Positions 1-64,000 of a DNA stretch of 64,000 nt are shown here, one piece after another. The notes beneath the pieces are model-generated. The model did no database searches and was not told where the DNA came from. It worked only from the letters and a program-made list of their open reading frames with translations. Position 1 is the stretch's first letter, and the number at the start of each line of letters is the position of its first letter. Both the position numbers and the translations under genes were made by a program. Origin of the DNA: Flavobacteriaceae bacterium (GTDB lineage: Bacteria > Bacteroidota > Bacteroidia > Flavobacteriales > Flavobacteriaceae); the NCBI GenBank assembly GCA_002746415.1, contig NVXD01000016.1, positions 248,001 through 312,000 on the forward strand, read 5' to 3'.

Positions 1-1271
1 TTATCAGTTACCTTAAAACGGTTATCAGCACGTCTATCCAACACCCATACAATATCATTCCCTGAACAGAGCAACCACTGTTCTTCTTTGGAAATAAGAC
101 TCAACTTTTCATCTTTAAAAAATTTCGAAAGCTTCTTCTTCCCTCCCATTCCCAAAGGATAAAAATAGTCGCCTTTTTTCCATTTTCTTAACGTCAGAGG
201 GTATTTTAACGTTTTTTTATCTACATAAAGTATGTTTTTAGCAACATTTGATACCTTAATAGCTTCCGAGATAACGACTTGAACTGGTGTGCTTATATCC
301 ACTGTACCCTCCTTTATCTCATATATTTCATCACTTACAAGCCTAATTTCTTGTAATAAAAGAAATTCTCTATCCTTTAACAATCGGTGCGTGTTAGAAT
401 AGACTTCTTTTCCACTCATGCCCGATAAAAGTCCCATAACATCATTCCATTCCGTAAACCCATACTCGCGGAACAGTCCATGCAAGTACCCTTCAATTGG
501 GTTTAATTTTTGAAGCTGGGAAATTTCAATTCTAATAACGCCCCCTTCTTCTTTAAAAAGATTTTCTCTTAATTGATTAATTTGATTTCTTGATATAGCT
601 GCCGTTTGTCCCAAAAAGTTTTGGGTCATCTCAAAATTATCAAGAAAAGTAGGGTGCAACTCCTTTAGCAAGGGGACTATTTGATGCCTAATTTTATTCC
701 TTACATATTTAGTATCCTGGTTACTGCTATCTTCTCTCCAAATTATTTTTTCTGCCTGAGCGTACACCAATATTTTCTTGCGGGAGAACTTTAATAATGG
801 TCTGGCAATTACAGTTGTATTAGACGGTATACCTGTAAGACCATCTATTCCTGTACCTCTTGAAAGGTTGATTAAAAAGGTCTCCAGATTATCATCTGCG
901 TGATGGGCTGTTAGCAGTTTGGCATACCCCTTTTTTTTCATCAATTCTTTAAACCACTTGTATCTTAAATCCCGTGCTGCTACTTGAAGTGAAGACTTGG
1001 TCCGTTCAATGTATTCCTTTGTATTAAAATGAGTTATAAAATATTCTTTATGCAGATTCTTGGCTAAATTCTCAACGAATTTTTCATCCCCTTCACTTTC
1101 GATTCCTCTTAACTTAAAATTGCAATGTGCTATGGCAAAGTCTAGATCAGCTGCTGCACAAAGATGTGCCAATACCACACTGTCTACCCCTGCACTACAG
1201 GCCAAAAGAAACTTCTTTTCTTTTAGCTCTGGAAATCGACTTTCTATGTGTTGTTTAAATTCTTTTAGCAC
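1..1271 (-). CDS. tilS: tRNA(Ile)-lysidine synthetase (3' end outside window)
   Basis: The product ligates lysine to C34 of the AUA-reading tRNA-Ile, an essential decoding modification in the cytoplasm. The N-terminal PP-loop ATPase domain is clear: residues 26-31 read SAGVDS, where the family usually has SGG-x-DS. AHCNFKLRG and TAHHADDNLET follow, and later RNKIRHQIVPLLKE. A GTG at 1271 is the start that puts the PP-loop at the usual distance from the N-terminus. No stop codon occurs before position 1, where the frame still reads GAT-AA, so the C-terminus lies outside the window. It lies 13 bp downstream of the hydrolase gene and is probably the last gene of a pabB-hydrolase-tilS transcript. 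Identity is firm; the start is likely but not certain. Confidence 0.93.
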   Translation of the reverse strand, partial: MLKEFKQHIESRFPELKEKKFLLACSAGVDSVVLAHLCAAADLDFAIAHCNFKLRGIESEGDEKFVENLAKNLHKEYFITHFNTKEYIERTKSSLQVAARDLRYKWFKELMKKKGYAKLLTAHHADDNLETFLINLSRGTGIDGLTGIPSNTTVIARPLLKFSRKKILVYAQAEKIIWREDSSNQDTKYVRNKIRHQIVPLLKELHPTFLDNFEMTQNFLGQTAAISRNQINQLRENLFKEEGGVIRIEISQLQKLNPIEGYLHGLFREYGFTEWNDVMGLLSGMSGKEVYSNTHRLLKDREFLLLQEIRLVSDEIYEIKEGTVDISTPVQVVISEAIKVSNVAKNILYVDKKTLKYPLTLRKWKKGDYFYPLGMGGKKKLSKFFKDEKLSLISKEEQWLLCSGNDIVWVLDRRADNRFKVTD

Positions 1272-1284
1272 CCTGCAAAAGTAC

Positions 1285-2115
1285 TTAAAGTTGTTGCTGT
1301 AACCAATTCTGAATAGTATTCAATACTTCCTCTCTACAAAGATCATAATGCAGTTCATGATAACCTCCTTCAAAAAGTTGAAGTGTGGTTGTGGTTGCAT
1401 TTTCATGAAAAATCTTTGTTGCTTGGTGGTCAATTATTAGATCATCAGTGCCATGTAATAAAAGCGTGTTTACTTTTAGCTGCTGCGCAGATTCTAAAGC
1501 CCACTCCCCAGCATCCATAATTGGAAAAGAAAACATGGGACTTACTTTATCATGCACCAACGGGTCATTCACATATTTCTCCACTTCCTCAGGAATTCTA
1601 GAAATCCCATAAGGATTCAATCCAGAAGGCAATGTTATAGAGGGCCAAACACCCATCATTGCTTTTCCTATTACCATTTTCCATTTGGGCGGTTCAAAAG
1701 CCAATCTTAAATAAGGACTGGTGGCTACAATTCCATGTATCGAATCTTTCCTACGTAAGGCATAATTCAACACCAAATTCGCACCCATACTATGTCCGTA
1801 AAGAAACAAAGGTGTTTTGGGGAATAGTTTTCTTGCTTCAACAATCACTTGAGATAAAAGCTTCATTAATGCTTCATAACTAGGACAATGACCTTTTTTT
1901 CCCTCCGATTTTCCATGCCCAAAATTATCATATAAAACCACTGCTAAGTTTGTTTTCAATAGTGCTGGTACCACATGCTCAATATACCTGCCAGAATGTT
2001 CTCCCATACCATGTACCAAAACCACTACGGCCTGTACATCATCTGGTTGGGTGTATTGGCCATAGATGGACGTTCCTTTATATTGTGTTGAAAATTCTTG
2101 AAGCTTCATGTGCAT
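1285..2115 (-). CDS. Alpha/beta hydrolase, monoacylglycerol lipase-like
   Basis: This 276-residue protein belongs to the Hydrolase_4 (monoglyceride lipase-like) branch of alpha/beta hydrolases. HGMGEHSGRY near residue 35 is the oxyanion-hole loop. GHSMG at 107-111 holds the nucleophile Ser109. The acid and base are likely the Asp in LLLHGTDDLIIDH and the His in GGYHELHYD. No signal peptide is seen, so it should be cytoplasmic. An alternative ATG two codons in (MKLQEF) is equally plausible. It sits between pabB (67 bp upstream) and tilS (13 bp downstream). The substrate is inferred from family resemblance only; any medium or long-chain ester is possible. Confidence 0.85.
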   Translation of the reverse strand: MHMKLQEFSTQYKGTSIYGQYTQPDDVQAVVVLVHGMGEHSGRYIEHVVPALLKTNLAVVLYDNFGHGKSEGKKGHCPSYEALMKLLSQVIVEARKLFPKTPLFLYGHSMGANLVLNYALRRKDSIHGIVATSPYLRLAFEPPKWKMVIGKAMMGVWPSITLPSGLNPYGISRIPEEVEKYVNDPLVHDKVSPMFSFPIMDAGEWALESAQQLKVNTLLLHGTDDLIIDHQATKIFHENATTTTLQLFEGGYHELHYDLCREEVLNTIQNWLQQQL

Positions 2116-2182
2116 AAAGTTATGCTTTTTCTATATAGGTTCCTCCGTAAACTTTTAGTCGTTCATCCCCTAAAAAGATGCT

Positions 2183-3496
2183 TCAATTGGCATAGGAATG
2201 ACCTTCTAAAACTTCCCGCATTGCCTTTGCTTTGATTAGGCATTCTTCATATTCCTTTTCTGGGGATGCCTTTGCCGTGATAGCACTACCCACTGAAAAA
2301 GACACATACTCTTCGGTGGCATTATATAAAATGCTGCGAATGACTACATTGAAATCAAAATTGTTTTCAGGCGTAAAATAACCCACTGCCCCGCTGTACA
2401 ATCCCCTTTTGGTAGCTTCCAAATCCTCAATAATTTTCATAGCAGAAACCTTGGGTGCGCCCGTCATGCTACCCATAGGAAAGGTTTCCTTTATTATTTC
2501 TACTGGATTTTTTGATTTTGATACCTTTGCTACTACGGTGGAAATCATTTGATGCACTTGGCTAAAAGTATATACCTTACAAAGTTCTTTCACTTCAACA
2601 CTTCCCTTTTTTGCACTTTTGGAAAGATCGTTCCTTACAAGGTCTACAATCATGATGTTTTCTGCTCTTTCCTTAACATCGTTCTCCAAGTTTTTTCTCA
2701 GCTGCTCATCCTCCTCCATATCCAATGAACGTTTTGCGGTTCCTTTGATGGGTTGGGAGATTATTTTATTTTTCCGTTTCTTGATATATCGCTCTGGGGA
2801 GGCAGACAATAAGTATTTATCCCCAATTTTAACAAAGGTCGCAAAAGGAGCCTTTGAAATGTCATTAAGCTTGTTATAGGTTTTTAGAGGGTTGATTACG
2901 GTCTCTTGAGCATAGAATTCCTGACAAAAATTGGCCTCATAAATATCGCCTCTATGGATATGATCTAGCATTTTACGCACTCGGTCAAAATAGCTGTCCT
3001 TAAAAATTCTAAGCTTTATTTTAACGGGATGTGTCTCAACAACAGCCTCTTCTATCTCATAACTGTTGTTTAAAATTGACTCAAAATCTGATTCCGTCTC
3101 ATCATCAACCATGTTCAGGTATCTAAAAACTATTGTATTTCCAGAGATACTGATTATTTTTTTAGGCTGAAAGAAATAGAGGTCGGGAAAATTCAATCCG
3201 TCAAAATTATTTGAAGAAAGCCGTTCCACATTATTCTTCAAATCATAGGACAGATACCCAAAAATCCAATCTTTAGTCTCTGATTGATAGGTTGTTAAAT
3301 CTTCAAAGGCGTTGTGATGGTCGGTTACCAAACTCGTCAACCCATCAACAGCTAAAACAACGTCAAAAGAACTATATTTGTCTTTATGAGCATTACTATC
3401 TAACCAAACCACATCACTAAACTGCTGCGCCCATTGCAAAAGAGATTCCTTAAAATTTGCAATATTAGAAACAGTAAAGGAGGTGCTACTACGCAA
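2183..3496 (-). CDS. pabB: Aminodeoxychorismate synthase component I
   Basis: The 437-residue protein is a chorismate-binding enzyme of the PabB/TrpE family. It makes 4-amino-4-deoxychorismate for folate with a separate glutaminase that is not in this window. The chorismate-binding core covers about residues 170-430 and includes ASPERY, PIKGT (the PIKGT lysine marks PabB rather than TrpE, which has PIAGT), DLVRNDL and GSMTGAPK. The N-terminal third is divergent, as is usual. The start is a TTG at 3496, because TAA stands in frame four codons upstream and no ATG lies nearby. It begins 9 bp after the FMN reductase gene and is likely cotranscribed with it. Confidence 0.92.
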   Translation of the reverse strand: MRSSTSFTVSNIANFKESLLQWAQQFSDVVWLDSNAHKDKYSSFDVVLAVDGLTSLVTDHHNAFEDLTTYQSETKDWIFGYLSYDLKNNVERLSSNNFDGLNFPDLYFFQPKKIISISGNTIVFRYLNMVDDETESDFESILNNSYEIEEAVVETHPVKIKLRIFKDSYFDRVRKMLDHIHRGDIYEANFCQEFYAQETVINPLKTYNKLNDISKAPFATFVKIGDKYLLSASPERYIKKRKNKIISQPIKGTAKRSLDMEEDEQLRKNLENDVKERAENIMIVDLVRNDLSKSAKKGSVEVKELCKVYTFSQVHQMISTVVAKVSKSKNPVEIIKETFPMGSMTGAPKVSAMKIIEDLEATKRGLYSGAVGYFTPENNFDFNVVIRSILYNATEEYVSFSVGSAITAKASPEKEYEECLIKAKAMREVLEGHSYAN

Positions 3497-3505
3497 AAAA
3501 TATCT

Positions 3506-4039
3506 TTAGAGTGAGTTTATAAAAGCATCCATAGCTTCGCTGTGTGTTTTGGACAACGATTCAGCTGTAATTCCATTTTCTACCTTAAAATTATCATAGA
3601 ATGAGGGTAATGAAAATGTTGCACTCATTTCTGCTCCAAATCTTGGGAGCAAACCAGCTATTGCTTCCAACGAGCCAATTGCCCCTCTTTTCCCAGGGGA
3701 AGTGCCCATTAAAAACACTTTTTTACCTTCTAAAAAAGACCTATCTAGTCTTGATAACCAATCCAATAGGTTTTTAAAATAGGCAGAAACATAGCCGTTG
3801 TGCTCATTAACGGAAATTAGGATTCCTTGTGCACCTTCAATCTTTTTTTTAAATGCAATCACGGAGTCTGGAAACTCATCCGCTTTTTCAAGGTCTTCAC
3901 TATACATAGGAAATGACAAATTCGACATGTCCAACAACTCCACATCATGCGTTTTAGCAATGCCTGCTGAGTATTTTACTAGTTTAAAATTCATGGATGT
4001 GGAAGCGTTACTTCCAGCAAATGCAAGTATTTTTGCCAT
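3506..4039 (-). CDS. NAD(P)H-dependent FMN reductase family protein
   Basis: This 177-residue flavodoxin-like protein fits the NADPH-dependent FMN reductase family (PF03358). The N-terminal strand and phosphate-binding loop read ILAFAGSNASTSMN. VNEHNGYVSAYFKNLLDWLSR and GTSPGKRGA follow, the latter contacting the flavin in characterised relatives. It likely reduces FMN or quinones in the cytoplasm. It is the first gene of the minus-strand run that continues into pabB and diverges from the DUF1624 gene at 4166. The physiological substrate cannot be read from the sequence. Confidence 0.85.
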   Translation of the reverse strand: MAKILAFAGSNASTSMNFKLVKYSAGIAKTHDVELLDMSNLSFPMYSEDLEKADEFPDSVIAFKKKIEGAQGILISVNEHNGYVSAYFKNLLDWLSRLDRSFLEGKKVFLMGTSPGKRGAIGSLEAIAGLLPRFGAEMSATFSLPSFYDNFKVENGITAESLSKTHSEAMDAFINSL

Positions 4040-4165
4040 AGTTTTTTTGTTTAGACGGGCTAAATTACCCTAAATAACAACAATTTTCGAGGATTTTGCA
4101 TAGTTTTACGCCGCAAAAAACCCGAAACTACTCCAACACAAGTACATAAGGGTAATCCAATAAGA

Positions 4166-5308
4166 ATGAAAGAAAGAATAGGTCGGTTGTATTTTATTGA
4201 TGCCATGCGCGCATGGGCCATTCTCATGATGTTACAAGGACATTTTGTAGATGGGTTGTTAGACAATGTTTTTAGAGATGACACCAATGCCGTCTATAGT
4301 ATTTGGAAATATTTTAGAGGTATTACAGCTCCAGTATTCTTTACGGTTTCTGGATTCATTTTTACTTTTTTATTAACCAAAGCACCACGCAAGGGCTTTG
4401 ATAATCCAAGAGTAAAAAAAGGATTAAAACGTGGCTTTCAATTGTTGGTCATAGGCTATCTGCTACGCCTTAATATTGGCGGTCTTTTTAATGGTCATAT
4501 ATATGACGGTTTTTACCTAGTGGATGTGCTACATTGCATAGGGCTTTCTCTTATTGGGATTGTCGTAGTGTATTTAATTAGCTATAGAAGCTTAAAGGTG
4601 GTCTTTCCGTCGCTATTGTTAGTCATAAGCATATTGCTCTTCGTTTTTGAACCCCAATACAAACCCCTTACCTTTTCCTTCTTACCTGAAGCTTTAGCCA
4701 ATTATTTCACCAAGGCCAACGGATCTGTTTTTACCATAATACCTTGGTTTGGTTATGCAGCATTTGGAGGGTTTCTTTCTATGTTTTTTAACCAATTTAA
4801 GAATGCAAAATATTTGTATGTCTTTGCAATCGCACTTTCTGTGCTATGCGGTTTATGGCTTATTTTTTATTCCTCCGGATTCTTTTTAAATATGGAAAGA
4901 TGGACAGGCTTAGAAATCTTTAAAGGCATCTATTCTAATAACTATCTCTTTATACGTTTAGGGGATGTTCTGGTGGTCTTTGCTGTATTTATGTTTTTAA
5001 AACGCCTAATGGCAAACAAGACCTTGCTTGCCATTGGCCAAAGTACATTGTCCATATATGTAGTTCACTTTATCATTCTTTATGGCAGCTTTACTGGTAT
5101 GGGACTGTATCGTTACTATAATCATGAGGTAACACCAGCTATTGTAATTACAGCTGCCATAGTGTTTATGTTTGTCAGTACCATTATTGCGCTTCAGTAT
5201 GAAAAGCACAAGGAAACCATTACATATTACATTGCCATTACCCGTACCTATCTCTGGGAAGTATTAAAATCTTGGTATCGTCTGGGCATAAAAAATATGA
5301 AGCGTTAG
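4166..5308 (+). CDS. DUF1624/HGSNAT-like membrane acyltransferase
   Basis: A 380-residue integral membrane protein with about ten hydrophobic helices. The N-terminal RLYFIDAMRAWAILMMLQGHF is the signature of the DUF1624 family, related to the catalytic domain of heparan-alpha-glucosaminide N-acetyltransferase; the His in QGHF is the conserved residue. The family is thought to pass acyl groups from cytoplasmic acyl-CoA to an acceptor across the membrane. The acceptor is unknown here; a glycan or lipid is an inference. The gene stands alone, divergent from the FMN reductase gene, with a hairpin downstream. Confidence 0.8.
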   Translation: MKERIGRLYFIDAMRAWAILMMLQGHFVDGLLDNVFRDDTNAVYSIWKYFRGITAPVFFTVSGFIFTFLLTKAPRKGFDNPRVKKGLKRGFQLLVIGYLLRLNIGGLFNGHIYDGFYLVDVLHCIGLSLIGIVVVYLISYRSLKVVFPSLLLVISILLFVFEPQYKPLTFSFLPEALANYFTKANGSVFTIIPWFGYAAFGGFLSMFFNQFKNAKYLYVFAIALSVLCGLWLIFYSSGFFLNMERWTGLEIFKGIYSNNYLFIRLGDVLVVFAVFMFLKRLMANKTLLAIGQSTLSIYVVHFIILYGSFTGMGLYRYYNHEVTPAIVITAAIVFMFVSTIIALQYEKHKETITYYIAITRTYLWEVLKSWYRLGIKNMKR

Positions 5309-5401
5309 GAAAGCCACCATGATTATTTGACCCAGTCAATTTTCTTAACATTTCAAAATACTCCAGATTCAATTTTGAAATAAGTCGAAGCATTTCCTTC
5401 G

Positions 5402-5442
5402 CAACAATAAAAGCCCATGTAACTTTTTAAAGGTACATGGGC
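5402..5442 (-). terminator. Rho-independent terminator of the 5472-6002 gene
   Basis: The arms GCCCATGTA (5413-5421) and TACATGGGC (5434-5442) pair perfectly. On the minus strand they are followed by TTTTATTGTTG, a fair U-tract. It may also stop transcripts coming from the plus-strand DUF1624 gene, although the plus side lacks a T-run. Confidence 0.7.
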
Positions 5443-5471
5443 CAACTTTTAACTATACTAGTAAGGTTTCT

Positions 5472-6002
5472 TTATTCCTCTTCAGTTTCCTCCATTTCGA
5501 CAGTGTGCAGATATGTAAATAACCCTGTGAAGTCACCATAAACCTGCTGAAATATAATTTTGCCATCGGCATTAAAATCAAAAGATTCATATAATCCTAT
5601 AACACCTGATTTTGCATCAGTACTATCTGTTGCAGCAAGTGTAACTTCCCAATTGGCATAGTAACGCACAGATCCATCAGCCAATTTAGTATCTACATCT
5701 ACACCTGGTAGTAAGCTTAGTGGATCCGTAACTAATTTAAAGTCATAATTTCCCCAAAGAGCTTTATCATGCTCCATTACATCATCCAAGCTTAATGAAT
5801 CCTTAGCTCCAAAGCCAGTGTCTCTCATCACAAAATCTGCAGCATACTCAGAGTAGTCCATGCTCTCATTTTGGAAATTTTCTAAATTGTCTAAAACTGT
5901 TTGAGAATTTCTTTCAAACGCTTCACTTGCCGAATTATCCGGTGCGGGTTGACATCCCATCACCAATAAAGACAAGCATAAAATTGAATAAATTAATTTC
6001 AT
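5472..6002 (-). CDS. NTF2-like lipoprotein of unknown function
   Basis: The start at 6002 gives a lipoprotein signal peptide, MKLIYSILCLSLLVMGC, with lipidation expected at the Cys of LVMGC. The ORF extends 14 codons upstream, but that stretch is not signal-like. The mature part of about 160 residues has an acidic tail (EMEETEEE). Its pattern of strands and aromatic residues suggests an NTF2/SnoaL-like fold, but I see no catalytic signature. It probably sits in the envelope facing the periplasm. Monocistronic, with its own terminator at 5402-5442. The function is not recognisable. Confidence 0.65.
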   Translation of the reverse strand: MKLIYSILCLSLLVMGCQPAPDNSASEAFERNSQTVLDNLENFQNESMDYSEYAADFVMRDTGFGAKDSLSLDDVMEHDKALWGNYDFKLVTDPLSLLPGVDVDTKLADGSVRYYANWEVTLAATDSTDAKSGVIGLYESFDFNADGKIIFQQVYGDFTGLFTYLHTVEMEETEEE

Positions 6003-6266
6003 AAGATTGATTTTTAATTGGTTAACCCTTATAAGGTAGGCCATTTAACGGAATAAAAAAAATCTCATTTTAACAAAATTTATGGTCACAAAAATCTTGT
6101 TGTTTTTAGTTTAAAGAAGAATTCAAATAGGGCTTTTTCTTTCCACATGTCATTTCAAATGATCGTATTTGAGTCACACAAAATCGACCGCCATATTTAA
6201 ACTTTCTTCTGGCAGGGGAAAGAATTTGTCTCAATTTTAATATCGCTTAGATTATCAAATTTTGAC

Positions 6267-6274
6267 TAAATTTG
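6267..6274 (+). promoter_or_regulatory. Bacteroidetes -7 element upstream of the 6302 gene
   Basis: TAAATTTG matches TAnnTTTG exactly and lies 28 bp before the chosen ATG at 6302. No clear TTG is found about 20 bp upstream, so this is half a promoter. It supports the ATG at 6302 over the TTG at 6272, which would lie inside the promoter. Confidence 0.45.
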
Positions 6275-6301
6275 AGTACAACCAATTTAATCAAAAAGAA
6301 A

Positions 6302-7501
6302 ATGAAAAAATTTATTGTTGCATTGGCTTTTATATCAATTACATTTCAAGCCAAAGCACAGGAACCAGAGGTCGGTATCATCATGGGTACAGCCAGAGAA
6401 CTTTTACGCGATGATGTAGAAGGTGGGCTCATTAAACTTAAAGAAATGGGCATTAAATACATAGAAGGAGCAGGTTCTAGAAGCATGCCAAGAGCAGAGT
6501 ACAAGGCCCTGCTAGACAAACATGGGTTTGATGTGGTAGCTGGGGGCACCAGTTTTGAAATGTTACAACACAAGGATAGTGTTGCCAAGGTCATTGAAAA
6601 CCTTAAATTCTTTGGTGCTGAATATGCCGTCTGCTATTGGATTCCTCACACTGACAATGATTTCACCTTTGAAGACATGAAAAAAGGAATTGAAGTTTTC
6701 AATACAGCAGGTAAGCAACTTGCCGAGGCAGGTATTTCATTTTTGTACCATGCGCATGGTTACGAATTTAGACCATATCCAGGACCGGGCACTATGTATG
6801 ATTATATGATGGAAAACACTGATCCTCGTTATGTAAATATAGAAATGGATGTGTTTTGGACAAGAAACCCGGGACAAAACCCAGCCGCCATCTTGAGAAA
6901 ATATCCAGGAAGATTCCCTATTACTCATTTAAAGGACAGAACCAAAGGCACAATAGACAACTTAAATGGTAGACAAGACAAAGAACGCAATGTGGTATTA
7001 GGCACTGGTGATGTAAACATTGCTGAAGTAATGAAGGCGGCTAAAGAAGTCGGTGTTAAATATCATTTTATTGAAGATGAGTCCTCTAGAGCAGCGGAAC
7101 AATTACCCATGCACTTGGCGTTTTTAAAATCACTTGACTATGACGTCAAAGCAATAGAAACTTCTGTTGAAAAATTACATAAAGCAATGATAAGTGCAGA
7201 TACGCTACAATTGCACAACCTAACAACTGAGGAACTAACCTATGGACATTCTAGTGGTACTATAGAAAATAGGGCAGAATTTATTGAAAACATATTGAAT
7301 GGAAATTCTGATTTTTCCAAAATAGATTTTCAAGACTTAAGCATTACAGCAAAAGGTGATGTATCCTGGGCAAGAGGTGTTATGCAAGCGGAAATTATAA
7401 ATGCGGATGGCACAATCAATAATATTACACTTAAGATATTGTATGTATTCGCCAAAGAAGGTGGCATGTGGAAGCTTTTGGCAAGACAAGCAGTACGATA
7501 A
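6302..7501 (+). CDS. Secreted xylose-isomerase-like TIM barrel fused to an NTF2-like domain
   Basis: The ATG at 6302 begins a signal peptide (MKKFIVALAFISITFQAKAQ). Residues about 20-285 form a sugar phosphate isomerase/epimerase-like (AP_endonuc_2) TIM barrel. Acidic and His residues suitable for metal binding are visible in YHAHGYEF, IEMDVFW, THLKD and HFIEDES. From about 290 to the end (399 residues in total) a DUF4440/SnoaL-like domain begins at KAMISADTLQLHNLTTEELTYGHSSG and ends at WKLLARQAVR. It probably acts in the periplasm on a sugar. No polysaccharide utilisation genes adjoin it, so the substrate is open. The bidirectional hairpin at 7523 follows. Confidence 0.8.
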   Translation: MKKFIVALAFISITFQAKAQEPEVGIIMGTARELLRDDVEGGLIKLKEMGIKYIEGAGSRSMPRAEYKALLDKHGFDVVAGGTSFEMLQHKDSVAKVIENLKFFGAEYAVCYWIPHTDNDFTFEDMKKGIEVFNTAGKQLAEAGISFLYHAHGYEFRPYPGPGTMYDYMMENTDPRYVNIEMDVFWTRNPGQNPAAILRKYPGRFPITHLKDRTKGTIDNLNGRQDKERNVVLGTGDVNIAEVMKAAKEVGVKYHFIEDESSRAAEQLPMHLAFLKSLDYDVKAIETSVEKLHKAMISADTLQLHNLTTEELTYGHSSGTIENRAEFIENILNGNSDFSKIDFQDLSITAKGDVSWARGVMQAEIINADGTINNITLKILYVFAKEGGMWKLLARQAVR

Positions 7502-7522
7502 ACAACTTATTTTTAAAAGTAT

Positions 7523-7564
7523 AAGGGCTATATCAACAGTTGTGATATAGCCCTTAATTTTTTT
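7523..7564. terminator. Bidirectional terminator between convergent genes
   Basis: The 13-bp arms AAGGGCTATATCA (7523-7535) and TGATATAGCCCTT (7543-7555) pair perfectly around a 7-nt loop. T-rich DNA follows on the plus side, and ATACTTTTAAAAATAA follows on the minus side. It serves the isomerase gene and lpdA. Confidence 0.8.
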
Positions 7565-7600
7565 GACATTTGTTTTGCTAAGCGTTTATTTTGGTAGCCC

Positions 7601-9007
7601 TTAAATATGCAAAGCTCTATCTCCAGTAGCAGCCAAAGCCGCTTCTTTTACTGCTTCTGCATAGGTTGGATGTGCATGGCTCATCCTAGAAATATCTTCG
7701 GCTGAAGCTCTAAATTCCATTGCTGTAACCGCTTCAGCAATTAAATCTGCTACACGGGCACCTATCATATGTACACCTAATACTTCATCAGTATCGGCAT
7801 CTGCCAAAATCTTTACAAAACCATCGATATCCATACTAGCTCTGGCCCTACCCAAGGCGCGCATAGGAAATTGTCCTACTTTATAGACTACTCCTGCTTC
7901 TTTTAATTCTTCCTCGGTTTTACCTACTGCGGCAACTTCTGGCCATGTGTAGACTACGCCAGGAATCAAATTGTAATCAATATGTGGTTTTTGTCCCGCA
8001 AGCGTTTCAGCAACTAAGGTTCCTTCTTCTTCTGCCTTGTGTGCTAGCATAGCGCCTTTTATCACATCTCCAATAGCATAGATATTGGAGACATTGGTCT
8101 GTAAATGTGTATTTACTTCTACCATACCTCTATCATCCAATTTCACTCCGGCTGCATCAGCATTTAAACCATCTGTATATGGTTTTCTACCTACAGCAAC
8201 CAAGCAGTAATCTGCAGTAAAAACAACCTCTTCTCCTTTTTTGTTATCTGCTGTAATGATTACTTCGTCACCCTTGCGTGTGACTGAAGTTACCTTATGA
8301 GAAAGGTTGAATTTCATTTTCCCCTTCTTCATCGATTTCATTAACTCCTTAGAAAGAGACGCATCCATTCCAGGAATAATACGATCCAAATATTCTATTA
8401 CGGTTACCTCAGCACCTAGTCTTTTATAGACCTGTCCAAGCTCTAATCCAATTACACCGCCTCCAATCACAATCATGTGCTTTGGAATCTCTTTTAGCTT
8501 TAAAGCCTCTGTAGATGTGATGATCCGTTCTTTATCAATTTTTATAAAAGGCAAACTAGCAGGTTTGGAACCTGTAGCAATAATGATATTTTTGGCTTCA
8601 ATAGTTTCTGTTTTCCCATCATTCTTTTTGATATTGACATGGGTAGCATCTTTAAAACTACCAATGCCTTCAAAAACATCAATCTTGTTTTTATCCATCA
8701 AAAACTGAATGCCCTTTGTTGTTTGATCCACAACTCCTTGCTTACGGGCAATCATTTGTTTTAAATTCACCTTTATTTCCCCGGGAATATCAATTCCATG
8801 TTCTTCAAAATGCTTTATGGCATCTTCATAATGGTGTGATGAATCTAACAAAGCCTTAGAAGGAATACACCCAACATTTAAGCAAGTACCACCCAAAGTG
8901 CTGTATTTTTCTATGATTGCTGTTTTCATTCCCAATTGTGCGCAACGTATTGCTGCAACATATCCTCCAGGACCAGAACCTATAACGGCCACATCGTATG
9001 AACTCAT
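7601..9007 (-). CDS. lpdA: Dihydrolipoyl dehydrogenase (E3)
   Basis: The 468-residue flavoprotein reoxidises dihydrolipoamide of the 2-oxoacid dehydrogenase and glycine cleavage complexes. In order: the FAD-binding loop VIGSGPGGYVAA near residue 8, the redox disulfide motif GGTCLNVGCIPSKALL, the NAD-binding loop GGGVIGLELG, the second FAD segment IYAIGDV, and the C-terminal HAHPTYAEAVKEAA with the His-Glu base pair. Length and motif spacing are those of typical E3. It stands alone and converges on the 6302 gene through a shared terminator. Identity is secure. Confidence 0.97.
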   Translation of the reverse strand: MSSYDVAVIGSGPGGYVAAIRCAQLGMKTAIIEKYSTLGGTCLNVGCIPSKALLDSSHHYEDAIKHFEEHGIDIPGEIKVNLKQMIARKQGVVDQTTKGIQFLMDKNKIDVFEGIGSFKDATHVNIKKNDGKTETIEAKNIIIATGSKPASLPFIKIDKERIITSTEALKLKEIPKHMIVIGGGVIGLELGQVYKRLGAEVTVIEYLDRIIPGMDASLSKELMKSMKKGKMKFNLSHKVTSVTRKGDEVIITADNKKGEEVVFTADYCLVAVGRKPYTDGLNADAAGVKLDDRGMVEVNTHLQTNVSNIYAIGDVIKGAMLAHKAEEEGTLVAETLAGQKPHIDYNLIPGVVYTWPEVAAVGKTEEELKEAGVVYKVGQFPMRALGRARASMDIDGFVKILADADTDEVLGVHMIGARVADLIAEAVTAMEFRASAEDISRMSHAHPTYAEAVKEAALAATGDRALHI

Positions 9008-9099
9008 ATTCTATTTTTTGAATTTAAAACGTAACAAAATTAGTGCTATTTTTTGTGTTTAAGCCATGGTATCTGACTAAAATTTGTTGATTTAATCAA

Positions 9100-9561
9100 C
9101 TATAAGGACAAAGCTGTTGTGTTTTTAACCTCATTGATGACAAAGGAACTTTGTGTACTACCAATATGGGCAATTGCGGTAAGTTTAGTCACCATAAACT
9201 CTCTATACGCTTCCATATCGCTCACATTTATTTTTAAAATATAATCATAATCCCCACTAATATGGAAACATTCCGTCACCTCTTCCAGTTTATGCACCTG
9301 CCTTTCAAATTGCAATACAAACTCTTTTATATGCTGTACCAACTTTACATGGCACAATACTGTAAATGCCCTGTTTACCGACTTTTTATTGACCAATGCC
9401 ACATATTTCTCTACCACTCCTTTCTTCTCCAATCGCTTAATGCGCTCATATACAGCAGTTACAGAAAGACCAAGTTTATTGGCGTATTCCTTGGTAGTTC
9501 TCTTGCTATCAGTTTGCAAAAGACTTAGGAGTTTCATATCCAGTTCATCTAGCTTTACCAT
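9100..9561 (-). CDS. Lrp/AsnC-family transcriptional regulator
   Basis: This 153-residue protein has the Lrp/AsnC layout. An N-terminal helix-turn-helix lies at about residues 18-47, with TKEYANKLGLSVTAVYERIKRLEKKG as its core. A RAM ligand-binding domain follows, with GDYDYILKINVSDMEAYREFM. Family members form octamers and sense amino acids. It is transcribed away from the PLP enzyme at 9705, with the 22-bp palindrome 9610-9631 between them. It most likely controls that enzyme and itself in response to a sulfur or other amino acid; this is inferred from arrangement. Confidence 0.92.
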   Translation of the reverse strand: MVKLDELDMKLLSLLQTDSKRTTKEYANKLGLSVTAVYERIKRLEKKGVVEKYVALVNKKSVNRAFTVLCHVKLVQHIKEFVLQFERQVHKLEEVTECFHISGDYDYILKINVSDMEAYREFMVTKLTAIAHIGSTQSSFVINEVKNTTALSL

Positions 9562-9609
9562 GACATTTTCGGTTTAATGTATTAAAAACGATTTTAACGA
9601 TAATATATT

Positions 9610-9631
9610 CTATATATAATCAAATATATAG
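9610..9631. promoter_or_regulatory. Palindromic operator candidate for the adjacent Lrp regulator
   Basis: CTATATAT (9610-9617) and ATATATAG (9624-9631) form perfect 8-bp arms around AATCAA. The site lies 48 bp from the regulator start and upstream of the promoter of the 9705 gene. Lrp/AsnC proteins bind AT-rich palindromes of this kind. Confidence 0.5.
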
Positions 9632-9659
9632 TTTAATTTTCTGTATAATGGATTTTATA

Positions 9660-9690
9660 TTGACAAAAAAACTATATAGGTTTATTTTTA
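9660..9690 (+). promoter_or_regulatory. Promoter of the 9705 gene
   Basis: TTG at 9660-9662 and TATTTTTA at 9683-9690 are 20 bp apart, the spacing also found at tRNA-His. The last base departs from TAnnTTTG. It lies about 15 bp upstream of the ATG and 29 bp after the palindrome, so an Lrp bound there could activate it. Confidence 0.5.
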
Positions 9691-9704
9691 CATAAAAACA
9701 TATC

Positions 9705-10925
9705 ATGAGACCGAAGGCATCAGACAACATACAAGACTTACAATATTTTGGAGAATTTGGAGGTGTAAATCCTTCAATATCCGATTCATCCACCTACACC
9801 TTTATATCGGCCAAAACCATGTTCGATACTTTTGAAGGCAATACAGAAGGATGTTACTTATATTCCAGGCACTCCTCCCCTTCCAACCTTTATCTAGGAG
9901 AAGCGCTAGCCGCACTTGAAAATAAGGAAACCGCCAATGTATATGCAAGTGGCATGGGCGCTATTACATCGGTGATACTTCAATTATGCGATTCTGAAGA
10001 TCAAATAGTGAGTAGCAGAACAATCTATGGAGGCACCTATGCCTTCATGAAGAATTTTTTAAAGAAATTTAATATAAGTACATCTTTTGTGGACATTACA
10101 AAATTGGATGTTGTTGAACAAGCCATCACAGGTAAAACTAAAATGATATTCTGTGAGGCGGTAAGCAATCCCTTATTGGAAGTAGCAGATATAAAAGGAC
10201 TTGCGGCATTGGCAAAAAAATACAACATCCCATTGGTGGTAGACAATACCTTTTCTCCTTTATCTATTGCGGCTGGAAAGCTAGGTGCTGATATTGTTAT
10301 CCATAGCCTTACCAAATTTATTAATGGCAGTAGCGATTGTGTAGCTGGAGTGGTCTGTGGTTCTACAGATTTTTGCCTGAGTCTAAAAGATGTAACTAAT
10401 GGCGCTGGAATGTTATTGGGAAGCACCTTAGATAGTCTACGAGCAGCATCCATCCTTAAAAACCTACGTACACTCCATATTAGAATAAAAAAGCACAGTG
10501 AAAATGCGCTGTATTTGTCACAAAACTTTGAAAAAGACGGATTGAGAGTGGTGTACCCTGGTCTAAAATCACATCCCGGGCATCAGGCGTTCAAAAATCA
10601 AATGTGTGCAGACTATGGCTTTGGCGGATTAATGACCCTAGATGTTGGCTCACTAGATAAAGCCAATATGCTCATGGAGCTAATGCAGGAGAAAAATCTT
10701 GGTTATTTAGCTGTTAGCCTTGGCTTCTATAAAACATTATTTAGTGCCCCCGGAACCTCAACCTCATCAGAAATACCATTGGAGGAACAAAAAGAAATGG
10801 GATTGTCGGATGGTTTAATTCGCTTCTCCATTGGGTTAGACAATGATATCCATAGAACTTATGAAACCATGAAAGACTGTATGAATACCTTGGGAATACT
10901 AAACAAAAAAGCAATGTCGGTTTAA
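9705..10925 (+). CDS. Trans-sulfuration-type PLP enzyme (methionine gamma-lyase/cystathionine lyase-like)
   Basis: This 406-residue protein belongs to the Cys/Met metabolism PLP family. ASGMGAITS binds the cofactor phosphate, VVDNTF carries the aspartate that pairs with the pyridine nitrogen, and the lysine in IHSLTKFING forms the Schiff base. The classical methionine gamma-lyase cysteine in YGCT is Gly here (IYGGTYA), so that label is not proven. It is probably a C-S lyase for methionine, cystathionine or a related thioether in the cytoplasm. It is divergent from an Lrp regulator and followed by an NhaC-family transporter, which suggests an amino-acid-responsive catabolic unit. Confidence 0.82.
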   Translation: MRPKASDNIQDLQYFGEFGGVNPSISDSSTYTFISAKTMFDTFEGNTEGCYLYSRHSSPSNLYLGEALAALENKETANVYASGMGAITSVILQLCDSEDQIVSSRTIYGGTYAFMKNFLKKFNISTSFVDITKLDVVEQAITGKTKMIFCEAVSNPLLEVADIKGLAALAKKYNIPLVVDNTFSPLSIAAGKLGADIVIHSLTKFINGSSDCVAGVVCGSTDFCLSLKDVTNGAGMLLGSTLDSLRAASILKNLRTLHIRIKKHSENALYLSQNFEKDGLRVVYPGLKSHPGHQAFKNQMCADYGFGGLMTLDVGSLDKANMLMELMQEKNLGYLAVSLGFYKTLFSAPGTSTSSEIPLEEQKEMGLSDGLIRFSIGLDNDIHRTYETMKDCMNTLGILNKKAMSV

Positions 10926-10985
10926 TTAGGCTTGCAGAACATGGGGCAAAGTCGTAATATTACGAAGTAACCAAGTTAGATATTT

Positions 10986-12458
10986 ATGCAAAGTAAGCAC
11001 CCAAACTCCTCTGATCCTAAAAATGAAAATATTGTAGAAAATAAAGAACTTGATATCTGGGAGGCACTTATTCCAGTTGTTATTTTGATGGGGCTTCTTG
11101 CTTACAACATTTTTTTTGCTGATGGCATTTGGCTAGGAGATTACTCAAATCAGTTTATTTTACTCATGGGAGCTGGTATTGCAGCTGTAGTTGGTTTTTT
11201 CAATAAGTCAAGCTTACAAACCATGATCTCAGAGGTTTGGGAAAACCTAAAAAGTGTTTTTATTCCAATCATGATATTATTCTTGGTTGGAGCCTTGGCA
11301 GGAACTTGGTTAGTAAGCGGTATTATTCCAGCTATGGTATATTACGGATTGCAGGTGCTGAATCCTGTGATATTTTTACCTACTTGCGTCATCATTGCTG
11401 CCATAATTTCTATCGCCACAGGAAGTTCATGGACTACATCAGCTACAGTAGGTATTGCATTGATAGGAATAGGGGAAGCTTTAGGAATTCCTTTAGGTAT
11501 GGTTGCGGGCGCCGTCATATCTGGTGCATATTTTGGTGATAAAATGTCTCCTTTGAGTGACACTACCAACCTTGCCCCCGCAATGGCAGGAACAGATTTA
11601 TTTACCCATATTAAATATATGGCCATTACCACAGTCCCAACTATTGTTCTTACTCTTATCATTTTTAGTATCATCAGTTTGAATATTGAAACTACTGGTT
11701 CTACAGATGTCAGTGGCTTATTGGCAACCATTGATACCACATTCAATATTACTCCGTATTTATTCATTGTTCCATTAGTTGTTGTGATACTGATTGTATT
11801 GAAAACAAAACCGCTAATTGCTTTGGGTACTGGGGTCGTCGTAGCTGCCATTTTCGCTTTTATCTTTCAACCAGAAATACTAGGTAAACTTTCTAGCTCA
11901 AGTTTTTCATCCATAACAAATGCTATTTTTACAGACGTACAAATCAATACTGACAATGAAAGATTAAACGATTTATTTAGCTCCACCGGAATGAAAGGTA
12001 TGCTAGGGACCATTTACCTTTGTATTTGTGCAATGGTGTTTGGCGGTGTCATGGATGGCATTGGGGCGTTAGCAAGAATTACCAAATCTTTATTAAAAAT
12101 GGCAGATACTGTTTTTGGGTTATTTGCAAGTACTGTTTTTAGTTGCTTGGGACTGAATGCAATTGCCAGTGACCAGTATTTGGCCCTTGTAATTCCCGGG
12201 AAAATGTTTGCCAAGGCATACAAAGACAAAGGGTTAGCTCCTGAGAATTTAAGTAGAACTTTAGAAGATTCTGGAACGGTCACATCGGTTTTAATCCCTT
12301 GGAATACTTGTGGCCTCTATCAAAGCAGTGTGCTTGGTGTGGGCGTAGGGGAATACTATTTATATGCCTTCTTTAATTGGATAAGTCCATTTACAACACT
12401 ATTATTTGCCGCTTTGAACATTAAAATCAAACTGTTGGCAACTGCTACAAAGGACTAA
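10986..12458 (+). CDS. NhaC-family Na+/H+ antiporter-like transporter
   Basis: The 490-residue protein has about eleven hydrophobic helices and matches the NhaC superfamily. GSSWTTSATVGIALIGIGEALGIP and GAYFGDKMSPLSDTTNLAPA are the conserved transport loops, and DSGTVTSVLIPWNTCG lies near the C-terminus. Some members exchange ions, while others (MleN, and MetT as proposed from regulon studies) carry organic substrates. It follows the trans-sulfuration enzyme by 60 bp in an Lrp-linked unit, so it could import that enzyme's amino-acid substrate. That assignment is inference. Confidence 0.85.
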   Translation: MQSKHPNSSDPKNENIVENKELDIWEALIPVVILMGLLAYNIFFADGIWLGDYSNQFILLMGAGIAAVVGFFNKSSLQTMISEVWENLKSVFIPIMILFLVGALAGTWLVSGIIPAMVYYGLQVLNPVIFLPTCVIIAAIISIATGSSWTTSATVGIALIGIGEALGIPLGMVAGAVISGAYFGDKMSPLSDTTNLAPAMAGTDLFTHIKYMAITTVPTIVLTLIIFSIISLNIETTGSTDVSGLLATIDTTFNITPYLFIVPLVVVILIVLKTKPLIALGTGVVVAAIFAFIFQPEILGKLSSSSFSSITNAIFTDVQINTDNERLNDLFSSTGMKGMLGTIYLCICAMVFGGVMDGIGALARITKSLLKMADTVFGLFASTVFSCLGLNAIASDQYLALVIPGKMFAKAYKDKGLAPENLSRTLEDSGTVTSVLIPWNTCGLYQSSVLGVGVGEYYLYAFFNWISPFTTLLFAALNIKIKLLATATKD

Positions 12459-12524
12459 TCATTGATGCTTCTCCATCAATATAAAAAATAATTATACTGT
12501 TATAAATTTTTTAATTCTTCTTTG

Positions 12525-12556
12525 TTGGATAGATACTCGTATGTGATGTATTTTTA
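12525..12556 (+). promoter_or_regulatory. Promoter of the peroxiredoxin operon
   Basis: TTG at 12525-12527 is followed after 21 bp by TATTTTTA at 12549-12556. The -7 sequence is identical to the one proposed at 9683. It lies 33 bp before the peroxiredoxin ATG. Confidence 0.45.
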
Positions 12557-12589
12557 CCATTATTAAATAACATAAAATACTCAGATACG

Positions 12590-13228
12590 ATGGCTTTTGT
12601 AGGTAAAAAATTTCCAGATTTAGAGGTAAATGCAATGAATGAAATGGGTGACACATTCAAAATTAATGTGTTGGAAGAAGCTCAGAAAAATAATAAAAAA
12701 GTATTGTTGTTTTGGTATCCAAAAGATTTCACTTTTGTATGCCCAACAGAATTACATGCTTTCCAAGAAGCTTTGGCTCAGTTTGAAAGCAAGAATACTA
12801 TAGTAATCGGTGCTTCATGTGATACAGCAGAAGTGCATTTTGCATGGTTAAGTACTGCAAAGGACAATGGTGGAATAGAAGGTGTTACCTACCCTATCTT
12901 AGCAGACAGCAACAGAAATCTTGCTTCTACTCTAGGAATTTTGGATATCAGTAATGAGCAGTATAATGATGAAACTGGTGTTGTTACTGTAGACGGTGAC
13001 AATGTAACGTATAGAGCTACCTATTTAATTGATGAGGATGGTAAAGTCTTTCATGAAAGCATTAATGACATGCCATTAGGTAGAAATGTTGGTGAATATT
13101 TAAGATTGGTAGATGCTTATACGCATGTACAGGAAAAAGGTGAGGTATGTCCTGCTAACTGGGAAGAAGGAAAGGATGCAATGAACGCTGATAGAACTGG
13201 CGTAGCAGATTACCTATCCAATCATTAA
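12590..13228 (+). CDS. Typical 2-Cys peroxiredoxin (AhpC/Prx1 type)
   Basis: The 212-residue protein reduces peroxides in the cytoplasm. The peroxidatic Cys51 lies in DFTFVCPTE and the resolving Cys187 in EVCPANW. The C-terminal extension is that of the AhpC/Prx1 class. No ahpF adjoins it. Instead a thioredoxin-like gene starts 17 bp downstream and is the probable electron donor. It is first in an operon of three genes that ends at the hairpin 13822-13855. No OxyR-type site was identified. Confidence 0.95.
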   Translation: MAFVGKKFPDLEVNAMNEMGDTFKINVLEEAQKNNKKVLLFWYPKDFTFVCPTELHAFQEALAQFESKNTIVIGASCDTAEVHFAWLSTAKDNGGIEGVTYPILADSNRNLASTLGILDISNEQYNDETGVVTVDGDNVTYRATYLIDEDGKVFHESINDMPLGRNVGEYLRLVDAYTHVQEKGEVCPANWEEGKDAMNADRTGVADYLSNH

Positions 13229-13245
13229 TAAAACAAACACAACTT

Positions 13246-13560
13246 ATGGTACTGGAACTAGAAAGTGATAATTTACAGGAAATCATTGAACAGCATAAAA
13301 CCGTTGTGGTTCAATACTCGGCATCATGGTGTGGCAATTGCCGTATCATGAAACCAAAATTCAAAAAAGAATCCACTATTAATGAGGGTATTACTTTTGT
13401 AATGGTCGATGCAGAAAAGTTTCCTGAATCCAGAAAACTTGCCAAAGTGGATAATTTACCCACATTTGCTAGTTTTAGTAATGGAAAATTGAGCAATCAA
13501 GTTCAGACTAATAAATATGATGTTTTAAAAGAATTTATTTATGAAGCTACCAATAATTAA
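13246..13560 (+). CDS. Thioredoxin family protein
   Basis: The protein has 104 residues with a single thioredoxin fold and no signal peptide. The active site is SASWCGNCRIMKP (Cys29 and Cys32), that is CGNC in place of the usual CGPC, and the cis-proline lies in DNLPTFASF. It follows the peroxiredoxin directly and its end overlaps the next gene by 20 bp. It most likely recycles the oxidised peroxiredoxin. The Gly-Asn dipeptide should alter its redox potential relative to housekeeping thioredoxin. Confidence 0.92.
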   Translation: MVLELESDNLQEIIEQHKTVVVQYSASWCGNCRIMKPKFKKESTINEGITFVMVDAEKFPESRKLAKVDNLPTFASFSNGKLSNQVQTNKYDVLKEFIYEATNN

Positions 13561-13798
13561 ACATTTAATCGGTTTTATCGAAGAACATGATGAAGATTAT
13601 GTTATAGAGACTATTGAAACGCTAGAAGCTTTAACTGAGGCTTCTGCAATAAAAGATGACGAATTAGATGTTATTGGTGAAATTTTATCGAATATGTATG
13701 GTGCTTTAGAAGTGCAAAAATCCATCAAGGAGGGTACAGCAAAGAAAGAGGCATTGAATGTATTCATGAAACGTGTTACTGGTTCAATAGATTCTTAA
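13541..13798 (+). CDS. Small conserved protein, DUF6952-like
   Basis: This 85-residue protein starts at an ATG inside the last codons of the thioredoxin gene, an overlap of 20 bp in another frame. It is helical and acidic in the first half (IEEHDEDYVIETIETLEALTE) with a basic end. I recognise it only as the short protein that accompanies this peroxiredoxin-thioredoxin pair in Flavobacteriia, which I believe is DUF6952. No motif suggests a reaction. Its tight coupling implies a role in peroxide reduction, perhaps as a partner protein. Confidence 0.75.
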   Translation: MKLPIIKHLIGFIEEHDEDYVIETIETLEALTEASAIKDDELDVIGEILSNMYGALEVQKSIKEGTAKKEALNVFMKRVTGSIDS

Positions 13799-13821
13799 AC
13801 TACATCATTGTACACAAAACA

Positions 13822-13855
13822 AACCTTCTCGTATTCGGGAAGGTTTTTTCTTTTT
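13822..13855 (+). terminator. Terminator of the peroxiredoxin operon
   Basis: A 10-bp stem, AACCTTCTCG (13822-13831) with CGGGAAGGTT (13836-13845), has one wobble pair and a TATT loop. TTTTTTCTTTTT starts with the last pairs of the stem and continues past it. Confidence 0.8.
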
Positions 13856-13915
13856 AAAAACATGACATTTCATCTATATATTTTTTAATTTCACACAGAA
13901 TTTAAATCCACAAAC

Positions 13916-14422
13916 ATGGCAACAGTAACTCTAAAAGGAAATCCATTGAATACTTTGGGAAATCTCCCATCTATAGGAAGTTTCGCACCTAGTTTTAACC
14001 TTACAAAAAACGACCTTTCTCCTGCTAACTTAGAAAACTACAAAGGAAAAAAAGTTGTTCTAAACATATTTCCAAGTATAGACACAGGCACTTGTGCACA
14101 GTCTGTTAGACAATTTAACCAGGAAGCTGCAGAATTGGATAATACAGCTGTATTATGTATTTCTAAAGACCTTCCCTTTGCCCAAGCACGTTTTTGCGGT
14201 GCTGAAGGAATAAAAAATGTTGAAATGCTTTCAGATTTTAAAAATGGCTCTTTTGGAAAAGATTATGAAGTTGAATTTACCGATGGTCCTTTACAAAGTC
14301 TATTATCAAGGTCTATAGTTGTATTAGATGAAAATGGTTCCGTTCTACACACAGAACAAGTTGCAGAAACAACCGAAGAGCCGAATTACAAAGCAGCATT
14401 AGAAGCTTTAATAAATGCCTAA
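13916..14422 (+). CDS. tpx: Thiol peroxidase (atypical 2-Cys peroxiredoxin)
   Basis: The 168-residue protein matches Tpx along its whole length. The peroxidatic Cys60 is in FPSIDTGTCAQSVRQF and the resolving Cys94 in ARFCGAEG, the same positions as in E. coli Tpx within one residue. It lacks a signal peptide and is expected in the cytoplasm, or possibly the periplasm as in some reports. Its stop overlaps the start of dgkA by 8 bp, so the two are cotranscribed. It forms a peroxide-defence block with the preceding operon. Confidence 0.95.
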   Translation: MATVTLKGNPLNTLGNLPSIGSFAPSFNLTKNDLSPANLENYKGKKVVLNIFPSIDTGTCAQSVRQFNQEAAELDNTAVLCISKDLPFAQARFCGAEGIKNVEMLSDFKNGSFGKDYEVEFTDGPLQSLLSRSIVVLDENGSVLHTEQVAETTEEPNYKAALEALINA

Positions 14423-14780
14423 AGAGAATTTTATTATAAATAGAATTAAAAGTGTTGGCTTTGCTCTTAAAGGAGCTTTATTGCTTGTTAAGACTGAAGC
14501 CAGTATTCAAATTCAAGTCGGACTCATGATTATAATGACTGCCGCTGGTTTCTATTATAACATTTCTGCTACTGAATGGATCATGCAAGTTTTTGCCATA
14601 GGAATGGTTATGGGTACTGAAGGTTTAAACACTGCTATTGAAAAAATAGCGGATTATATTCAACCAGAATTTGATGATAAAATAGGATTTATAAAAGATG
14701 TTTCCGCTGGTGCGGTTATGTTAGTCTCCATAGCAGCCTCCATTGTTGGACTTATAATATATGTTCCAAAAATATTTTAA
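14415..14780 (+). CDS. dgkA: Diacylglycerol kinase family protein
   Basis: This 121-residue membrane protein has three transmembrane helices and the family signature MGTEGLNTAIEKIAD, where Glu69 and Asn72 correspond to catalytic residues of DgkA. KDVSAGAVML follows. It phosphorylates diacylglycerol or undecaprenol at the inner membrane. In Gram-positive relatives the substrate is undecaprenol, and sequence alone does not decide between them here. It overlaps tpx by 8 bp and precedes ftsK by 63 bp. Confidence 0.9.
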   Translation: MPKENFIINRIKSVGFALKGALLLVKTEASIQIQVGLMIIMTAAGFYYNISATEWIMQVFAIGMVMGTEGLNTAIEKIADYIQPEFDDKIGFIKDVSAGAVMLVSIAASIVGLIIYVPKIF

Positions 14781-14805
14781 AAGCCCTACCTAAAAGCTTC
14801 GGCTG

Positions 14806-14813
14806 TAAATTTG
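14806..14813 (+). promoter_or_regulatory. -7 element upstream of ftsK
   Basis: TAAATTTG fits TAnnTTTG exactly, 30 bp before the ftsK ATG. No TTG is visible at the right distance upstream. Confidence 0.4.
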
Positions 14814-14843
14814 TAATTTAGCCCCAAATAATTTGAATACTTA

Positions 14844-17228
14844 ATGGCAAAGAAAAGAACAAAGTCAAAGCCAAAAACCAAATCTGTTAAAAAAGGCTTC
14901 TCTTTTAAACTGTCCAAACAAAACAAAATTATATTTGGAAGCTTGCTTGTACTTCTTAGTATAGCCTTGTTTTTTTCTTTTATATCGTTCTACCTTACCT
15001 GGCAGGATGACCAAAGTTTATTGCATGAGTTTTCCAATAGAAACCAACAGGCAAAAAACCTCTTAAATAAATTTGGAGCTAGCATTAGTCATTTCTTCAT
15101 GTATCAAGGTTTTGGACTTTCCTCCTTTATTTTTCCATTTCTAATTTGCATCACTGGGCTGTATATGTTCCTTGGAATAACCAAAAAAGGCTTGTTGAGT
15201 AAATGGATATGGGGATTTGTATTTGTTATTTGGTTTTCAATTTCTTTTGGGTTTTTCGCGGCTTCAAGACCGCTTATGGGTGGATTGATTGGCTATGAAA
15301 TGAACGATTTTCTACAAGATTATGCAGGACGAATAGGTGTTTTATTACTCTTGTTGTTTGGTTTGACTATTATTCTAGTGCGATTGTTTAAGTTAACACC
15401 TGATGGTATTGTTACTTATTTTAAAGAACGCAAAAAATCTGTTGTTTCTGAATTTAACAGCAGCAATGAAGAAACGAGGGATGATGATACAGGCTCCGTC
15501 GTTTTTGAGAAGGAAGATACAAGTCCTATTGTTCTAGATACGTATACCCATAAAAAGGATATTCCTAAATTACCAAAAGAACCTGAGGAACAACTAGAAT
15601 TAAACATCATTGAAGAAGAAGTCATTGAGGAGGACATTCTAGAAATGAAGGTGGAAAAAGTCACTGTAGAAAAAGAAGAAAATAAAAATACAGCTGATAA
15701 GTTAGTAGCTGATCATGGAGAATTTGACCCCACTTTAGAATTAGGACACTATAAGTTTCCGACTTTAGATTTATTAGACCAGCATGGCGCCAATACTGGC
15801 ATTACCATCAACAAAGAAGAACTAGAAGAAAACAAAAACAAAATTGTAGAGACCCTTAAGAATTACAAGATTGGGATTGCTCAAATTAAAGCTACCATTG
15901 GACCTACGGTAACTTTATATGAGATTGTTCCAGAGGCTGGGGTGCGTATATCCAAAATAAAAAACCTTGAGGATGACATTGCACTTTCTCTAGCTGCATT
16001 AGGTATCAGAATTATTGCACCTATTCCAGGAAAGGGCACCATTGGTATAGAAGTCCCCAATAAAAATCCTTCTACCGTTTCTATGCGGTCCGTAATTGCT
16101 TCCAAAAAATTTCAAAATTCAGACATGGAACTACCCATCGCCTTTGGGAAAACCATTAGCAATGAAACCTTTGTTGTGGATTTGGCTAAAATGCCCCATA
16201 TGCTTATGGCGGGTGCAACTGGTCAAGGAAAATCAGTCGGACTCAATGCTGTATTAACCTCTCTGCTATACAAAAAGCATCCAGCAGAAGTAAAATTTGT
16301 GTTGGTAGACCCTAAAAAAGTGGAGCTAACACTTTTTAATAAAATTGAAAGGCACTTTTTGGCGAAGTTACCCGATTCTGAAGATGCCATTATTACGGAC
16401 AATACAAAGGTCATCAACACCTTGAATTCTCTTTGTATAGAAATGGATAATAGATATGAGTTGCTTAAACTTGCCATGGTTCGTAATCTAAAAGAATACA
16501 ATACTAAGTTTAAGGCACGTAAACTAAATCCAAATGACGGGCATAAATTTCTACCATATATTGTATTGGTCATAGATGAGTTTGCAGATTTAATCATGAC
16601 AGCTGGTAAAGAAGTAGAAACTCCTATTGCCAGATTGGCACAATTGGCACGAGCAATAGGCATACATTTAATTATTGCTACCCAAAGACCTTCTGTAAAC
16701 GTAATCACAGGGATTATAAAAGCAAACTTCCCGGCTCGTATTGCCTTTAGAGTAGCTTCTAAAATAGATTCCAGAACCATATTGGATTCCCAAGGAGCAG
16801 ACCAGTTAATAGGTCGTGGCGATATGCTGTATACTCAAGGAAATGATATTACACGGATACAATGTGCTTTTGTAGACACTCCAGAGGTAGAAAGAGTCAC
16901 AGATTATATTGGATCTCAACGAGCATACCCAGATGCTTATTTACTACCTGAGTATGTGGGTGAAGATTCTGGCACAGGTCTTGATAATAATATCTCGGAT
17001 AGGGATATCATGTTTAGAGATGCGGCAGAAGTTCTTGTAATAGCACAGCAAGGTTCCGCTTCCTTAATACAGCGCAAGTTAAAATTGGGGTACAATAGGG
17101 CAGGTAGAATTATTGACCAGTTAGAAGCTGCAGGAATTGTAGGTCCTTTTGAAGGCAGTAAGGCCAGACAAGTTTTAGTTCCTGACATGCTTGCCTTAGA
17201 TCAATTATTGAACAATGAAAAAAATTAA
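14844..17228 (+). CDS. ftsK: DNA translocase FtsK/SpoIIIE
   Basis: The 794-residue protein pumps chromosome ends through the division septum and activates XerCD at dif. Residues 30-190 contain about four membrane helices. A low-complexity acidic and basic linker covers about 195-300. The motor domain follows, with Walker A GATGQGKSVG near 456 and Walker B YIVLVIDEFADLIM near 573, then LIIATQRPSVNVITG. The C-terminal gamma winged helix, which reads KOPS-type sites, is EVLVIAQQGSASLIQRKL through the end. It overlaps or abuts lolA and starts a four-gene run that is conserved in Flavobacteriia. Confidence 0.96.
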   Translation: MAKKRTKSKPKTKSVKKGFSFKLSKQNKIIFGSLLVLLSIALFFSFISFYLTWQDDQSLLHEFSNRNQQAKNLLNKFGASISHFFMYQGFGLSSFIFPFLICITGLYMFLGITKKGLLSKWIWGFVFVIWFSISFGFFAASRPLMGGLIGYEMNDFLQDYAGRIGVLLLLLFGLTIILVRLFKLTPDGIVTYFKERKKSVVSEFNSSNEETRDDDTGSVVFEKEDTSPIVLDTYTHKKDIPKLPKEPEEQLELNIIEEEVIEEDILEMKVEKVTVEKEENKNTADKLVADHGEFDPTLELGHYKFPTLDLLDQHGANTGITINKEELEENKNKIVETLKNYKIGIAQIKATIGPTVTLYEIVPEAGVRISKIKNLEDDIALSLAALGIRIIAPIPGKGTIGIEVPNKNPSTVSMRSVIASKKFQNSDMELPIAFGKTISNETFVVDLAKMPHMLMAGATGQGKSVGLNAVLTSLLYKKHPAEVKFVLVDPKKVELTLFNKIERHFLAKLPDSEDAIITDNTKVINTLNSLCIEMDNRYELLKLAMVRNLKEYNTKFKARKLNPNDGHKFLPYIVLVIDEFADLIMTAGKEVETPIARLAQLARAIGIHLIIATQRPSVNVITGIIKANFPARIAFRVASKIDSRTILDSQGADQLIGRGDMLYTQGNDITRIQCAFVDTPEVERVTDYIGSQRAYPDAYLLPEYVGEDSGTGLDNNISDRDIMFRDAAEVLVIAQQGSASLIQRKLKLGYNRAGRIIDQLEAAGIVGPFEGSKARQVLVPDMLALDQLLNNEKN

Positions 17229-17235
17229 AGACACA

Positions 17236-17880
17236 ATGAAAAAAATAGTTCTTTTAACTGCATTATTAATTTCATCTATAGCTATTAATGCGCAGAATTC
17301 ATCAAAAGCAAAAGCATTATTGGATGAAGTGTACACCAAGGTTCAAAGTTATGATAACATCTATATCAACTTTAAGCATTCCTTGAACAATACAGAAGCG
17401 AACATCTCCCATGAAACAAGAGGTGATGTAACGATGCAAGGTGATAAATACGTTTTCAACTATATGGGTTCACAACAAATGTTTGATGGCAAAAAAGTAT
17501 ATACTATTGTGCCAGAAAATGAAGAAGTGACCATTGAAGACAAGTCCACTGATGACAATACCATTACACCTTCTAAAATGCTTACGTTCTATAAACAGGG
17601 ACATACCTACGAATGGGATATCTTACAAAATTTGCAGGGTAGAAAAATTCAATTTGTAAAGTTGGTTCCCATGGACACTAATTCAGAAATCAAGTCCATT
17701 TTATTAGGAATTGATGTTGAAACAAAACATATACATAAGCTTATTGAAACTGGCGGTAACGGTACTAAGACAACCATTACTGTTAATTCTTTTAAAACGG
17801 ATCAGACTTTGTCAAAAACCTTGTTTACTTTTGACGAGAATAAGTATAAAGATGAAGGGTATTATATTATAAGAAGTTAA
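17236..17880 (+). CDS. lolA: LolA-like outer membrane lipoprotein carrier
   Basis: The product is a periplasmic chaperone that carries lipoproteins from the inner to the outer membrane. The signal peptide MKKIVLLTALLISSIAINAQ starts at the ATG 17236. Another ATG at 17215 lies inside ftsK and gives a longer n-region. The mature domain of about 195 residues has the LolA/LppM half-barrel pattern, with YINFKHSLNNTEAN, GDVTMQGDKYVFNYMGSQQMFDGKKVYTI in pieces, and a C-terminal strand TLFTFDENKYKDEGYYIIRS. It sits between ftsK and an LptF/G permease, a usual envelope cluster. Confidence 0.88.
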   Translation: MKKIVLLTALLISSIAINAQNSSKAKALLDEVYTKVQSYDNIYINFKHSLNNTEANISHETRGDVTMQGDKYVFNYMGSQQMFDGKKVYTIVPENEEVTIEDKSTDDNTITPSKMLTFYKQGHTYEWDILQNLQGRKIQFVKLVPMDTNSEIKSILLGIDVETKHIHKLIETGGNGTKTTITVNSFKTDQTLSKTLFTFDENKYKDEGYYIIRS

Positions 17881-17883
17881 CAA

Positions 17884-19407
17884 TTGCGAATCCTAGACCA
17901 ATATATACTACGTAGCTTTCTATATAACTTTTTCAGCTCGTTTATTATTCTGATGTTCATTTTCATATTTCAAACAATATGGTTGTTCATAGATGATCTT
18001 GCTGGAAAGGGTTTAGATATTGCCATCATTGGTAAGTTTATTTTTTACTTAATGCCTAATCTAACAGAAAAGGTGTTGCCCCTTACTGTATTATTGTCTT
18101 CCATTTTAACATTCGGAACCTTTGCAGAAAACTACGAGTTTGCTGCAATGAAAGCTTCAGGTATTTCTTTGCAAAGAGCCATGTTAAGTCTAATTGTATT
18201 TGTGGTTTTCTTAGGGGGGGTTACTTTCGTTTTTGCAAATAGCATCATACCAGCTTCAGAACAAAAAATATACAACTTAAGAAGGAACATTGCCAAGGTA
18301 AAGCCTGCTGTCGCAATAGCCGAAGGGGTTTTTAGCGATTTTGAAGGTACTGGAGAAGGCACCAACATCAAAGTAGATCGCAAGTTTGGAGAAAATGATC
18401 GGTTTTTAGAGAATGTCATTATTCACAAAAAAAATAAGAGTAATATTAACACTACCGTCATAAAAGCCAAAACAGGAGAACTTTTGAGTAGTGAGGATTC
18501 GGACATTCTTCAGCTCATACTCAGGGATGGCCATTATTATGAGGAAGTAAAATCAAAAGGGCCAAATAAAAAGAATGATGCAAAACATCCTTTTGCCAAA
18601 GCATCTTTTGAAACAAACACAATAAATATTGATCTTTCAGATTTCAACAATGTGGATTTGGAAGAAGAGCGAAACATCAGCACGGATAAAATGAAGAATA
18701 TCTCGCGTTTATCCAAGGATATAGATTCACTTAGAAAAGATAACATTAGAATTGTTCGATCTTTTTCCAAAAACATCACTAACAGAATGGGTGCCTTTAT
18801 TCCTATACAAAAAAAAGACACTCTTGTAAAGCCTGGAGATAAGGTGGCTCCACCTATAGACAGTACACAAGTAGCAAAAATACTGGCTGCTAAAAAAACA
18901 CATAAAGATTCTTTTCCAAACGTTGCCAACCTTTTTAGCCCTTGGCAAAAAAACCAGCTAATAACTAGTGCGAAAAATTCTACCAAGCAAATTATAAGTT
19001 CTATTTCTGGAAAAAAAGATGATTTGGATAGAAGGTATAAAATATACAACCTACACATTTTATCCTTACACAAAAAATATGCATTGGGACTGTCCTGTGT
19101 TATACTCTTTTTTGTTGGCGCACCATTGGGCGCTATAATTAGAAAAGGTGGACTTGGATTGCCAATGGTAATTGCCATTGTCTTATTCCTAACCTACTAC
19201 TTTATTGGAGTTTTTGCTGGGAATTATGCCAAAGAAGGCAATATTCACCCCATTCTTGGAGCATGGCTATCCACCCTTATCATGTTACCTTTAAGTATTT
19301 ATTTAACTAGAAGAGCAACAGCTGATAGAGGCTTGTCTAATTTTGGAAATATTGTGGATTTCTTTAAGAATATTTTCAAGAGAAAAACGGAAGAATCTAC
19401 ATCATAA
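17884..19407 (+). CDS. LptF/LptG family permease
   Basis: This 507-residue inner membrane protein is an LPS export permease of the LptF/LptG family. It has two or three N-terminal helices (LYNFFSSFIILMFIFIFQTIWLF in part), a large periplasmic beta-jellyroll insert at about residues 105-380, and three C-terminal helices starting at KYALGLSCVILFFVGAPLGAI. The start is TTG at 17884, 3 bp after the lolA stop; no ATG is near. It works with LptB and a second permease encoded elsewhere. The long, charged insert (about 210-330) is typical of Bacteroidetes members. I cannot say whether it is LptF or LptG. Confidence 0.9.
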   Translation: MRILDQYILRSFLYNFFSSFIILMFIFIFQTIWLFIDDLAGKGLDIAIIGKFIFYLMPNLTEKVLPLTVLLSSILTFGTFAENYEFAAMKASGISLQRAMLSLIVFVVFLGGVTFVFANSIIPASEQKIYNLRRNIAKVKPAVAIAEGVFSDFEGTGEGTNIKVDRKFGENDRFLENVIIHKKNKSNINTTVIKAKTGELLSSEDSDILQLILRDGHYYEEVKSKGPNKKNDAKHPFAKASFETNTINIDLSDFNNVDLEEERNISTDKMKNISRLSKDIDSLRKDNIRIVRSFSKNITNRMGAFIPIQKKDTLVKPGDKVAPPIDSTQVAKILAAKKTHKDSFPNVANLFSPWQKNQLITSAKNSTKQIISSISGKKDDLDRRYKIYNLHILSLHKKYALGLSCVILFFVGAPLGAIIRKGGLGLPMVIAIVLFLTYYFIGVFAGNYAKEGNIHPILGAWLSTLIMLPLSIYLTRRATADRGLSNFGNIVDFFKNIFKRKTEESTS

Positions 19408-19415
19408 CTATACGT

Positions 19416-20549
19416 ATGGAAAACAACATTCAACTCAACACAATAGAAGAAGCCATAACTGATATAAGGAATGGTAAAGTTATTATTGTGGTTGATGATG
19501 AAAATAGGGAAAATGAAGGAGATTTTGTTGCCGCGGCTGAATTAGCGACTCCAGAAACAATCAACTTCATGGCTACTCATGGTAAAGGATTGATATGCGC
19601 CCCACTTACAGAAAGCAGGTGTAAAGACTTAGGGCTTCAAATGATGGTGAATAACAATACAGATCCCTTGGAGACTGCTTTTACAGTTTCTGTTGACCTT
19701 AGGGGTAATGGTGTAACTACTGGTATTTCGGCTTCAGACAGAGCAAAGACCGTGCAAGCATTAACCAATATAGATACAAGACCGCATGATTTGGTCAGAC
19801 CAGGGCATATTTTTCCCTTGATAGCAAAAGAAGGTGGCGTATTACGCAGAACCGGACATACGGAAGCCGCAATTGATTTTGCAAGATTAGCAGGACTAAA
19901 ACCTGCAGGGTTCATCGTAGAAATCATGAATGATGATGGCTCTATGGCTAGGCTTCCGCAATTGGTGAAGGTTGCTAAGAAGTTTAATTTAAAGATTGTT
20001 TCTATAGAAGATTTGGTTGCTTATAGAATGGAGCATGACAGCCTTATTGAAAAAGCTTCCGACTTTAATATCATTACTCGTTTTGGAAAATTTAGGTTGA
20101 GAGCCTATAAGCAAACCACAAACAACCATGTACATATTGCGCTCACCAAAGGAGATTGGGGCAAAAATGAAAAAGTACTCACAAGAATAAATTCCACCCT
20201 TATTAACAATGATATTTTAGGGACATTGACCAACAATCCAGATAAGAAACTGGAAGATATGTTCAACGCCATCAATAAAGAAGGCAAAGGTGCTTTTGTT
20301 TTTATCAACCAAGAATCTCATTCTCTCAACCTATTGAAGAGATTGACCCAGTTAAAAAAATTGCAGCACGACGATGAATTGGTAAAGGCTCCTAAAATAG
20401 ATATGGACACCAAAGATTTTGGTATTGGGGCTCAAATATTACATGACCTTAACATAAGTAAATTGAGGTTGTTGACCAATACCACCCAAACCAAGCGTGT
20501 TGGCATTGTTGGTTATGGTCTGGAGATTGTGGAATACGTTCCTTATTAA
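19416..20549 (+). CDS. ribB: 3,4-dihydroxy-2-butanone-4-phosphate synthase with degenerate GTP cyclohydrolase II domain
   Basis: The 377-residue protein has RibBA architecture. The N-terminal domain (about 1-205) is a complete DHBP synthase, with VVDDENRENEGDFVAAAE, THGKGLICAPLT and RTGHTEAAIDFARLAG, and makes the four-carbon unit of riboflavin. The C-terminal half resembles GTP cyclohydrolase II (FGIGAQILHDLNISKLRLLTN) but has no cysteine at all. The zinc site that should read SECxTGDxxGSxRCDCG is replaced by NSTLINNDILGTLTNNP. The second activity is therefore expected to be lost and must come from another gene. It is the last gene of the ftsK-lolA-lptF/G run. Confidence 0.9.
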   Translation: MENNIQLNTIEEAITDIRNGKVIIVVDDENRENEGDFVAAAELATPETINFMATHGKGLICAPLTESRCKDLGLQMMVNNNTDPLETAFTVSVDLRGNGVTTGISASDRAKTVQALTNIDTRPHDLVRPGHIFPLIAKEGGVLRRTGHTEAAIDFARLAGLKPAGFIVEIMNDDGSMARLPQLVKVAKKFNLKIVSIEDLVAYRMEHDSLIEKASDFNIITRFGKFRLRAYKQTTNNHVHIALTKGDWGKNEKVLTRINSTLINNDILGTLTNNPDKKLEDMFNAINKEGKGAFVFINQESHSLNLLKRLTQLKKLQHDDELVKAPKIDMDTKDFGIGAQILHDLNISKLRLLTNTTQTKRVGIVGYGLEIVEYVPY

Positions 20550-20608
20550 TACCTCCAATCCTAGCTGTGAAAAGCATGAATGATTCTATTTTGAATCAAA
20601 AAACAAGA

Positions 20609-21802
20609 TTAAACGAACTGTTTTAGTACTTCAGCCATTTTTTCGGCACGTAATTTAACCTCCTCTTTAGTCCATCCCAACTTGATTAAACAAGAAATAT
20701 TTCTACCTATCCAATGGTCAGACATAGAAAAATCAGCAGTGTTATAATCAGGTAATTGTTCACAGACTTCCTTAGGCAGCTTTCCTAAAGAGGTTAAATT
20801 AGTTAAATGCGACCATTTTTTATAGTAATGCCAATTGTTATCATACCAATAGAAACAAGCATCCAATCCCGCGACTGATAAGGCATCATGTGCTTTTTTA
20901 GCTAGTTCGGCTGTAGGTAAAGAAAAACTCAGGAAAGAATAATTTTCAACGCCTCCTTTTGGGACTCTTCTAAACGTAATTCCATCTGTATTCCTCAATG
21001 CATCCCTTAAAATGGTATAATGTTCTTCCTGTATGCTTAAAAATTCATCCAAGCGTTCTATTTGAGCTACCCCAACGGCTGCATTCAATTCTGATATTCG
21101 ATAATTATATCCTAAAAAAGGATGGTCTTCCGCTCCCCTATTCGTTCCAATATGATCGTGTCCATGATCAGAGTAATGGTCAGCATTCTTATAATATGTT
21201 TTATTATTGGTGATAATGGCACCACCTTCTCCACAGGTTATGGTTTTCACATAATCAAAAGAAAAACAACCCAAATCCCCATAACTACCTAATGGTTTAC
21301 CTTGATAACTTCCTCCTATGGCTTGGCAAGCATCTTCTAACAACAACAATCCATTGGCATTACAAATTGCTTTTAAAGCTTCCAAATCTGCCATGGAACC
21401 ACACATATGCACTGGCATCACCACTTTGGTTTTCTTATTAATTGCTTTTTTTACAGCTTCTGGATGCAATGTTAGTGTGTCATCCACATCAACCAAAATG
21501 GGAACAGCTCCCAATGCTAAAATAGACTCAAAACTAGCCACAAAAGTAAATGTGGGTAGAATAACTTCGTCCCCCGCCCCTACACCGGCACTCGCCAATG
21601 CAATGGTTAAAGCCGCAGTCCCGCTACTGACCAATTGGGTATGTGCAGTTTCCATTCGTTTAGAAATTGCCTTTTCCAGTTCTAAGGCTTTCCAATGACC
21701 ATTTCTGGCTCCATCAAACCCATAGCGCATCAACACACCCGAATCCAACACATCCTGTACTTGTTGTTTCTCTCTATCTCCAAAAAGTTCAAATCCTGGC
21801 AT
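20609..21802 (-). CDS. DegT/DnrJ/EryC1/StrS-family PLP aminotransferase
   Basis: The protein has 397 residues. The cofactor lysine is in SFDYVKTITCGEGG. LVSSGTAALTIALASAGVGAGDEVILP near residue 60 binds the phosphate, and EDACQAIG holds the conserved Asp. The family transfers amino groups to nucleotide keto-sugars or, less often, acts as a dehydratase. The usual fold ends with the motif region HWIGRNISCLIKLGWTKEEV. It lies 7 bp after a nitroreductase and forms one operon with it and a TSUP transporter. No sugar-nucleotide genes adjoin it, so the substrate is unknown. Confidence 0.88.
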   Translation of the reverse strand: MPGFELFGDREKQQVQDVLDSGVLMRYGFDGARNGHWKALELEKAISKRMETAHTQLVSSGTAALTIALASAGVGAGDEVILPTFTFVASFESILALGAVPILVDVDDTLTLHPEAVKKAINKKTKVVMPVHMCGSMADLEALKAICNANGLLLLEDACQAIGGSYQGKPLGSYGDLGCFSFDYVKTITCGEGGAIITNNKTYYKNADHYSDHGHDHIGTNRGAEDHPFLGYNYRISELNAAVGVAQIERLDEFLSIQEEHYTILRDALRNTDGITFRRVPKGGVENYSFLSFSLPTAELAKKAHDALSVAGLDACFYWYDNNWHYYKKWSHLTNLTSLGKLPKEVCEQLPDYNTADFSMSDHWIGRNISCLIKLGWTKEEVKLRAEKMAEVLKQFV

Positions 21803-21809
21803 ACTATAT

Positions 21810-22445
21810 CTATGAAATTTCTATGATACTATCGTTTAGGTTTTTACGTACTTTTTTCAATTCAGCTAGGAGATCATCATCTGCCCTAAACCCAACAGGC
21901 AATACCAAGACGGCTGTTAAATTCTCTTTATCTAATTGAAGTACCTCATTATAACCGTCCGGAATAAACCCTTCCATTGGACAGCTATCAATTTTTTCAA
22001 TGGCACAAATGGTCAATAAATTCCCCATAGCAAGATATGCCTGGTTGGTAGCCCATTTATGTATTTCATTGATGCTTTTCTTTGAAAAATCGTTTAACAC
22101 TCCATTTTTAAATGGGTCCAAAATCTCATCACTAGTACCCCTTACTTCTTTTACCCTATTAAAATAATTGGCAATGTAAGCACCATCAATATTTTTTTCA
22201 ATACAAATGACCAAAACGTGAGAGGCCTGATGCACTTGCTTTTGATTATAGGAATGTGCAATCAATTTTTCCTGCACTTCTTTATTTTGAATAACAACCA
22301 TTTTTATTGGTTGCAATCCATATGAGGTAGCCGTAAGATTAAAGGCCTCTTTTAACCTTTCAATTTTGGAGTCTGATACTATTTTTTCAGAATCAAATTT
22401 CTTAACGGCATAACGCCATTCTAAGTCTTTAATGCTGTCTGCCAT
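21810..22445 (-). CDS. NAD(P)H-dependent nitroreductase family protein
   Basis: The 211-residue protein is an NfsB-like flavin oxidoreductase of the nitroreductase family. RYAVKKFDSEK near residue 11 binds FMN phosphate, LTATSYGLQPIKMVVI follows, and CPMEGFIPDGYNEVL and VLVLPVGFRADDD lie in the C-terminal half. Expected in the cytoplasm as an FMN dimer reducing quinones or nitro compounds. It begins 2 bp after the TSUP gene stop and precedes the DegT gene by 7 bp. Confidence 0.9.
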   Translation of the reverse strand: MADSIKDLEWRYAVKKFDSEKIVSDSKIERLKEAFNLTATSYGLQPIKMVVIQNKEVQEKLIAHSYNQKQVHQASHVLVICIEKNIDGAYIANYFNRVKEVRGTSDEILDPFKNGVLNDFSKKSINEIHKWATNQAYLAMGNLLTICAIEKIDSCPMEGFIPDGYNEVLQLDKENLTAVLVLPVGFRADDDLLAELKKVRKNLNDSIIEIS

Positions 22446-22447
22446 AC

Positions 22448-23206
22448 TTAAACTTTAAAAAACCACAATTTTACTGCCATTACAATGACCATTATTATCA
22501 ATACTTTTTTCACATAACCGTCTCCCTTTCCTACAGATACTCTACTGGACACCCATGCTCCAGAACCGTTCCCAATTGCTAAAATAAGTCCTACCTTCCA
22601 ATTTACATCATCATTCAAGGCAAAGACTACTAATGCAGATATGGTATAAATAAAAACTACAGTCACTTTAGTCGCGTTGACTCTTACCAAAGACATGTGG
22701 TTAAGAAAGTGCAAAATTAAGATAATCATAAAACCTATGCCAATATTTATGAATCCTCCATAAATCCCTAAAACAAAAAATATTAGAATCCCTAGCCACA
22801 GGTGTTTTCCTGTAGTTCTTTCTATTAGTTCCTCCGCTTTAATTTTTGGCATAAAAGAAATTACAAAAATTATACCCACCATAATTATGGCTAATATTTT
22901 ATTAAATAAATCCCCATCTATATCCACAGCAATTTTAGCACCAATAATTGCCCCGAATAAGGCAGAAATGCCCAGATATATGTTGAATGGAAAGGTAGAA
23001 ACTCCTTTGCTTTTAAAACCAGCTGTCGCCATTGCTGTTTGCACGAGTATGGCAATCCTATTGGTGCCATTTGCCACATTAGGTGGAAGTCCTAAAAAAA
23101 TGAGTATTGGTAAGGATATTACCGAAGCGCCACCGGCAATGGTATTTATAAACCCTACAACAAAACCCACGACTATCAGTAGTATATAATGCCACCATTC
23201 TTCCAT
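22448..23206 (-). CDS. TSUP-family (TauE/SafE) sulfite/anion exporter
   Basis: The ATG at 23206 starts a 252-residue protein, MEEWWHYILLIVVGFVVGF, with about eight transmembrane helices. GGGASVISLPILIFLGLPP-like repeats typical of TauE/SafE occur at GGASVISLPILIFLGLPPNVA and GGFINIGIGFMIILIL. The open frame continues to 23413, but those extra codons run antisense through the tRNA-Ser gene and are not coding. Family members move sulfite, sulfonates or other organic anions. First gene of a three-gene operon. Confidence 0.88.
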   Translation of the reverse strand: MEEWWHYILLIVVGFVVGFINTIAGGASVISLPILIFLGLPPNVANGTNRIAILVQTAMATAGFKSKGVSTFPFNIYLGISALFGAIIGAKIAVDIDGDLFNKILAIIMVGIIFVISFMPKIKAEELIERTTGKHLWLGILIFFVLGIYGGFINIGIGFMIILILHFLNHMSLVRVNATKVTVVFIYTISALVVFALNDDVNWKVGLILAIGNGSGAWVSSRVSVGKGDGYVKKVLIIMVIVMAVKLWFFKV

Positions 23207-23295
23207 AAAACAAAAATAAGGGCAAAATAGAGATAAGGATGCACAAATTCTTAAATAAAACAGTGAAAAAATTTTATGAAAATAAAAAAGGATAC

Positions 23296-23303
23296 TATAT
23301 TTG
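23296..23303 (+). promoter_or_regulatory. -7 element of tRNA-Ser
   Basis: TATATTTG matches TAnnTTTG exactly, 10 bp before the mature tRNA. An imperfect -33 region (TTTTATG around 23271-23278) lies about 20 bp upstream. Confidence 0.55.
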
Positions 23304-23313
23304 CACCCGCTAA

Positions 23314-23398
23314 GGAGAATTGGCAGAGTGGTCGAATGCGGCAGTCTTGAAAACTGTTGAGGGTCACACCTCCGGGGGTTCGAATCCCTCATTCTCCG
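23314..23398 (+). tRNA. tRNA-Ser (anticodon TGA)
   Basis: Acceptor arms GGAGAAT (23314-23320) and ATTCTCC (23391-23397) pair fully, with discriminator G at 23398. The anticodon loop CTTGAAA holds TGA, which reads UCN serine codons. A long variable arm (GAGGGTCACACCTC) confirms the class II serine type, and the T-arm is GGGGGTTCGAATCCCTC. CCA is not encoded. A hairpin terminator begins 9 bp downstream. Confidence 0.97.
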
Positions 23399-23407
23399 CA
23401 AAAGGAA

Positions 23408-23437
23408 ATCCACAACGTAAGTTGTGGGTTTTTTATT
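23408..23437 (+). terminator. Terminator after tRNA-Ser
   Basis: ATCCACAAC (23408-23416) pairs with GTTGTGGGT (23421-23429) around GTAA, with one wobble pair, followed by TTTTTATTTTT. The stem sequence resembles the palindrome at 23932-23969. Confidence 0.8.
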
Positions 23438-23733
23438 TTTATGAACAAATGCAAATTATTTCAACTTTGAAATAGAAATAATAAACAAATCCGTTTAAAA
23501 CCTTGCCTAGGCGAGCCATGATTAGTGACATCATCACTATCTCAACCTAGTGTTTTTTCAAAATCACCTTAAACTCAAGATATAAAAGCTATTGATCAAA
23601 ATTGCTTTGGACAAGGATAATTACAATTTGTCCTACAAAAACAACAATTGGGACATTACAATTTCCACTCCTAGACAAATCGTAACATCTTTGTACTATA
23701 ATTAAATAATAAACAACATTAAAATATAATAAT

Positions 23734-23847
23734 ATGAAAGCATCTAACACTAGAACAACAACAGAGTCAAAAACAGGACAATACTTTTCATCATTTAGAC
23801 AAAGCAAAAGAGTGCAATGGGCTCAATATAGAAATTACAACCGCTAA
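23734..23847 (+). CDS. Putative 37-residue basic small protein
   Basis: An ATG at 23734 opens 37 codons ending in TAA at 23847. The product starts MKASNTRTTTESKTG and ends RVQWAQYRNYNR; it is rich in Arg, Lys, Thr and aromatic residues with no hydrophobic segment. The region 23438-24009 has no other credible gene, and the ORF is followed at 23932 by a strong palindromic terminator, so a short transcript is expected here. It could be a coding mRNA or a small RNA with a chance ORF. I do not recognise the protein. The minus-strand ORF over the same place has no supporting features. Confidence 0.4.
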   Translation: MKASNTRTTTESKTGQYFSSFRQSKRVQWAQYRNYNR

Positions 23848-23931
23848 TCATTTTTTACAACAATCACTAAGCAGCGTAGCTAATTAATTGTCAAGACTAA
23901 ACAAATTAATGGATAGTTATCAATTCTCCAC

Positions 23932-23969
23932 AAAAAGAAACCCACAACCTAGGTTGTGGGTTTCTTTTT
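23932..23969. terminator. 38-bp perfect palindrome, bidirectional terminator
   Basis: From 23932 to 23969 the DNA is a perfect palindrome centred between 23950 and 23951. Its left core is GAAACCCACAACCT, flanked by AAAAA and TTTTT. It can stop the plus-strand 23734 transcript and the minus-strand gene ending at 24010. Confidence 0.75.
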
Positions 23970-24009
23970 CGTATAACTCTATTGGATTAAGTTACTAAAT
24001 CAGTTCTAA

Positions 24010-24783
24010 TCACCCAATACTACATGGAGTAAGATCACCGCTTGGAACGCAAAATCCATTAGGACACAAAGTTAAACCAGGACAACAAACACTAGTTTCA
24101 TTAACCATAACTAAATCATTTGGAATAATTCCTAGACCAGGATAAAGATGGGATGGAATGTCGTCCCAATTTCCATACCATTTGAGATTTATATCAGGAA
24201 AGCTTGGTATTAACATCACCCATTCATCAAGGTTTGTTCCAACACAACCACAAGATGTGGTTCGAAATACAGTAGCCGCCCATGGACCTCCTTTAACAGT
24301 ACAAAAAAGAGGATTGGCAATGTTTTGATTATTTAGGGTTGACAATTTATAGTATTGTACTGGAGGGAAATCTAATTTTTCCTTTTCAAGATTACCGTTT
24401 CCTGAAGATGCTGCTATAGCCATTTTAAGCACTTGATTGTCGGGAGCATTGTTTGGATAACAAACAACCAATGGATATGTAACTTGGGTATAATATTTAG
24501 TAGTTGTAGTTCTACTTGTTGGGCAATGTTGTGGGGAATTAGGATCAACTGGTGTATTGGGATTTTCTGGCACTGTAACCTTTGGTGCCACAAGGGTTAT
24601 AATGGGTTCTGTCTTTGATTGTATTAATTTTCCATTTTTAGCTAATTCCTCCAATGGCAATTCTGGAAGTTGATTAATTAGAGGTGCATCTTCTTGTTTA
24701 GATTGACAGCCAAGTATTACAATGTTCAAAATAAACACCAAGCTAATAAGAGCTAAACTTCTAAGGTTGATTTTTGTTTTCAT
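24010..24783 (-). CDS. Cysteine-rich lipoprotein of unknown function
   Basis: This 257-residue protein has a lipoprotein signal ending in LNIVILGCQS, so it is anchored in the envelope. A linker rich in Pro, Asn and Thr (PENPNTPVDPNSP) follows. The C-terminal 60% contains nine or so cysteines, several in pairs or close sets: SCGCVG, SVCCPGL, LCPNGFCVPSG and TPCSIG. This suggests a disulfide-rich extracellular domain resembling small Cys-rich modules, but I recognise no family. It lies 66 bp downstream of a small membrane-anchored gene on the same strand, next to the LytTR regulator. Confidence 0.6.
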   Translation of the reverse strand: MKTKINLRSLALISLVFILNIVILGCQSKQEDAPLINQLPELPLEELAKNGKLIQSKTEPIITLVAPKVTVPENPNTPVDPNSPQHCPTSRTTTTKYYTQVTYPLVVCYPNNAPDNQVLKMAIAASSGNGNLEKEKLDFPPVQYYKLSTLNNQNIANPLFCTVKGGPWAATVFRTTSCGCVGTNLDEWVMLIPSFPDINLKWYGNWDDIPSHLYPGLGIIPNDLVMVNETSVCCPGLTLCPNGFCVPSGDLTPCSIG

Positions 24784-24849
24784 ACAAATTGGTATTTGTT
24801 AAAATATATTTATTTCAATTAAATGGGGGCATAATGGATTATATTTCTT

Positions 24850-25065
24850 TTAATCATATAAAAGAGCACCGTTGAGTCGTTTCGTAGCATCATCTGGGTG
24901 TTTTGCAATACAATCGCCTAGACAAGTTAGCTCTATATCGGTATAAATAAGGTTAGTAGGAGCTGCTAACTTAGGTTTTACAAACCAACCGACTACCGTT
25001 CCTATTAAAAAGACCACCAACAATTTAACATAAAACCCTCTAATGTGTTTTGAAGTAGTTTCCAT
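24850..25065 (-). CDS. Small single-pass membrane protein, unknown
   Basis: The 71-residue protein has one transmembrane helix, YVKLLVVFLIGTVVGWFV, after a short basic N-terminus. The rest, about 40 residues with LTCLGDCIAKHPDD, faces the periplasm. The two cysteines three residues apart could form a disulfide or bind metal. The upstream DNA holds one TTCCC half-site like those of the LytTR elements (minus strand, about 25114-25118). It is probably cotranscribed with the Cys-rich lipoprotein. No family recognised. Confidence 0.5.
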   Translation of the reverse strand: METTSKHIRGFYVKLLVVFLIGTVVGWFVKPKLAAPTNLIYTDIELTCLGDCIAKHPDDATKRLNGALLYD

Positions 25066-25429
25066 AATATGAAGTTATAAACGTTAGACTTTTATTGATC
25101 GATAAAACGTTAAAGGGAACCTTAGACATTTTAGAACATATTCTACGCCTTAACAAGGAGGGAAATACTTTTATGATGAAAAACTACAAAAGTTTAGGGC
25201 TTCATTATTTGAACTTGTGCCGTTTGCTTATAATACTGTACGGATTGTAGATGAAATTGTGTTCTTAGAATAGGATAAGAATTATTAATGAATTCTTCAG
25301 CAAACATCATTTGTGCAGGGTGTTTGTAATAAATTAGTTCCTAAACCAAAAGATTCCTGCATTTGAAACATCAATTTATAAAATGAAGAAACACAAAATA
25401 TTTCTTGAAAAAGGTGCCCGTCTTAGCTC
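25066..25429. other. Intergenic region of 364 bp without a clear gene
   Basis: The part next to 25065 should hold that gene's promoter, with a single GTTCCCTTTA on the minus strand at 25111-25120. On the plus strand a 39-codon open stretch (25154-25273) reads protein-like (FRASLFELVPFAYNTVRIVD) but has no start codon of its own frame or neighbours, so it may be a gene relic. Nothing else was identified. Confidence 0.4.
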
Positions 25430-26602
25430 TTACAAATTTAGCCACTGCTTAAACTCGGCTGCTTTATTTTTGCTGATGATAATATCTACCTCTGAGTTTG
25501 GGTTGACTAGAATTTTAAGCTGATTGTTGCCATATTTTACAATTTTATCAATACCAGATATAGCAATAATAAACTGTCTGTTAGCCCTATAGAAAAAGGC
25601 ACTGTCGAGATTAGAATACAACTCATCCAAGCTTACATTCGTCGTTGAACGTTTGCCATCAAAACATACCACATAAGTAATGGTATGCTCCATATAAATA
25701 TGGGCTATATCTTCAGTAGCTATGGGTAACAACTCATTCCTAACATACGTAAGAATTCTTTTTTTATTTTTCTCTTTTTGTTTATCCTTAGGCTGTTCCG
25801 GTAGATTTTCACTAACTTTTTGCTGATAGTCGCCCACCGCAGCATTTAGCTTAGAAAGATTGATGACCTCATCCTCAAGTTTTTGGTTCTTCAGTTCTAA
25901 CCTTTTTTCATAGGCACTACCAATAAGCCTTACCGTAATCACAGAAGCCAGAATAATGATAAAGCCCATAATGAGTAAAATGTTATAGAACTTATTCTTA
26001 AGGGCATCTATCTGCTCTAAAATTTTATTGGTGTTGGCATGGGCCGCAATGATCCAATCAGAATTGGCTACTGGATACAAATAAATCACTTCTGACTCTT
26101 GCTCAGAATTCTCAAAATTTCGCACCCCCCCAGCTTCTTCCTTGTTCTTTAGCAAGATATAAAAGTCATTTGAGTTTAAATCATCTGTAACAGAAGACAC
26201 AAATGACTGATTAGGACTAACCAACTGCCCTACTCTTTTTATATCTGGGTGACATACTTCTCTCCCAGACCAATCAAAAACAGATACAAAACCCGTATTA
26301 AGATTGGTGCTTTCAATACTCCTTTGCACATTATGAATCACGGTTTCCTTAGGGATTCCATTTTCTAATTGAAAGCCCATTAAAAAAGCAATTTCCTTTG
26401 CTTCTCGCTTACTGGATTCTAATTGGGTTTCCAATAACTGATTGGCACTTGCTTTTACAAAAAACTGTATAGCGATACTGGCAATCACAATAAATATGAC
26501 AGATATGGATAGAAAAGTAAAAAAATAAAGTCGGTCTTTCCTCAAAGCAATGGTATAAAATAATTTTTTAGAAAGCCTAATATAAGTAATTGATTCAAAC
26601 AA
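25430..26602 (-). CDS. Membrane-bound Cache-LytTR transcriptional regulator
   Basis: This 390-residue one-component regulator joins a periplasmic sensor to a DNA-binding domain. Residues 25-49 form a first membrane helix. About 50-200 is a Cache-like sensor (VFDWSGREVCHPDIKRVG and YLYPVANSDWIIAAH). About 207-228 is a second helix, about 230-265 a coiled coil (LELKNQKLEDEVINLSKLNAA), and 285-390 a LytTR domain (HIYMEHTITYVVCFDGKRS, FYRANRQFIIAI, EVDIIISKNKAAEFKQWL). No kinase or receiver domain is present. The start is a TTG at 26602; no ATG is near. It is divergent from the haem c gene at 26763, whose upstream region holds LytTR-like direct repeats. It likely activates both downstream cassettes on sensing a periplasmic ligand. 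Confidence 0.85.
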   Translation of the reverse strand: MFESITYIRLSKKLFYTIALRKDRLYFFTFLSISVIFIVIASIAIQFFVKASANQLLETQLESSKREAKEIAFLMGFQLENGIPKETVIHNVQRSIESTNLNTGFVSVFDWSGREVCHPDIKRVGQLVSPNQSFVSSVTDDLNSNDFYILLKNKEEAGGVRNFENSEQESEVIYLYPVANSDWIIAAHANTNKILEQIDALKNKFYNILLIMGFIIILASVITVRLIGSAYEKRLELKNQKLEDEVINLSKLNAAVGDYQQKVSENLPEQPKDKQKEKNKKRILTYVRNELLPIATEDIAHIYMEHTITYVVCFDGKRSTTNVSLDELYSNLDSAFFYRANRQFIIAISGIDKIVKYGNNQLKILVNPNSEVDIIISKNKAAEFKQWLNL

Positions 26603-26654
26603 TATTAGAAATACCTACAGCCATAACAATTTTAACAAAACACTTGGTCAAAAA

Positions 26655-26706
26655 AATTCCCTTTTAAAGCCAAATATTCCCTCTCACCAACATTTAGTCT
26701 TTATAA
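26655..26706 (+). promoter_or_regulatory. LytTR-type activator site before cassette 1
   Basis: A 52-bp element carries TTCCC at 26657 and 26677, 20 bp apart, followed by GTCTTTATAA at 26697. It matches the element at 29516-29567 in 45 of 52 positions. A -7-like TTGCTTTG lies at 26722-26729, exactly 25 bp after GTC as in the second copy. No TTG stands at the -33 position, as expected for an activator-dependent promoter. Confidence 0.75.
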
Positions 26707-26762
26707 ACCTTTGTAAAATAGTTGCTTTGGTAATAATTAATAAACACATCAAATTTAAAATT

Positions 26763-27134
26763 ATGAAAACGAAAATTAAATTTTTATGTACTGTGTTGGC
26801 TCTTGTTTTGGTTGCTTGCTCCTCTGATAGTGAAGATGATCTTATTCCAGACGATTCAAACAACGGGCAAGGCACCAATGCTGTTTCCTATGACGGAAAC
26901 ATTAAAGCAGCTATTAATGGCAACTGTTTAGGATGTCATTCCAATCCACCAAGAAACGGAGCCCCATTTTCCTTAGCCACTTTTAATGATGTAAAATCAA
27001 GGGCTGATGGAATACTGGCTGCTATAAAAAAGCAAACCAGCGAAAACGGAGCCATGCCACCATCTGGTAGATTACCACAAGCTACGATAGATTTAGTAGA
27101 ACAATGGATTACTGAAGGACATAAAGAAAACTAA
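26763..27134 (+). CDS. Haem c lipoprotein
   Basis: The start at 26763 gives a lipoprotein signal with lipobox LVLVAC (Cys19) and an acidic tether SDSEDDLIPDDSNN. One haem c motif, CLGCH at 55-59, and a candidate axial Met98 in GAMPPSG follow. The total of 123 residues fits a single-haem domain of the type found in cytochrome c lipoproteins of Bacteroidetes. It should face the periplasm and carry electrons. Haem would be attached by the CcsBA system encoded at 43657. It is first in the cassette controlled by the site 26655-26706. Confidence 0.85.
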   Translation: MKTKIKFLCTVLALVLVACSSDSEDDLIPDDSNNGQGTNAVSYDGNIKAAINGNCLGCHSNPPRNGAPFSLATFNDVKSRADGILAAIKKQTSENGAMPPSGRLPQATIDLVEQWITEGHKEN

Positions 27135-27144
27135 AAGAAAAAAA

Positions 27145-27708
27145 ATGAACACTAACAAATTATATTATATGCAGATAGTCTTTGTTGTTTTTCTAAACAT
27201 GGCTGTTGGTCATGCGCAAGAAAAGTACCTAGACAAAAACGGGGATATCACTTTTGAAGCATCAGAGAAATTGTTTGAGGAGGTGAAGGCTACTAACCAA
27301 CAGGTAACAGCTATTATAAATATTAAAACGGGTGAAATAGCCGCATTGGCTTTAATGAAGGGATTTCGTTTTAAAAATTCTTTAATGGAGGAACACTTCA
27401 ATGAAAATTACATGGAATCTGAGTCGTATCCAAAAGCCGTTTTTAAGGGTACAATCATAGATTTTGATTTTTCTAGCCTAACAGAAGTAGCACAAACCTT
27501 TACAACAAAAGGAACACTAGCCTTACATGGAAAAGAAAAGGAAGTTACGACCATTTTGCTTATCCAAAAGGAAAGCAATAGCATTTCTATTACTGGAGAC
27601 TTTAAAGTGACACCTGAGGATTTTGCAATTGAAATTCCCAAAATTGTAAAAAACAAGATTGCCAAGGAGGTTGTTGTGCATATAGCATTTAATATGACGG
27701 TAAAATGA
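27145..27708 (+). CDS. YceI family periplasmic protein (cassette 1)
   Basis: The 187-residue protein has a signal peptide ending in AVGHAQ and a lipocalin-like YceI domain. FRFKNSLMEEHFNENYMESESYPKAVFKG is the core pattern (seen in parts), with GTLALHGKEKEV following. YceI folds bind isoprenoid chains such as polyprenyl quinones. It overlaps the next gene by 4 bp (ATGA). Its paralogue at 31406 shares MxEHFNExYxE, YPKAxFxGxIIDFD and LHGxxK. The function could be to present a quinone or isoprenoid ligand to the redox proteins of the cassette. Confidence 0.88.
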   Translation: MNTNKLYYMQIVFVVFLNMAVGHAQEKYLDKNGDITFEASEKLFEEVKATNQQVTAIINIKTGEIAALALMKGFRFKNSLMEEHFNENYMESESYPKAVFKGTIIDFDFSSLTEVAQTFTTKGTLALHGKEKEVTTILLIQKESNSISITGDFKVTPEDFAIEIPKIVKNKIAKEVVVHIAFNMTVK

Positions 27709-28106
27709 ACTGGAAAAAACACACCTTATTAATTGCTATCATAGCCATGATCTTTTTAATAGCGCTCTATGCAAAGCAATACCTGTATGGGGCACATCGC
27801 GATATAGCCTCAGAGGAAGCTACCTTGGAATTATCCGCACAAGCACTTGCAACAGAGTTCATTACTAATCAAGAAGAAGCTTCAAAAACCTTCTTGGATA
27901 AGGTAATTACTGTTTACGGAAAAAAAACAGCACAAGAATCTATGAGTATTGTGTTAGCTGACCAAGTGCAGGCCAACCTCTTAAATGACCATCCAATAGA
28001 TTTTTCTATGGGTGAGGTCCTCTATTTAAAAGGAAGGATAATCGGATATGATGAACTCCTAGAAATGGTAAAAATTGATCAGGCCACACAAATAATTAAA
28101 AAATAA
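27705..28106 (+). CDS. Membrane-anchored OB-fold-like protein (cassette 1)
   Basis: This 133-residue protein has one N-terminal membrane helix (LLIAIIAMIFLIALYA) and a periplasmic part. That part resembles the tRNA_anti-like OB folds of Bacteroidetes: ALATEFITNQEEASKTFLDKVITVYGK, then a strand ending VLYLKGRIIGYDELLEM. It translates from an ATG overlapping the YceI stop by 4 bp. A paralogue is at 30973. OB folds of this kind have no known periplasmic role; metal or oligosaccharide binding is a guess. Confidence 0.65.
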   Translation: MNWKKHTLLIAIIAMIFLIALYAKQYLYGAHRDIASEEATLELSAQALATEFITNQEEASKTFLDKVITVYGKKTAQESMSIVLADQVQANLLNDHPIDFSMGEVLYLKGRIIGYDELLEMVKIDQATQIIKK

Positions 28107-28120
28107 CAAAACCTCCTAAC

Positions 28121-28966
28121 ATGAAATACATACACATACTTTTCTTTCTACTACCTTTCACTCTATTTTCTCAAGAAGATTTGTTTTCCGAAATTGATAC
28201 CACCGCAGCGGGTGGTTTTGAAACGGCAGCATTTAAAGGCTTAAAAATTGTAAACTTCGAGTCCACTAAAATGGTCTCTCAAAAAGAGCTATACTTTGTA
28301 GTTTCACACAGATTTGGTTCTGTAAAAACAGGATTTAAAGATTTTTTTGGCCTAGATCAGGCGGTTACCCGACTTAATTTTATTTACGGGATATCGGATG
28401 GCGTAAATATTGGTTTTTCTAGAAGCTCCTTTTTAAAAATCTATGAGACTTCTCTTAAACTGCGTTTATTAAGACAAAAAAAAGAAGGCGCTCCTGTTAC
28501 AATCGTGCTTTTTAATAGCTTACTAATAAATACAGCTTTAGACAAAGTAAACCTCCCTGATTTGGAATTTAGAAACCGATTGGGATATACCTCACAATTA
28601 CTCATTTCCTCCAAAATCAACAAAAATTTATCATTAGAAATCATTCCAACATTTTTTCACGATAACCTAGTACAAATAGTTAATCAAGAAAACTCCCAAT
28701 ATGTTTTGGGTATTGGTGGACGCCACAAACTTTCTAAAAGGTGGTCCTTTAATGCTGACTATGGATTTCACCTAAACAGAGTAAGTACTTCTCCTTTTAA
28801 AAACCCTTTATCTATTGGTTTTGATCTGGAAACAGGCGGACATGTGTTTCAATTGCACTTTACCAATGCACAGCCAATGAACACCAACGGTTATCTTGGT
28901 CAGGCTATTGGTGATTGGGGAAAGGGAGATTTTTTCTTTGGATTTAACCTATCACGTATCTTTTAA
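28121..28966 (+). CDS. DUF5777-type outer membrane beta-barrel protein (cassette 1)
   Basis: The 281-residue protein has a signal peptide (IHILFFLLPFTLFSQ) and alternating strands typical of an outer membrane barrel, ending in Phe (FGFNLSRIF) as BAM substrates do. Conserved pieces are FKGLKIVNFESTKM, SHRFGSV, GISDGVNIGFSRSS and GIGGRHKLSKRWS. I assign DUF5777 by resemblance. It probably provides an outer membrane pore or anchor for the redox proteins encoded with it. Its paralogue is at 31944. Confidence 0.78.
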   Translation: MKYIHILFFLLPFTLFSQEDLFSEIDTTAAGGFETAAFKGLKIVNFESTKMVSQKELYFVVSHRFGSVKTGFKDFFGLDQAVTRLNFIYGISDGVNIGFSRSSFLKIYETSLKLRLLRQKKEGAPVTIVLFNSLLINTALDKVNLPDLEFRNRLGYTSQLLISSKINKNLSLEIIPTFFHDNLVQIVNQENSQYVLGIGGRHKLSKRWSFNADYGFHLNRVSTSPFKNPLSIGFDLETGGHVFQLHFTNAQPMNTNGYLGQAIGDWGKGDFFFGFNLSRIF

Positions 28967-28976
28967 AAATAGCATT

Positions 28977-29231
28977 ATGAAATCTGGATTTGCAACCGTA
29001 CACGTAAAAAATACCTTTTGCAGAAAATGTGCAACAGTTATCAAAAAAGAGCTTCTAAACATTATGGATATTACTAATGTCTATATGTATCCTATGGATT
29101 CGTTGGTTGTTTTTAACTTTGTAAAAGCAAATGAACTTTCAACAGCACTCAATCTGCTAACAGACCTTGGGTACCCCCCAAAAGAGGATCTCATAAAAAA
29201 AATTAGGCCTACGTCCCTGTGTAATTGTTAA
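28977..29231 (+). CDS. HMA-like small metal-binding protein
   Basis: The ATG 28977 gives an 84-residue protein. It resembles a heavy-metal-associated domain: ATVHVKNTFCRKCATVIKKEL carries CxxC in a slightly altered loop (FCRKC rather than GMxCxxC), and LLTDLGYPP is the usual second half. The C-terminus ends SLCNC, adding two more cysteines. It has no signal peptide, so it should be cytoplasmic and could carry copper or another soft metal. It is the last gene of cassette 1, followed by a terminator at 29267. The ORF extends upstream, but that overlaps the barrel gene. Confidence 0.65.
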   Translation: MKSGFATVHVKNTFCRKCATVIKKELLNIMDITNVYMYPMDSLVVFNFVKANELSTALNLLTDLGYPPKEDLIKKIRPTSLCNC

Positions 29232-29266
29232 TGCATTTTATGTGCTCTCATCAATACCTTATTCCA

Positions 29267-29298
29267 AACCTTTCAATTAAGCATTGAAGGGTTTTTTT
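29267..29298 (+). terminator. Terminator of cassette 1
   Basis: AACCTTTCAAT (29267-29277) pairs with ATTGAAGGGTT (29283-29293) with one wobble pair, followed by TTTTT. Confidence 0.75.
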
Positions 29299-29515
29299 AG
29301 CTTCAATTTTTACGCTCCGTATGCAAAGAGACAAACTTGACTATCGGACATTTTTTATTTGTCAATAACCCAATTTCAATTTTCAATAATACCTAGTCAG
29401 TTCCATTTCTAAATTTCTCCATTCACCAATAATAAAATATCTAAAAACTTTCACTGTTGTAGATAGCAAACCAATAATAACATAAACCAAATAGCCCAAA
29501 AATCTCGCTTTAATT

Positions 29516-29567
29516 AATTCCCTTTTAAAGCCCATTATTCCCTTTCGCATACATTTTGTCTTTATAA
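29516..29567 (+). promoter_or_regulatory. LytTR-type activator site before cassette 2
   Basis: Second copy of the 52-bp element: TTCCC at 29518 and 29538, GTCTTTATAA from 29558, and TTGTTTTG at 29583-29590. All spacings equal those at 26655-26706. The remaining stretch from 29299 to 29515 shows nothing else that I can name. Confidence 0.75.
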
Positions 29568-29628
29568 GTGTCTAATATGAAGTTGTTTTGGGGCAACATT
29601 AATAGTAAACCTATAAAATAAAAACACC

Positions 29629-30837
29629 ATGAAAAGATTATTATTCCTATTTGTATTATCCATTCTAATTGTAAGTTGTTCAAGCTCTGATGATGATGAT
29701 GATGAAAACAATGGCCCCAACTCTGAAACAGAAACAGAAACAGTTGTTGAAAATGCTGTTAGGTTACAAACCAACAGTACTTTTGGAAACATCTTAAGCG
29801 ATGCCAAGGGCAAAACATTGTATTTCTTTGGCAAGGATGCCAAAGGCACTTCTAACTGCAGTGGAGGTTGTGCAGATGTATGGCCAATATTCTTTGTTAA
29901 TGATTTAACTTTAGATGCAGGTTTAGAAGCATCAAATTTTGGAACTATTACCAGAGCAGATGGAGCCAAACAAAATACTTATAAAGGATGGCCTTTATAT
30001 CTTTTTGCAACTGACGTCGCTGCTGGAGAAGTAAAGGGAGACAATTCCAACAATTTCTTTGTAGCCAAACCTGATTACTCCTTAATGGTAACGGTAGCTC
30101 AATTGGTAGGCAAGGACTCTGGAGGAACAGAAACCAACCTTACAGCTGATTATACTCCAGGTGATGAAGAAACTCTTTACGTAACAGATCCAGAAGGAAA
30201 CACTTTATACATTTTCATCAATGACAAAAAAGATCAAAATAATTTTACTGCAGAAGATTTTTCAAACGATGGTGCGTGGCCAATTTTTAATGCTAGCATT
30301 GATAAGCTTCCGAGTATCCTAAATTCTATTGATTTTGGAACCATAGATGTATTTGGACAAACCCAACTAACCTATAAAGGATGGCCGTTGTATTATTTTG
30401 GTCAGGATCAAGCACGAGGCGACAATTTTGGAGTTGGTTTCCCAATTGCAGGAATTTGGCCCATCATTAACCCTGATACTGAAGAAGCTCCAGAATCAGA
30501 AAATCCTGTAGTGACAACTACCACCTATGAAGTAGGCAACAGCGGAGCTAGTGCTTATATCTTTACTGGTGATGGGTTAAGCAATGCCAATAACCCTGAC
30601 TTTACTTTCAAAAGAGGACAAACCTATGAGTTTAATGTTAACACTCCTGGACACCCATTTTTAATAAATTCAGTACAAGGTACTGGAACAGCTAACGTCT
30701 ATAATGATGGCGTTACTAATAATGGTGCCTCAACGGGAACCATAAGTTTTACAGTGCCTAATGACGCTCCAAACACCTTGTTTTATAACTGCGAGTTTCA
30801 TGGTTCTATGACAGGAACTATTACGATAATTGATTGA
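29629..30837 (+). CDS. Lipoprotein with two Lipoprotein_15 repeats and a C-terminal cupredoxin
   Basis: The 402-residue protein has a lipobox (LIVSCSSS) and an acidic tether DDDDDENN. Residues about 45-145 and 170-285 are two 'secreted repeat' (Lipoprotein_15, PF03640) units. The first has KGKTLYFFGKDAKGTSNCSGGCADVWP; the second has lost the Cys pair. Both carry YKGWPLYxF. The last 110 residues are a cupredoxin, with a likely copper site formed by GHPFLIN and FYNCEFHGSM (His, Cys, His, Met). It is first in cassette 2, behind the site 29516-29567, and parallels the haem c gene of cassette 1. It should sit on the envelope surface and transfer electrons or bind copper. Confidence 0.82.
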   Translation: MKRLLFLFVLSILIVSCSSSDDDDDENNGPNSETETETVVENAVRLQTNSTFGNILSDAKGKTLYFFGKDAKGTSNCSGGCADVWPIFFVNDLTLDAGLEASNFGTITRADGAKQNTYKGWPLYLFATDVAAGEVKGDNSNNFFVAKPDYSLMVTVAQLVGKDSGGTETNLTADYTPGDEETLYVTDPEGNTLYIFINDKKDQNNFTAEDFSNDGAWPIFNASIDKLPSILNSIDFGTIDVFGQTQLTYKGWPLYYFGQDQARGDNFGVGFPIAGIWPIINPDTEEAPESENPVVTTTTYEVGNSGASAYIFTGDGLSNANNPDFTFKRGQTYEFNVNTPGHPFLINSVQGTGTANVYNDGVTNNGASTGTISFTVPNDAPNTLFYNCEFHGSMTGTITIID

Positions 30838-30856
30838 GGAAGTTGAATATTGGACG

Positions 30857-30893
30857 AAACCCTAGGAAATTGCTATGTTTCCTGGGGTTTTTA
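30857..30893 (+). terminator. Terminator after the cupredoxin lipoprotein
   Basis: AAACCCTAGGAAA (30857-30869) pairs with TTTCCTGGGGTTT (30878-30890) with one wobble pair. The T-run is short (TTTTT overlapping the arm), so read-through into the next gene is possible. Confidence 0.6.
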
Positions 30894-30972
30894 CCTTAAC
30901 TCATAAAAAAAACTAATTTGCTGCTTTTGTCATAACTTTATCATAATAAAAGCACTTTTATAACCATCACAA

Positions 30973-31413
30973 ATGAAGTCTAATTCTATAAAACTAATTG
31001 CTATCACAACCTTAGTAGTACTTAGTGCATTTAGTTACTGGTACTTGTCTCGTGATGCTTATATGAATATATTTGAGAAAGAAACTGAAATTTATACGAA
31101 TGCAGAAAAATTAATTTCTTCCTTTGTTTCGAATCAAGATTTGGCAAATGTCACTTTTGTAGAAAAAATAGTGGAAGTCCAGGGAATCGTAAAAGAAGTT
31201 TCCTACCTCAATGATAGGTGCACCATCTTTTTAGAAGCAGGAAAACATGAAACAAAGAACAGTATTATTTGTGATATGCAAACCAACCAACTACACAGTA
31301 TTCATAATCTTAAATCAGGAGATTCCGTTCTAATAAAAGGTCTTTTCAAAGGATTTCTTATGGATGGCATTATGCTAAATTGTGCATTACTCAAAAAAAA
31401 TATTAATGAATAA
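30973..31413 (+). CDS. Membrane-anchored OB-fold-like protein (cassette 2)
   Basis: The 146-residue paralogue of the protein at 27705. It has an N-terminal membrane helix (LIAITTLVVLSAFSYWYL) and then AEKLISSFVSNQDLANVTFVEKIVEVQGIV, and a strand LKSGDSVLIKGLFKGFL matching the other copy. Three cysteines occur in the periplasmic part (DRCTIFL, IICDMQ, LNCALL). The gene order differs from cassette 1: here the OB-like gene precedes yceI. It overlaps the next start by 8 bp. Confidence 0.65.
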   Translation: MKSNSIKLIAITTLVVLSAFSYWYLSRDAYMNIFEKETEIYTNAEKLISSFVSNQDLANVTFVEKIVEVQGIVKEVSYLNDRCTIFLEAGKHETKNSIICDMQTNQLHSIHNLKSGDSVLIKGLFKGFLMDGIMLNCALLKKNINE

Positions 31414-31954
31414 ACTACTAATATTTCTTCTTGTTTTTTCATTTTTTAATGGAACGGGACAAAATCAAGAAAAGATCATTGCCAGGCAAGGACAGGTTTC
31501 TTTTTTCTCCTATACTTCTGTTGAAAATATTAAAGCAAAAAACAATCAAGCCTTAAGTATTATTGATTTTTCCAATAATAAAATAGCAGCAAGTATGTTA
31601 ATGAATGTCTTTGTTTTTGAAAAAACACTCATGCGTGAACATTTTAATGAAAGTTATATTGAGACTGACATCTACCCTAAGGCCACCTTTGAAGGTGAAA
31701 TAATTGATTTTGATAAGTCCTTTAATGGTAAACAAACCAAAATGATTAATGGCATTTTTAGTTTACATGGGGTTAGCAAGCCCATAGAAATAAAAACAGA
31801 AATTGATAATACCAACGGAAATTATATTCTCACGGCTACTTTTGAAACGTTCGTAAAAGACTATGATATTAAAATACCTCCTCTTTTGGCAGGAAATATA
31901 GCCAAAACCATATCGGTAACCTTTAGATTTGAATACGAGCCTTATGAAAAATAG
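31406..31954 (+). CDS. YceI family periplasmic protein (cassette 2)
   Basis: The ATG 31406 lies within the end of the OB-like gene and gives a 182-residue protein with signal peptide MNKLLIFLLVFSFFNGTGQ. The YceI domain contains MREHFNESYIETDIYPKA and GIFSLHGVSKPIEI. It is a paralogue of the 27145 protein, with recognisable but moderate similarity, so the duplication is old. It overlaps the barrel gene start at 31944 by 11 bp. Confidence 0.86.
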   Translation: MNKLLIFLLVFSFFNGTGQNQEKIIARQGQVSFFSYTSVENIKAKNNQALSIIDFSNNKIAASMLMNVFVFEKTLMREHFNESYIETDIYPKATFEGEIIDFDKSFNGKQTKMINGIFSLHGVSKPIEIKTEIDNTNGNYILTATFETFVKDYDIKIPPLLAGNIAKTISVTFRFEYEPYEK

Positions 31955-32858
31955 AAAATTGATTTTAGCATGCTTCTTAATAGTAGGTTTATTAAGTCAA
32001 ACTAATGCTCAGGATAATTTATTAGACATTTTGGATGCGGAGCACCCGAACGAAAAAATATTTACGGCTGCCACTTTTAAGATGACTAGAATTTCCTACG
32101 GACAATCTATTGAAACTAGAAAAAAAGGTACTCTGGAAACCTATTGGTCCTACAGATTTTGGAACATTCCTAATACCAGAACCCAAAGCTTTTTTGCAGA
32201 CAAAGTGTCTGGTAGGCTAGCGTTGGAATATGGTGTTACGGACAGGTTTTCTATGGGTGTTGGATATTCTAATTATGATGATTTATTTGATGGCTTTTTA
32301 AAATACAAATTGGTAAGGCAACAGCCTAGAAATGACGGTTCACCAGTTAGTATCACTCTGTTTCAAGGGGGTAGTTACAATGGTGGTGGCAATCCTTATG
32401 CGAATAATAATGATGATTTTAACAGATTATCCTATACCAGCCAAGTCTTAATTGCACGGAAATTCAATTCCAATTTTTCCTTTCAAATTGCGCCTACAAT
32501 TATCCACAGAGGCATGACCGCATGGCCCTCTGACCCAACTAATACCTTTGCCATGGGTTTTGGTGGCAGGTTTAAAATAAATGGACATTTATCCTTTGTT
32601 TCAGAATATTATTGGGTTACCAATCCGTTAAAATCCAAAGAAACTTTTGATCCTTTTTCCCTAGGGCTTAATTGGGAAATAGGAGGGCTTATGTTTCAGT
32701 GTATGTTAACCAATACCCGTAGTTTGGTGGAGGACACCTACCTAACACAAACTCCTAATAGTTTTAATTTTAAAGCTCCAAATATAAACTTAGGGCTAAC
32801 TGCAATTTATATTTGGCATTTAAAAAAGAAAAAACATCCACCACAGAATAAGCTGTGA
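31944..32858 (+). CDS. DUF5777-type outer membrane beta-barrel protein (cassette 2)
   Basis: Starting at ATG 31944, the 304-residue protein has a signal peptide ending in SQTNAQ. It shares with the 28121 protein the layout of a lead sequence (DILDAEHPNEKIFTAATFKMTRI), GVTDRFSMGVGYSNYDD, LSYTSQVLIARKFNSNFS, GFGGRFKINGHLSF and a terminal strand ending IYIWHLKKKK. The basic tail after the last strand is unusual for a barrel that should end in an aromatic residue. It is the last gene of cassette 2. Confidence 0.76.
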   Translation: MKNRKLILACFLIVGLLSQTNAQDNLLDILDAEHPNEKIFTAATFKMTRISYGQSIETRKKGTLETYWSYRFWNIPNTRTQSFFADKVSGRLALEYGVTDRFSMGVGYSNYDDLFDGFLKYKLVRQQPRNDGSPVSITLFQGGSYNGGGNPYANNNDDFNRLSYTSQVLIARKFNSNFSFQIAPTIIHRGMTAWPSDPTNTFAMGFGGRFKINGHLSFVSEYYWVTNPLKSKETFDPFSLGLNWEIGGLMFQCMLTNTRSLVEDTYLTQTPNSFNFKAPNINLGLTAIYIWHLKKKKHPPQNKL

Positions 32859-33219
32859 AATTCTCACTACTATTTCTGGGTATCTCTTATTATAGGTGCC
32901 CTATTATACTTGTAAACTAGTTTTCTCTTACCTTATAGCATGCTCTCCAGTCATATATATGTAACAACACGTTGGTGCCTCCACAATTAGATGCAACCGC
33001 ATAGGCATGAAAAATATCAGTAAAAACCGCAGAGCATTCCTATATTTCTTTTTTACATACGAAAACAAAGAATTTTTAAAACCCCTTAACCAACTCGTTA
33101 TTAATAAAATAAAAAAACTCGCTATACAATTACTTCACAAAGCAATACAATATGTTGGTGCATATTTAAGAATATTTAAAATTTTGTTCTAATTTAAGAC
33201 GCTAAACGCAACTCAATTT
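32859..33219. other. Intergenic region of 361 bp, no convincing gene
   Basis: A 61-codon plus-strand ORF (33007-33192) is basic and AT-rich (KKLAIQLLHKAIQYVGAYLR) and resembles no family that I know. I regard it as chance. The end of the region must hold the promoter of the ligase gene, but I see no clear TAnnTTTG. Confidence 0.35.
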
Positions 33220-34701
33220 ATGATTACATTAGTTCAAAATGCACATAATTATCTGGAGCGAACAGCTATAAAAAGTAATGACCAGAGTTATACCTATGAA
33301 CAGCTACTTACTACTTCTAAAAACATTGCGCTCGCTTTATTGGACGGAAAAACCAATTTAAACGAAGCTCCTGTTGCATTTTTGGTGCCTCCAGGTTTTA
33401 ACTATGTGGCGATACAATGGGGCATTTGGCGTGCTGGAGGTATTGCAGTCCCTTTATGTGTAAAACATCCCTTAACCTCTATACAATATGTAATTGATGA
33501 CACTAGGGCTTCTACCATAGTTTTTTCTGCCAATTTCAAGAATTTGTTAGAACCCTTATTTAAAAGGTCTGAAATACAATTTTTGTCTTCAGAAAATTTT
33601 ACTGACCAACATGGTTCCTTGCCTGAAATTGATGCTGATCAACGTGCCATGATATTATATACTAGTGGTACTACTGGAAATCCTAAAGGTGTCGTAACCA
33701 CCCATAAAAATATTGAAGCGCAAATCACCTCCTTAACCACCTCTTGGGACTGGAGTAAAGAAGATCATATTTTAAATGTTTTACCGATGCACCATGTACA
33801 TGGCATCATAAATGTTTTAAGTTGCGCTTTATGGAGCGGTGCGTGTTGCGAGTTTTTAGGTAAATTTAGTGGGGATAATGTATTTCAAATATTTTGTAAA
33901 AATGAGGTAAACGTATTTATGGCTGTGCCCACCATTTATTACAAACTTATTACCTTCTTTAATGATACAACGCCACAAAATCAACAACAAATTACGACAG
34001 CACTAAAGCAGTTCCGTTTTATGGTTTCTGGTTCCGCTGCCCTACCTATTTCGGTGATGGAAAATTGGAAAAAAATAAGCGGGCACACGCTACTAGAGCG
34101 TTATGGCATGACGGAAATGGGAATGGCCATTAGTAATCCTTATAATGGCGAAAGAAGGCCAGGTCATATTGGTCAACCTCTTGCCAAAGTTCAGATAAGA
34201 CTCGCTGATGAAAATAATAAGGAAGTGGCTGATGGTATTTCTGGTGAGATTCAGGTAAAAGGACCAAATATTTTTAAGGAATACTGGCATAAACCTGAAG
34301 CAACAAAAGACACTTTTACAGAAGACGGATGGTTTAAAACTGGAGATATTGCAGCTTTAGACGAAGGCAGCTATAAAATTTTAGGCAGAAACTCGGTAGA
34401 TATTATAAAATCTGGTGGGTACAAAATATCAGCTCTTGAAATAGAGGAAGTACTACGCTCACATCCTCAGATTAAAGATTGCGGTGTGGTAGGCATACCA
34501 AATGATGAATGGGGAGAAATTATTGGTGCAAGTCTAGTACTAGACACAAAAGATTTTGATATTGAAGCCTTAAAAGTTTGGCTTAAGGAAAAACTACCAG
34601 GCTATAAATCTCCTAGGAAATATATCTTTCAAGAAGATTTACCCAGAAACGTAATGGGTAAGGTTACTAAAAATGAATTAAAAAAATTGTTTGTAGACTA
34701 A
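33220..34701 (+). CDS. matB: Malonyl-CoA synthetase-like acyl-CoA ligase
   Basis: The 493-residue adenylate-forming enzyme has the P-loop ILYTSGTTGNPKGVV near residue 145, LERYGMTEMG, GWFKTGDIA, and the C-terminal lysine in NVMGKVTKNELKK. The regions around LPMHHVHGIINVLSCALWSGA and YGMTEMGMAISNPYNGERRPGHIG match MatB/ACSF3 malonyl-CoA synthetases closely. It converts malonate, CoA and ATP to malonyl-CoA in the cytoplasm. The two genes downstream encode a malonate importer, which supports this substrate. Methylmalonate is an alternative. Confidence 0.83.
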   Translation: MITLVQNAHNYLERTAIKSNDQSYTYEQLLTTSKNIALALLDGKTNLNEAPVAFLVPPGFNYVAIQWGIWRAGGIAVPLCVKHPLTSIQYVIDDTRASTIVFSANFKNLLEPLFKRSEIQFLSSENFTDQHGSLPEIDADQRAMILYTSGTTGNPKGVVTTHKNIEAQITSLTTSWDWSKEDHILNVLPMHHVHGIINVLSCALWSGACCEFLGKFSGDNVFQIFCKNEVNVFMAVPTIYYKLITFFNDTTPQNQQQITTALKQFRFMVSGSAALPISVMENWKKISGHTLLERYGMTEMGMAISNPYNGERRPGHIGQPLAKVQIRLADENNKEVADGISGEIQVKGPNIFKEYWHKPEATKDTFTEDGWFKTGDIAALDEGSYKILGRNSVDIIKSGGYKISALEIEEVLRSHPQIKDCGVVGIPNDEWGEIIGASLVLDTKDFDIEALKVWLKEKLPGYKSPRKYIFQEDLPRNVMGKVTKNELKKLFVD

Positions 34702-34748
34702 GCCAGATGCATAAAATAATAAACTATCAACTTTAAAATACGAATGAC

Positions 34749-35129
34749 ATGAAAATATATGGCGTTGCTTTATTAGCACTGTGTTTTCTTACAGGTAAAG
34801 TATTAGGCAATCTTTTAGGGAAACTTATTGGAATTAATAGTGATGTGGGTGGCGTAGGTTTCGCCATGTTACTGTTAATAGTGGCCAATGCATTTATGAA
34901 GAAAAAAGGATGGATGGAAACAGCAACCACAAATGGTATATTGTTTTGGAGTTCCATGTATATCCCCATTATTGTGGCTATGGCTGCAACATTAAATGTA
35001 AAAGCTGCTGTTTCTGGTGGCTTGGTGGCCTTAGTGGTTGGTGTCATTGTTACCCTTGTAGCCTTTTACCTTGTTCCATTAATAGCTAAAATAGGCCAAA
35101 AAGAACCCTTAAACAGTCCAGAGAAATGA
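34749..35129 (+). CDS. madL: Malonate transporter subunit MadL
   Basis: This 126-residue protein has four hydrophobic helices and matches MadL, the smaller part of the sodium-dependent malonate carrier MadLM. The opening MKIYGVALLALCFLTGKVLG and GVGFAMLLLIVANAFMKKKG are characteristic. It overlaps madM by 4 bp and follows the ligase gene by 47 bp. Another ATG at 34744 is followed by a stop in its own frame. It works in the inner membrane. Confidence 0.9.
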   Translation: MKIYGVALLALCFLTGKVLGNLLGKLIGINSDVGGVGFAMLLLIVANAFMKKKGWMETATTNGILFWSSMYIPIIVAMAATLNVKAAVSGGLVALVVGVIVTLVAFYLVPLIAKIGQKEPLNSPEK

Positions 35130-35872
35130 TTGAAATTTTTGAGAAAATTATTGGTAAAAATGGGTTGGTCTTTGCTTTTTTGTTTGTTGGCTTTATTATG
35201 CTGCTCTCTTTTTGGCTTTCTAAATATATTACCAACAAACGCATTCCAGGTGTAGCCATAGCTGTTATCATTGGTTTGTCATTGGCATTTTTAGGTGATG
35301 AAAAAGGAATTTCTGATATCACCATTTTTTCAGGTATGGCATTGCTAGGTGGTTCAATGTTACGAGATTTTGCAGTTGTGGCCACAGCTATGGGCGCCGA
35401 TATCAATAAAATAAAAAGTGCTGGTCTAGCAGGAGCCGTTTCATTGTTTGTTGGGGTGTTCTTTTCCTTTTTCCTAGGTGTTTTAATTGCTTACTTTATG
35501 GGATATACAGATGCTGAAAGCATTGCCACTATAGGTGCAGGAGCATGTACTTATATTGTTGGCCCTGTTACTGGAACTGCTTTAGGGGTAAGTTCTGATA
35601 TTATTGCCATTAGCGTGGCTACTGGGGTTGTAAAGACTATTGTCGCTACTATAGGTACACCCCTAATTGCCAAATCTATTGGATTAAACAATCCTCATTC
35701 TGCAGTGGTTTTTGGTGGTTTAATTGGTACCACCAGTGGTGTTACAGCTGGTTTAGCGGCTACAGACCCTAAGTTAGTTCCTTATGGGGCGCTAACAGCT
35801 ACATTTTATACAGGCTTAGGTTGTTTGCTTTGTCCGTCTCTATTTTATTTTATATTGAAATTAATTTTCTGA
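35126..35872 (+). CDS. madM: Malonate transporter subunit MadM
   Basis: The 248-residue protein, with about eight hydrophobic segments, is the larger subunit of the malonate importer. GNGAGACTYIVGPVTGTALG-like loops appear as GAGACTYIVGPVTGTALGV, and LIGTTSGVTAGLAATDPKLVPYGA is near the end. It begins inside the last codons of madL. No malonate decarboxylase genes (madABCDE) are nearby, so malonyl-CoA made by MatB is presumably used directly. Confidence 0.9.
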   Translation: MIEIFEKIIGKNGLVFAFLFVGFIMLLSFWLSKYITNKRIPGVAIAVIIGLSLAFLGDEKGISDITIFSGMALLGGSMLRDFAVVATAMGADINKIKSAGLAGAVSLFVGVFFSFFLGVLIAYFMGYTDAESIATIGAGACTYIVGPVTGTALGVSSDIIAISVATGVVKTIVATIGTPLIAKSIGLNNPHSAVVFGGLIGTTSGVTAGLAATDPKLVPYGALTATFYTGLGCLLCPSLFYFILKLIF

Positions 35873-35986
35873 GGATAATGATTAAAATATAAGAGAACAA
35901 AAATTGTTTCTATTTTACCCTTATCCTTTAGGAAAGGATAAAAATTGTAAACTACTGGCGAACAATAAAATCAACATTTTTTTCTG

Positions 35987-35994
35987 TATTTTTG
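35987..35994 (+). promoter_or_regulatory. -7 element of the M28 peptidase gene
   Basis: TATTTTTG fits TAnnTTTG, 30 bp before the ATG at 36025. No good TTG lies 20 bp upstream. Confidence 0.45.
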
Positions 35995-36024
35995 AACTAA
36001 TTTTAAACGTACTAACAATAAAAC

Positions 36025-37581
36025 ATGAAGCACATAACGCTACTACTTGCAGGACTAATTTTTTCATGCAATTCTTCACAGAAAACAGTTAAAAAATCTG
36101 GAGAGGAGGATAAGGAAACAGCCAACGCTACAACCTATGCCACAACCATTACACAAGAAGAGCTAAAAGAACATCTTTACATCTATGCGTCCGATGAATT
36201 TGAAGGTAGGGAGACTGGGACGCCTGGACAGAAAAAAGCCGCTGAATATATTAAAGCTGCTTATGAGGAAATGAAAATTGTAGCCGCTAAAGAAGATGGG
36301 GATTATTTTCAAAATGTTCCTCTAGAAATGAGCGGCCTGCCAACTGGTTCTATTAATATTGGTGACATCGAGTATTCCATAGGAGGAGATTTTGTGACTT
36401 TTTCCGCATCCAATGGAACTCATAACATAATCTATGCAGGATATGGTATTGATGAAGATGGGTATTCTGATTATGCAGAATTGGATGTAAAAGGCAAACT
36501 AGTTTTAGTGAAATTTGGAGAGCCTAAGAACACCGATGGTACATACACACTATCTGGAACAGATGAAACATCTGCTTGGAGCAATATGTCCGAATCCTAT
36601 GGCAAACGATCAGAAGCAGCAACAGATAATGGTGCAGTAGGGATACTATATTATGATGAAGCAAATTTTGCTCGATATATGAAGTATTACGAATTTTCAT
36701 TAAGGAATAATCGAGGAAGAATGACCTTAAAAAACGCTAATGGAAATTTTGCAAGTTTTATTATTAATGGAAACATTGCCAAGAAATTGGTAGCCGATAT
36801 TGAGAAAGATAATAATCCTAAAACAATAGCAACTCCAATCGTACTTAACATCACAAGCAATAATGAACAAGTCAGTTCAGAAAATGTAGTAGCATATATA
36901 GAAGGTTCAGAAAAACCAAATGAATATTTAATCATATCTTCCCATTTAGACCATATTGGCATTACTGGAGAAGGAGATATTAATAATGGTGCAGATGACG
37001 ATGGGTCTGGCACCGTGGCACTTTTGGAAATAGCAGAAGCATTTAAAAAAGCCAAAGATGAAGGCAATGGTCCCAAAAGGTCAGTTGTTTTTTTACATGT
37101 TACGGGTGAAGAAAAAGGATTATTTGGATCACAATATTATACAGATATTGAACCTATTTTTCCATTATCCCAAACCGTGGCAAATTTAAATATAGATATG
37201 ATTGGACGTATCGATCCAAAAAGAGAGGGTGATAGGAATTATATTTATTTGATTGGTTCAGATAAACTAAGTACTGATTTACACGAGCTTTCAGAAGAAG
37301 TAAATGAAAAATTTATGCAAATAGAATTGGATTATACTTACAATGATGAAAACGACCCTAATCGTTTTTATTATAGAAGTGACCATTACAATTTCGCAAA
37401 AAATAATATTCCAATCATTTTTTATTTCAACGGCACTCATGCTGATTATCATAAACCGACTGATACCCCTGATAAAATAAATTATGACTTGCTAGAAAAT
37501 AGAACTAGGCTTGTCTTTTATACTGCTTGGGAAGTTGCAAATAGAGACCAAAAAGTTATAGTAGATAAAGCAATCAAATAG
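36025..37581 (+). CDS. M28-family zinc aminopeptidase lipoprotein
   Basis: The 518-residue protein has a lipobox (GLIFSCNS) and is thus anchored in the envelope. The M28 domain supplies a two-zinc site: His in SSHLDHIG near 308, Asp in NNGADDDGSG, Glu-Glu in VTGEEKGLFGS, Asp in NLNIDMIGR and His in THADYHKPTD. A PA domain-like insert at about 110-235 lies between the N-terminal and catalytic parts, as in other secreted M28 enzymes. It probably trims peptides in the periplasm or at the surface. Monocistronic, with a terminator at 37601. Confidence 0.92.
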   Translation: MKHITLLLAGLIFSCNSSQKTVKKSGEEDKETANATTYATTITQEELKEHLYIYASDEFEGRETGTPGQKKAAEYIKAAYEEMKIVAAKEDGDYFQNVPLEMSGLPTGSINIGDIEYSIGGDFVTFSASNGTHNIIYAGYGIDEDGYSDYAELDVKGKLVLVKFGEPKNTDGTYTLSGTDETSAWSNMSESYGKRSEAATDNGAVGILYYDEANFARYMKYYEFSLRNNRGRMTLKNANGNFASFIINGNIAKKLVADIEKDNNPKTIATPIVLNITSNNEQVSSENVVAYIEGSEKPNEYLIISSHLDHIGITGEGDINNGADDDGSGTVALLEIAEAFKKAKDEGNGPKRSVVFLHVTGEEKGLFGSQYYTDIEPIFPLSQTVANLNIDMIGRIDPKREGDRNYIYLIGSDKLSTDLHELSEEVNEKFMQIELDYTYNDENDPNRFYYRSDHYNFAKNNIPIIFYFNGTHADYHKPTDTPDKINYDLLENRTRLVFYTAWEVANRDQKVIVDKAIK

Positions 37582-37600
37582 GCCTATTTACATTAAAATT

Positions 37601-37636
37601 AATACCCTGATTTTATAAAGTCAGGGTATTTTTTTA
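37601..37636 (+). terminator. Terminator after the M28 peptidase
   Basis: AATACCCTGA (37601-37610) and TCAGGGTATT (37621-37630) form a 10-bp perfect stem followed by TTTTT. Confidence 0.85.
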
Positions 37637-37726
37637 TGAATAAAATCAGCTAATAGCCCTAGTAATAATGACATATAAACAAAAAAATCCCATCAATAAA
37701 GACAGGATTTTTAATTTGCTTTTTAG

Positions 37727-37801
37727 GGTGGAAGACCGGGTTCGAACCGGCGACCCTCGGTACCACAAACCGATGCTCTAACCAGCTGAGCTACAACCAC
37801 C
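37727..37801 (-). tRNA. tRNA-His (anticodon GTG)
   Basis: Read on the minus strand, G-1 is at 37801 and pairs with C73 at 37727, the histidine identity pair. The anticodon arm TCGGT-TTGTGGT-ACCGA gives GTG. The T-arm is GCCGGTTCGAACCCGGT. In the acceptor stem, T5-T68 and T6-T67 face each other, while the other five pairs are Watson-Crick. CCA is not encoded. The promoter is at 37817-37849. Confidence 0.95.
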
Positions 37802-37816
37802 ATTTGTAAGCGATGG

Positions 37817-37849
37817 CAAAGGTAATTTTTTTTACTCCATCTTTCAAAA
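37817..37849 (-). promoter_or_regulatory. Promoter of tRNA-His
   Basis: On the minus strand, TTTTG (37849-37845) is followed after exactly 20 bp by TACCTTTG (37824-37817), a full match to TTG-N20-TAnnTTTG. The tRNA begins 15 bp downstream. It is the best promoter in the window. Confidence 0.7.
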
Positions 37850-37920
37850 TAAAACCATCAAAAATTTACAGTAATCTATTTTCAATTGCTAACACATTAT
37901 TATTTAGTATGAATTATCGA

Positions 37921-37967
37921 TGAAATACACTTTTTGTGGGATAAAACACACAAAAAATGGTATTTCA
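37921..37967. repeat. Imperfect inverted repeat upstream of the histidine kinase gene
   Basis: TGAAATAC (37921-37928) pairs with GTATTTCA (37960-37967), and the inner TTTTTGTG (37931-37938) pairs with CACAAAAA (37949-37956), leaving a small bulge and a loop of about 10 nt. It lies 72 bp before the GTG start at 38039, with no T-run, so an operator or 5' leader element is more likely than a terminator. Confidence 0.55.
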
Positions 37968-38038
37968 CAACATAAATTAGAAATGGGCTTTCTTAAAACA
38001 TAATTTTAGGGGTATAAAATATAACCAAACAGTTTTTA

Positions 38039-40120
38039 GTGATAACCTACATAATTTCTTTTATCAAACCTTTTAAAACATATGCTGTTCTTATAACAAC
38101 AATACTCCTTATTGTTGGTCAAGGTTATTCCCAAACAAATGTTCGTGATAGTTTAAAAAACAGAATTGAAAACTATAGAAGCGAAAAGAGTTTTACTGTT
38201 AAGGATACTGCTTATATAGATTTGCTCAACAAATTGGGAAACAAGTTAAGATATTATAAAGTTGATAGCCTACTTCTATTATCACAACAAGCCTTAAAAT
38301 ATAGTAGGGCCGCTAAATATGAAAGAGGTGAAAGCCAATCACTGGTGCTACTAGGTGATTTTTACTCGGATCAAGGAAAGCATTCCAAAGCAGTAAATCA
38401 TTATCGGTCTGCACTTGTTATTTCTAATAATATGGATTTTTCTGAGCTAACCATAAGAATACAAAACAATTTAGCAGGGCAATATGGCTATATGGGCGAC
38501 TATGCCAAAGCCTTAAATGTATATTTAATCAGTATTGAATATGCAGAAAGGATTGGTGATATAGAAATGCTCTCTATCATGAATGAAAATATTGCCAGTT
38601 TATATGCCTCTCAAAAGGACTATAATCAATCATTGGTTTTTTATAAAAAGGTAAAAAAGATTAATGATGAAATAGGTAACGAGGTGTACTCAGCAGAAAC
38701 AATGAGTAATATGGCCTCCACATACGCAGACATGGGAAACTTAGAGTATGCCATGTTCAATATAAATAAAAGTATCTCCATTTTTGAAAAGCATGACATT
38801 ATAGATTGGCTTGCATATGCATATGAAGTCAAGGGAAAAACATATCTCAAGCAAAAAAAATACAAATGGGCTCTTCATTGGTACAACCAAGGAGAAATGC
38901 TCCATGAAAAGATTGAGGATGATAGAGGTAAAATAGATTTAATCAATGGCATGGCTGAGGCTTACCACGGGTTAAAAAAAGATAGTATTTCTGAAATATA
39001 TGCTTTGGAAGCTTTTCAGATATCAAACAGAATGCAGTTTAAAGAGGGTAAGAAAAAATGTGCCAAAACACTTTACCAAATAAATAAAAATAAAGAAGAC
39101 TACGCTACTGCCATAAAATATCTTGAAATATATCAATCATTATCAGATACATTATCAAGAAATGAAAATCAGAAAAGTCTAACTATGTTAAAGACCAAAA
39201 TAGCCCATGACGTGCAAAAAGAAGCATTAATGGTCAGCAATAAAAAGGCTTTAGCAAAACAAAGAGGATATATCTATGGTGCAGGGATTATTTTATTGAT
39301 TCTATGTTTAGTAACATTTTTAATTTATAGAAATGAAAAGATTCAGAAAAAATTAAATGCAGAGCTTCAATCTAAAAAAATTGCACTTGAAAAAAGAGAA
39401 GAGGAACTAAGTGAAATAAATGAAACCAAGGATAAACTATTCTCTATTATTGGTCATGATTTAAGAGGGCCTATTGGTGCGCTTCAAGGACTCTTAAAAA
39501 TGTATGTAGAGGGTGACGTAAAGAAAAGTGAATTCTTGTCTTTTATTCCAAGGTTACATGAGGATGTTAACCATATCTCCTTTACCTTGAACAATTTACT
39601 TTCATGGGGACAAACTCAAATGAAAGGTACCATTACCAGACCTACCAAAATTTCTATAAAAACCATTGTTGCAGATAATATTAATCTTTTATCTAAGGGT
39701 GCAAACAACAAATCTATTAGAATTGTAAACAGAATACCAGAAAACACATTGGCATGGTCTGATAGCAATCAAATAGATATTGTAATCAGAAACCTCATTA
39801 GCAATGCGCTTAAGTTTACGCCTGAAAATGGAATGATAACCATTGAAGCCCAATCAAAAAAAGAAGACTGGTTGATTTCTGTAAAAGATACTGGTATAGG
39901 TATGGACAAAGAGACACAGGAGAAATTATTTGAAAAAAGCTCCAATTTTACTACTCATGGAACCAACAATGAAAAAGGAACTGGTCTTGGTCTTTCCTTA
40001 TGTAAGGAAATGATTGAGAACAACAAAGGGACCATATGGGTAGACAGTATCATACGCAAAGGCACAAACTTCCACTTTACCCTTCCAAAAGCAGTCGATA
40101 ACTTTAAAAAAGCAGTCTAA
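38039..40120 (+). CDS. TPR-domain sensor histidine kinase
   Basis: The 693-residue protein has a signal or anchor (YAVLITTILLIVGQGYSQ), several TPR repeats over about 70-390 in the periplasm, a membrane helix (GAGIILLILCLVTFLIY) near 420, a coiled coil, and a HisKA domain with phospho-accepting His473 in SIIGHDLRGP. The HATPase domain has NLISNALKFTP, KDTGIGM and GTGLGLSLCKEM. GTG at 38039 is the start. No response regulator is adjacent, so the partner is encoded elsewhere. The stop overlaps the stop of bshB1 on the other strand by 4 bp. Confidence 0.92.
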   Translation: MITYIISFIKPFKTYAVLITTILLIVGQGYSQTNVRDSLKNRIENYRSEKSFTVKDTAYIDLLNKLGNKLRYYKVDSLLLLSQQALKYSRAAKYERGESQSLVLLGDFYSDQGKHSKAVNHYRSALVISNNMDFSELTIRIQNNLAGQYGYMGDYAKALNVYLISIEYAERIGDIEMLSIMNENIASLYASQKDYNQSLVFYKKVKKINDEIGNEVYSAETMSNMASTYADMGNLEYAMFNINKSISIFEKHDIIDWLAYAYEVKGKTYLKQKKYKWALHWYNQGEMLHEKIEDDRGKIDLINGMAEAYHGLKKDSISEIYALEAFQISNRMQFKEGKKKCAKTLYQINKNKEDYATAIKYLEIYQSLSDTLSRNENQKSLTMLKTKIAHDVQKEALMVSNKKALAKQRGYIYGAGIILLILCLVTFLIYRNEKIQKKLNAELQSKKIALEKREEELSEINETKDKLFSIIGHDLRGPIGALQGLLKMYVEGDVKKSEFLSFIPRLHEDVNHISFTLNNLLSWGQTQMKGTITRPTKISIKTIVADNINLLSKGANNKSIRIVNRIPENTLAWSDSNQIDIVIRNLISNALKFTPENGMITIEAQSKKEDWLISVKDTGIGMDKETQEKLFEKSSNFTTHGTNNEKGTGLGLSLCKEMIENNKGTIWVDSIIRKGTNFHFTLPKAVDNFKKAV

Positions 40121-40842
40121 AGTAGAAAATCTGAGAGACTATCTACTGCCACATATTTTTCAGTGGTAAACCCTTCTGCACATTCAACACCAATAAGCCT
40201 ACCCAAGTCTCTAGCTCTGTAACTAACACTATCCACAAAATTCTTACTGCTAATAGGTGTTTCTGGAGCATCACTCTTAGGGTCATAAAATTGTGAGCTG
40301 TACGCCATAATGGATTCAATTTTTTTATCAATGAACCCAGACACATCCACAACAAAATCTGGTTCAATATTTTTCCATTGGATATAATGGTACACTTGTT
40401 TTGGACGCCATGGTTTTTGCTTCTGGTCATCGCCTTCTAACTGAGTATCGATTTTTATCAATCCACTTAAAAAACAAGCATCACTTACCAAACTACTTCC
40501 TTTAGCATGGTCTATATGCCTGTCATCTATTGCATTACACAACACAATTTCTGGTTGATACTTGCGAATCATTTTAATGACCGCCAATTGGTGCTCTTTA
40601 TCATTTATAAAAAATCCATCTGCAAATCCCAAGTTTTCCCTAACGACCACACCTAGGATTTTGGCTGCTTTTTTTGCTTCCTGATCCCTGAGTTCTGCTG
40701 ATCCACGGGTACCAAGTTCTCCCCGAGTCAAATCCACAATTCCTACTTTTTTTCCTTTAGAGACTTCTTTGGCTATTGTTGCGCCTGCACCCAATTCTGC
40801 ATCATCAGGATGCGCTCCAAAAACTAATATATCTAATTTCAT
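40117..40842 (-). CDS. bshB1: Bacillithiol biosynthesis deacetylase BshB1
   Basis: The 241-residue PIG-L/LmbE-family zinc deacetylase removes acetyl from GlcNAc-malate to give GlcN-malate in bacillithiol synthesis. The metal site is formed by AHPDDAELG near residue 9 and the His in DDRHIDHAKGS. GFADGFF and SSQFYDPKSDAPETPIS fit BshB1 specifically. The start is the ATG at 40842; the ORF extends 12 codons upstream without support. It lies 44 bp after the cystathionine enzyme gene, consistent with cysteine being the next building block. Confidence 0.93.
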   Translation of the reverse strand: MKLDILVFGAHPDDAELGAGATIAKEVSKGKKVGIVDLTRGELGTRGSAELRDQEAKKAAKILGVVVRENLGFADGFFINDKEHQLAVIKMIRKYQPEIVLCNAIDDRHIDHAKGSSLVSDACFLSGLIKIDTQLEGDDQKQKPWRPKQVYHYIQWKNIEPDFVVDVSGFIDKKIESIMAYSSQFYDPKSDAPETPISSKNFVDSVSYRARDLGRLIGVECAEGFTTEKYVAVDSLSDFLL

Positions 40843-40886
40843 TTTTATTATATTTTCACTAAAAAATCTTTGTCGCAATAACTATA

Positions 40887-42038
40887 TTATCTTACTCTTT
40901 TTAATGCTTGTTCAATATCGACTATTAAATCTTTAGGCTCTTCAATTCCTACAGAAAAACGAATAAGTCCATCTGAAATACCTTGTTTCTCTCTCGCAAT
41001 TTTATCCATTCTGGCATGCGAAGTTTCTACAGGCGAAACTACTGTACTCTCCACTCCCGCTAAACTCATAGAAGGCTTTATTAAACGCAATTCTTTTTGA
41101 AACTGCAACGCATCAATTTCTTTATCCAACTCAAAAGACATCATTCCACCAAAACCTTTCATTTGAGATTTGGCAAGATCATACTCTGGATGAGATGTTA
41201 AGCCAGGATAATAAACCTTGGTAATAGCATCATGCACATTTAAAAACTGGGCCATTTCCATTGCATTTTCATTATGCTGTCTTACCCTGATTCCCATGGT
41301 TTTTATACTCCGCTCCAAAAGCCACACGGTGTAATCACTAAGGTTGCCACCTAAATTAATTGCCATTTCATAAACTTTTTCCATATGCTCCTTTGAAGCA
41401 GCCACAGCGCCTGCACAAATATCTGAATGCCCACCCATATATTTTGTAGCACTGTGAAGCACAACATCAATTCCAAAATCAATGGGATTTTGATTCACCG
41501 GGCTTGCAAAAGTATTGTCTATCATTGTGACCAATCCATTCTTTTTAGCCAATTTGGCAACAGCTTTCATATCTGTTATGGTTAACAAGGGATTAGAAGG
41601 TGTTTCAATATACAGCACCTTAGTGTTTTCTCTTATTTCACTTTCAAAATCAGAGGCATCCCATCCACTTGTAAAGGAATATGCTATGCCGAAGCGCTCA
41701 AAATGCTTAGTGATAAGAGCATAGGTACCACCATAGAGGGTTTGTTGTAACACAACATGGTCTCCTGCATTTAAAAACCCCAGTAAGGCCGTACTGATAG
41801 CGGCCATACCACTGCTAAAAATCAAAGCGGATTCCGCATGCTCCAAAGCAGCTACTTTTTTACTTAGAGCTTCTTGATTTGGAGTATTGAATGTTCTAGG
41901 GTATCGTTTTACATCAACATCCATAAAGGCATATGAGGTGCTCATATACAATGGTGAAATTGCACCTTTGCACTCCTTATCTTCTAAATCTCCTGCATGA
42001 GTACATAAAGTATTAAGCCCTTTTTTAGTATTATCCAT
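40887..42038 (-). CDS. Cystathionine gamma-synthase/lyase-type PLP enzyme
   Basis: From ATG 42038 the protein has 383 residues and the Cys/Met metabolism PLP fold. FSSGMAAIST binds phosphate, LYGGTYA and MIDNTFASP follow, and the Schiff-base lysine is in LHSATKYMGGHSD. It fits cystathionine gamma-synthase or gamma-lyase; the sequence does not separate these readily. As a lyase it would give cysteine for bacillithiol, which its position upstream of bshB1 suggests. It differs clearly from the 9705 enzyme, so the two are not recent duplicates. Confidence 0.88.
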   Translation of the reverse strand: MDNTKKGLNTLCTHAGDLEDKECKGAISPLYMSTSYAFMDVDVKRYPRTFNTPNQEALSKKVAALEHAESALIFSSGMAAISTALLGFLNAGDHVVLQQTLYGGTYALITKHFERFGIAYSFTSGWDASDFESEIRENTKVLYIETPSNPLLTITDMKAVAKLAKKNGLVTMIDNTFASPVNQNPIDFGIDVVLHSATKYMGGHSDICAGAVAASKEHMEKVYEMAINLGGNLSDYTVWLLERSIKTMGIRVRQHNENAMEMAQFLNVHDAITKVYYPGLTSHPEYDLAKSQMKGFGGMMSFELDKEIDALQFQKELRLIKPSMSLAGVESTVVSPVETSHARMDKIAREKQGISDGLIRFSVGIEEPKDLIVDIEQALKRVR

Positions 42039-42075
42039 AACATAAACTTTGCGAAACCTAAGGTACAAAAACCTC

Positions 42076-43482
42076 TTATACCTTAACCTTTTTCCAATCC
42101 CCCTTTTTAAACCAAAATATAGCCAGTACTGCCAGTAGTACTTCTGCTAAAGTGATGGCCCAAAACACACCAACGGCTCCAAAATCAAAAATAATGGCCA
42201 CTGTATATGCAAACGGTAGCTGAAACAGCCAAAAAGCAATAAAATTAATTTTTGTTGGTGTTTTTGTATCCCCAGACCCGTTAAAAGCTTGTGGCACCAC
42301 CAATCCATAACCATAGAAAACATAGCCTACTGCTACAACTTGCAAACACAGAGATCCATATTTTAATACATCTGGTGTTGTATTGAACCAACTTATAATG
42401 TCTTTGGCGAAAAAGAAATAAATTAAAGAAATGGCAAACATAAAATATGCATTGTATCTTCCTGTAATCCATACCGACTTCTCTGCCCGTTCTGGTTGTT
42501 TTGCTCCAAGGTTTTGTCCTACCAATGTTGCTGCGGCATTGCTCATTCCCCAAGCTGGCATTAAAGTAAACAAGATAACGCGTATGGCGATGGTATAACC
42601 TGCTAATACTTCACTGCCAAATTCAGACATCATTCGCATTAAAAACACCCAACTACTAGTGCCAATTAAAAATTGTGCAATACCTCCAATTGATACTTTA
42701 ATTAAGTTGGTCATCACCTTGATATTCAAAACAATATCTTTAAAAGCGATTTTAATTCTACTCCAGCCAAAAAAGAGAATGGACAATTGGAACAAGACCG
42801 CTGTTCCTCTGCCTATATTGGTTGCTATTGCGGCACCCATTACCCCATACTCTGGAATAGGTCCCCATCCAAAAATAAAAATGGGATCTAGAATAATATT
42901 AAGTCCATTGGAAAGAATCAAGGTCCACATAGCAATTGAAGCATTACCCGCTCCCCTAAAAATAGCGTTGATTAGAAATAGGAGTACAATAGTGATATTA
43001 CCTCCTATTAATAACTGTGTATAGCCATGACCCTCGTCAATCAGGTCTTGCTCTGCACCCATGAGTGCTAATATTTCCTCAGCATATAGAAAGCCAACAA
43101 CTCCTATTACTACGGCTACAAGTACTCCTAGAAATATGGCTTGTACTGCAGATTTTTTTGCGCCTTCTACATCCTTCTCCCCTATTCTTCTAGCCACCAA
43201 AGCAGTGGCTGCCATACTTAATCCAATTGCAATGGCATAGACCAAGGTTATTACGGATTCCGTGAGCCCAATTGTAGCGACAGCGTTGACGCTTACTCTA
43301 GAAACGTAAGCAATATCTACCAAAGCAAATATGGATTCCATCAACATTTCCAAAATCATGGGAACGGATAGCATAAAAATAGCCTTTCGGATACTGCCAG
43401 TTGTAAAATTGGTTTGTTTGCCTGTAACTGCGGCAATGAAATAATTAAAAAATTGTTTTATTGAAACCTTATTTTGTGTCAT
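42076..43482 (-). CDS. MATE-family efflux transporter
   Basis: The 468-residue protein has twelve predicted helices in two related halves and fits the MATE family of cation-coupled drug exporters. VPMILEMLMESIFALVDIAYVSRV at the start of the first half, ATALVARRIGEKD and AATLVGQNLGAKQPERAEK are the typical loops. It may export toxic organic cations or metabolites. It is upstream of the cystathionine enzyme gene by 37 bp and probably shares its transcript. Substrate unknown. Confidence 0.92.
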   Translation of the reverse strand: MTQNKVSIKQFFNYFIAAVTGKQTNFTTGSIRKAIFMLSVPMILEMLMESIFALVDIAYVSRVSVNAVATIGLTESVITLVYAIAIGLSMAATALVARRIGEKDVEGAKKSAVQAIFLGVLVAVVIGVVGFLYAEEILALMGAEQDLIDEGHGYTQLLIGGNITIVLLFLINAIFRGAGNASIAMWTLILSNGLNIILDPIFIFGWGPIPEYGVMGAAIATNIGRGTAVLFQLSILFFGWSRIKIAFKDIVLNIKVMTNLIKVSIGGIAQFLIGTSSWVFLMRMMSEFGSEVLAGYTIAIRVILFTLMPAWGMSNAAATLVGQNLGAKQPERAEKSVWITGRYNAYFMFAISLIYFFFAKDIISWFNTTPDVLKYGSLCLQVVAVGYVFYGYGLVVPQAFNGSGDTKTPTKINFIAFWLFQLPFAYTVAIIFDFGAVGVFWAITLAEVLLAVLAIFWFKKGDWKKVKV

Positions 43483-43656
43483 TAGAATGAAATTATGTGT
43501 TGAAAAAAGAAGTATAGATGTGCCTAACCAGGAAAGGAATTCCGGTTACATTCTGGTCTTGGTGACCGATATGACATCTATTGTTAACATAATTTCTAGT
43601 GCTTCATGATGAGACAAAGATGGGATATTTTTTTTAATTGATAAAAAAAAGAAAAT

Positions 43657-46600
43657 CTATTTTGAATAATTTACTTTATACCTCCAATAACTAATGCCTC
43701 CCAAAATTATAACACCAACGACAGTGTACCAAATAAAAGTCGGCGTAATTACTTGAGAACCACTCGCATAACTATGCAGTCCTACCAGATAAAAATTCAC
43801 TCCATAATACGTCATCATAATACTGCCAAAAGCAACAACACTCATAAAGTTAAAAGTCCACTTGCCTCGTAGCCCTGGCACTAATCTAGTATGGATAACA
43901 AAAGCATAGATCATAATAGAGACCAATGCCCAAGTTTCTTTTGGATCCCATCCCCAGTAACGCCCCCAACTTTCATTGGCCCATTGTCCACCTAAAAAGT
44001 TTCCAATGGTCAACATTATCAAACCAACGGTTAAAACAAGTTCATTAATTGTTGTCAACTCTTTTAGATTAATTTCCATTCTTTCCTTATTCTTCTCATT
44101 GGTTAAAATAATAAGGATTAGAGCCGTAACACCTAAAATCATTCCCACAGTCAAAGGACCGTAGCTACCTACAATAATGGAAACGTGAATCATTAGCCAA
44201 TAACTATCTAATACTGGGACTAAATTTGCAATTGCTGGATCTATCCAACTTTGGTGTGCAACCCACAATAACATTCCCGTTACAAAGGCTGTTGCTGCAA
44301 TAGTTAATTCACTCTTCCTACCAAACAATAATCCCATGCCCATGGTTGCCCAAGACACGTAAATGATACTCTCATATGCATCACTCCAAGGTGCGTGACC
44401 CGATATGTACCAACGCAATACCAAACCAACAGTATGCCATATAAAAAATAAAATAATAGTTCCTTTAAACAAAAAAGTAGCAACTTTCCATATTTCTCGA
44501 TCTTTAAAAATGCGGAATATGAGTACAAAAAACATTAAAAAACCGACTAGTAAGTAGCATATGAATAAGCGATTAAAAATACTCAAGCCATTATTGATCA
44601 CCTCTGCTTTTATTCTGTTATCGGATGGTAGTACTTCTTTTCCATTATTAATTTGATTCTGCTTAAAGGCTGCTAAAAGTTTATCAGAACCGGTATAATC
44701 CCCAGTTCTTATTGACTCTTGTAAGGACATTAAATAATAAGGAACTGCATTCTTAATAAAATTACCATACAAGGAATCTGGCACCTGATACTGTCCTGTG
44801 TTATATTCCATTGCAGATATCCACTTGTTGTTTTCATCATGCAGCAACGGAAATATTTTTATAATACTGCCACCTAAAGCCTTATCAAGAAGGCCTAATC
44901 GTAAATCAGCATTTTTAAAATCTTTTTCAAATTTATTGGGGTTGCTGGCTGCATAAGCATCTTGTAAATAAGGTCTTAGCTTATAGTTTCCTTGCTCATC
45001 GAAAAAGTCTTTAAACCGTGCTCTTTCTTGATCCTTTGGAACCCCGATGACCTTTCGAATACTATCATTCTGCCCTTTTTTATCCAAGGCAAGGAACTCA
45101 ATATTATACCAAATAGTTGGGTTCATCATCATTGACAATAAAACCTGATCGGTATTTAAGTCCTCGTATTTGTTTCTAAGACTGAGTTTCCTAACTAATT
45201 CGGATGCATATGTATTTATGGGTTTCATTCGTCCATTGTCATCCTGTATAACCAATTGGGCGAATTTAGCTGCATGTTCTTTTGATGCTATGGTAGTCTC
45301 TATGATGGAATCCAGTACTTCTTGTGAAGGTGGAGCTATATGGCCATGCTCATCATTTTGTTCCTGAGCCATACCGTTTGTCAATAGCCCAATGAATACA
45401 ATAAGGGTCATTGTGGCTTTCTTCTTTTTTAACTTCCCCAATGTTTGTATCAAATCCCTGAAACGCGTCTTACCAAAAAACATAATTCCTAATAAGCCAA
45501 TGTATAACAGCGTATACCCTACATAAGTCACCCATTTACCCCAAAAATCATGACTAACAGAAAGTATGGTTCCTTTTTCATCTGGGTCAAAACCAGATTG
45601 AAAAAATCGATATTTCTTGTGGTCCAATACATGGTTCATGAAGATATCATAGTCAAAGGACCGCCCATCTTCTACAGTAACCTTGCTCATAAAAGACTTA
45701 TATCTATTTTCTGTACCTGGATGCTTTTCAGCAATAAAATCATTCAGTTTTATTGAAAAAGGTAATTCATATATCTTGGAACCATATTTTAAACTAAAAT
45801 CCAATCCACCCACCTTAAATTTTTTGGAAAAATTAGAAGAGCCCTTACCTCCTAACAACTTTTTTGTGATTGTTTCTCCACCAGAGGAAATTTCTACAAT
45901 CAAAGCATCTAAAGAAGCAGCTGTTTTTTCAGCTTCTGGCACTTCAACAACACCATAAGAACCTCTCACCAGACGATCTGGAATCACAAATTGCATTCCC
46001 GCAGTATTGTATAACGAACGTAGCTGAAAAGTTTGCAAACTATCTTTGATCAACTGCCCTTTAAATTGGTCTGCCATACGCATAAAATCACCCTCAAAAG
46101 GAGATTTTATTTGATAGGTGCTATCTGTGGTAAAAAGATTGATGGCACCGTCTGTAGACTTATTCAATGCAAAAAGCACATTGTGTATGCTGGCTACTTT
46201 TCCGCTTTCTAAAAAATGTTCATGACGTTGACCATCACCAGCTTCAACAATTTTTAAATATTCCTTACCATTTTCATCTTCAATCAATCCTTCTTTGGCT
46301 CCATCAATAAAACCAGCATATGAAATCGTAAAAGGTTGCCCATTATAATCTGATTTCCATGGAAGCTTAGATTTTAAAGCTTCAGGAGTAACAATGATAT
46401 CATCTTCAAGAATTTTTCTTTGCGCTTCTCCATTAATTTTTCCATCAACAAAAGCGGTAAGAAATGTTTTGTCTGAATAAAAAACACGCTCCGTCTTACC
46501 TTCACGAATAGGCATTGCGCCTTCAAAACTTATATAACGGGTAATAAATGCCCCAACAATAATCAGTATCCAAGAAAGATGCAAAAGCAAAACAGGTAAT

Positions 46601-46827
46601 TTTTCCAAGCGCATCAAACGATACCGAACCATATTACCAAGGAAGTTTATGACAAAAAACCCCATAATGGCCTCAAACCATTTGGCATTGTATATCCATA
46701 TTCTTGCAGTTTCTGTACTATACCAGCTTTCTATAAAAGTGCCAAAGGCCATTGCCGTAGCAAAAACAATAAAAAGAACGGCAGTTAAACGAGTGGAAAA
46801 AAGAGTTTTCTTGAGAAATTCTGTCAT
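43657..46827 (-). CDS. ccsBA: Fused cytochrome c biogenesis protein (ResB-CcsA, CcsBA)
   Basis: The 1056-residue inner membrane protein fuses the ResB/Ccs1 and CcsA parts of system II, which export haem and attach it to c-type cytochromes. The N-terminal half has several helices (LFIVFATAMAFGTFIES at the start) and a large periplasmic region. The C-terminal 350 residues contain the haem-handling WWD loop SWGRYWGWDPKETW near 950 and conserved histidines (WHTVGLVLRWYISGHAPWSD, VAHQSW, IHVSI, FVIHTRLV). It would mature the haem c lipoprotein at 26763. Such fusions are normal in Bacteroidetes. Confidence 0.95.
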   Translation of the reverse strand: MTEFLKKTLFSTRLTAVLFIVFATAMAFGTFIESWYSTETARIWIYNAKWFEAIMGFFVINFLGNMVRYRLMRLEKLPVLLLHLSWILIIVGAFITRYISFEGAMPIREGKTERVFYSDKTFLTAFVDGKINGEAQRKILEDDIIVTPEALKSKLPWKSDYNGQPFTISYAGFIDGAKEGLIEDENGKEYLKIVEAGDGQRHEHFLESGKVASIHNVLFALNKSTDGAINLFTTDSTYQIKSPFEGDFMRMADQFKGQLIKDSLQTFQLRSLYNTAGMQFVIPDRLVRGSYGVVEVPEAEKTAASLDALIVEISSGGETITKKLLGGKGSSNFSKKFKVGGLDFSLKYGSKIYELPFSIKLNDFIAEKHPGTENRYKSFMSKVTVEDGRSFDYDIFMNHVLDHKKYRFFQSGFDPDEKGTILSVSHDFWGKWVTYVGYTLLYIGLLGIMFFGKTRFRDLIQTLGKLKKKKATMTLIVFIGLLTNGMAQEQNDEHGHIAPPSQEVLDSIIETTIASKEHAAKFAQLVIQDDNGRMKPINTYASELVRKLSLRNKYEDLNTDQVLLSMMMNPTIWYNIEFLALDKKGQNDSIRKVIGVPKDQERARFKDFFDEQGNYKLRPYLQDAYAASNPNKFEKDFKNADLRLGLLDKALGGSIIKIFPLLHDENNKWISAMEYNTGQYQVPDSLYGNFIKNAVPYYLMSLQESIRTGDYTGSDKLLAAFKQNQINNGKEVLPSDNRIKAEVINNGLSIFNRLFICYLLVGFLMFFVLIFRIFKDREIWKVATFLFKGTIILFFIWHTVGLVLRWYISGHAPWSDAYESIIYVSWATMGMGLLFGRKSELTIAATAFVTGMLLWVAHQSWIDPAIANLVPVLDSYWLMIHVSIIVGSYGPLTVGMILGVTALILIILTNEKNKERMEINLKELTTINELVLTVGLIMLTIGNFLGGQWANESWGRYWGWDPKETWALVSIMIYAFVIHTRLVPGLRGKWTFNFMSVVAFGSIMMTYYGVNFYLVGLHSYASGSQVITPTFIWYTVVGVIILGGISYWRYKVNYSK

Positions 46828-46937
46828 TGGTGAACACGTTTGTTTACAGCCAACAAAAGTAAGGCATATTTAAATATATTTTTATAAAATTAACGTTAAC
46901 TATCGCTATTGAACATTATTATTCCATGGAGTTGAAT

Positions 46938-47327
46938 TCAGTCTTTTTTTCTAGCCTCAAAAATATGGAGATGAAAAAATGTTCCCATGTTTCTGGCCCT
47001 ATTCTTGGCAATCATAGCTTTTTCACCCACAAATAATTCATCTATAGTCTGGAACCAAATATTTAGCCATACACCAAAATGATTGGCATCTATGGTATGG
47101 TTTTCGGCCGCATCAACCATTTGGTGTTTATGCATGGGATTACCTTTAAATTTATTCACAAAAAATAAGTTGGTTTCCCAAAAATCAGTCAACCTTTCAA
47201 AATGACTATCCCAATCTTTAATATGTTTTTCAAAAATAGGGCCCAACAATTCATCTTTACGAATTTTTCCATAAAACGCAGTGACCAGTTCGTATACTTC
47301 TTTTCGCGTTGAAATCTCCTTTTTCAT
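46938..47327 (-). CDS. Group III truncated haemoglobin
   Basis: The 129-residue globin fits group III of the truncated haemoglobins. Segments YELVTAFYGKIRKDELLGPIF (in part), FWETNLFF and GNPMHKHQMVD include the probable proximal His, and HFGVWLNIWFQTIDELF follows. Members bind O2, NO or other ligands; exact roles are unsettled. It lies 110 bp downstream of... the start of ccsBA is at 46827 on the same strand, so the globin gene is upstream of ccsBA and may be cotranscribed with it. No regulator site found. Confidence 0.92.
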   Translation of the reverse strand: MKKEISTRKEVYELVTAFYGKIRKDELLGPIFEKHIKDWDSHFERLTDFWETNLFFVNKFKGNPMHKHQMVDAAENHTIDANHFGVWLNIWFQTIDELFVGEKAMIAKNRARNMGTFFHLHIFEARKKD

Positions 47328-47398
47328 AAAAACAAAATTAACTTTTTAATTTCTTGTCGTTATTATAATTGTAAGCGAAATCACAAATTGAAAAAACG

Positions 47399-47475
47399 TA
47401 GTTAGTTAGTTTTTTTTGGAAACTCGGTAAGTTTTATCTATTTTCATGACTAAAACACTAGCAATTAACTAACTA
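47399..47475. repeat. 10-bp inverted repeat in the leader of the His-rich gene
   Basis: TAGTTAGTTA (47399-47408) and TAACTAACTA (47466-47475) are perfect complements with 57 bp between them. The right arm ends 15 bp before the ATG at 47491, so if transcribed it could mask the translation start. Confidence 0.35.
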
Positions 47476-47490
47476 TATTTAAAAAAAATC

Positions 47491-47868
47491 ATGGACAGAA
47501 AAACATTTATCAAAAAAACAGCAGGAGCTATGCTTGTGGCTGTTCCTGCATACACTATTTTAGGTTGTTCAGGAGATGACAGTACAGATGTAGACCCTGT
47601 AATTGATCCACAATCCGCAGATTGCCTAGCAAATGGAGCAAATGCTACAGCAATTAGTAGTAACCATGGACACGCACTGGCAGTTCCCAAAACAGATATT
47701 GATGCAGGGGCTGAAAAAGTCTACACGATACAAGGTACGTCTGGTCACAACCACAACGTAAGACTAACCGCGGCAAATTTCACAACCCTAAAGGGAAACA
47801 GTTCTATTACAATAGAATCCACAACAGGTAGCAGTCACAGACACAATGTTACTGTTTCTTGTGCCTAG
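47491..47868 (+). CDS. His-rich lipoprotein with three HxH motifs
   Basis: The 125-residue protein begins MDRKTFIKKTAGAML, followed by a hydrophobic stretch and a lipobox (TILGC), so it is exported and lipidated. The start resembles a twin-arginine signal but has only one Arg, so the Tat route is doubtful. The mature domain carries HGH (SNHGHALAVP), HNH (SGHNHNVRLT) and HRH (SSHRHNVTVS) in a beta-rich context. These six histidines suggest zinc, copper or nickel binding. No family name is known to me. Monocistronic with a strong terminator. Confidence 0.65.
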   Translation: MDRKTFIKKTAGAMLVAVPAYTILGCSGDDSTDVDPVIDPQSADCLANGANATAISSNHGHALAVPKTDIDAGAEKVYTIQGTSGHNHNVRLTAANFTTLKGNSSITIESTTGSSHRHNVTVSCA

Positions 47869-47890
47869 ACATTCCATTTTAGAAATTATA

Positions 47891-47920
47891 AAAAAGCAGC
47901 ACTTAGTGCTGCTTTTTTAT
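47891..47920. terminator. Terminator after the His-rich gene
   Basis: AAAAGCAGCAC (47892-47902) and GTGCTGCTTTT (47906-47916) form a perfect 11-bp stem with loop TTA, followed by further T. Confidence 0.85.
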
Positions 47921-47999
47921 TTTCATTAATAATTCACACATCACATCATTAATTTAATCCAACCGTTTAGAAAATAAAATATATCGTTACTTTAGCTTC

Positions 48000-48755
48000 A
48001 TGATTAAAGTAATCATTATTGGAGCAGGAAATCTGGCATTTCACTTACTAAAGACCTTTGAAAAGAACACTGAAATAGAAATCATTCAGACATTAAATAG
48101 GTCCAAAAAAGAGCATAAAAGCAATATTCCATTCACTACAGATTATTCCAAAATAAAAGATGCAGATATTTATATAATAGCTGTAAGTGATGATGCTATA
48201 CCTGATGTATCTCAAAAACTTATACATAAGAAAGGTTTGGTAGTGCATACCTCTGGAAGTGTCCCAATGGCTGTGTTATCTAAAAATCATAACCACGGTG
48301 TTTTTTATCCATTACAAACTTTTAGCAAAGAAACTGAAGTGGACTTTAGTTCCGTTCCCATCGGTGTGGAAGCAAAAAACAAAACAGATTTAGAGCTCCT
48401 AAAAAATCTTGGGAATGCTGTTTCCAAAAATGTTCAGGAAATTTCATCCAAACAGCGAAAATCGTTGCATTTATCTGCGGTATTAGTCAATAATTTCACC
48501 AATCATTTATACCATTTAGGGAAAGTCATGTGTAAAGAAAACAAGGTGTCTTTTGAATTATTGAAACCCCTAATTTCGGAAACAGTAAAAAAACTGGATA
48601 CGACATCTCCGTTTGATGCTCAAACCGGTCCCGCCAAACGTGGAGACAAAAGCACTATTAAAATTCATTTGAATCAAATAAAAGATGAAAATCTTAAAAA
48701 AATATACACAACTTTAAGTCAATCTATCAGCAATACCTATGGAGAAAAGTTATAA
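48000..48755 (+). CDS. Rossmann-like/DUF2520 domain oxidoreductase-like protein
   Basis: The 251-residue protein has an N-terminal NAD(P)-binding fold (IIIGAGNLAFHLL) and a C-terminal DUF2520 helical domain with SAVLVNNFTNHLYHLG. GPAKRGDKSTI lies near the end. The layout resembles pyrroline-5-carboxylate reductase and 6-phosphogluconate-like dehydrogenases, but the substrate is unknown. It overlaps the KdsC-like gene by 17 bp and opens a four-gene operon with kdsC-like, maf and a lipoprotein gene. Confidence 0.85.
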   Translation: MIKVIIIGAGNLAFHLLKTFEKNTEIEIIQTLNRSKKEHKSNIPFTTDYSKIKDADIYIIAVSDDAIPDVSQKLIHKKGLVVHTSGSVPMAVLSKNHNHGVFYPLQTFSKETEVDFSSVPIGVEAKNKTDLELLKNLGNAVSKNVQEISSKQRKSLHLSAVLVNNFTNHLYHLGKVMCKENKVSFELLKPLISETVKKLDTTSPFDAQTGPAKRGDKSTIKIHLNQIKDENLKKIYTTLSQSISNTYGEKL

Positions 48756-49266
48756 AGAATATTTAAGCAGCATTACCACCTTCGTATTTGATGTGGATGG
48801 TGTCTTTACAGATGGTACTGTTTTAGTTACCACAACTGGAGAAATGCTTCGTAAAATGAATGTTAAAGATGGTTTTGCTTTAAAAACTGCCATTTTAAAA
48901 GGGTATAATGTTTGTATTATTTCCGGTGGCACAAATGAAGGTGTTCGTGAACGCCTGAAAGGACTCGGCGTAACAGATATATTCATGGGTGCTCATCATA
49001 AAATCGAACCCATGGAAGCATATTTGGACAAACATAAAATCAAACCAGAGCATGTATTGTATATGGGTGATGATTTACCAGATGTACCGCCTATGCAGTT
49101 GGTTGGACTTGCCACTTGTCCCCAAGATGCAGTACCAGAAGTGAAAGAGGTTTCCAAGTATATATCCCATAAATCTGGTGGTAATGGATGTGTTAGGGAC
49201 GTCATTGAACAAGTACTTAAGGTAAGAGGTCATTGGGAAGGTAATTTTAGTGCAAAAAACGATTGA
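48739..49266 (+). CDS. HAD-IIIA phosphatase, KdsC-like
   Basis: This 175-residue haloacid dehalogenase protein has FVFDVDGVFTDG near residue 12 (nucleophile and acid-base aspartates), IISGGTNEGVRERLKGLGV, and MGDDLPDVPPM for magnesium binding. It matches KdsC, which removes phosphate from KDO-8-phosphate in LPS core synthesis; YrbI-type sugar phosphatases of other specificity look alike. Cytoplasmic tetramer in relatives. It starts inside the DUF2520 gene and ends 5 bp before maf. Confidence 0.87.
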   Translation: MEKSYKEYLSSITTFVFDVDGVFTDGTVLVTTTGEMLRKMNVKDGFALKTAILKGYNVCIISGGTNEGVRERLKGLGVTDIFMGAHHKIEPMEAYLDKHKIKPEHVLYMGDDLPDVPPMQLVGLATCPQDAVPEVKEVSKYISHKSGGNGCVRDVIEQVLKVRGHWEGNFSAKND

Positions 49267-49270
49267 ACCC

Positions 49271-49858
49271 ATGTTGATTAATAAGTTAGAAAAACACCGA
49301 TTGATATTGGCCTCTGGTTCTCCCAGAAGGCAAAAATTTCTTAAGGAAATGGGACTGGATTTTGAAATAAAGCTACATCCCATTGATGAGGTTTATCCTG
49401 AAAATTTGAAAGCTGACGAAATTACAGATTACTTAGCAAAGCTAAAGGCCAACCCTTTTCTGGATGGCTTGCAAGCCAATGATATTGTAATCACCTCTGA
49501 CACTATTGTCTGGCACAATAAAAAATCTTTGGGGAAACCTGTAGACAAAAGGGAAGCAGTACAAATGCTACAGATGCTCTCCAATAGTTGGCACAAAGTC
49601 ATTACTTCCATTTGTTTTACCACGGCTAACAGTCAAAAAGTGGTGCACTGTTCTACCAAAGTAAGGTTCAAAAAACTTACCGACGAAGAAATACATTTTT
49701 ATGTGGAAAAATACAACCCTCTGGATAAAGCGGGATCCTATGGCATTCAAGAATGGATTGGCGCCATTGCCGTTAAACAAATAAAGGGTTCGTACAACAA
49801 TGTAATGGGATTGCCCACACATCTATTTCACAAAACCTTAGCTAAGATTGTAAGTTGA
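49271..49858 (+). CDS. maf: Maf-family nucleotide pyrophosphatase
   Basis: The ATG 49271 gives a 195-residue protein; a GTG at 49250 in the same frame would overlap the KdsC-like gene. LASGSPRRQKFLKEMGLDFE is the family signature, with TSDTIVW, GKPVDKREAVQML and DKAGSYGIQEW following. Maf proteins hydrolyse non-canonical or canonical nucleoside triphosphates (dTTP, UTP). The Q in GIQEW belongs to the YhdE-like branch. Part of the same operon as the KdsC-like gene. Confidence 0.92.
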   Translation: MLINKLEKHRLILASGSPRRQKFLKEMGLDFEIKLHPIDEVYPENLKADEITDYLAKLKANPFLDGLQANDIVITSDTIVWHNKKSLGKPVDKREAVQMLQMLSNSWHKVITSICFTTANSQKVVHCSTKVRFKKLTDEEIHFYVEKYNPLDKAGSYGIQEWIGAIAVKQIKGSYNNVMGLPTHLFHKTLAKIVS

Positions 49859-49892
49859 TTAATTTTAGGTAATTTTATATAAAAGCAAAGCC

Positions 49893-50843
49893 ATGAAAAA
49901 AATATTAAAATTAGATTTAATCCTATTTACCATAATTCTGATGCTGTTTGGAATTAGTTCATGCAAAGAAAATATTGAGAAAAAATCCACTAAAGATGAG
50001 ATTGCTCTGGCAGCTATTACAACCCCACCAAAGAAAAAGAAACTTACCAATGAATTTAAAGCCTATTGGTATGCAGGCAATGCAGAAATAACATCTTACC
50101 GACTAGAAATGGCGCGTTATGCTGAAACTAGGAAAGGAACAGCTGTGCTGATTTATGTTACCGAACCATTTTTGGCGGACAAACAAGTAAAAGCGGACGA
50201 AAGTAATCCAAGTAATATTCCTGTTTTAAAGCTAAACAGCACCAAAAAATTCCTTACGGGTATATATCCTTACTCTATAATGACTAGTAGTTTTTACCCT
50301 GTTCATGACAACCAACACGCAGTAAAGATTTCAACTTCAGTACAAGAATGGTGCGGTCATATTTATGCTCAATTGAACAATCGGGAAGAATTTAACATCA
50401 CCTCTCATTCTTATTTTGAAAATGAAGCAGATCAGGATTTTGAGCTAGAAAAAACCGTGTTGGAAAATGAGCTTTGGAATAAAATAAGAATTGACCCAAG
50501 TGCGTTACCTGTTGGTGGTTTTAAAGCAATTCCATCTTTTGAATACGTAAGATTAGGGCATAAAGAGTTAAAGGCCTATGATGTCGTAGCTACATTGAAT
50601 GAAAGTGATGGTCTGTCTAGTTATGAACTAAGATATCCTGAATTTGATAGGACTTTGACCATCAACTTCACCTCAACTTTTCCATATACCATTGAAAGTT
50701 GGACGGATACTTACAAAAGTGGTTTTGGCCCTAATGCAAAAACCATGACCACTAGAGCAACAAAAATCAGTTCCTTAAAAACGCCCTATTGGAAACAACA
50801 TAATAATGAGCACTTATTCCTAAGGGACAGCTTGGGATTGTAA
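49893..50843 (+). CDS. Conserved flavobacterial lipoprotein, function unknown
   Basis: The 316-residue protein has a lipobox (FGISSC) and then a region of mixed strands. ANEFKAYWYAGNAEITSY appears as LTNEFKAYWYAGNAEITSYRL, and SVQEWCGHIYAQLN is the best-conserved stretch. It follows maf by 34 bp, and in some Flavobacteriia genomes this neighbour carries the label 'septum formation inhibitor Maf', which does not fit its sequence. It is likely on the outer membrane facing the periplasm. No catalytic motif is visible. Confidence 0.72.
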   Translation: MKKILKLDLILFTIILMLFGISSCKENIEKKSTKDEIALAAITTPPKKKKLTNEFKAYWYAGNAEITSYRLEMARYAETRKGTAVLIYVTEPFLADKQVKADESNPSNIPVLKLNSTKKFLTGIYPYSIMTSSFYPVHDNQHAVKISTSVQEWCGHIYAQLNNREEFNITSHSYFENEADQDFELEKTVLENELWNKIRIDPSALPVGGFKAIPSFEYVRLGHKELKAYDVVATLNESDGLSSYELRYPEFDRTLTINFTSTFPYTIESWTDTYKSGFGPNAKTMTTRATKISSLKTPYWKQHNNEHLFLRDSLGL

Positions 50844-50881
50844 TAGATAAGAGATGGATAAATTTATTGTCAATTACTAGG

Positions 50882-51346
50882 ATGAACTCCTGAATACAAT
50901 AATCAGTCTTGTTATTTTTCTTATTTAAAATTTATCACTACCAAAACCATAGGTAGGATTGGTAGATAAAGTAAAATCCATGAAGCACGTACCAAATTGG
51001 TCGTCAAATACATTTCTATTGGATTGTTATTAATCTGTCTGGTCATACTTACCTTTATTTTGGGTGTTAATTATGGGGAACTCGGTATTATATTTTCTTC
51101 CGTTTTTGCCATTCTTGGTGTGGCAATATTTTGTTTTTTTGATTTCCATTCAAAATTGGTGATAAAGCTAAAGTTTTGGATAAAGATTTTACGGAAACAG
51201 GCACCATACAAGACATAAAAGCATTTCATGTATCCCTTGTAAAAGACAATGGCGAACTTTTGACATACCCCAATAATCCATTTCTTCAAAAAGGGATTGC
51301 AGTATTGCAAAGACATGATGATTTTTCGAATACAGAAGTTCAATAA
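50882..51346 (+). pseudogene. Decayed MscS-family mechanosensitive channel gene
   Basis: Pieces of one MscS-like protein lie in three frames. DELLNTIISLVIFLI comes first, then after a shift KFITTKTIGRIGR, a stop, and KIHEARTKLVVKYISIGLLL to GVNYGELGIIFSSVFAILGVAIF. After a gap where about 15 codons normally encode the pore-lining helix, another frame reads FPFKIGDKAKVLDKDF, TGTIQDIKAFHVSLVKDNG and TYPNNPFLQKGIAVLQ to TAA at 51346. At least two frameshifts, two stops and a deletion separate it from a working gene. It follows the maf operon. Confidence 0.82.
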
Positions 51347-51375
51347 GCCTTTTTCATGTTAAAGAAATTTTAAAC

Positions 51376-51408
51376 TTTAGTGCTAAGATTGGAATCTTGC
51401 TATCTTTG
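51376..51408 (+). promoter_or_regulatory. Promoter of the PIG-L deacetylase gene
   Basis: TATCTTTG (51401-51408) fits TAnnTTTG. A -33-like TTTAG lies at 51376-51380, about 20 bp upstream. The proposed start ATG at 51433 is 25 bp downstream; the in-frame TTG at 51397 lies inside the promoter and is unlikely to be used. Confidence 0.45.
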
Positions 51409-51432
51409 AGTACCATTTTAAATATCCATCCC

Positions 51433-53970
51433 ATGCGTAAAATAACGGTATTCATAATAGGAATACTTTTTGGAACTTCTTTTGCATTTTCACAAGCTCC
51501 CCAGAAACTTTCAACATCAGAAATTCATCAATCCATTCAAAAATTAAACTTTCTAGGGACAGCCTTGTACATTGCTGCACATCCAGATGATGAAAACACG
51601 AGGCTCATCTCCTACCTTTCTAACCATGTAAATGCGAGAACAGCCTATCTTGCCCTGACAAGAGGTGATGGTGGTCAAAACCTTATTGGACCAGAACTAA
51701 GAGAACTACTTGGGGTATTACGGACCCAAGAATTATTGGGTGCAAGGAGCGTAGATGGTGGAGAACAGTATTTTAGTAGAGCCAATGATTTTGGATATTC
51801 TAAACACCCTGACGAAACCTTAAAAATTTGGAATAAAAAAGAAGTTTTAGGAGATGTTGTTTGGGCCATTAGAAACCTAAGACCAGATGTCATTATCAAC
51901 CGTTTTGACCACAGAACCCCTGGTTCCACTCATGGTCACCACACCTCATCGGCTGTGCTAAGTGTAGAAGCCTTTGATTTGGCGAACAACCCACATGCGT
52001 ATCCTGATCAATTAAAATCCACTACTACATGGCAACCAAAACGTGCCTTCTTTAACACCTCTTGGTGGTTTTATGGAAGCCAGGAGAATTTTGAAAAAGC
52101 GGATAAGTCAAAAATGGTTAATATGGATATAGGAGTATATTACCCCTCCAGAGGATTATCCAATAACGAAATTGCCTCCATGGCCAGTAACAATCATTTA
52201 TGCCAAGGTTTTGGTAGACCAACTACTAGAGGTAGTCAAGATGAGTATATTGAGTTGATTAAAGGAGATATGCCAAATGACCCGTCCAATGTATTTGATG
52301 GTATAAATACAACATGGTCTAGAGTTGAAGGCGGAAAAGTGGTAGGTGCTATTTTATATGACATTGAAGAAAATTATGACTTTATTAATCCTGCTAAACA
52401 TTTACCTCAGCTTATTGAAGCCTATAAATTAATACAACGTATTCCTGATGCACATTGGAAAAATAGAAAGTCGGAGGAAATCAAGAATATTATTCTTGCT
52501 GTATCTGGGTTATACTTAGAAGCTTCTGCACAAGAGTCCTATACCAATCCTGGAGAAACCATTAAAGTAACTATTGAAGCACTCAATAGAAGCAGTGCCA
52601 ATATTATGTTATCGTCCGTTTCCTTTTCTCCGGAAATGACGAACAATAACAAAACTGCATTAGACGAAAACAAAAAAATAATACTTGAATTGGAACTTAA
52701 TATTCCCAAAAACGCATCCTACTCCAGCCCGTATTGGTTAAATGAAGAAGGAAGTCTTGGAATGTATGCTGTACCCAACAAATCTTTAATTGGAAAACCA
52801 GAAACTCCTAGACAGTTTAATGCCTATTTCAATCTAGATTTTGATGGTTACCCCATTACTTTTGTAAAACCAGTAGTATACCGCTATTCAAAACCAGACA
52901 AAGGGGAATTGTATCAACCTTTTGAAATTTTACCTCAAGTAACCGCAAGCATCAATGAGGATGTTATCATTTTTGCTGATGCCAAAGACCAAGAAATAGC
53001 CGTTAATATTAAGGCTGGGAATGATAGCCTAATCGGACAAATAAAATTACAAATCCCTACTGGTTGGATGGTATCTCCAGATATGATTAATTTTGAAATT
53101 CATCAAAAAGGAGATGAAAAAACAGTAAGTTTTAAGATTACACCTCCTTCTCAGGAAAGCGAAGGCTTTATAAATCCAATCATTACTATTGGCAATAAAA
53201 CCTACACCAAAAAGCTTATAGAAATTGCCTATGATCATATTCCAACACAGTCTGTGTTGCAGCCCTCTAAAGCAAAAGTGGTACGACTTAATATTAAAAA
53301 AATAGGAGAAAACATTGGTTATATTGTGGGTGCAGGAGATAAGGTTCCAGAAAGTCTAGAACAGATTGGATATAAGGTTCATATTATAGACCCAACAAGC
53401 ATACAGGAAGGCACCCTTGCTAAATACGATGGTATAGTAGTAGGTATAAGAGCATATAATGTAGTTAAAGAGCTAAAGTTTAAGCAAAGATTTCTATTGG
53501 ACTATGTGGAGAATGGAGGCAATCTAATCATACAGTACAACACTCTTGGAAGAGGAAGAAATGGGTTAGGCATAGACAATTTATCCCCGTATAAATTAGA
53601 GCTTTCCCGAGATAGGGTGACAGATGAAAATTCCGCTGTAAATATCTTAGCAAAAAAACATTCCTTGGTTAATTTTCCAAATCCTATAACTCAAAATGAC
53701 TTTAAAGGTTGGGTACAGGAACGTGGATTATATTTCCCAAATGAATGGGGAGAAGAGTTTACTCCAATACTCTCTATGTCTGATGAAGGAGAATCCATAA
53801 AACAAGGGGCTCTATTAGTAGCGCCATATGGTAAAGGAAACTATATCTATACAGGTCTTAGTTTTTTTAGGGAGTTACCTGCCGGAGTTTCTGGAGCTTA
53901 TAAAATATTTGCTAACATGTTGTCTTTGGGAAAGGGTGAATTAGAAAAAGACAGTAATATTAAAGGATAG
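51433..53970 (+). CDS. Secreted PIG-L family deacetylase with long C-terminal region
   Basis: From ATG 51433 the protein has 845 residues and a signal peptide (VFIIGILFGTSFAFSQ). An LmbE/PIG-L domain covers about 35-270, with the metal site AAHPDDENTRLISYL near 50 and HGHH in STHGHHTSSAVLS. The C-terminal 550 residues hold beta-sandwich-like segments and a final part with GIRAYNVVKEL and GGNLIIQYNTLGRG, which resembles a glutamine amidotransferase-like fold. It probably removes N-acetyl groups from a sugar outside the cytoplasm. Two small genes and a symporter follow on the same transcript. Confidence 0.88.
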   Translation: MRKITVFIIGILFGTSFAFSQAPQKLSTSEIHQSIQKLNFLGTALYIAAHPDDENTRLISYLSNHVNARTAYLALTRGDGGQNLIGPELRELLGVLRTQELLGARSVDGGEQYFSRANDFGYSKHPDETLKIWNKKEVLGDVVWAIRNLRPDVIINRFDHRTPGSTHGHHTSSAVLSVEAFDLANNPHAYPDQLKSTTTWQPKRAFFNTSWWFYGSQENFEKADKSKMVNMDIGVYYPSRGLSNNEIASMASNNHLCQGFGRPTTRGSQDEYIELIKGDMPNDPSNVFDGINTTWSRVEGGKVVGAILYDIEENYDFINPAKHLPQLIEAYKLIQRIPDAHWKNRKSEEIKNIILAVSGLYLEASAQESYTNPGETIKVTIEALNRSSANIMLSSVSFSPEMTNNNKTALDENKKIILELELNIPKNASYSSPYWLNEEGSLGMYAVPNKSLIGKPETPRQFNAYFNLDFDGYPITFVKPVVYRYSKPDKGELYQPFEILPQVTASINEDVIIFADAKDQEIAVNIKAGNDSLIGQIKLQIPTGWMVSPDMINFEIHQKGDEKTVSFKITPPSQESEGFINPIITIGNKTYTKKLIEIAYDHIPTQSVLQPSKAKVVRLNIKKIGENIGYIVGAGDKVPESLEQIGYKVHIIDPTSIQEGTLAKYDGIVVGIRAYNVVKELKFKQRFLLDYVENGGNLIIQYNTLGRGRNGLGIDNLSPYKLELSRDRVTDENSAVNILAKKHSLVNFPNPITQNDFKGWVQERGLYFPNEWGEEFTPILSMSDEGESIKQGALLVAPYGKGNYIYTGLSFFRELPAGVSGAYKIFANMLSLGKGELEKDSNIKG

Positions 53971-53972
53971 CC

Positions 53973-54074
53973 ATGGAAAATAAATTTATTTGGAAAAAAG
54001 AATACACTTTAGTTCTTGCATTGAACATATTATATGTAGTTGTTTTTTATATTTTGATGATAGCAAATAATTAA
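53973..54074 (+). CDS. 33-residue single-pass membrane peptide
   Basis: An ATG 3 bp after the PIG-L stop opens 33 codons. The product MENKFIWKKEYTLVLALNIL continues as a single hydrophobic helix (LVLALNILYVVVFYILMI) to IANN. The next gene, a sodium:solute symporter, starts 2 bp after its stop, so translational coupling is likely. Length and layout recall the tiny partner proteins of some SSS transporters, such as the YhdT-PanF arrangement. It is too short for ordinary gene callers. The position between two coupled genes is the chief evidence. Confidence 0.6.
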   Translation: MENKFIWKKEYTLVLALNILYVVVFYILMIANN

Positions 54075-54075
54075 T

Positions 54076-55782
54076 ATGGCAGCAATAGATTGGATTATAC
54101 TTGCCGTAACATTACTTTTTATAGTTGGGTATGGGGTATGGAAAACAAGAGGTCAAAAAAATGTAACGGATTATGTTCTTGGAGGTAAAGAAGCCAAATG
54201 GGGGACCATAGGGCTATCTGTTATGGCCACACAGGCAAGTGCCATTACTTTTTTATCCACACCAGGGCAAGCTTTCCATGATGGTATGGGATTTGTTCAA
54301 TTTTATTTTGGATTGCCCTTAGCCATGATCATTATTTGCATGGTATTTATTCCAATATACCACAAGCTAAAAGTATTTACGGCTTACGAATTTTTAGAAA
54401 CGCGTTTCGATTTAAAAACAAGAACACTTGCTGCCATTCTGTTTCTAATTCAACGTGGTTTGGCTGCCGGGATTACCATTTTTGCTCCGTCTATTATTCT
54501 GTCTGCTGTTTTAGGTTGGGATCTACGCTTATTGAACATTATTATTGGCATATTGGTCATCATTTATACAGTTACTGGTGGCACCAAGGCTGTTAGCGTT
54601 ACCCAAAAACAACAAATGTTTATCATCATGGCGGGTATGTTTATCGCTTTTTTCTTCATTCTAGGCTATCTACCAGCGGACATTACACTAACAAAAGCAC
54701 TAAAAATAGCTGGCGCTAGTGATAAGTTGAATATTCTTGATTTCTCTTTTGGCACAGAAAACAGATATACTTTTTGGAGTGGTATTACAGGTGGAATGTT
54801 TCTAGCTTTGGCATATTTTGGCACTGACCAAAGTCAGGTACAACGTTACCTATCGGGAAAATCTATTAGAGAAAGTCAGTTAGGACTTATTTTCAACGGC
54901 ATTTTAAAAATCCCCATGCAATTCTTTATTCTGTTGGTGGGTGTGATGGTCTTTGTCTTTTTTCAATACAATGATTCTCCTTTAAATTTTAACCCTGCAG
55001 CGACAAAGGCAGTTATGGAGTCTCCATATGCCGAAGATTATAAAGCGTTGCAAAAAGGGCATAAAGAGTTGTCCTTAGAGAAAAAAATGGCTCAAAATCA
55101 ATTTTCCGCTGCTCTGGACCTTAAAGAGTATGATGCCATCATGGAGGCCAAACAGCATATGATTGCTATAAATGCTAAAGACAAAACCAATAGAGAAACT
55201 GCAAAGGCAATCATAAAGAAGGCTAGCAGCAGTGCGGAAACCAATGATAAAGATTATGTGTTTATCCATTTTATTCTAAACTATTTACCTAGAGGATTGA
55301 TTGGGTTACTATTGGCGGTCATTTTATCTGCCGCAATGTCTTCTACAGCCTCAGAACTAAACGCTCTGGGTACTATTACAGCATTGGATCTTTACAAACG
55401 CAATAAAGTAGGTAAGCAAACGGAAGAGCATTATGTGAATGCGTCCAAAATATTTACTTTGATATGGGGAATAATTGCCATTGCCATTGCATGTGTTGCT
55501 AATTTATTTGATAATTTAATACAATTGGTCAACATTATAGGTTCTATTTTCTACGGGAATGTGTTGGGCATATTCTTATTAGCATTCTTCATTAAGTTTG
55601 TGAAGGGAAATGCCGTATTCGTTGCGGCCCTAATTACTCAAGTCATTGTAATTCTTGGATGGTATTTTGATTGGATGTCCTACTTATGGTTAAATGCTTT
55701 CGGCTGTATATTAGTCATTTCAATAGCCGTGCTGCTTGAAGGGTTTGACAAACTTTTAAAAAATCCTCCAATTGAGACATAA
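54076..55782 (+). CDS. Sodium:solute symporter (SSS family)
   Basis: The 568-residue protein has thirteen or so helices and an SSS fold. GGKEAKWGTIGLSVMATQASAITFLSTPGQ in the first part and YFGTDQSQVQRYLSGKSIRESQLG are family signatures. A hydrophilic insert at about 310-390 (EKKMAQNQFSAALDLKEYD) is larger than in PutP. It imports an organic solute with sodium, perhaps a sugar or amino sugar freed by the PIG-L enzyme; that is inferred from linkage only. A strong terminator follows. Confidence 0.92.
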   Translation: MAAIDWIILAVTLLFIVGYGVWKTRGQKNVTDYVLGGKEAKWGTIGLSVMATQASAITFLSTPGQAFHDGMGFVQFYFGLPLAMIIICMVFIPIYHKLKVFTAYEFLETRFDLKTRTLAAILFLIQRGLAAGITIFAPSIILSAVLGWDLRLLNIIIGILVIIYTVTGGTKAVSVTQKQQMFIIMAGMFIAFFFILGYLPADITLTKALKIAGASDKLNILDFSFGTENRYTFWSGITGGMFLALAYFGTDQSQVQRYLSGKSIRESQLGLIFNGILKIPMQFFILLVGVMVFVFFQYNDSPLNFNPAATKAVMESPYAEDYKALQKGHKELSLEKKMAQNQFSAALDLKEYDAIMEAKQHMIAINAKDKTNRETAKAIIKKASSSAETNDKDYVFIHFILNYLPRGLIGLLLAVILSAAMSSTASELNALGTITALDLYKRNKVGKQTEEHYVNASKIFTLIWGIIAIAIACVANLFDNLIQLVNIIGSIFYGNVLGIFLLAFFIKFVKGNAVFVAALITQVIVILGWYFDWMSYLWLNAFGCILVISIAVLLEGFDKLLKNPPIET

Positions 55783-55818
55783 AAAAAAAGCTCACATGAA
55801 ACATGTGAGCTTTTTTTT
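55782..55818. terminator. Bidirectional terminator between symporter and DUF2911 genes
   Basis: Seventeen-base arms with core GCTCACATG (55790-55798) and CATGTGAGC (55802-55810), flanked by A8 and T8, form a hairpin with an AAA loop. It ends the plus-strand symporter gene and the minus-strand DUF2911 gene. Confidence 0.9.
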
Positions 55819-55835
55819 ATCATGATAAGGAATTA

Positions 55836-56681
55836 TTATTTAGCTCCCCACTCTTTTAAAGAGTCTTTGTTCATTTTTACATAGTCAGCATTATTCGCTG
55901 CTTCTGAAGCTGTTAAAGATTGTTTAGCAATCTTTATAGCTCCTTTTTTATCCCCTGCTTTGGCATAAATAAGAGATTGTTGTCTCAACATCCAAAATGG
56001 CGCAGGATCATTCATTGAAATTGCTTTGTTTATCCATTCTTGAGCTTTGTTGATGTCTTTATCTTCACCTAAATAGTATACAGCAGCTGCATAGTAATCA
56101 AAAGCTCCCGGACCATTCATAGTGCTTTCAATAGAACTCATAACAGCAGCATCCGTAGGAACTTCAAATTGAACTCCCACATATACTTTTTCCCACATTA
56201 ATCCCAAAACCGCAGAAGTATTAGTAATATCATCAATACTTATGGTAAAAGACTGGATGTCCATTGGTAAATCATACACCTGTGCAGTAGTCTTTGCAGC
56301 TACTTTGCTTTCATCCCACTCTTGAGGAGCTCCCCCACCGTCATATTCAGTATAGAAATATACTTCCCATGAAGTAGCACTGGGTTTTGTGAAAATTGCA
56401 TAAGTCCCAGCTTTTAAAGTCTGCCCGTCAACGACAACATCATCGCTAAAAGAAACTTTGGTTCTTGCGTTGGCTCCTGTACGCCATACTGCATCATAAG
56501 GTACTAAATCACCAAAAATAGCTCTACCTCTCATGGCAGGTCTAGAATAGTCTACAGTGACATCAGTTAAACCAACTGCTTGCTCAATCTTTTGAGATGG
56601 ACTTGGCGCTGGTGTTGTAATTTGTGCCTCCATTGATAATGAAAGAAGTGCTACAAACGTAAAAAGAATTAAATTTTTCAT
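55836..56681 (-). CDS. DUF2911 domain secreted protein
   Basis: The 281-residue protein has a signal peptide ending in SLSMEAQ. Residues about 25-175 form the DUF2911 domain, with QAVGLTDVTVDYSRPAMRGR, GDLVPYDAVWRTGANARTKVSFS and LKAGTYAIFTKP. The C-terminal hundred residues are TPR-like helices (YYAAAVYYLGEDKD, KAQEWINKAI). The domain is common in Bacteroidetes and of unknown function. Periplasmic or surface. Monocistronic, ending at the shared terminator. Confidence 0.9.
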   Translation of the reverse strand: MKNLILFTFVALLSLSMEAQITTPAPSPSQKIEQAVGLTDVTVDYSRPAMRGRAIFGDLVPYDAVWRTGANARTKVSFSDDVVVDGQTLKAGTYAIFTKPSATSWEVYFYTEYDGGGAPQEWDESKVAAKTTAQVYDLPMDIQSFTISIDDITNTSAVLGLMWEKVYVGVQFEVPTDAAVMSSIESTMNGPGAFDYYAAAVYYLGEDKDINKAQEWINKAISMNDPAPFWMLRQQSLIYAKAGDKKGAIKIAKQSLTASEAANNADYVKMNKDSLKEWGAK

Positions 56682-56762
56682 ATTAAACTATAGTTTAGAG
56701 TTTCCACAAAATTAAAGATAAAGAAGGGGGATGATTGTTAATAATTCCATAAAAACCAGTAC

Positions 56763-57884
56763 TCAATTCTTAATAAATGGTTTTGAAACCACACCACTGT
56801 TTAAATAAAAAACAAGATAATAAGTCGCCGTTTCAAAGGATGAAATATCAAGTATTCCTTCTTTGGGTACAATTCCAGGAGCATTATATAATTTCTGGCC
56901 AGAAACACTAAAAATGGAACTCCCAAAAACAGCTTCTCCAGTATTAAGTTGATACCCTAAAACATCCGAGTTATATGCTTTAAAAACCACCAAAGTTTCT
57001 TTTTCTTTATCTTTGACATCTATAATCTCTCTGTCTAGCTGAAAAGAAAACAATGCTGCTTCTAGTGTAAAGGCAGGGACATTATTTACAAACCCCTCTG
57101 ATGAAACGTGAAAAGTATTTTCATTTATTTGAGTAATAGCTTCTACTTGTGCCAATCCTATATTTAATATTGTTTTATTAATGTCACCTCCAAAAATATT
57201 CTGAGGAGAATCAAAAGGTATTTCTAATAAAAATGGTGCTAATGTTTGGGAATATCCCACAACAAAGAGCTCATTAGACTGGACATTGATTGTTGCGCCA
57301 GTAACCAAACCCTGTACTGCATACTCCCCTATTCTACTAGCAATGTACACTCCCGGTTCTTTAGGAAAAGAGTAGGCGACTGTACCCATACTTTGCCATT
57401 GCTTGGTTAAAATTACCAAATTATCATTAAGGACAAACAAAGCTTCTGCGTCCCAATCGCTATTTGCATTGGTAGAAAAATCCAATTGGTCTTCATAGGC
57501 AATGTCAATTATATCTGCGCTAATAGTTGTATTAGAATCATAATCAATTTTAGAGATTCTATAAACCCTTAAATTCTGCCTATCCCCATTGTTATTGCCA
57601 AAATCTCCAATGTAGATATAATCATCATCTTGCGCCAAGTCTTCCCAATCAATGTTTTCGGCATTTTCTATAGTAATAACCCTAGTAACCGCTAAAGAAA
57701 GGGTATCAATTTCAAATAATTGAGGAGTATTTCCAGAGTCATTATGCGTAATGAGCTTTCCATTGTAGAATAGTAGTCCAGAATTTTCCTTTACTTCATC
57801 AGGCATATTTCCAATTTTAGCCACATTTTCCTGAGAAAACGCACCTAAAGAAACCATCAATAATAATATGTATATCAATTTCAT
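56763..57884 (-). CDS. Secreted protein with type IX sorting-like C-terminus
   Basis: The start at 57884 gives MKLIYILLLMVSLGAFSQ as signal peptide. The 373-residue protein has a propeller-like repeating body (GKLITHNDSGNTPQLFEID, IDWEDLAQDDDYIYIGDFGNNN, DWDAEALFV). The last 55 residues resemble a type A sorting domain, with FSVSGQKLYN, ILDISSFETATYYLVFY and a final KPFIKN, which sends proteins to the cell surface. The substrate or ligand is not known. Some relatives have a lactonase-like or SdiA-regulated fold, so esterase activity is possible but unproven. Confidence 0.75.
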   Translation of the reverse strand: MKLIYILLLMVSLGAFSQENVAKIGNMPDEVKENSGLLFYNGKLITHNDSGNTPQLFEIDTLSLAVTRVITIENAENIDWEDLAQDDDYIYIGDFGNNNGDRQNLRVYRISKIDYDSNTTISADIIDIAYEDQLDFSTNANSDWDAEALFVLNDNLVILTKQWQSMGTVAYSFPKEPGVYIASRIGEYAVQGLVTGATINVQSNELFVVGYSQTLAPFLLEIPFDSPQNIFGGDINKTILNIGLAQVEAITQINENTFHVSSEGFVNNVPAFTLEAALFSFQLDREIIDVKDKEKETLVVFKAYNSDVLGYQLNTGEAVFGSSIFSVSGQKLYNAPGIVPKEGILDISSFETATYYLVFYLNSGVVSKPFIKN

Positions 57885-58080
57885 CTGTACAGCATCCACT
57901 AACGCCATAAATTACAAAATAGATTTTACACCCATTTAAATACTGGCTAAAAGAGCATATATTCACAGACCAACGGTAACTTTCAATGATAAAAATATTT
58001 ATGCTCAATTTTTGGTACCTTTAGTCTTAGCTATTAATCTTAAAGTAATAATGCTTTTTATAAAAAAAAACCCAACCAAT

Positions 58081-59517
58081 ATGACATTAAAAAAAACACT
58101 CCCTTTAGGTATACTACTCCTTTCTATAGGATTATTATCTGGTCAAAAAATGAATTCCAATAAGAAAGCGGTAATTGCTGCTGTAGAAAACCATAAATCT
58201 GAATTAATCAAAATAAGTGATTCCATATGGGCAATTGCAGAAACAGCATTTGAAGAGCACCAATCGTCAGAAATTTTGGCCAATTACGCAGAAAAAAATG
58301 GTTTCAACGTTGAACGTGGTGTTGCAGAAATGCCCACGGCCTTTGTAGCAACATACGGTTCTGGAAAACCGGTTATTAGCGTGTTGGGAGAATTTGATGC
58401 GTTACCTGGAATTTCGCAAAAAGCCTTGCCAACAAAAAACCCTCTTAATGAAGGAGCAGCTGGTCATGGTTGTGGTCATAATTTGTTTGGTGCTGGAAGT
58501 TTAGGTGCAGCCATCGCAATAAAAGAATTAATAGAACAAGGTAAAATTAAAGGAACAGTAAAGTTTTTTGGCACACCGTCTGAGGAAAAATTCTTTGGAA
58601 AAATTTGGATGGTAAAAGCTGGTCTTTGGGACGATGTAGATGTAAATCTAAGTTGGCACCCAAGTGCCAATACAGAAGCCAGTGTTCAAAGCTCCTTGGC
58701 TTTGGTTGATTTTAAGGTGGAGTTCTATGGGCAAGCTGCACATGCCTCGGCCGACCCTTGGAATGGCCGTAGCGCATCTGACGCATTGGAACTTTATACT
58801 ACTGGCATAAATTACTATAGAGAACACATAAAGCCAACTGTACGTATACATTATCACATACAAGATGGTGGGCAAGTTGTAAATGTAGTTCCAGATTATT
58901 CAAAATTGTGGGTAAGGGTTCGGGATACCAAAAGAAGTGGAATGATGCCTGTGTATGAACAAGTGCAGAAAATGGCAGAAGGAGCTGCAATCATGGCTAA
59001 TGTGGATTACAAAATTTCTTTGATTTCAGGCATTTATGAAGTACTTGTTAATCGCGCTGGTGGAGCAATCATGCAAAACAATCTAGAACTTCTTGGTGAC
59101 ATATCGTATACCGATGAAGAAATTGCTTTTGGCAAAAAAATACAGGAAGTAACCGGTAAGCCACAAGTAGGTATGGACAGTAAAATTTCTCCCCTTATAG
59201 CAACTAGAGAACATCCAGGTGGGGGTTCTACTGATGTTGGGGATGTAAGTTGGAACGTTGCCAATATTAACCTTGGGGTAACCACTGCTCCAAAAGACAC
59301 CCCATGGCATTCATGGGCCGTTGTAGCTTGCGGAGGAATGAGTATTGGCCACAAGGGAATGCTTTATTCTGCAAAAGCTATGAGCATGACCATGTTAGAT
59401 TTGTTCGAAAATTCAAAATTGGTGAAAAAAGTAAAAGATGAATACCTAGAAAGAAAAGGAGATGAAGTTTATGAAGCAATAGTGCCAGATGGTCCGCCAC
59501 CTTTAGAGGGGAATTAA
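58081..59517 (+). CDS. M20-family amidohydrolase (AbgB-like)
   Basis: The ATG 58081 starts a signal peptide (PLGILLLSIGLLSGQ). The mature enzyme of about 455 residues matches metal-dependent amidohydrolases of the M20D group such as p-aminobenzoyl-glutamate hydrolase B. AAGHGCGHNLFG is a metal-binding loop, with VKFFGTPSEEKFFGK, LSWHPSAN and a dimerisation domain DFKVEFYGQAAHASADPWNGRSA. HPGGGSTDVGDVSW near the end carries a final metal ligand. It likely cleaves an N-acyl amino acid in the periplasm. Divergent from the 57884 gene. Confidence 0.9.
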   Translation: MTLKKTLPLGILLLSIGLLSGQKMNSNKKAVIAAVENHKSELIKISDSIWAIAETAFEEHQSSEILANYAEKNGFNVERGVAEMPTAFVATYGSGKPVISVLGEFDALPGISQKALPTKNPLNEGAAGHGCGHNLFGAGSLGAAIAIKELIEQGKIKGTVKFFGTPSEEKFFGKIWMVKAGLWDDVDVNLSWHPSANTEASVQSSLALVDFKVEFYGQAAHASADPWNGRSASDALELYTTGINYYREHIKPTVRIHYHIQDGGQVVNVVPDYSKLWVRVRDTKRSGMMPVYEQVQKMAEGAAIMANVDYKISLISGIYEVLVNRAGGAIMQNNLELLGDISYTDEEIAFGKKIQEVTGKPQVGMDSKISPLIATREHPGGGSTDVGDVSWNVANINLGVTTAPKDTPWHSWAVVACGGMSIGHKGMLYSAKAMSMTMLDLFENSKLVKKVKDEYLERKGDEVYEAIVPDGPPPLEGN

Positions 59518-59591
59518 TCCCTAAACATGTACAAACCATAATTAAATTTTACTTTTTTTTGTTTGCTTTTTTTAGCATATGTTGATGTAGG

Positions 59592-60005
59592 ATGAAAAAT
59601 GAAATTAGACAAATTACCTATACGGATACTTGGAATATAAGACACAGAGTCATGTGGCCCAACCAACCTTTTGATTACATAAAACTGCCAGAAGATGCAA
59701 TTGGAAATCATTTTGGATTATTTAAAAATGAAAAAATTGTCGCCGTAGTTTCTTTGTTCATAAACGATGGTGAAGCTCAGTTTAGAAAGCTAGCCACAGA
59801 AATTCAGGAGCAAGGTCAGGGTTATGGCACCCTGCTCCTCTCCTATCTCATAGATTTCACTTCCAAACAAAAGGTGAAAAAAATCTGGTGCAATGCAAGA
59901 GCAGACAAAACTTCCTTTTACACCAAATTTGGAATGGTACCAACCAATAAAAAATATACAAAAGGTGGTATTGAATTTGTTGTGATGGAAAAAAAGATGA
60001 CTTGA
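59592..60005 (+). CDS. GNAT-family N-acetyltransferase
   Basis: This 137-residue protein has one GNAT domain. The acetyl-CoA pyrophosphate loop is EIQEQGQGYGTLLLSYL near residue 75, and the C-terminal strand reads YTKGGIEFVVMEKK. IRHRVMWPNQPFDYIKLPED in the first third resembles a group of small GNATs found next to metabolic genes. The acceptor is unknown. It stands between the amidohydrolase and pirin genes, each with short gaps, but not obviously cotranscribed. Confidence 0.88.
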   Translation: MKNEIRQITYTDTWNIRHRVMWPNQPFDYIKLPEDAIGNHFGLFKNEKIVAVVSLFINDGEAQFRKLATEIQEQGQGYGTLLLSYLIDFTSKQKVKKIWCNARADKTSFYTKFGMVPTNKKYTKGGIEFVVMEKKMT

Positions 60006-60051
60006 TTTTTATTCAGAATACACCAATACCTTTATTTGAAATTTATAGTAT

Positions 60052-61050
60052 ATGAGTTCTCCAATAAAAAATATATTCCAACTTGGGTTTCCCTGGCAAA
60101 CTGAAGACCCCTTTCTTTTTTGTGTTTATCATTTAGACCATTATCCTAAGGGCAATGCTCAAATGGAGCCAAGTGTTTCTTTGGAAGGGCGTTCATTGGG
60201 AAATGATTTTGTTGGAAAGGATGGTTGGCGAATGTATCATGGACAAACTATCCCTGGTTTTCCAGCGCATCCACACAGAGGTTTTGAAACCATAACTATT
60301 GTAAACAAAGGATTTTGTGACCATTCTGATTCTCTTGGTGCTGCTGGCAGGTTTGGAGAAGGAGATGTGCAATGGATGACTGCAGGTAGTGGAGTTCAAC
60401 ATTCAGAAATGTTCCCTTTACTTCATACAGACAAAGAAAATCCTTTAGAGCTTTTTCAAATCTGGTTAAACCTTCCTAAAGTCAATAAATTTGTAGCCCC
60501 ACATTTTAAAATGCTTTGGCATGAAGACATTCCAGTAATACAAAATCAAGATTCAAGCATAAAAGTGATTGCTGGCAATTTTAATGAAATCAATGCATTA
60601 ACTCCTGCACCCAATTCATGGGCTTCAAATCAGGAAAATGAACTTGCTATATGGAATATTCATATGGAACCTCAAGCAGAATTGACCTTGCCAATCACTA
60701 TAGGCAATGTACATAGAACAATTTATTATTATGAAGGTGATGAAGTTTTTATTGGCGAAAAGGTTTTAGCTCCTAATCATGGTGCTACACTTAATTCCCA
60801 AAGCAAAACGACTTTGATAAATGGTGATAAAACCTCGCATTTTTTAATATTGCAAGGAAAGCCAATTAATGAACCTGTAGTAAAACACGGTCCCTTTGTT
60901 ATGAATACTGATGCTGAAATTCAAAATGCCATGAATGAATACAGATTAACACAGTATGGCGGCTGGCCATGGCAACATTCAGATAATGTACACCCTAAGG
61001 AAAAAGGCCGTTTTGCCAAATATCCAGATGGAACTCTTGTTGAAAAATAA
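60052..61050 (+). CDS. Pirin family protein
   Basis: The 332-residue protein has the bicupin pirin fold. The iron-binding set is in PAHPHRGFETITIVNKGFCDHSDS and SGVQHSEMFP (three His and one Glu). Bacterial pirins are quercetin 2,3-dioxygenase-like or regulate other enzymes; which applies here is unknown. Length and C-terminal cupin part (GNVHRTIYYYEGDEVFIG, LILQGKPINEPVVKHGPFVMN in part) fit the family. It converges on murA with a 13-bp gap. Confidence 0.93.
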   Translation: MSSPIKNIFQLGFPWQTEDPFLFCVYHLDHYPKGNAQMEPSVSLEGRSLGNDFVGKDGWRMYHGQTIPGFPAHPHRGFETITIVNKGFCDHSDSLGAAGRFGEGDVQWMTAGSGVQHSEMFPLLHTDKENPLELFQIWLNLPKVNKFVAPHFKMLWHEDIPVIQNQDSSIKVIAGNFNEINALTPAPNSWASNQENELAIWNIHMEPQAELTLPITIGNVHRTIYYYEGDEVFIGEKVLAPNHGATLNSQSKTTLINGDKTSHFLILQGKPINEPVVKHGPFVMNTDAEIQNAMNEYRLTQYGGWPWQHSDNVHPKEKGRFAKYPDGTLVEK

Positions 61051-61063
61051 TTTGAAAATTTAA

Positions 61064-62371
61064 TTAAAGTCTTACAATTTTGGCTCCTATTGCTCGTAAA
61101 CGAGTATCAATATCTTCATATCCACGATCTATTTGTTCAATATTATGAATCGTAGATGTGCCTTTTGCGGATAAAGCAGCTATCAATAAAGAGACTCCTG
61201 CTCTAATATCTGGTGACACCATAGTGGTTGCCTTAAGACTGGATTTAAAGTCATGCCCCATCACAGTAGCTCTATGTGGGTCACACAAAATTATTTTCGC
61301 TCCCATGTCTATCAACTTATCTACAAAAAACAATCGGCTTTCAAACATTTTTTGATGGATGAGTACCTCCCCTTTTGCCTGCGTAGAAACAACCAAAATA
61401 ATACTCAATAAATCTGGTGTAAGTCCAGGCCATGGAGCATCTGCAATAGTTAATATAGAACCATCTATATAATTCTGTATTTCATACCCATCCTTATGCT
61501 CTGGAATAAAAATATCTTCACCACGGCGCTCCAAAGTAATTCCTAGTTTTCCAAAAATTGTTGGTATTTGCCCTAAGTCATCCCAACTCACATTTTTAAT
61601 GGTAAGTTCACTTTTGGTCATGGCAGCAAGTCCGATCCAGCTTCCAATTTCAATCATATCAGGCAGCATTCTATGTTCTGTGCCTCCCAGCTCATCTACA
61701 CCTTTAATGACTAACAAGTTAGAACCAACTCCAGAAATATTGGCTCCCATACGGTTCAACATCTTACAAAGTTGTTGTAAATAAGGCTCACATGCAGCAT
61801 TATAAATGGTAGTTGTTCCTTCGGCTAATACAGCTGCCATAACAATATTTGCAGTGCCAGTAACAGAAGCTTCATCCAAAAGCATATAGGTGCCTTTCAG
61901 TTTTTTTGCTTCAACACCATAAAAATTTTCTTCTTTATTGTACCGGAATTCGGCTCCAAGATTAATAAATCCTTCAAAATGCGTATCTAATCTCCTTCTG
62001 CCAATTTTATCACCTCCAGGTTTGGGAATATATCCTTTACCAAAACGACCCAATAAAGGACCAACCAACATGATAGAACCTCTAAGTCCTCCACCGTCTT
62101 TCTTAAACTGTTCAGATTGCAGGTATTCCATGTTCACATCATCCGCTCTGAATGTGTAAGACCCTTTTCCTTTCTTCCTGATTTTTACCCCTAAATCTTC
62201 TAATAGTGATATTAATTTATTAACATCCACAATATCAGGGATGTTATTTATGGTCACATCTTCTGAAGTTAAAAGTACCGCACAAAGAATTTGCAATGCT
62301 TCATTTTTGGCGCCCTGAGGTGTTATCTCCCCATGTAGTTTATGGCCACCTTCAATTTTAAACGTTCCCAT
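61064..62371 (-). CDS. murA: UDP-N-acetylglucosamine 1-carboxyvinyltransferase
   Basis: The 435-residue enzyme transfers enolpyruvate from PEP to UDP-GlcNAc, the first step of peptidoglycan synthesis in the cytoplasm. GGHKLHGEITPQGAKNEALQ opens it, with Lys and Asn that bind PEP and substrate. The loop that normally holds the fosfomycin-target Cys reads KPGGDKIGRRRLDTH, so Asp121 takes its place (codon at 62009-62011). This substitution keeps activity and gives intrinsic fosfomycin resistance in other bacteria. It begins 14 bp after the DUF4290 gene, so the two are cotranscribed. Confidence 0.96.
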   Translation of the reverse strand: MGTFKIEGGHKLHGEITPQGAKNEALQILCAVLLTSEDVTINNIPDIVDVNKLISLLEDLGVKIRKKGKGSYTFRADDVNMEYLQSEQFKKDGGGLRGSIMLVGPLLGRFGKGYIPKPGGDKIGRRRLDTHFEGFINLGAEFRYNKEENFYGVEAKKLKGTYMLLDEASVTGTANIVMAAVLAEGTTTIYNAACEPYLQQLCKMLNRMGANISGVGSNLLVIKGVDELGGTEHRMLPDMIEIGSWIGLAAMTKSELTIKNVSWDDLGQIPTIFGKLGITLERRGEDIFIPEHKDGYEIQNYIDGSILTIADAPWPGLTPDLLSIILVVSTQAKGEVLIHQKMFESRLFFVDKLIDMGAKIILCDPHRATVMGHDFKSSLKATTMVSPDIRAGVSLLIAALSAKGTSTIHNIEQIDRGYEDIDTRLRAIGAKIVRL

Positions 62372-62385
62372 TTATGGTAAAAAAA

Positions 62386-63048
62386 TTAATACCGTTTTTT
62401 ACCACGGTTATTATTATTTCTTTGATTTTGGTGCTTTTTTCCAGTATTGCTCCTACTGGATTTAACAAGTTTATTTTTAAGAAATTGAGCACTGTCTGTA
62501 AGTGTTACTTCAGCTGCCGCCAAATCAATTTTCCCATCACTCAACTCCATCAAATGCTTAAAAATCGCCGAATCATCTACAGTATCTTTATTCCAATTTA
62601 AATAACACTTTTTCATGTGGTTGGCAATAGCATATTCCAAACCATCTCTCATATTTCCTTTTTCCCAGCTTATGGCAACATCTACCATACGCTTTATATT
62701 ATTACCATAGAAACGGTATTTAGGAAAATTTTGAGGATAGTCCAAAGGCTCTGGCCTTTCTTTCAACATTTCCTCTGTAGTAATGGGAAATGGTGAATCT
62801 ACCTCTAAATTAAAATTTGACATGATAAACAATTGGTCCCATAGTTTATGCTGAAAGTCTGGCACATCTCTCAAATGAGGTTGAAGATTACCCATTACGC
62901 TAATAATGGATTGTGCTACCTTGTTTCTTTCGTCACGATCAGCAATAGATACGGCATGGTCCACCATTTTTTGAAAATGACGTCCATATTCTGGAATAAT
63001 GAGGTGTGAACGCTCAGTATTATATTCTAAATTTTCTACTAAATTCAA
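62386..63048 (-). CDS. DUF4290 family protein
   Basis: The 220-residue protein matches DUF4290, a Bacteroidetes family found next to murA. It begins MNLVENLEYNTERSHLIIPE and includes EYGRHFQKMVDHAVSI and YGNNIKRMVDVAISW. The C-terminus is very basic and Asn-rich (GKKHQNQRNNNNRGKKRY), suggesting contact with nucleic acid or ribosome. No signal peptide. It forms a two-gene unit with murA, and DUF493 precedes it. Function unknown. Confidence 0.9.
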   Translation of the reverse strand: MNLVENLEYNTERSHLIIPEYGRHFQKMVDHAVSIADRDERNKVAQSIISVMGNLQPHLRDVPDFQHKLWDQLFIMSNFNLEVDSPFPITTEEMLKERPEPLDYPQNFPKYRFYGNNIKRMVDVAISWEKGNMRDGLEYAIANHMKKCYLNWNKDTVDDSAIFKHLMELSDGKIDLAAAEVTLTDSAQFLKNKLVKSSRSNTGKKHQNQRNNNNRGKKRY

Positions 63049-63133
63049 ATTGAAGTTTTTTACTTAAAAATTGTATAATGGAAGTGTACTTATAACGGTT
63101 GCAAATTAACAAAATTATGCCACAAATACTATT

Positions 63134-63421
63134 TTATAATGAGATAACCCCTTTTACCTTGCCTACTTCTTTATATTTTGCGATGACTTCGTCCGGCCCT
63201 TGCATGTTTACGGTAACAGAAATACTAGTATATTTCCCCTTTTTTGACTGTTTAGATGTAATGACAGCACCTGTATTATCAAAAACATGATTAATTTCTT
63301 CAATTTTAGAGACATCAGTAGGTACAATGAATTTATACAGATAATCTGCTGGCCAACTACCATACGCATCCAATTGCTTCTTTAATCTGTTATAGAACTC
63401 CTCGGTTTTTTCTGTTTCCAT
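63134..63421 (-). CDS. DUF493 (YbeD-like) family protein
   Basis: The ATG 63421 gives a 95-residue protein with an ACT-like fold typical of DUF493/YbeD: FIVPTDVSKIEEINHVFDNTGAVITSKQS and a final VSVTVNMQGPDEVIAKYKEVG-like stretch. The ORF extends 12 codons further, but the METEKTEEFYNRL start fits relatives. In E. coli YbeD links to lipoate metabolism; that connection is not visible here. It lies 85 bp upstream of DUF4290 on the same strand. Confidence 0.87.
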   Translation of the reverse strand: METEKTEEFYNRLKKQLDAYGSWPADYLYKFIVPTDVSKIEEINHVFDNTGAVITSKQSKKGKYTSISVTVNMQGPDEVIAKYKEVGKVKGVISL

Positions 63422-63482
63422 TGCAAGGTTTTCGCAAATATACTCCAACATCATCAATTTTTTAGTCTAGCAAGGATTTCAT

Positions 63483-63490
63483 TACTTTTG
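63483..63490 (+). promoter_or_regulatory. -7 element of the 63510 gene
   Basis: TACTTTTG fits TAnnTTTG, 19 bp before the TTG start. Upstream TTTTTTAGTC lies near the -33 position but is not TTG. The region also separates the divergent DUF493 gene. Confidence 0.45.
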
Positions 63491-63509
63491 CTATGTAAAA
63501 CTGCATTTT

Positions 63510-64000
63510 TTGAATTCGAAAAGAATAGTCATCACTGGTGGTCCAGGAACTGGAAAAACTTCAATTATAAATAAATTGGAGGAATTAGGTTTTTATTGCT
63601 TTCATGAAATCATTAGAAGCATGACCTTAAAAGCAAAAGAAGAAGGAAATCCAGATACTTTTATTTCCAATCCCTTGGCATTTGTAACTGACCCGTTTGA
63701 ATTTAATAAACAATTGCTGAATGGCAGGTTGGAGCAATATAAAAAAGGTGAAGAAATTAATGCAGAATCCATTTTTTATGATAGAGCCACCCCAGATGTG
63801 TTGGCATATATGAATCATTTCAATCAACCCTATGGTAAAGATTTTATGGAAACATGTAAGTCCCATAGGTATGATACCATATTTCTGCTTCCGCCATGGG
63901 AGGCTATCTATATATCTGATAATGAAAGACTTGAAAGTTTCGAGGAAGCCCTCTTGATTCACAATCGGTTAGAGAAAATTTATACTGACTTAGGGTACAC
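63510..64000 (+). CDS. AAA_28-type ATPase, 3' end outside window
   Basis: The frame starts at a TTG (63510) and stays open to the window end. NSKRIVITGGPGTGKTSIINKL holds the Walker A motif GGPGTGKTS right at the N-terminus. ESIFYDRATPDVLAYM and HRYDTIFLLPPWEAIY match the AAA_28 family, small kinase-like ATPases related to thymidylate kinase. About 163 residues are visible, and the family is usually near 180, so little is missing. No ATG is near, and the -7 element at 63483 supports this start. Substrate unknown. Confidence 0.78.
   Translation, partial: MNSKRIVITGGPGTGKTSIINKLEELGFYCFHEIIRSMTLKAKEEGNPDTFISNPLAFVTDPFEFNKQLLNGRLEQYKKGEEINAESIFYDRATPDVLAYMNHFNQPYGKDFMETCKSHRYDTIFLLPPWEAIYISDNERLESFEEALLIHNRLEKIYTDLGY

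Follow-up and report, generated by a model that had tools for sequence, protein, structure and literature searches.

Two gene cassettes lie one behind the other in the window, as we call the whole 64,000-nucleotide stretch of DNA analysed here, and each is preceded by a copy of the same 52-bp element. The gene that diverges from the first copy encodes a regulator with a LytTR domain, which raises the question of whether the elements are the sites through which this protein controls both cassettes. A sequence-only reading of the locus had proposed exactly this, and the conservation of the element, its orientation and its co-occurrence with the regulator speak in favour of the proposal. With a probability of roughly 85%, we consider both elements to be activator sites that would be bound by the divergent Cache-LytTR protein of 25430-26545 and would switch on both cassettes.

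Two near-identical elements in front of two cassettes

The stretches 26655-26706 and 29516-29567 agree at 45 of 52 positions in a direct ungapped comparison, as previously stated, and their alignment can be extended to 71 nt at 79%. The layout that had been read from them also held: each has a pair of TTCCC motifs 20 bp apart, GTCTTTATAA another 20 bp on, and a -7-like box of the form TTGnTTTG 25 bp past the start of GTCTTTATAA (Table 1). Two details required revision. Stacked sites contain TTCCC, but the half-site proper is about 10-11 nt long (TTCCCTTTYA), and the core of the element is the direct repeat TTCCCTTTYA-N10-TTCCCTYTCR. The reported lack of a TTG at -33 is true of the usual spacing, but in site 2 a TTG does occur, 24 nt before the -7 box (TTTTGT), where site 1 reads TTTAGT. 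We rejected GTCTTTATAA as a third tandem repeat: it covers the -33 position and is weakly conserved elsewhere. In some homologous loci (L025, L031, L032, L033 and L042), a third stretch resembling a half-site lies farther upstream, by about 20 bp.

The pair exceeds chance, since TTCCCTTTTAAAGCCNATTATTCCC with at most three mismatches has two matches in the window and a mean of 0.00 in 100 shuffles. Within 20-36 kb, the next-best pairs of 52-mers match at 43 (23391/23923) and then 36 positions; the former consists of a hairpin just 3' of tRNA-Ser and a similar hairpin. In the whole genome, a looser pattern with three mismatches returned the two window sites only, and a 65-site model gave them E-values of 1.4e-16 and 4.1e-16, with the next match at 0.007; neither search found a third genomic site of comparable strength.

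Table 1. Coordinates of the regulator gene, the two elements and the genes downstream of them
Feature	Coordinates	Strand	Remarks
Regulator, 371 aa, Cache-LytTR	25430-26545	-	likely TTG start at 26545
Site 1, distal half-site TTCCCTTTTAA	26657-26667	+	putatively about -77 to -67
Site 1, proximal half-site TTCCCTCTCAC	26677-26687	+	putatively about -57 to -47
GTCTTTATAA over -33 position, promoter 1	26697-26706	+	common to both window sites, weakly conserved elsewhere
-7 box TTGCTTTG, promoter 1	26722-26729	+	off-consensus, TT replaces TA; distance fixed in stacked seed sites
Cassette 1, lipoprotein-like protein, one CLGCH heme motif	26763-27134	+	Cytochrome_CBB3 match below cut-off
Cassette 1, YceI-like protein	27145-27708	+	Pfam
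Cassette 1, tRNA_anti-like protein	27705-28106	+	Pfam
Cassette 1, DUF5777 membrane beta-barrel	28121-28966	+	Pfam
Cassette 1, small HMA (heavy-metal-associated) protein	28977-29231	+	Pfam
Site 2, distal half-site TTCCCTTTTAA	29518-29528	+	
Site 2, proximal half-site TTCCCTTTCGC	29538-29548	+	
GTCTTTATAA over -33 position, promoter 2	29558-29567	+	
-7 box TTGTTTTG, promoter 2	29583-29590	+	
Cassette 2, lipoprotein-like, Lipoprotein_15 repeats, C-terminal plastocyanin-like stretch	29629-30837	+	H...C..H...M read by eye
Cassette 2, tRNA_anti-like protein	30973-31413	+	Pfam
Cassette 2, YceI-like protein	31406-31954	+	Pfam
Cassette 2, DUF5777 beta-barrel	31944-32858	+	Pfam

The products of both cassettes are envelope proteins, among them heme-type and copper-type ones, and the cassettes may act in envelope redox processes. 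The literature we searched gave, within its limits, no description of DUF5777, nothing on LytTR together with YceI in Bacteroidetes, no one-component transmembrane LytTR protein of Bacteroidetes, and nothing on this regulon.

A membrane-anchored Cache-LytTR protein

The regulator had been taken to start at 26602; its most likely start is the TTG at 26545, because the matching M[RK]KDKLY forms the N-terminus of homologues, and M1 is at least 90% conserved in an alignment of relatives (A2; the best 80 of 172 relatives were kept, 59 of these formed its reference list, and 7 of the 59 were left out for a stop codon). The predicted order is an N-terminal membrane helix, a single-Cache-like periplasmic domain, a second membrane helix, a long helix and a C-terminal LytTR domain, with hydrophobic stretches at residues 8-26 and 190-208. 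Pfam reported the LytTR domain (residues 263-370; 50.4 bits, cut-off 22.6) and a sub-threshold Cache_3-Cache_2 match (20.6 bits, cut-off 27.7), and gave no receiver domain. In Foldseek searches, the AlphaFold model (mean pLDDT 79.8, pTM 0.49) aligned with the LytTR structure 3d6w (TM 0.88, by target length) and with AgrA-DNA 3bs1 (0.72), while a PDB sequence search with the LytTR domain returned only two designed proteins with weak E-values. At the place of the FhRhHRS motif, which the available part of PMC4227749 names for LytTR family regulators, the protein reads FYRANRQ, with N for H and Q for S; F318, R320 and A321-Q324 are invariant across the 53 sequences of A2. We conclude that the regulator would be a one-component activator.

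The element accompanies the regulator

The proposal depended on the element being conserved before orthologous cassettes, and it is conserved both beside the regulator and before the cassettes. A matrix built from four sites (the two window sites and two of the close relative Saonia flava) was applied to those 76 of the 80 loci with at least 300 bp upstream, or 75 without L023. A score of at least 15 was reached in 59 of the 75 divergent regions upstream of regulator homologues, with the site pointing away from the regulator, and was missed in 16; the controls gave 0/75 opposite strands, 0/75 shuffles and 21 of 3990 pieces elsewhere. Seventeen of these 21 pieces stand 69-210 bp before a regulon-type ORF (15 with a cassette gene downstream and 2 with a Reeler or copper-binding protein by Pfam), and four do not. 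At a score of at least 8, the counts were 72/75 for divergent regions, 0/75 for opposite strands, 4/75 for shuffles and 113/3990 elsewhere. None of the 75 divergent regions has a site facing the regulator at this score, giving no sign of autoregulation via the motif. An earlier leave-one-locus-out matrix was dropped in favour of the four-site matrix, as it leaks via repeated loci (L004=L023, L006=L028, L007=L030; control maximum 21.0). In an earlier scan, 15 of 100 loci had no match above 21, several of them with weaker sites at the expected place or with little upstream DNA.

Of 149 Flavobacteriaceae genomes, 17 contain the regulator; 14 of these carry strong sites (E<=1e-5), as against 0 of the other 132 (Fisher 4e-17). 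The 14/17 count is partly circular, with model R1 built largely from sites of the same or same-species genomes, and the evidence free of this circularity is the 0/132 count and the distal sites. Among DUF5777 genomes, the figures are 14/17 with and 0/54 without the regulator. These searches scored 31 first-look candidates per genome under strict filters. DUF5777 cassettes gave a similar picture at score 15: 86/100 in regulator loci vs 0/20 in genomes without the regulator (20 sampled from the 54, one cassette each), of which 2/20 reach 10 and 1/20 reaches 12. The opposite strands of the regulator-locus cassette regions also score 15 in 35/100 cases, probably owing to second cassettes that lie divergently within the 4.8 kb.

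In G018, G218 and, with a weaker match, G348 (E 2.6e-4), the same cassette is preceded by a distal site that had no part in building the model, while of the distal matches L201 and L202 one precedes a gene unlike the cassette and one no clear gene. In the order set, four of nine regulator genomes have a strong site; a further one, G032, has a weak match beside the regulator, and four have distant or partial matches. In G010 there is just a weak match (E 0.010), no closer than about 2.5 kb to the regulator, and in G164 no site was seen by eye. Distal matches below the line in G026 (2.4e-5), G024 (3.3e-5) and G239 (1.6e-5) have no cassette match; G024 and G239 are genomes without the regulator.

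The genome contains 21 LytTR domain matches, this regulator included, and one of the 20 others, or another direct-repeat binder, could use the element with the neighbouring regulator uninvolved. We consider this unlikely, given that the element follows this particular regulator across the 149 genomes, lies upstream of it in the 59 of 75 loci, and has half-site variants that track regulator variants. All 13 rows with G before the invariant K359 have TTCAC or TTCCG first half-sites, whereas among 73 rows with S at this place none has TTCAC and three have TTCCG; the covariation rests on two independent changes, and rows without an assigned odd half-site were scored as ordinary. One G-type row (L040) and six S-type rows lacked a score-8 site and were left out, and six loci gave no motif match. 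The variants separate even two Flagellimonas onchidii paralogues, L056 with TTCAC/TTCCG and L061 with TTCCT/TTCCC.

Position of the element relative to the promoter

Among loci L004-L102, some of which repeat one genome, TTCCC pairs are spaced by 20 bp in 37 cases and by 21 bp in 10, with 0-7 cases at each other spacing from 6 to 79. The distance from the element to the -7 box is fixed in 26/26 stacked seed sites (26 of 29, identical ones removed) and in 112/129 of a wider set; the TTnnTTTG box is present in 45 of 65 aligned sites (set A1, 65 of 67 listed sites), and the first TTCCC lies 95-125 bp from the ATG in 75/126. No recognised cassette gene stands downstream of 34 of 125 sites, seven of which had too little room, and a good part of the 34 precede other lipoprotein or heme genes, judged from their sequences and from Pfam on 8 examples.

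This arrangement bears on the direction of control. Site 1, which starts 112 bp upstream of the start codon of the regulator itself, lies in the shared upstream region and may also affect the regulator's promoter; AgrA, according to the accessible portion of PMC4227749, can repress at one promoter, where its site is downstream of the promoter. That binding of the element by the regulator leads to repression (or to repression without signal) nevertheless seems slightly less likely still: the site precedes the -7 box at a constant distance and without overlap, the promoters are off-consensus, and LytTR sites of like layout described in the available parts of PMC4227749 and PMC6193735 serve activation. 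A recent promoter duplication devoid of regulatory meaning is highly improbable. The cassettes are partly alike (YceI, tRNA_anti-like and DUF5777 in both), and a joint duplication of promoter and genes is conceivable, but the half-sites, unlike much of the flanking sequence, show conservation across the family, and no score-15 element turned up upstream of this cassette in the 20 genomes without the regulator.

Proposed mechanism and its reach

We propose that two direct half-sites TTCCCTTTYA, on about one helix face because they are 20 bp apart from start to start, would make one activator site, and that the Cache-LytTR protein would bind such sites in both promoters, at about -77 to -47. The promoters are probably weak, having a -7 box that departs from consensus (TTnnTTTG) and, at the usual spacing, no TTG at -33. 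The periplasmic Cache domain would sense a signal; two LytTR domains would then occupy the repeats next to each other and recruit RNA polymerase, and both cassettes would be switched on together.

Membrane-anchored Cache-LytTR regulators of Flavobacteriaceae thereby gain a concrete candidate DNA site and target genes. The site joins conserved cassettes of DUF5777, YceI, tRNA_anti-like, and heme and copper lipoproteins; we found no description of what these do together in the literature searched. It could serve to compile the regulon of any genome and, with a reporter fusion, to seek the signal. More tentatively, and with more doubt than confidence, we suggest a family-wide undescribed regulon in which a membrane-bound Cache-LytTR one-component activator and a 20-bp tandem site govern interchangeable envelope redox modules (c-type and P460-type heme proteins, cupredoxins, YceI, DUF5777 outer-membrane barrels and surface lipoproteins), perhaps as an outer-surface electron-transfer or metal/redox-stress system.

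Comparison with known LytTR systems

Published LytTR sites are described, in the available part of PMC4847170, as two repeats of 9-11 nt with spacers of 11-13 nt in "almost all", and the promoter-proximal repeats of AgrA as centred near -60 in that of PMC4227749. Like the AgrA and YpdB sites, as far as these excerpts describe them, the system reported here combines a LytTR fold with two direct repeats of about 10 nt; unlike them, it has the sequence TTCCCTTTYA, no receiver domain was found in the regulator, and the period is mostly 20 bp (21 bp in part of the homologues), corresponding to a spacer of about 9-10 nt. Since the published rule says "almost all", the element has a variant spacing. 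For a system with this 20-bp period and this regulon, we found no description in the literature searched.

LytTR proteins with transmembrane segments are reported for LRS-like operons of Bacteroides (PMC6193735, in part). Direct repeats that lie shortly upstream of the promoter, at a constant distance, are shared with the LRS systems HdrRM and BrsRM, as covered there; these encode their membrane inhibitor separately and carry the repeats ahead of their own operon, whereas here the sensor is fused, the regulator carrying its own hydrophobic stretches, and the site faces away from the regulator: in a scan for this motif, 0 of the 75 divergent regions had it facing the regulator's own operon at score 8 or more. 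The sole small membrane-like ORF downstream on the regulator strand (24850-25065, 71 aa) is 364 bp away, and a search of 99 loci gave it no relatives, apart from a 12-residue match attributable to chance.

With membrane helices and a DNA-binding domain in one chain, the regulator is a transmembrane transcription regulator, a type that includes the LytTR protein HigX of Caulobacter (PMC10269533, PMC13384398, both in part). For HigX, four helices are predicted, a periplasmic domain is not apparent and the motif is an inverted repeat, whereas the regulator of this locus has two helices, a Cache-like domain and a direct repeat.

The two elements and the neighbouring regulator

The 52-bp direct-repeat element found ahead of two gene cassettes is very probably the target of the LytTR regulator encoded divergently beside it, as the sequence-only reading had proposed. 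The claimed match between its two copies (45 of 52 positions, ungapped) was reproduced by direct comparison, with all named landmarks in place. A pattern search of the window returned exactly these two sites and none in shuffled sequence, and the suggested whole-genome search of the 3.8-Mb assembly found only these two at strength. The second-best repeated 52-mer nearby, 43/52 identical, has an ordinary appearance: one copy is a hairpin directly past tRNA-Ser and the other a similar hairpin 530 bp on, and both are likely terminators.

By Pfam, the divergent gene product is a LytTR protein; its Cache match stays below threshold. It also carries two hydrophobic stretches. In fold searches with the predicted structure, the LytTR domain resembles 3d6w and DNA-bound AgrA, and the sensor part weakly resembles Cache-type chemoreceptor domains (E 0.02 and above). 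The reading frame is open to 26602, the start first given for this gene, but we place the start most likely at a TTG further in, because homologues begin at a matching M[RK]KDKLY. The genome G108 belongs to the genus of the window genome, and its regulator coordinates are those of Saonia flava DSM 29762, a flavobacterium. Downstream of the regulator lies a 71-aa ORF without a relative in the fetched regulator loci.

Coordinates of the features (L-numbered loci in their own numbering)
Feature	Position	Strand	Remarks
Site 1	26655-26706		predicted transcription start near 26734; cassette 1: CLGCH heme lipoprotein, YceI, tRNA_anti-like (OB), DUF5777, HMA
Site 2	29516-29567		predicted transcription start near 29595; cassette 2: Lipoprotein_15 protein with plastocyanin-like end, tRNA_anti-like, YceI, DUF5777
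Regulator	25430-26545	-	most likely extent; TTG start at 26545
Small ORF	24850-25065	-	one hydrophobic stretch
Lipoprotein	29629-30837		Lipoprotein_15 repeats; C-terminal stretch with plastocyanin-like copper ligands (GHPF...NCEFHGSM)
tRNA-Ser	23314-23399
Hairpin pair	23391-23442, 23923-23974		likely terminators
L244 distal site	562-638		E about 2e-10; before TonB-like gene
L246 distal site	545-618		E about 2e-10; before TonB-like gene
L201 match	539-615		E about 7e-7; before acyl-CoA dehydrogenase-like gene
L202 match	545-621		E about 4e-7; before no clear gene

Site architecture

A scan of named genomes yielded 172 relatives of the regulator; the best 80 were kept, and the DNA fetched for 67 of these loci contains a cassette gene. 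At loci L004-L102, pairs of TTCCC are spaced by 20 bp in 37 cases and by 21 bp in 10; the counts for all other spacings between 6 and 79 lie between 0 and 7. An ungapped stack of the 26 distinct seed sites shows the half-sites TTCCCTTTYAA and TTCCCTTTCRC, followed at a constant distance by a -7 box whose bases 1, 5 and 6 are T in 26/26. This distance is kept in 112 of 129 hits of the wider set, and the first TTCCC lies 95-125 bp from the ATG in 75/126. Of 65 aligned sites, 45 have TTnnTTTG and 14 a TTG 17-23 nt before the box. Given that the usual sigma-A box of a relative, TAnnTTTG, is put at -12 to -5 (extract of PMC9723704), the half-sites would fall at about -77 to -67 and -57 to -47.

LytTR sites are usually two repeats of 9-11 nt with spacers of 11-13 nt (extract of PMC4847170), whereas the period here is 20, in some homologues 21. 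LRS repeats, about 10 bp before the -35, control their own operon (extract of PMC6193735), in contrast to the present repeats, which point away from the regulator. Membrane LytTR proteins have been described (PMC10269533 and PMC13384398, in part), and the consulted portion of a Cache survey names LytTR among outputs (PMC4822843); the open-licence papers searched yielded no description of the present regulon.

Co-occurrence of site and regulator

A matrix was trained on only four sites, two in the window and two at the Saonia flava locus L023, and then applied to a further 75 loci. On the strand pointing away from the regulator, 59/75 divergent regions scored at least 15, as against 0/75 on the opposite strands and 0/75 after shuffling; elsewhere, 21/3990 pieces did so. 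For the strongest 17 of these 21, an ORF begins 69-210 bp further on; 15 of them have a cassette gene downstream (at L026 2.6 kb on, past a lamin-tail gene) and the other two a gene for a Reeler or copper-binding protein. The four weakest (15.1-16.2) are not so placed ahead of a regulon-type ORF.

The regulator is present (E<=1e-20) in 17 of 149 family genomes. A 65-site sequence model, scoring 31 first-look candidates per genome under strict filters, gave 25 hits at E<=1e-5. They fall in 14 genomes, every one of which is among these 17, and none falls in the 132 genomes without the regulator (best 3.3e-5; Fisher 4e-17 across the 149). The 14/17 is partly built in, because the model sites come largely from the same species, and the 0/132 is free of that. 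Of the three regulator genomes missed, G032 and G037 show a weak hit next to the regulator and G010 has none there. DUF5777 occurs in 71/149 genomes, including all 17, and the 54 with DUF5777 and no regulator have no site at E<=1e-5. Immediately ahead of cassettes, a score of 15 was reached in 86/100 cases in regulator loci vs 0/20 sampled genomes without the regulator.

The order set, 246 genomes partly overlapping the family set, includes nine that carry the regulator. Four of these (G000, G218, G343, G348) and 0/237 others have hits at E<=1e-5, the regulator loci of G218 and G343 (L094, L085) being also in the model. G218 and G348 have distal sites too, which are outside the model: one in G218, and a weaker one in G348 (2.6e-4), precede heme-YceI-OB-DUF5777 cassettes, and one in each precedes a TonB-like gene (Pfam on L244 only). 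The two genomes with a strong distal site before a TonB-like gene are of the same genus. G018 has a site on a contig other than the regulator's, followed by heme lipoprotein, YceI, tRNA_anti-like and DUF5777 genes. G301 is a genome of another family; there, inspection by eye showed TTCGCTTTCA and TTCCCTTTCA, 21 bp from each other, ahead of a CxxCH-protein gene. The site-like matches in L201 and L202 may be either chance or unknown targets.

Half-site variants

Regulators with G for S before the invariant K359 adjoin a first half-site TTCAC (7) or TTCCG (6) in 13/13 rows, and S-type regulators have TTCAC in 0/73 and TTCCG in 3/73; these rows include L018 and L021, which are one genome, and leave out seven without a site of score 8 (the G-type L040 among them) and six loci without a motif match. 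Because the S-to-G change has two independent origins, the link between residue and half-site is suggestive only. Flagellimonas onchidii has one paralogue of each type, L056 (site TTCAC/TTCCG) and L061 (TTCCT/TTCCC), each adjoining its own site type.

Putative regulon

A cassette gene lies within 3.5 kb downstream of 91/125 sites; 27 have none and seven lack room. Other genes after sites include those for Haem_bd plus Cytochrome_P460, lamin-tail, CHRD, Reeler, TonB and copper-binding proteins, and these genes may point to an envelope redox theme. At ten loci (L080, L082, L084, L087, L091, L093, L095, L096, L099 and L102), mostly Flavobacterium where named, a CYDCHSN-protein gene and not the YceI cassette follows the element; Pfam, on L080 only, assigns Haem_bd and Cytochrome P460.
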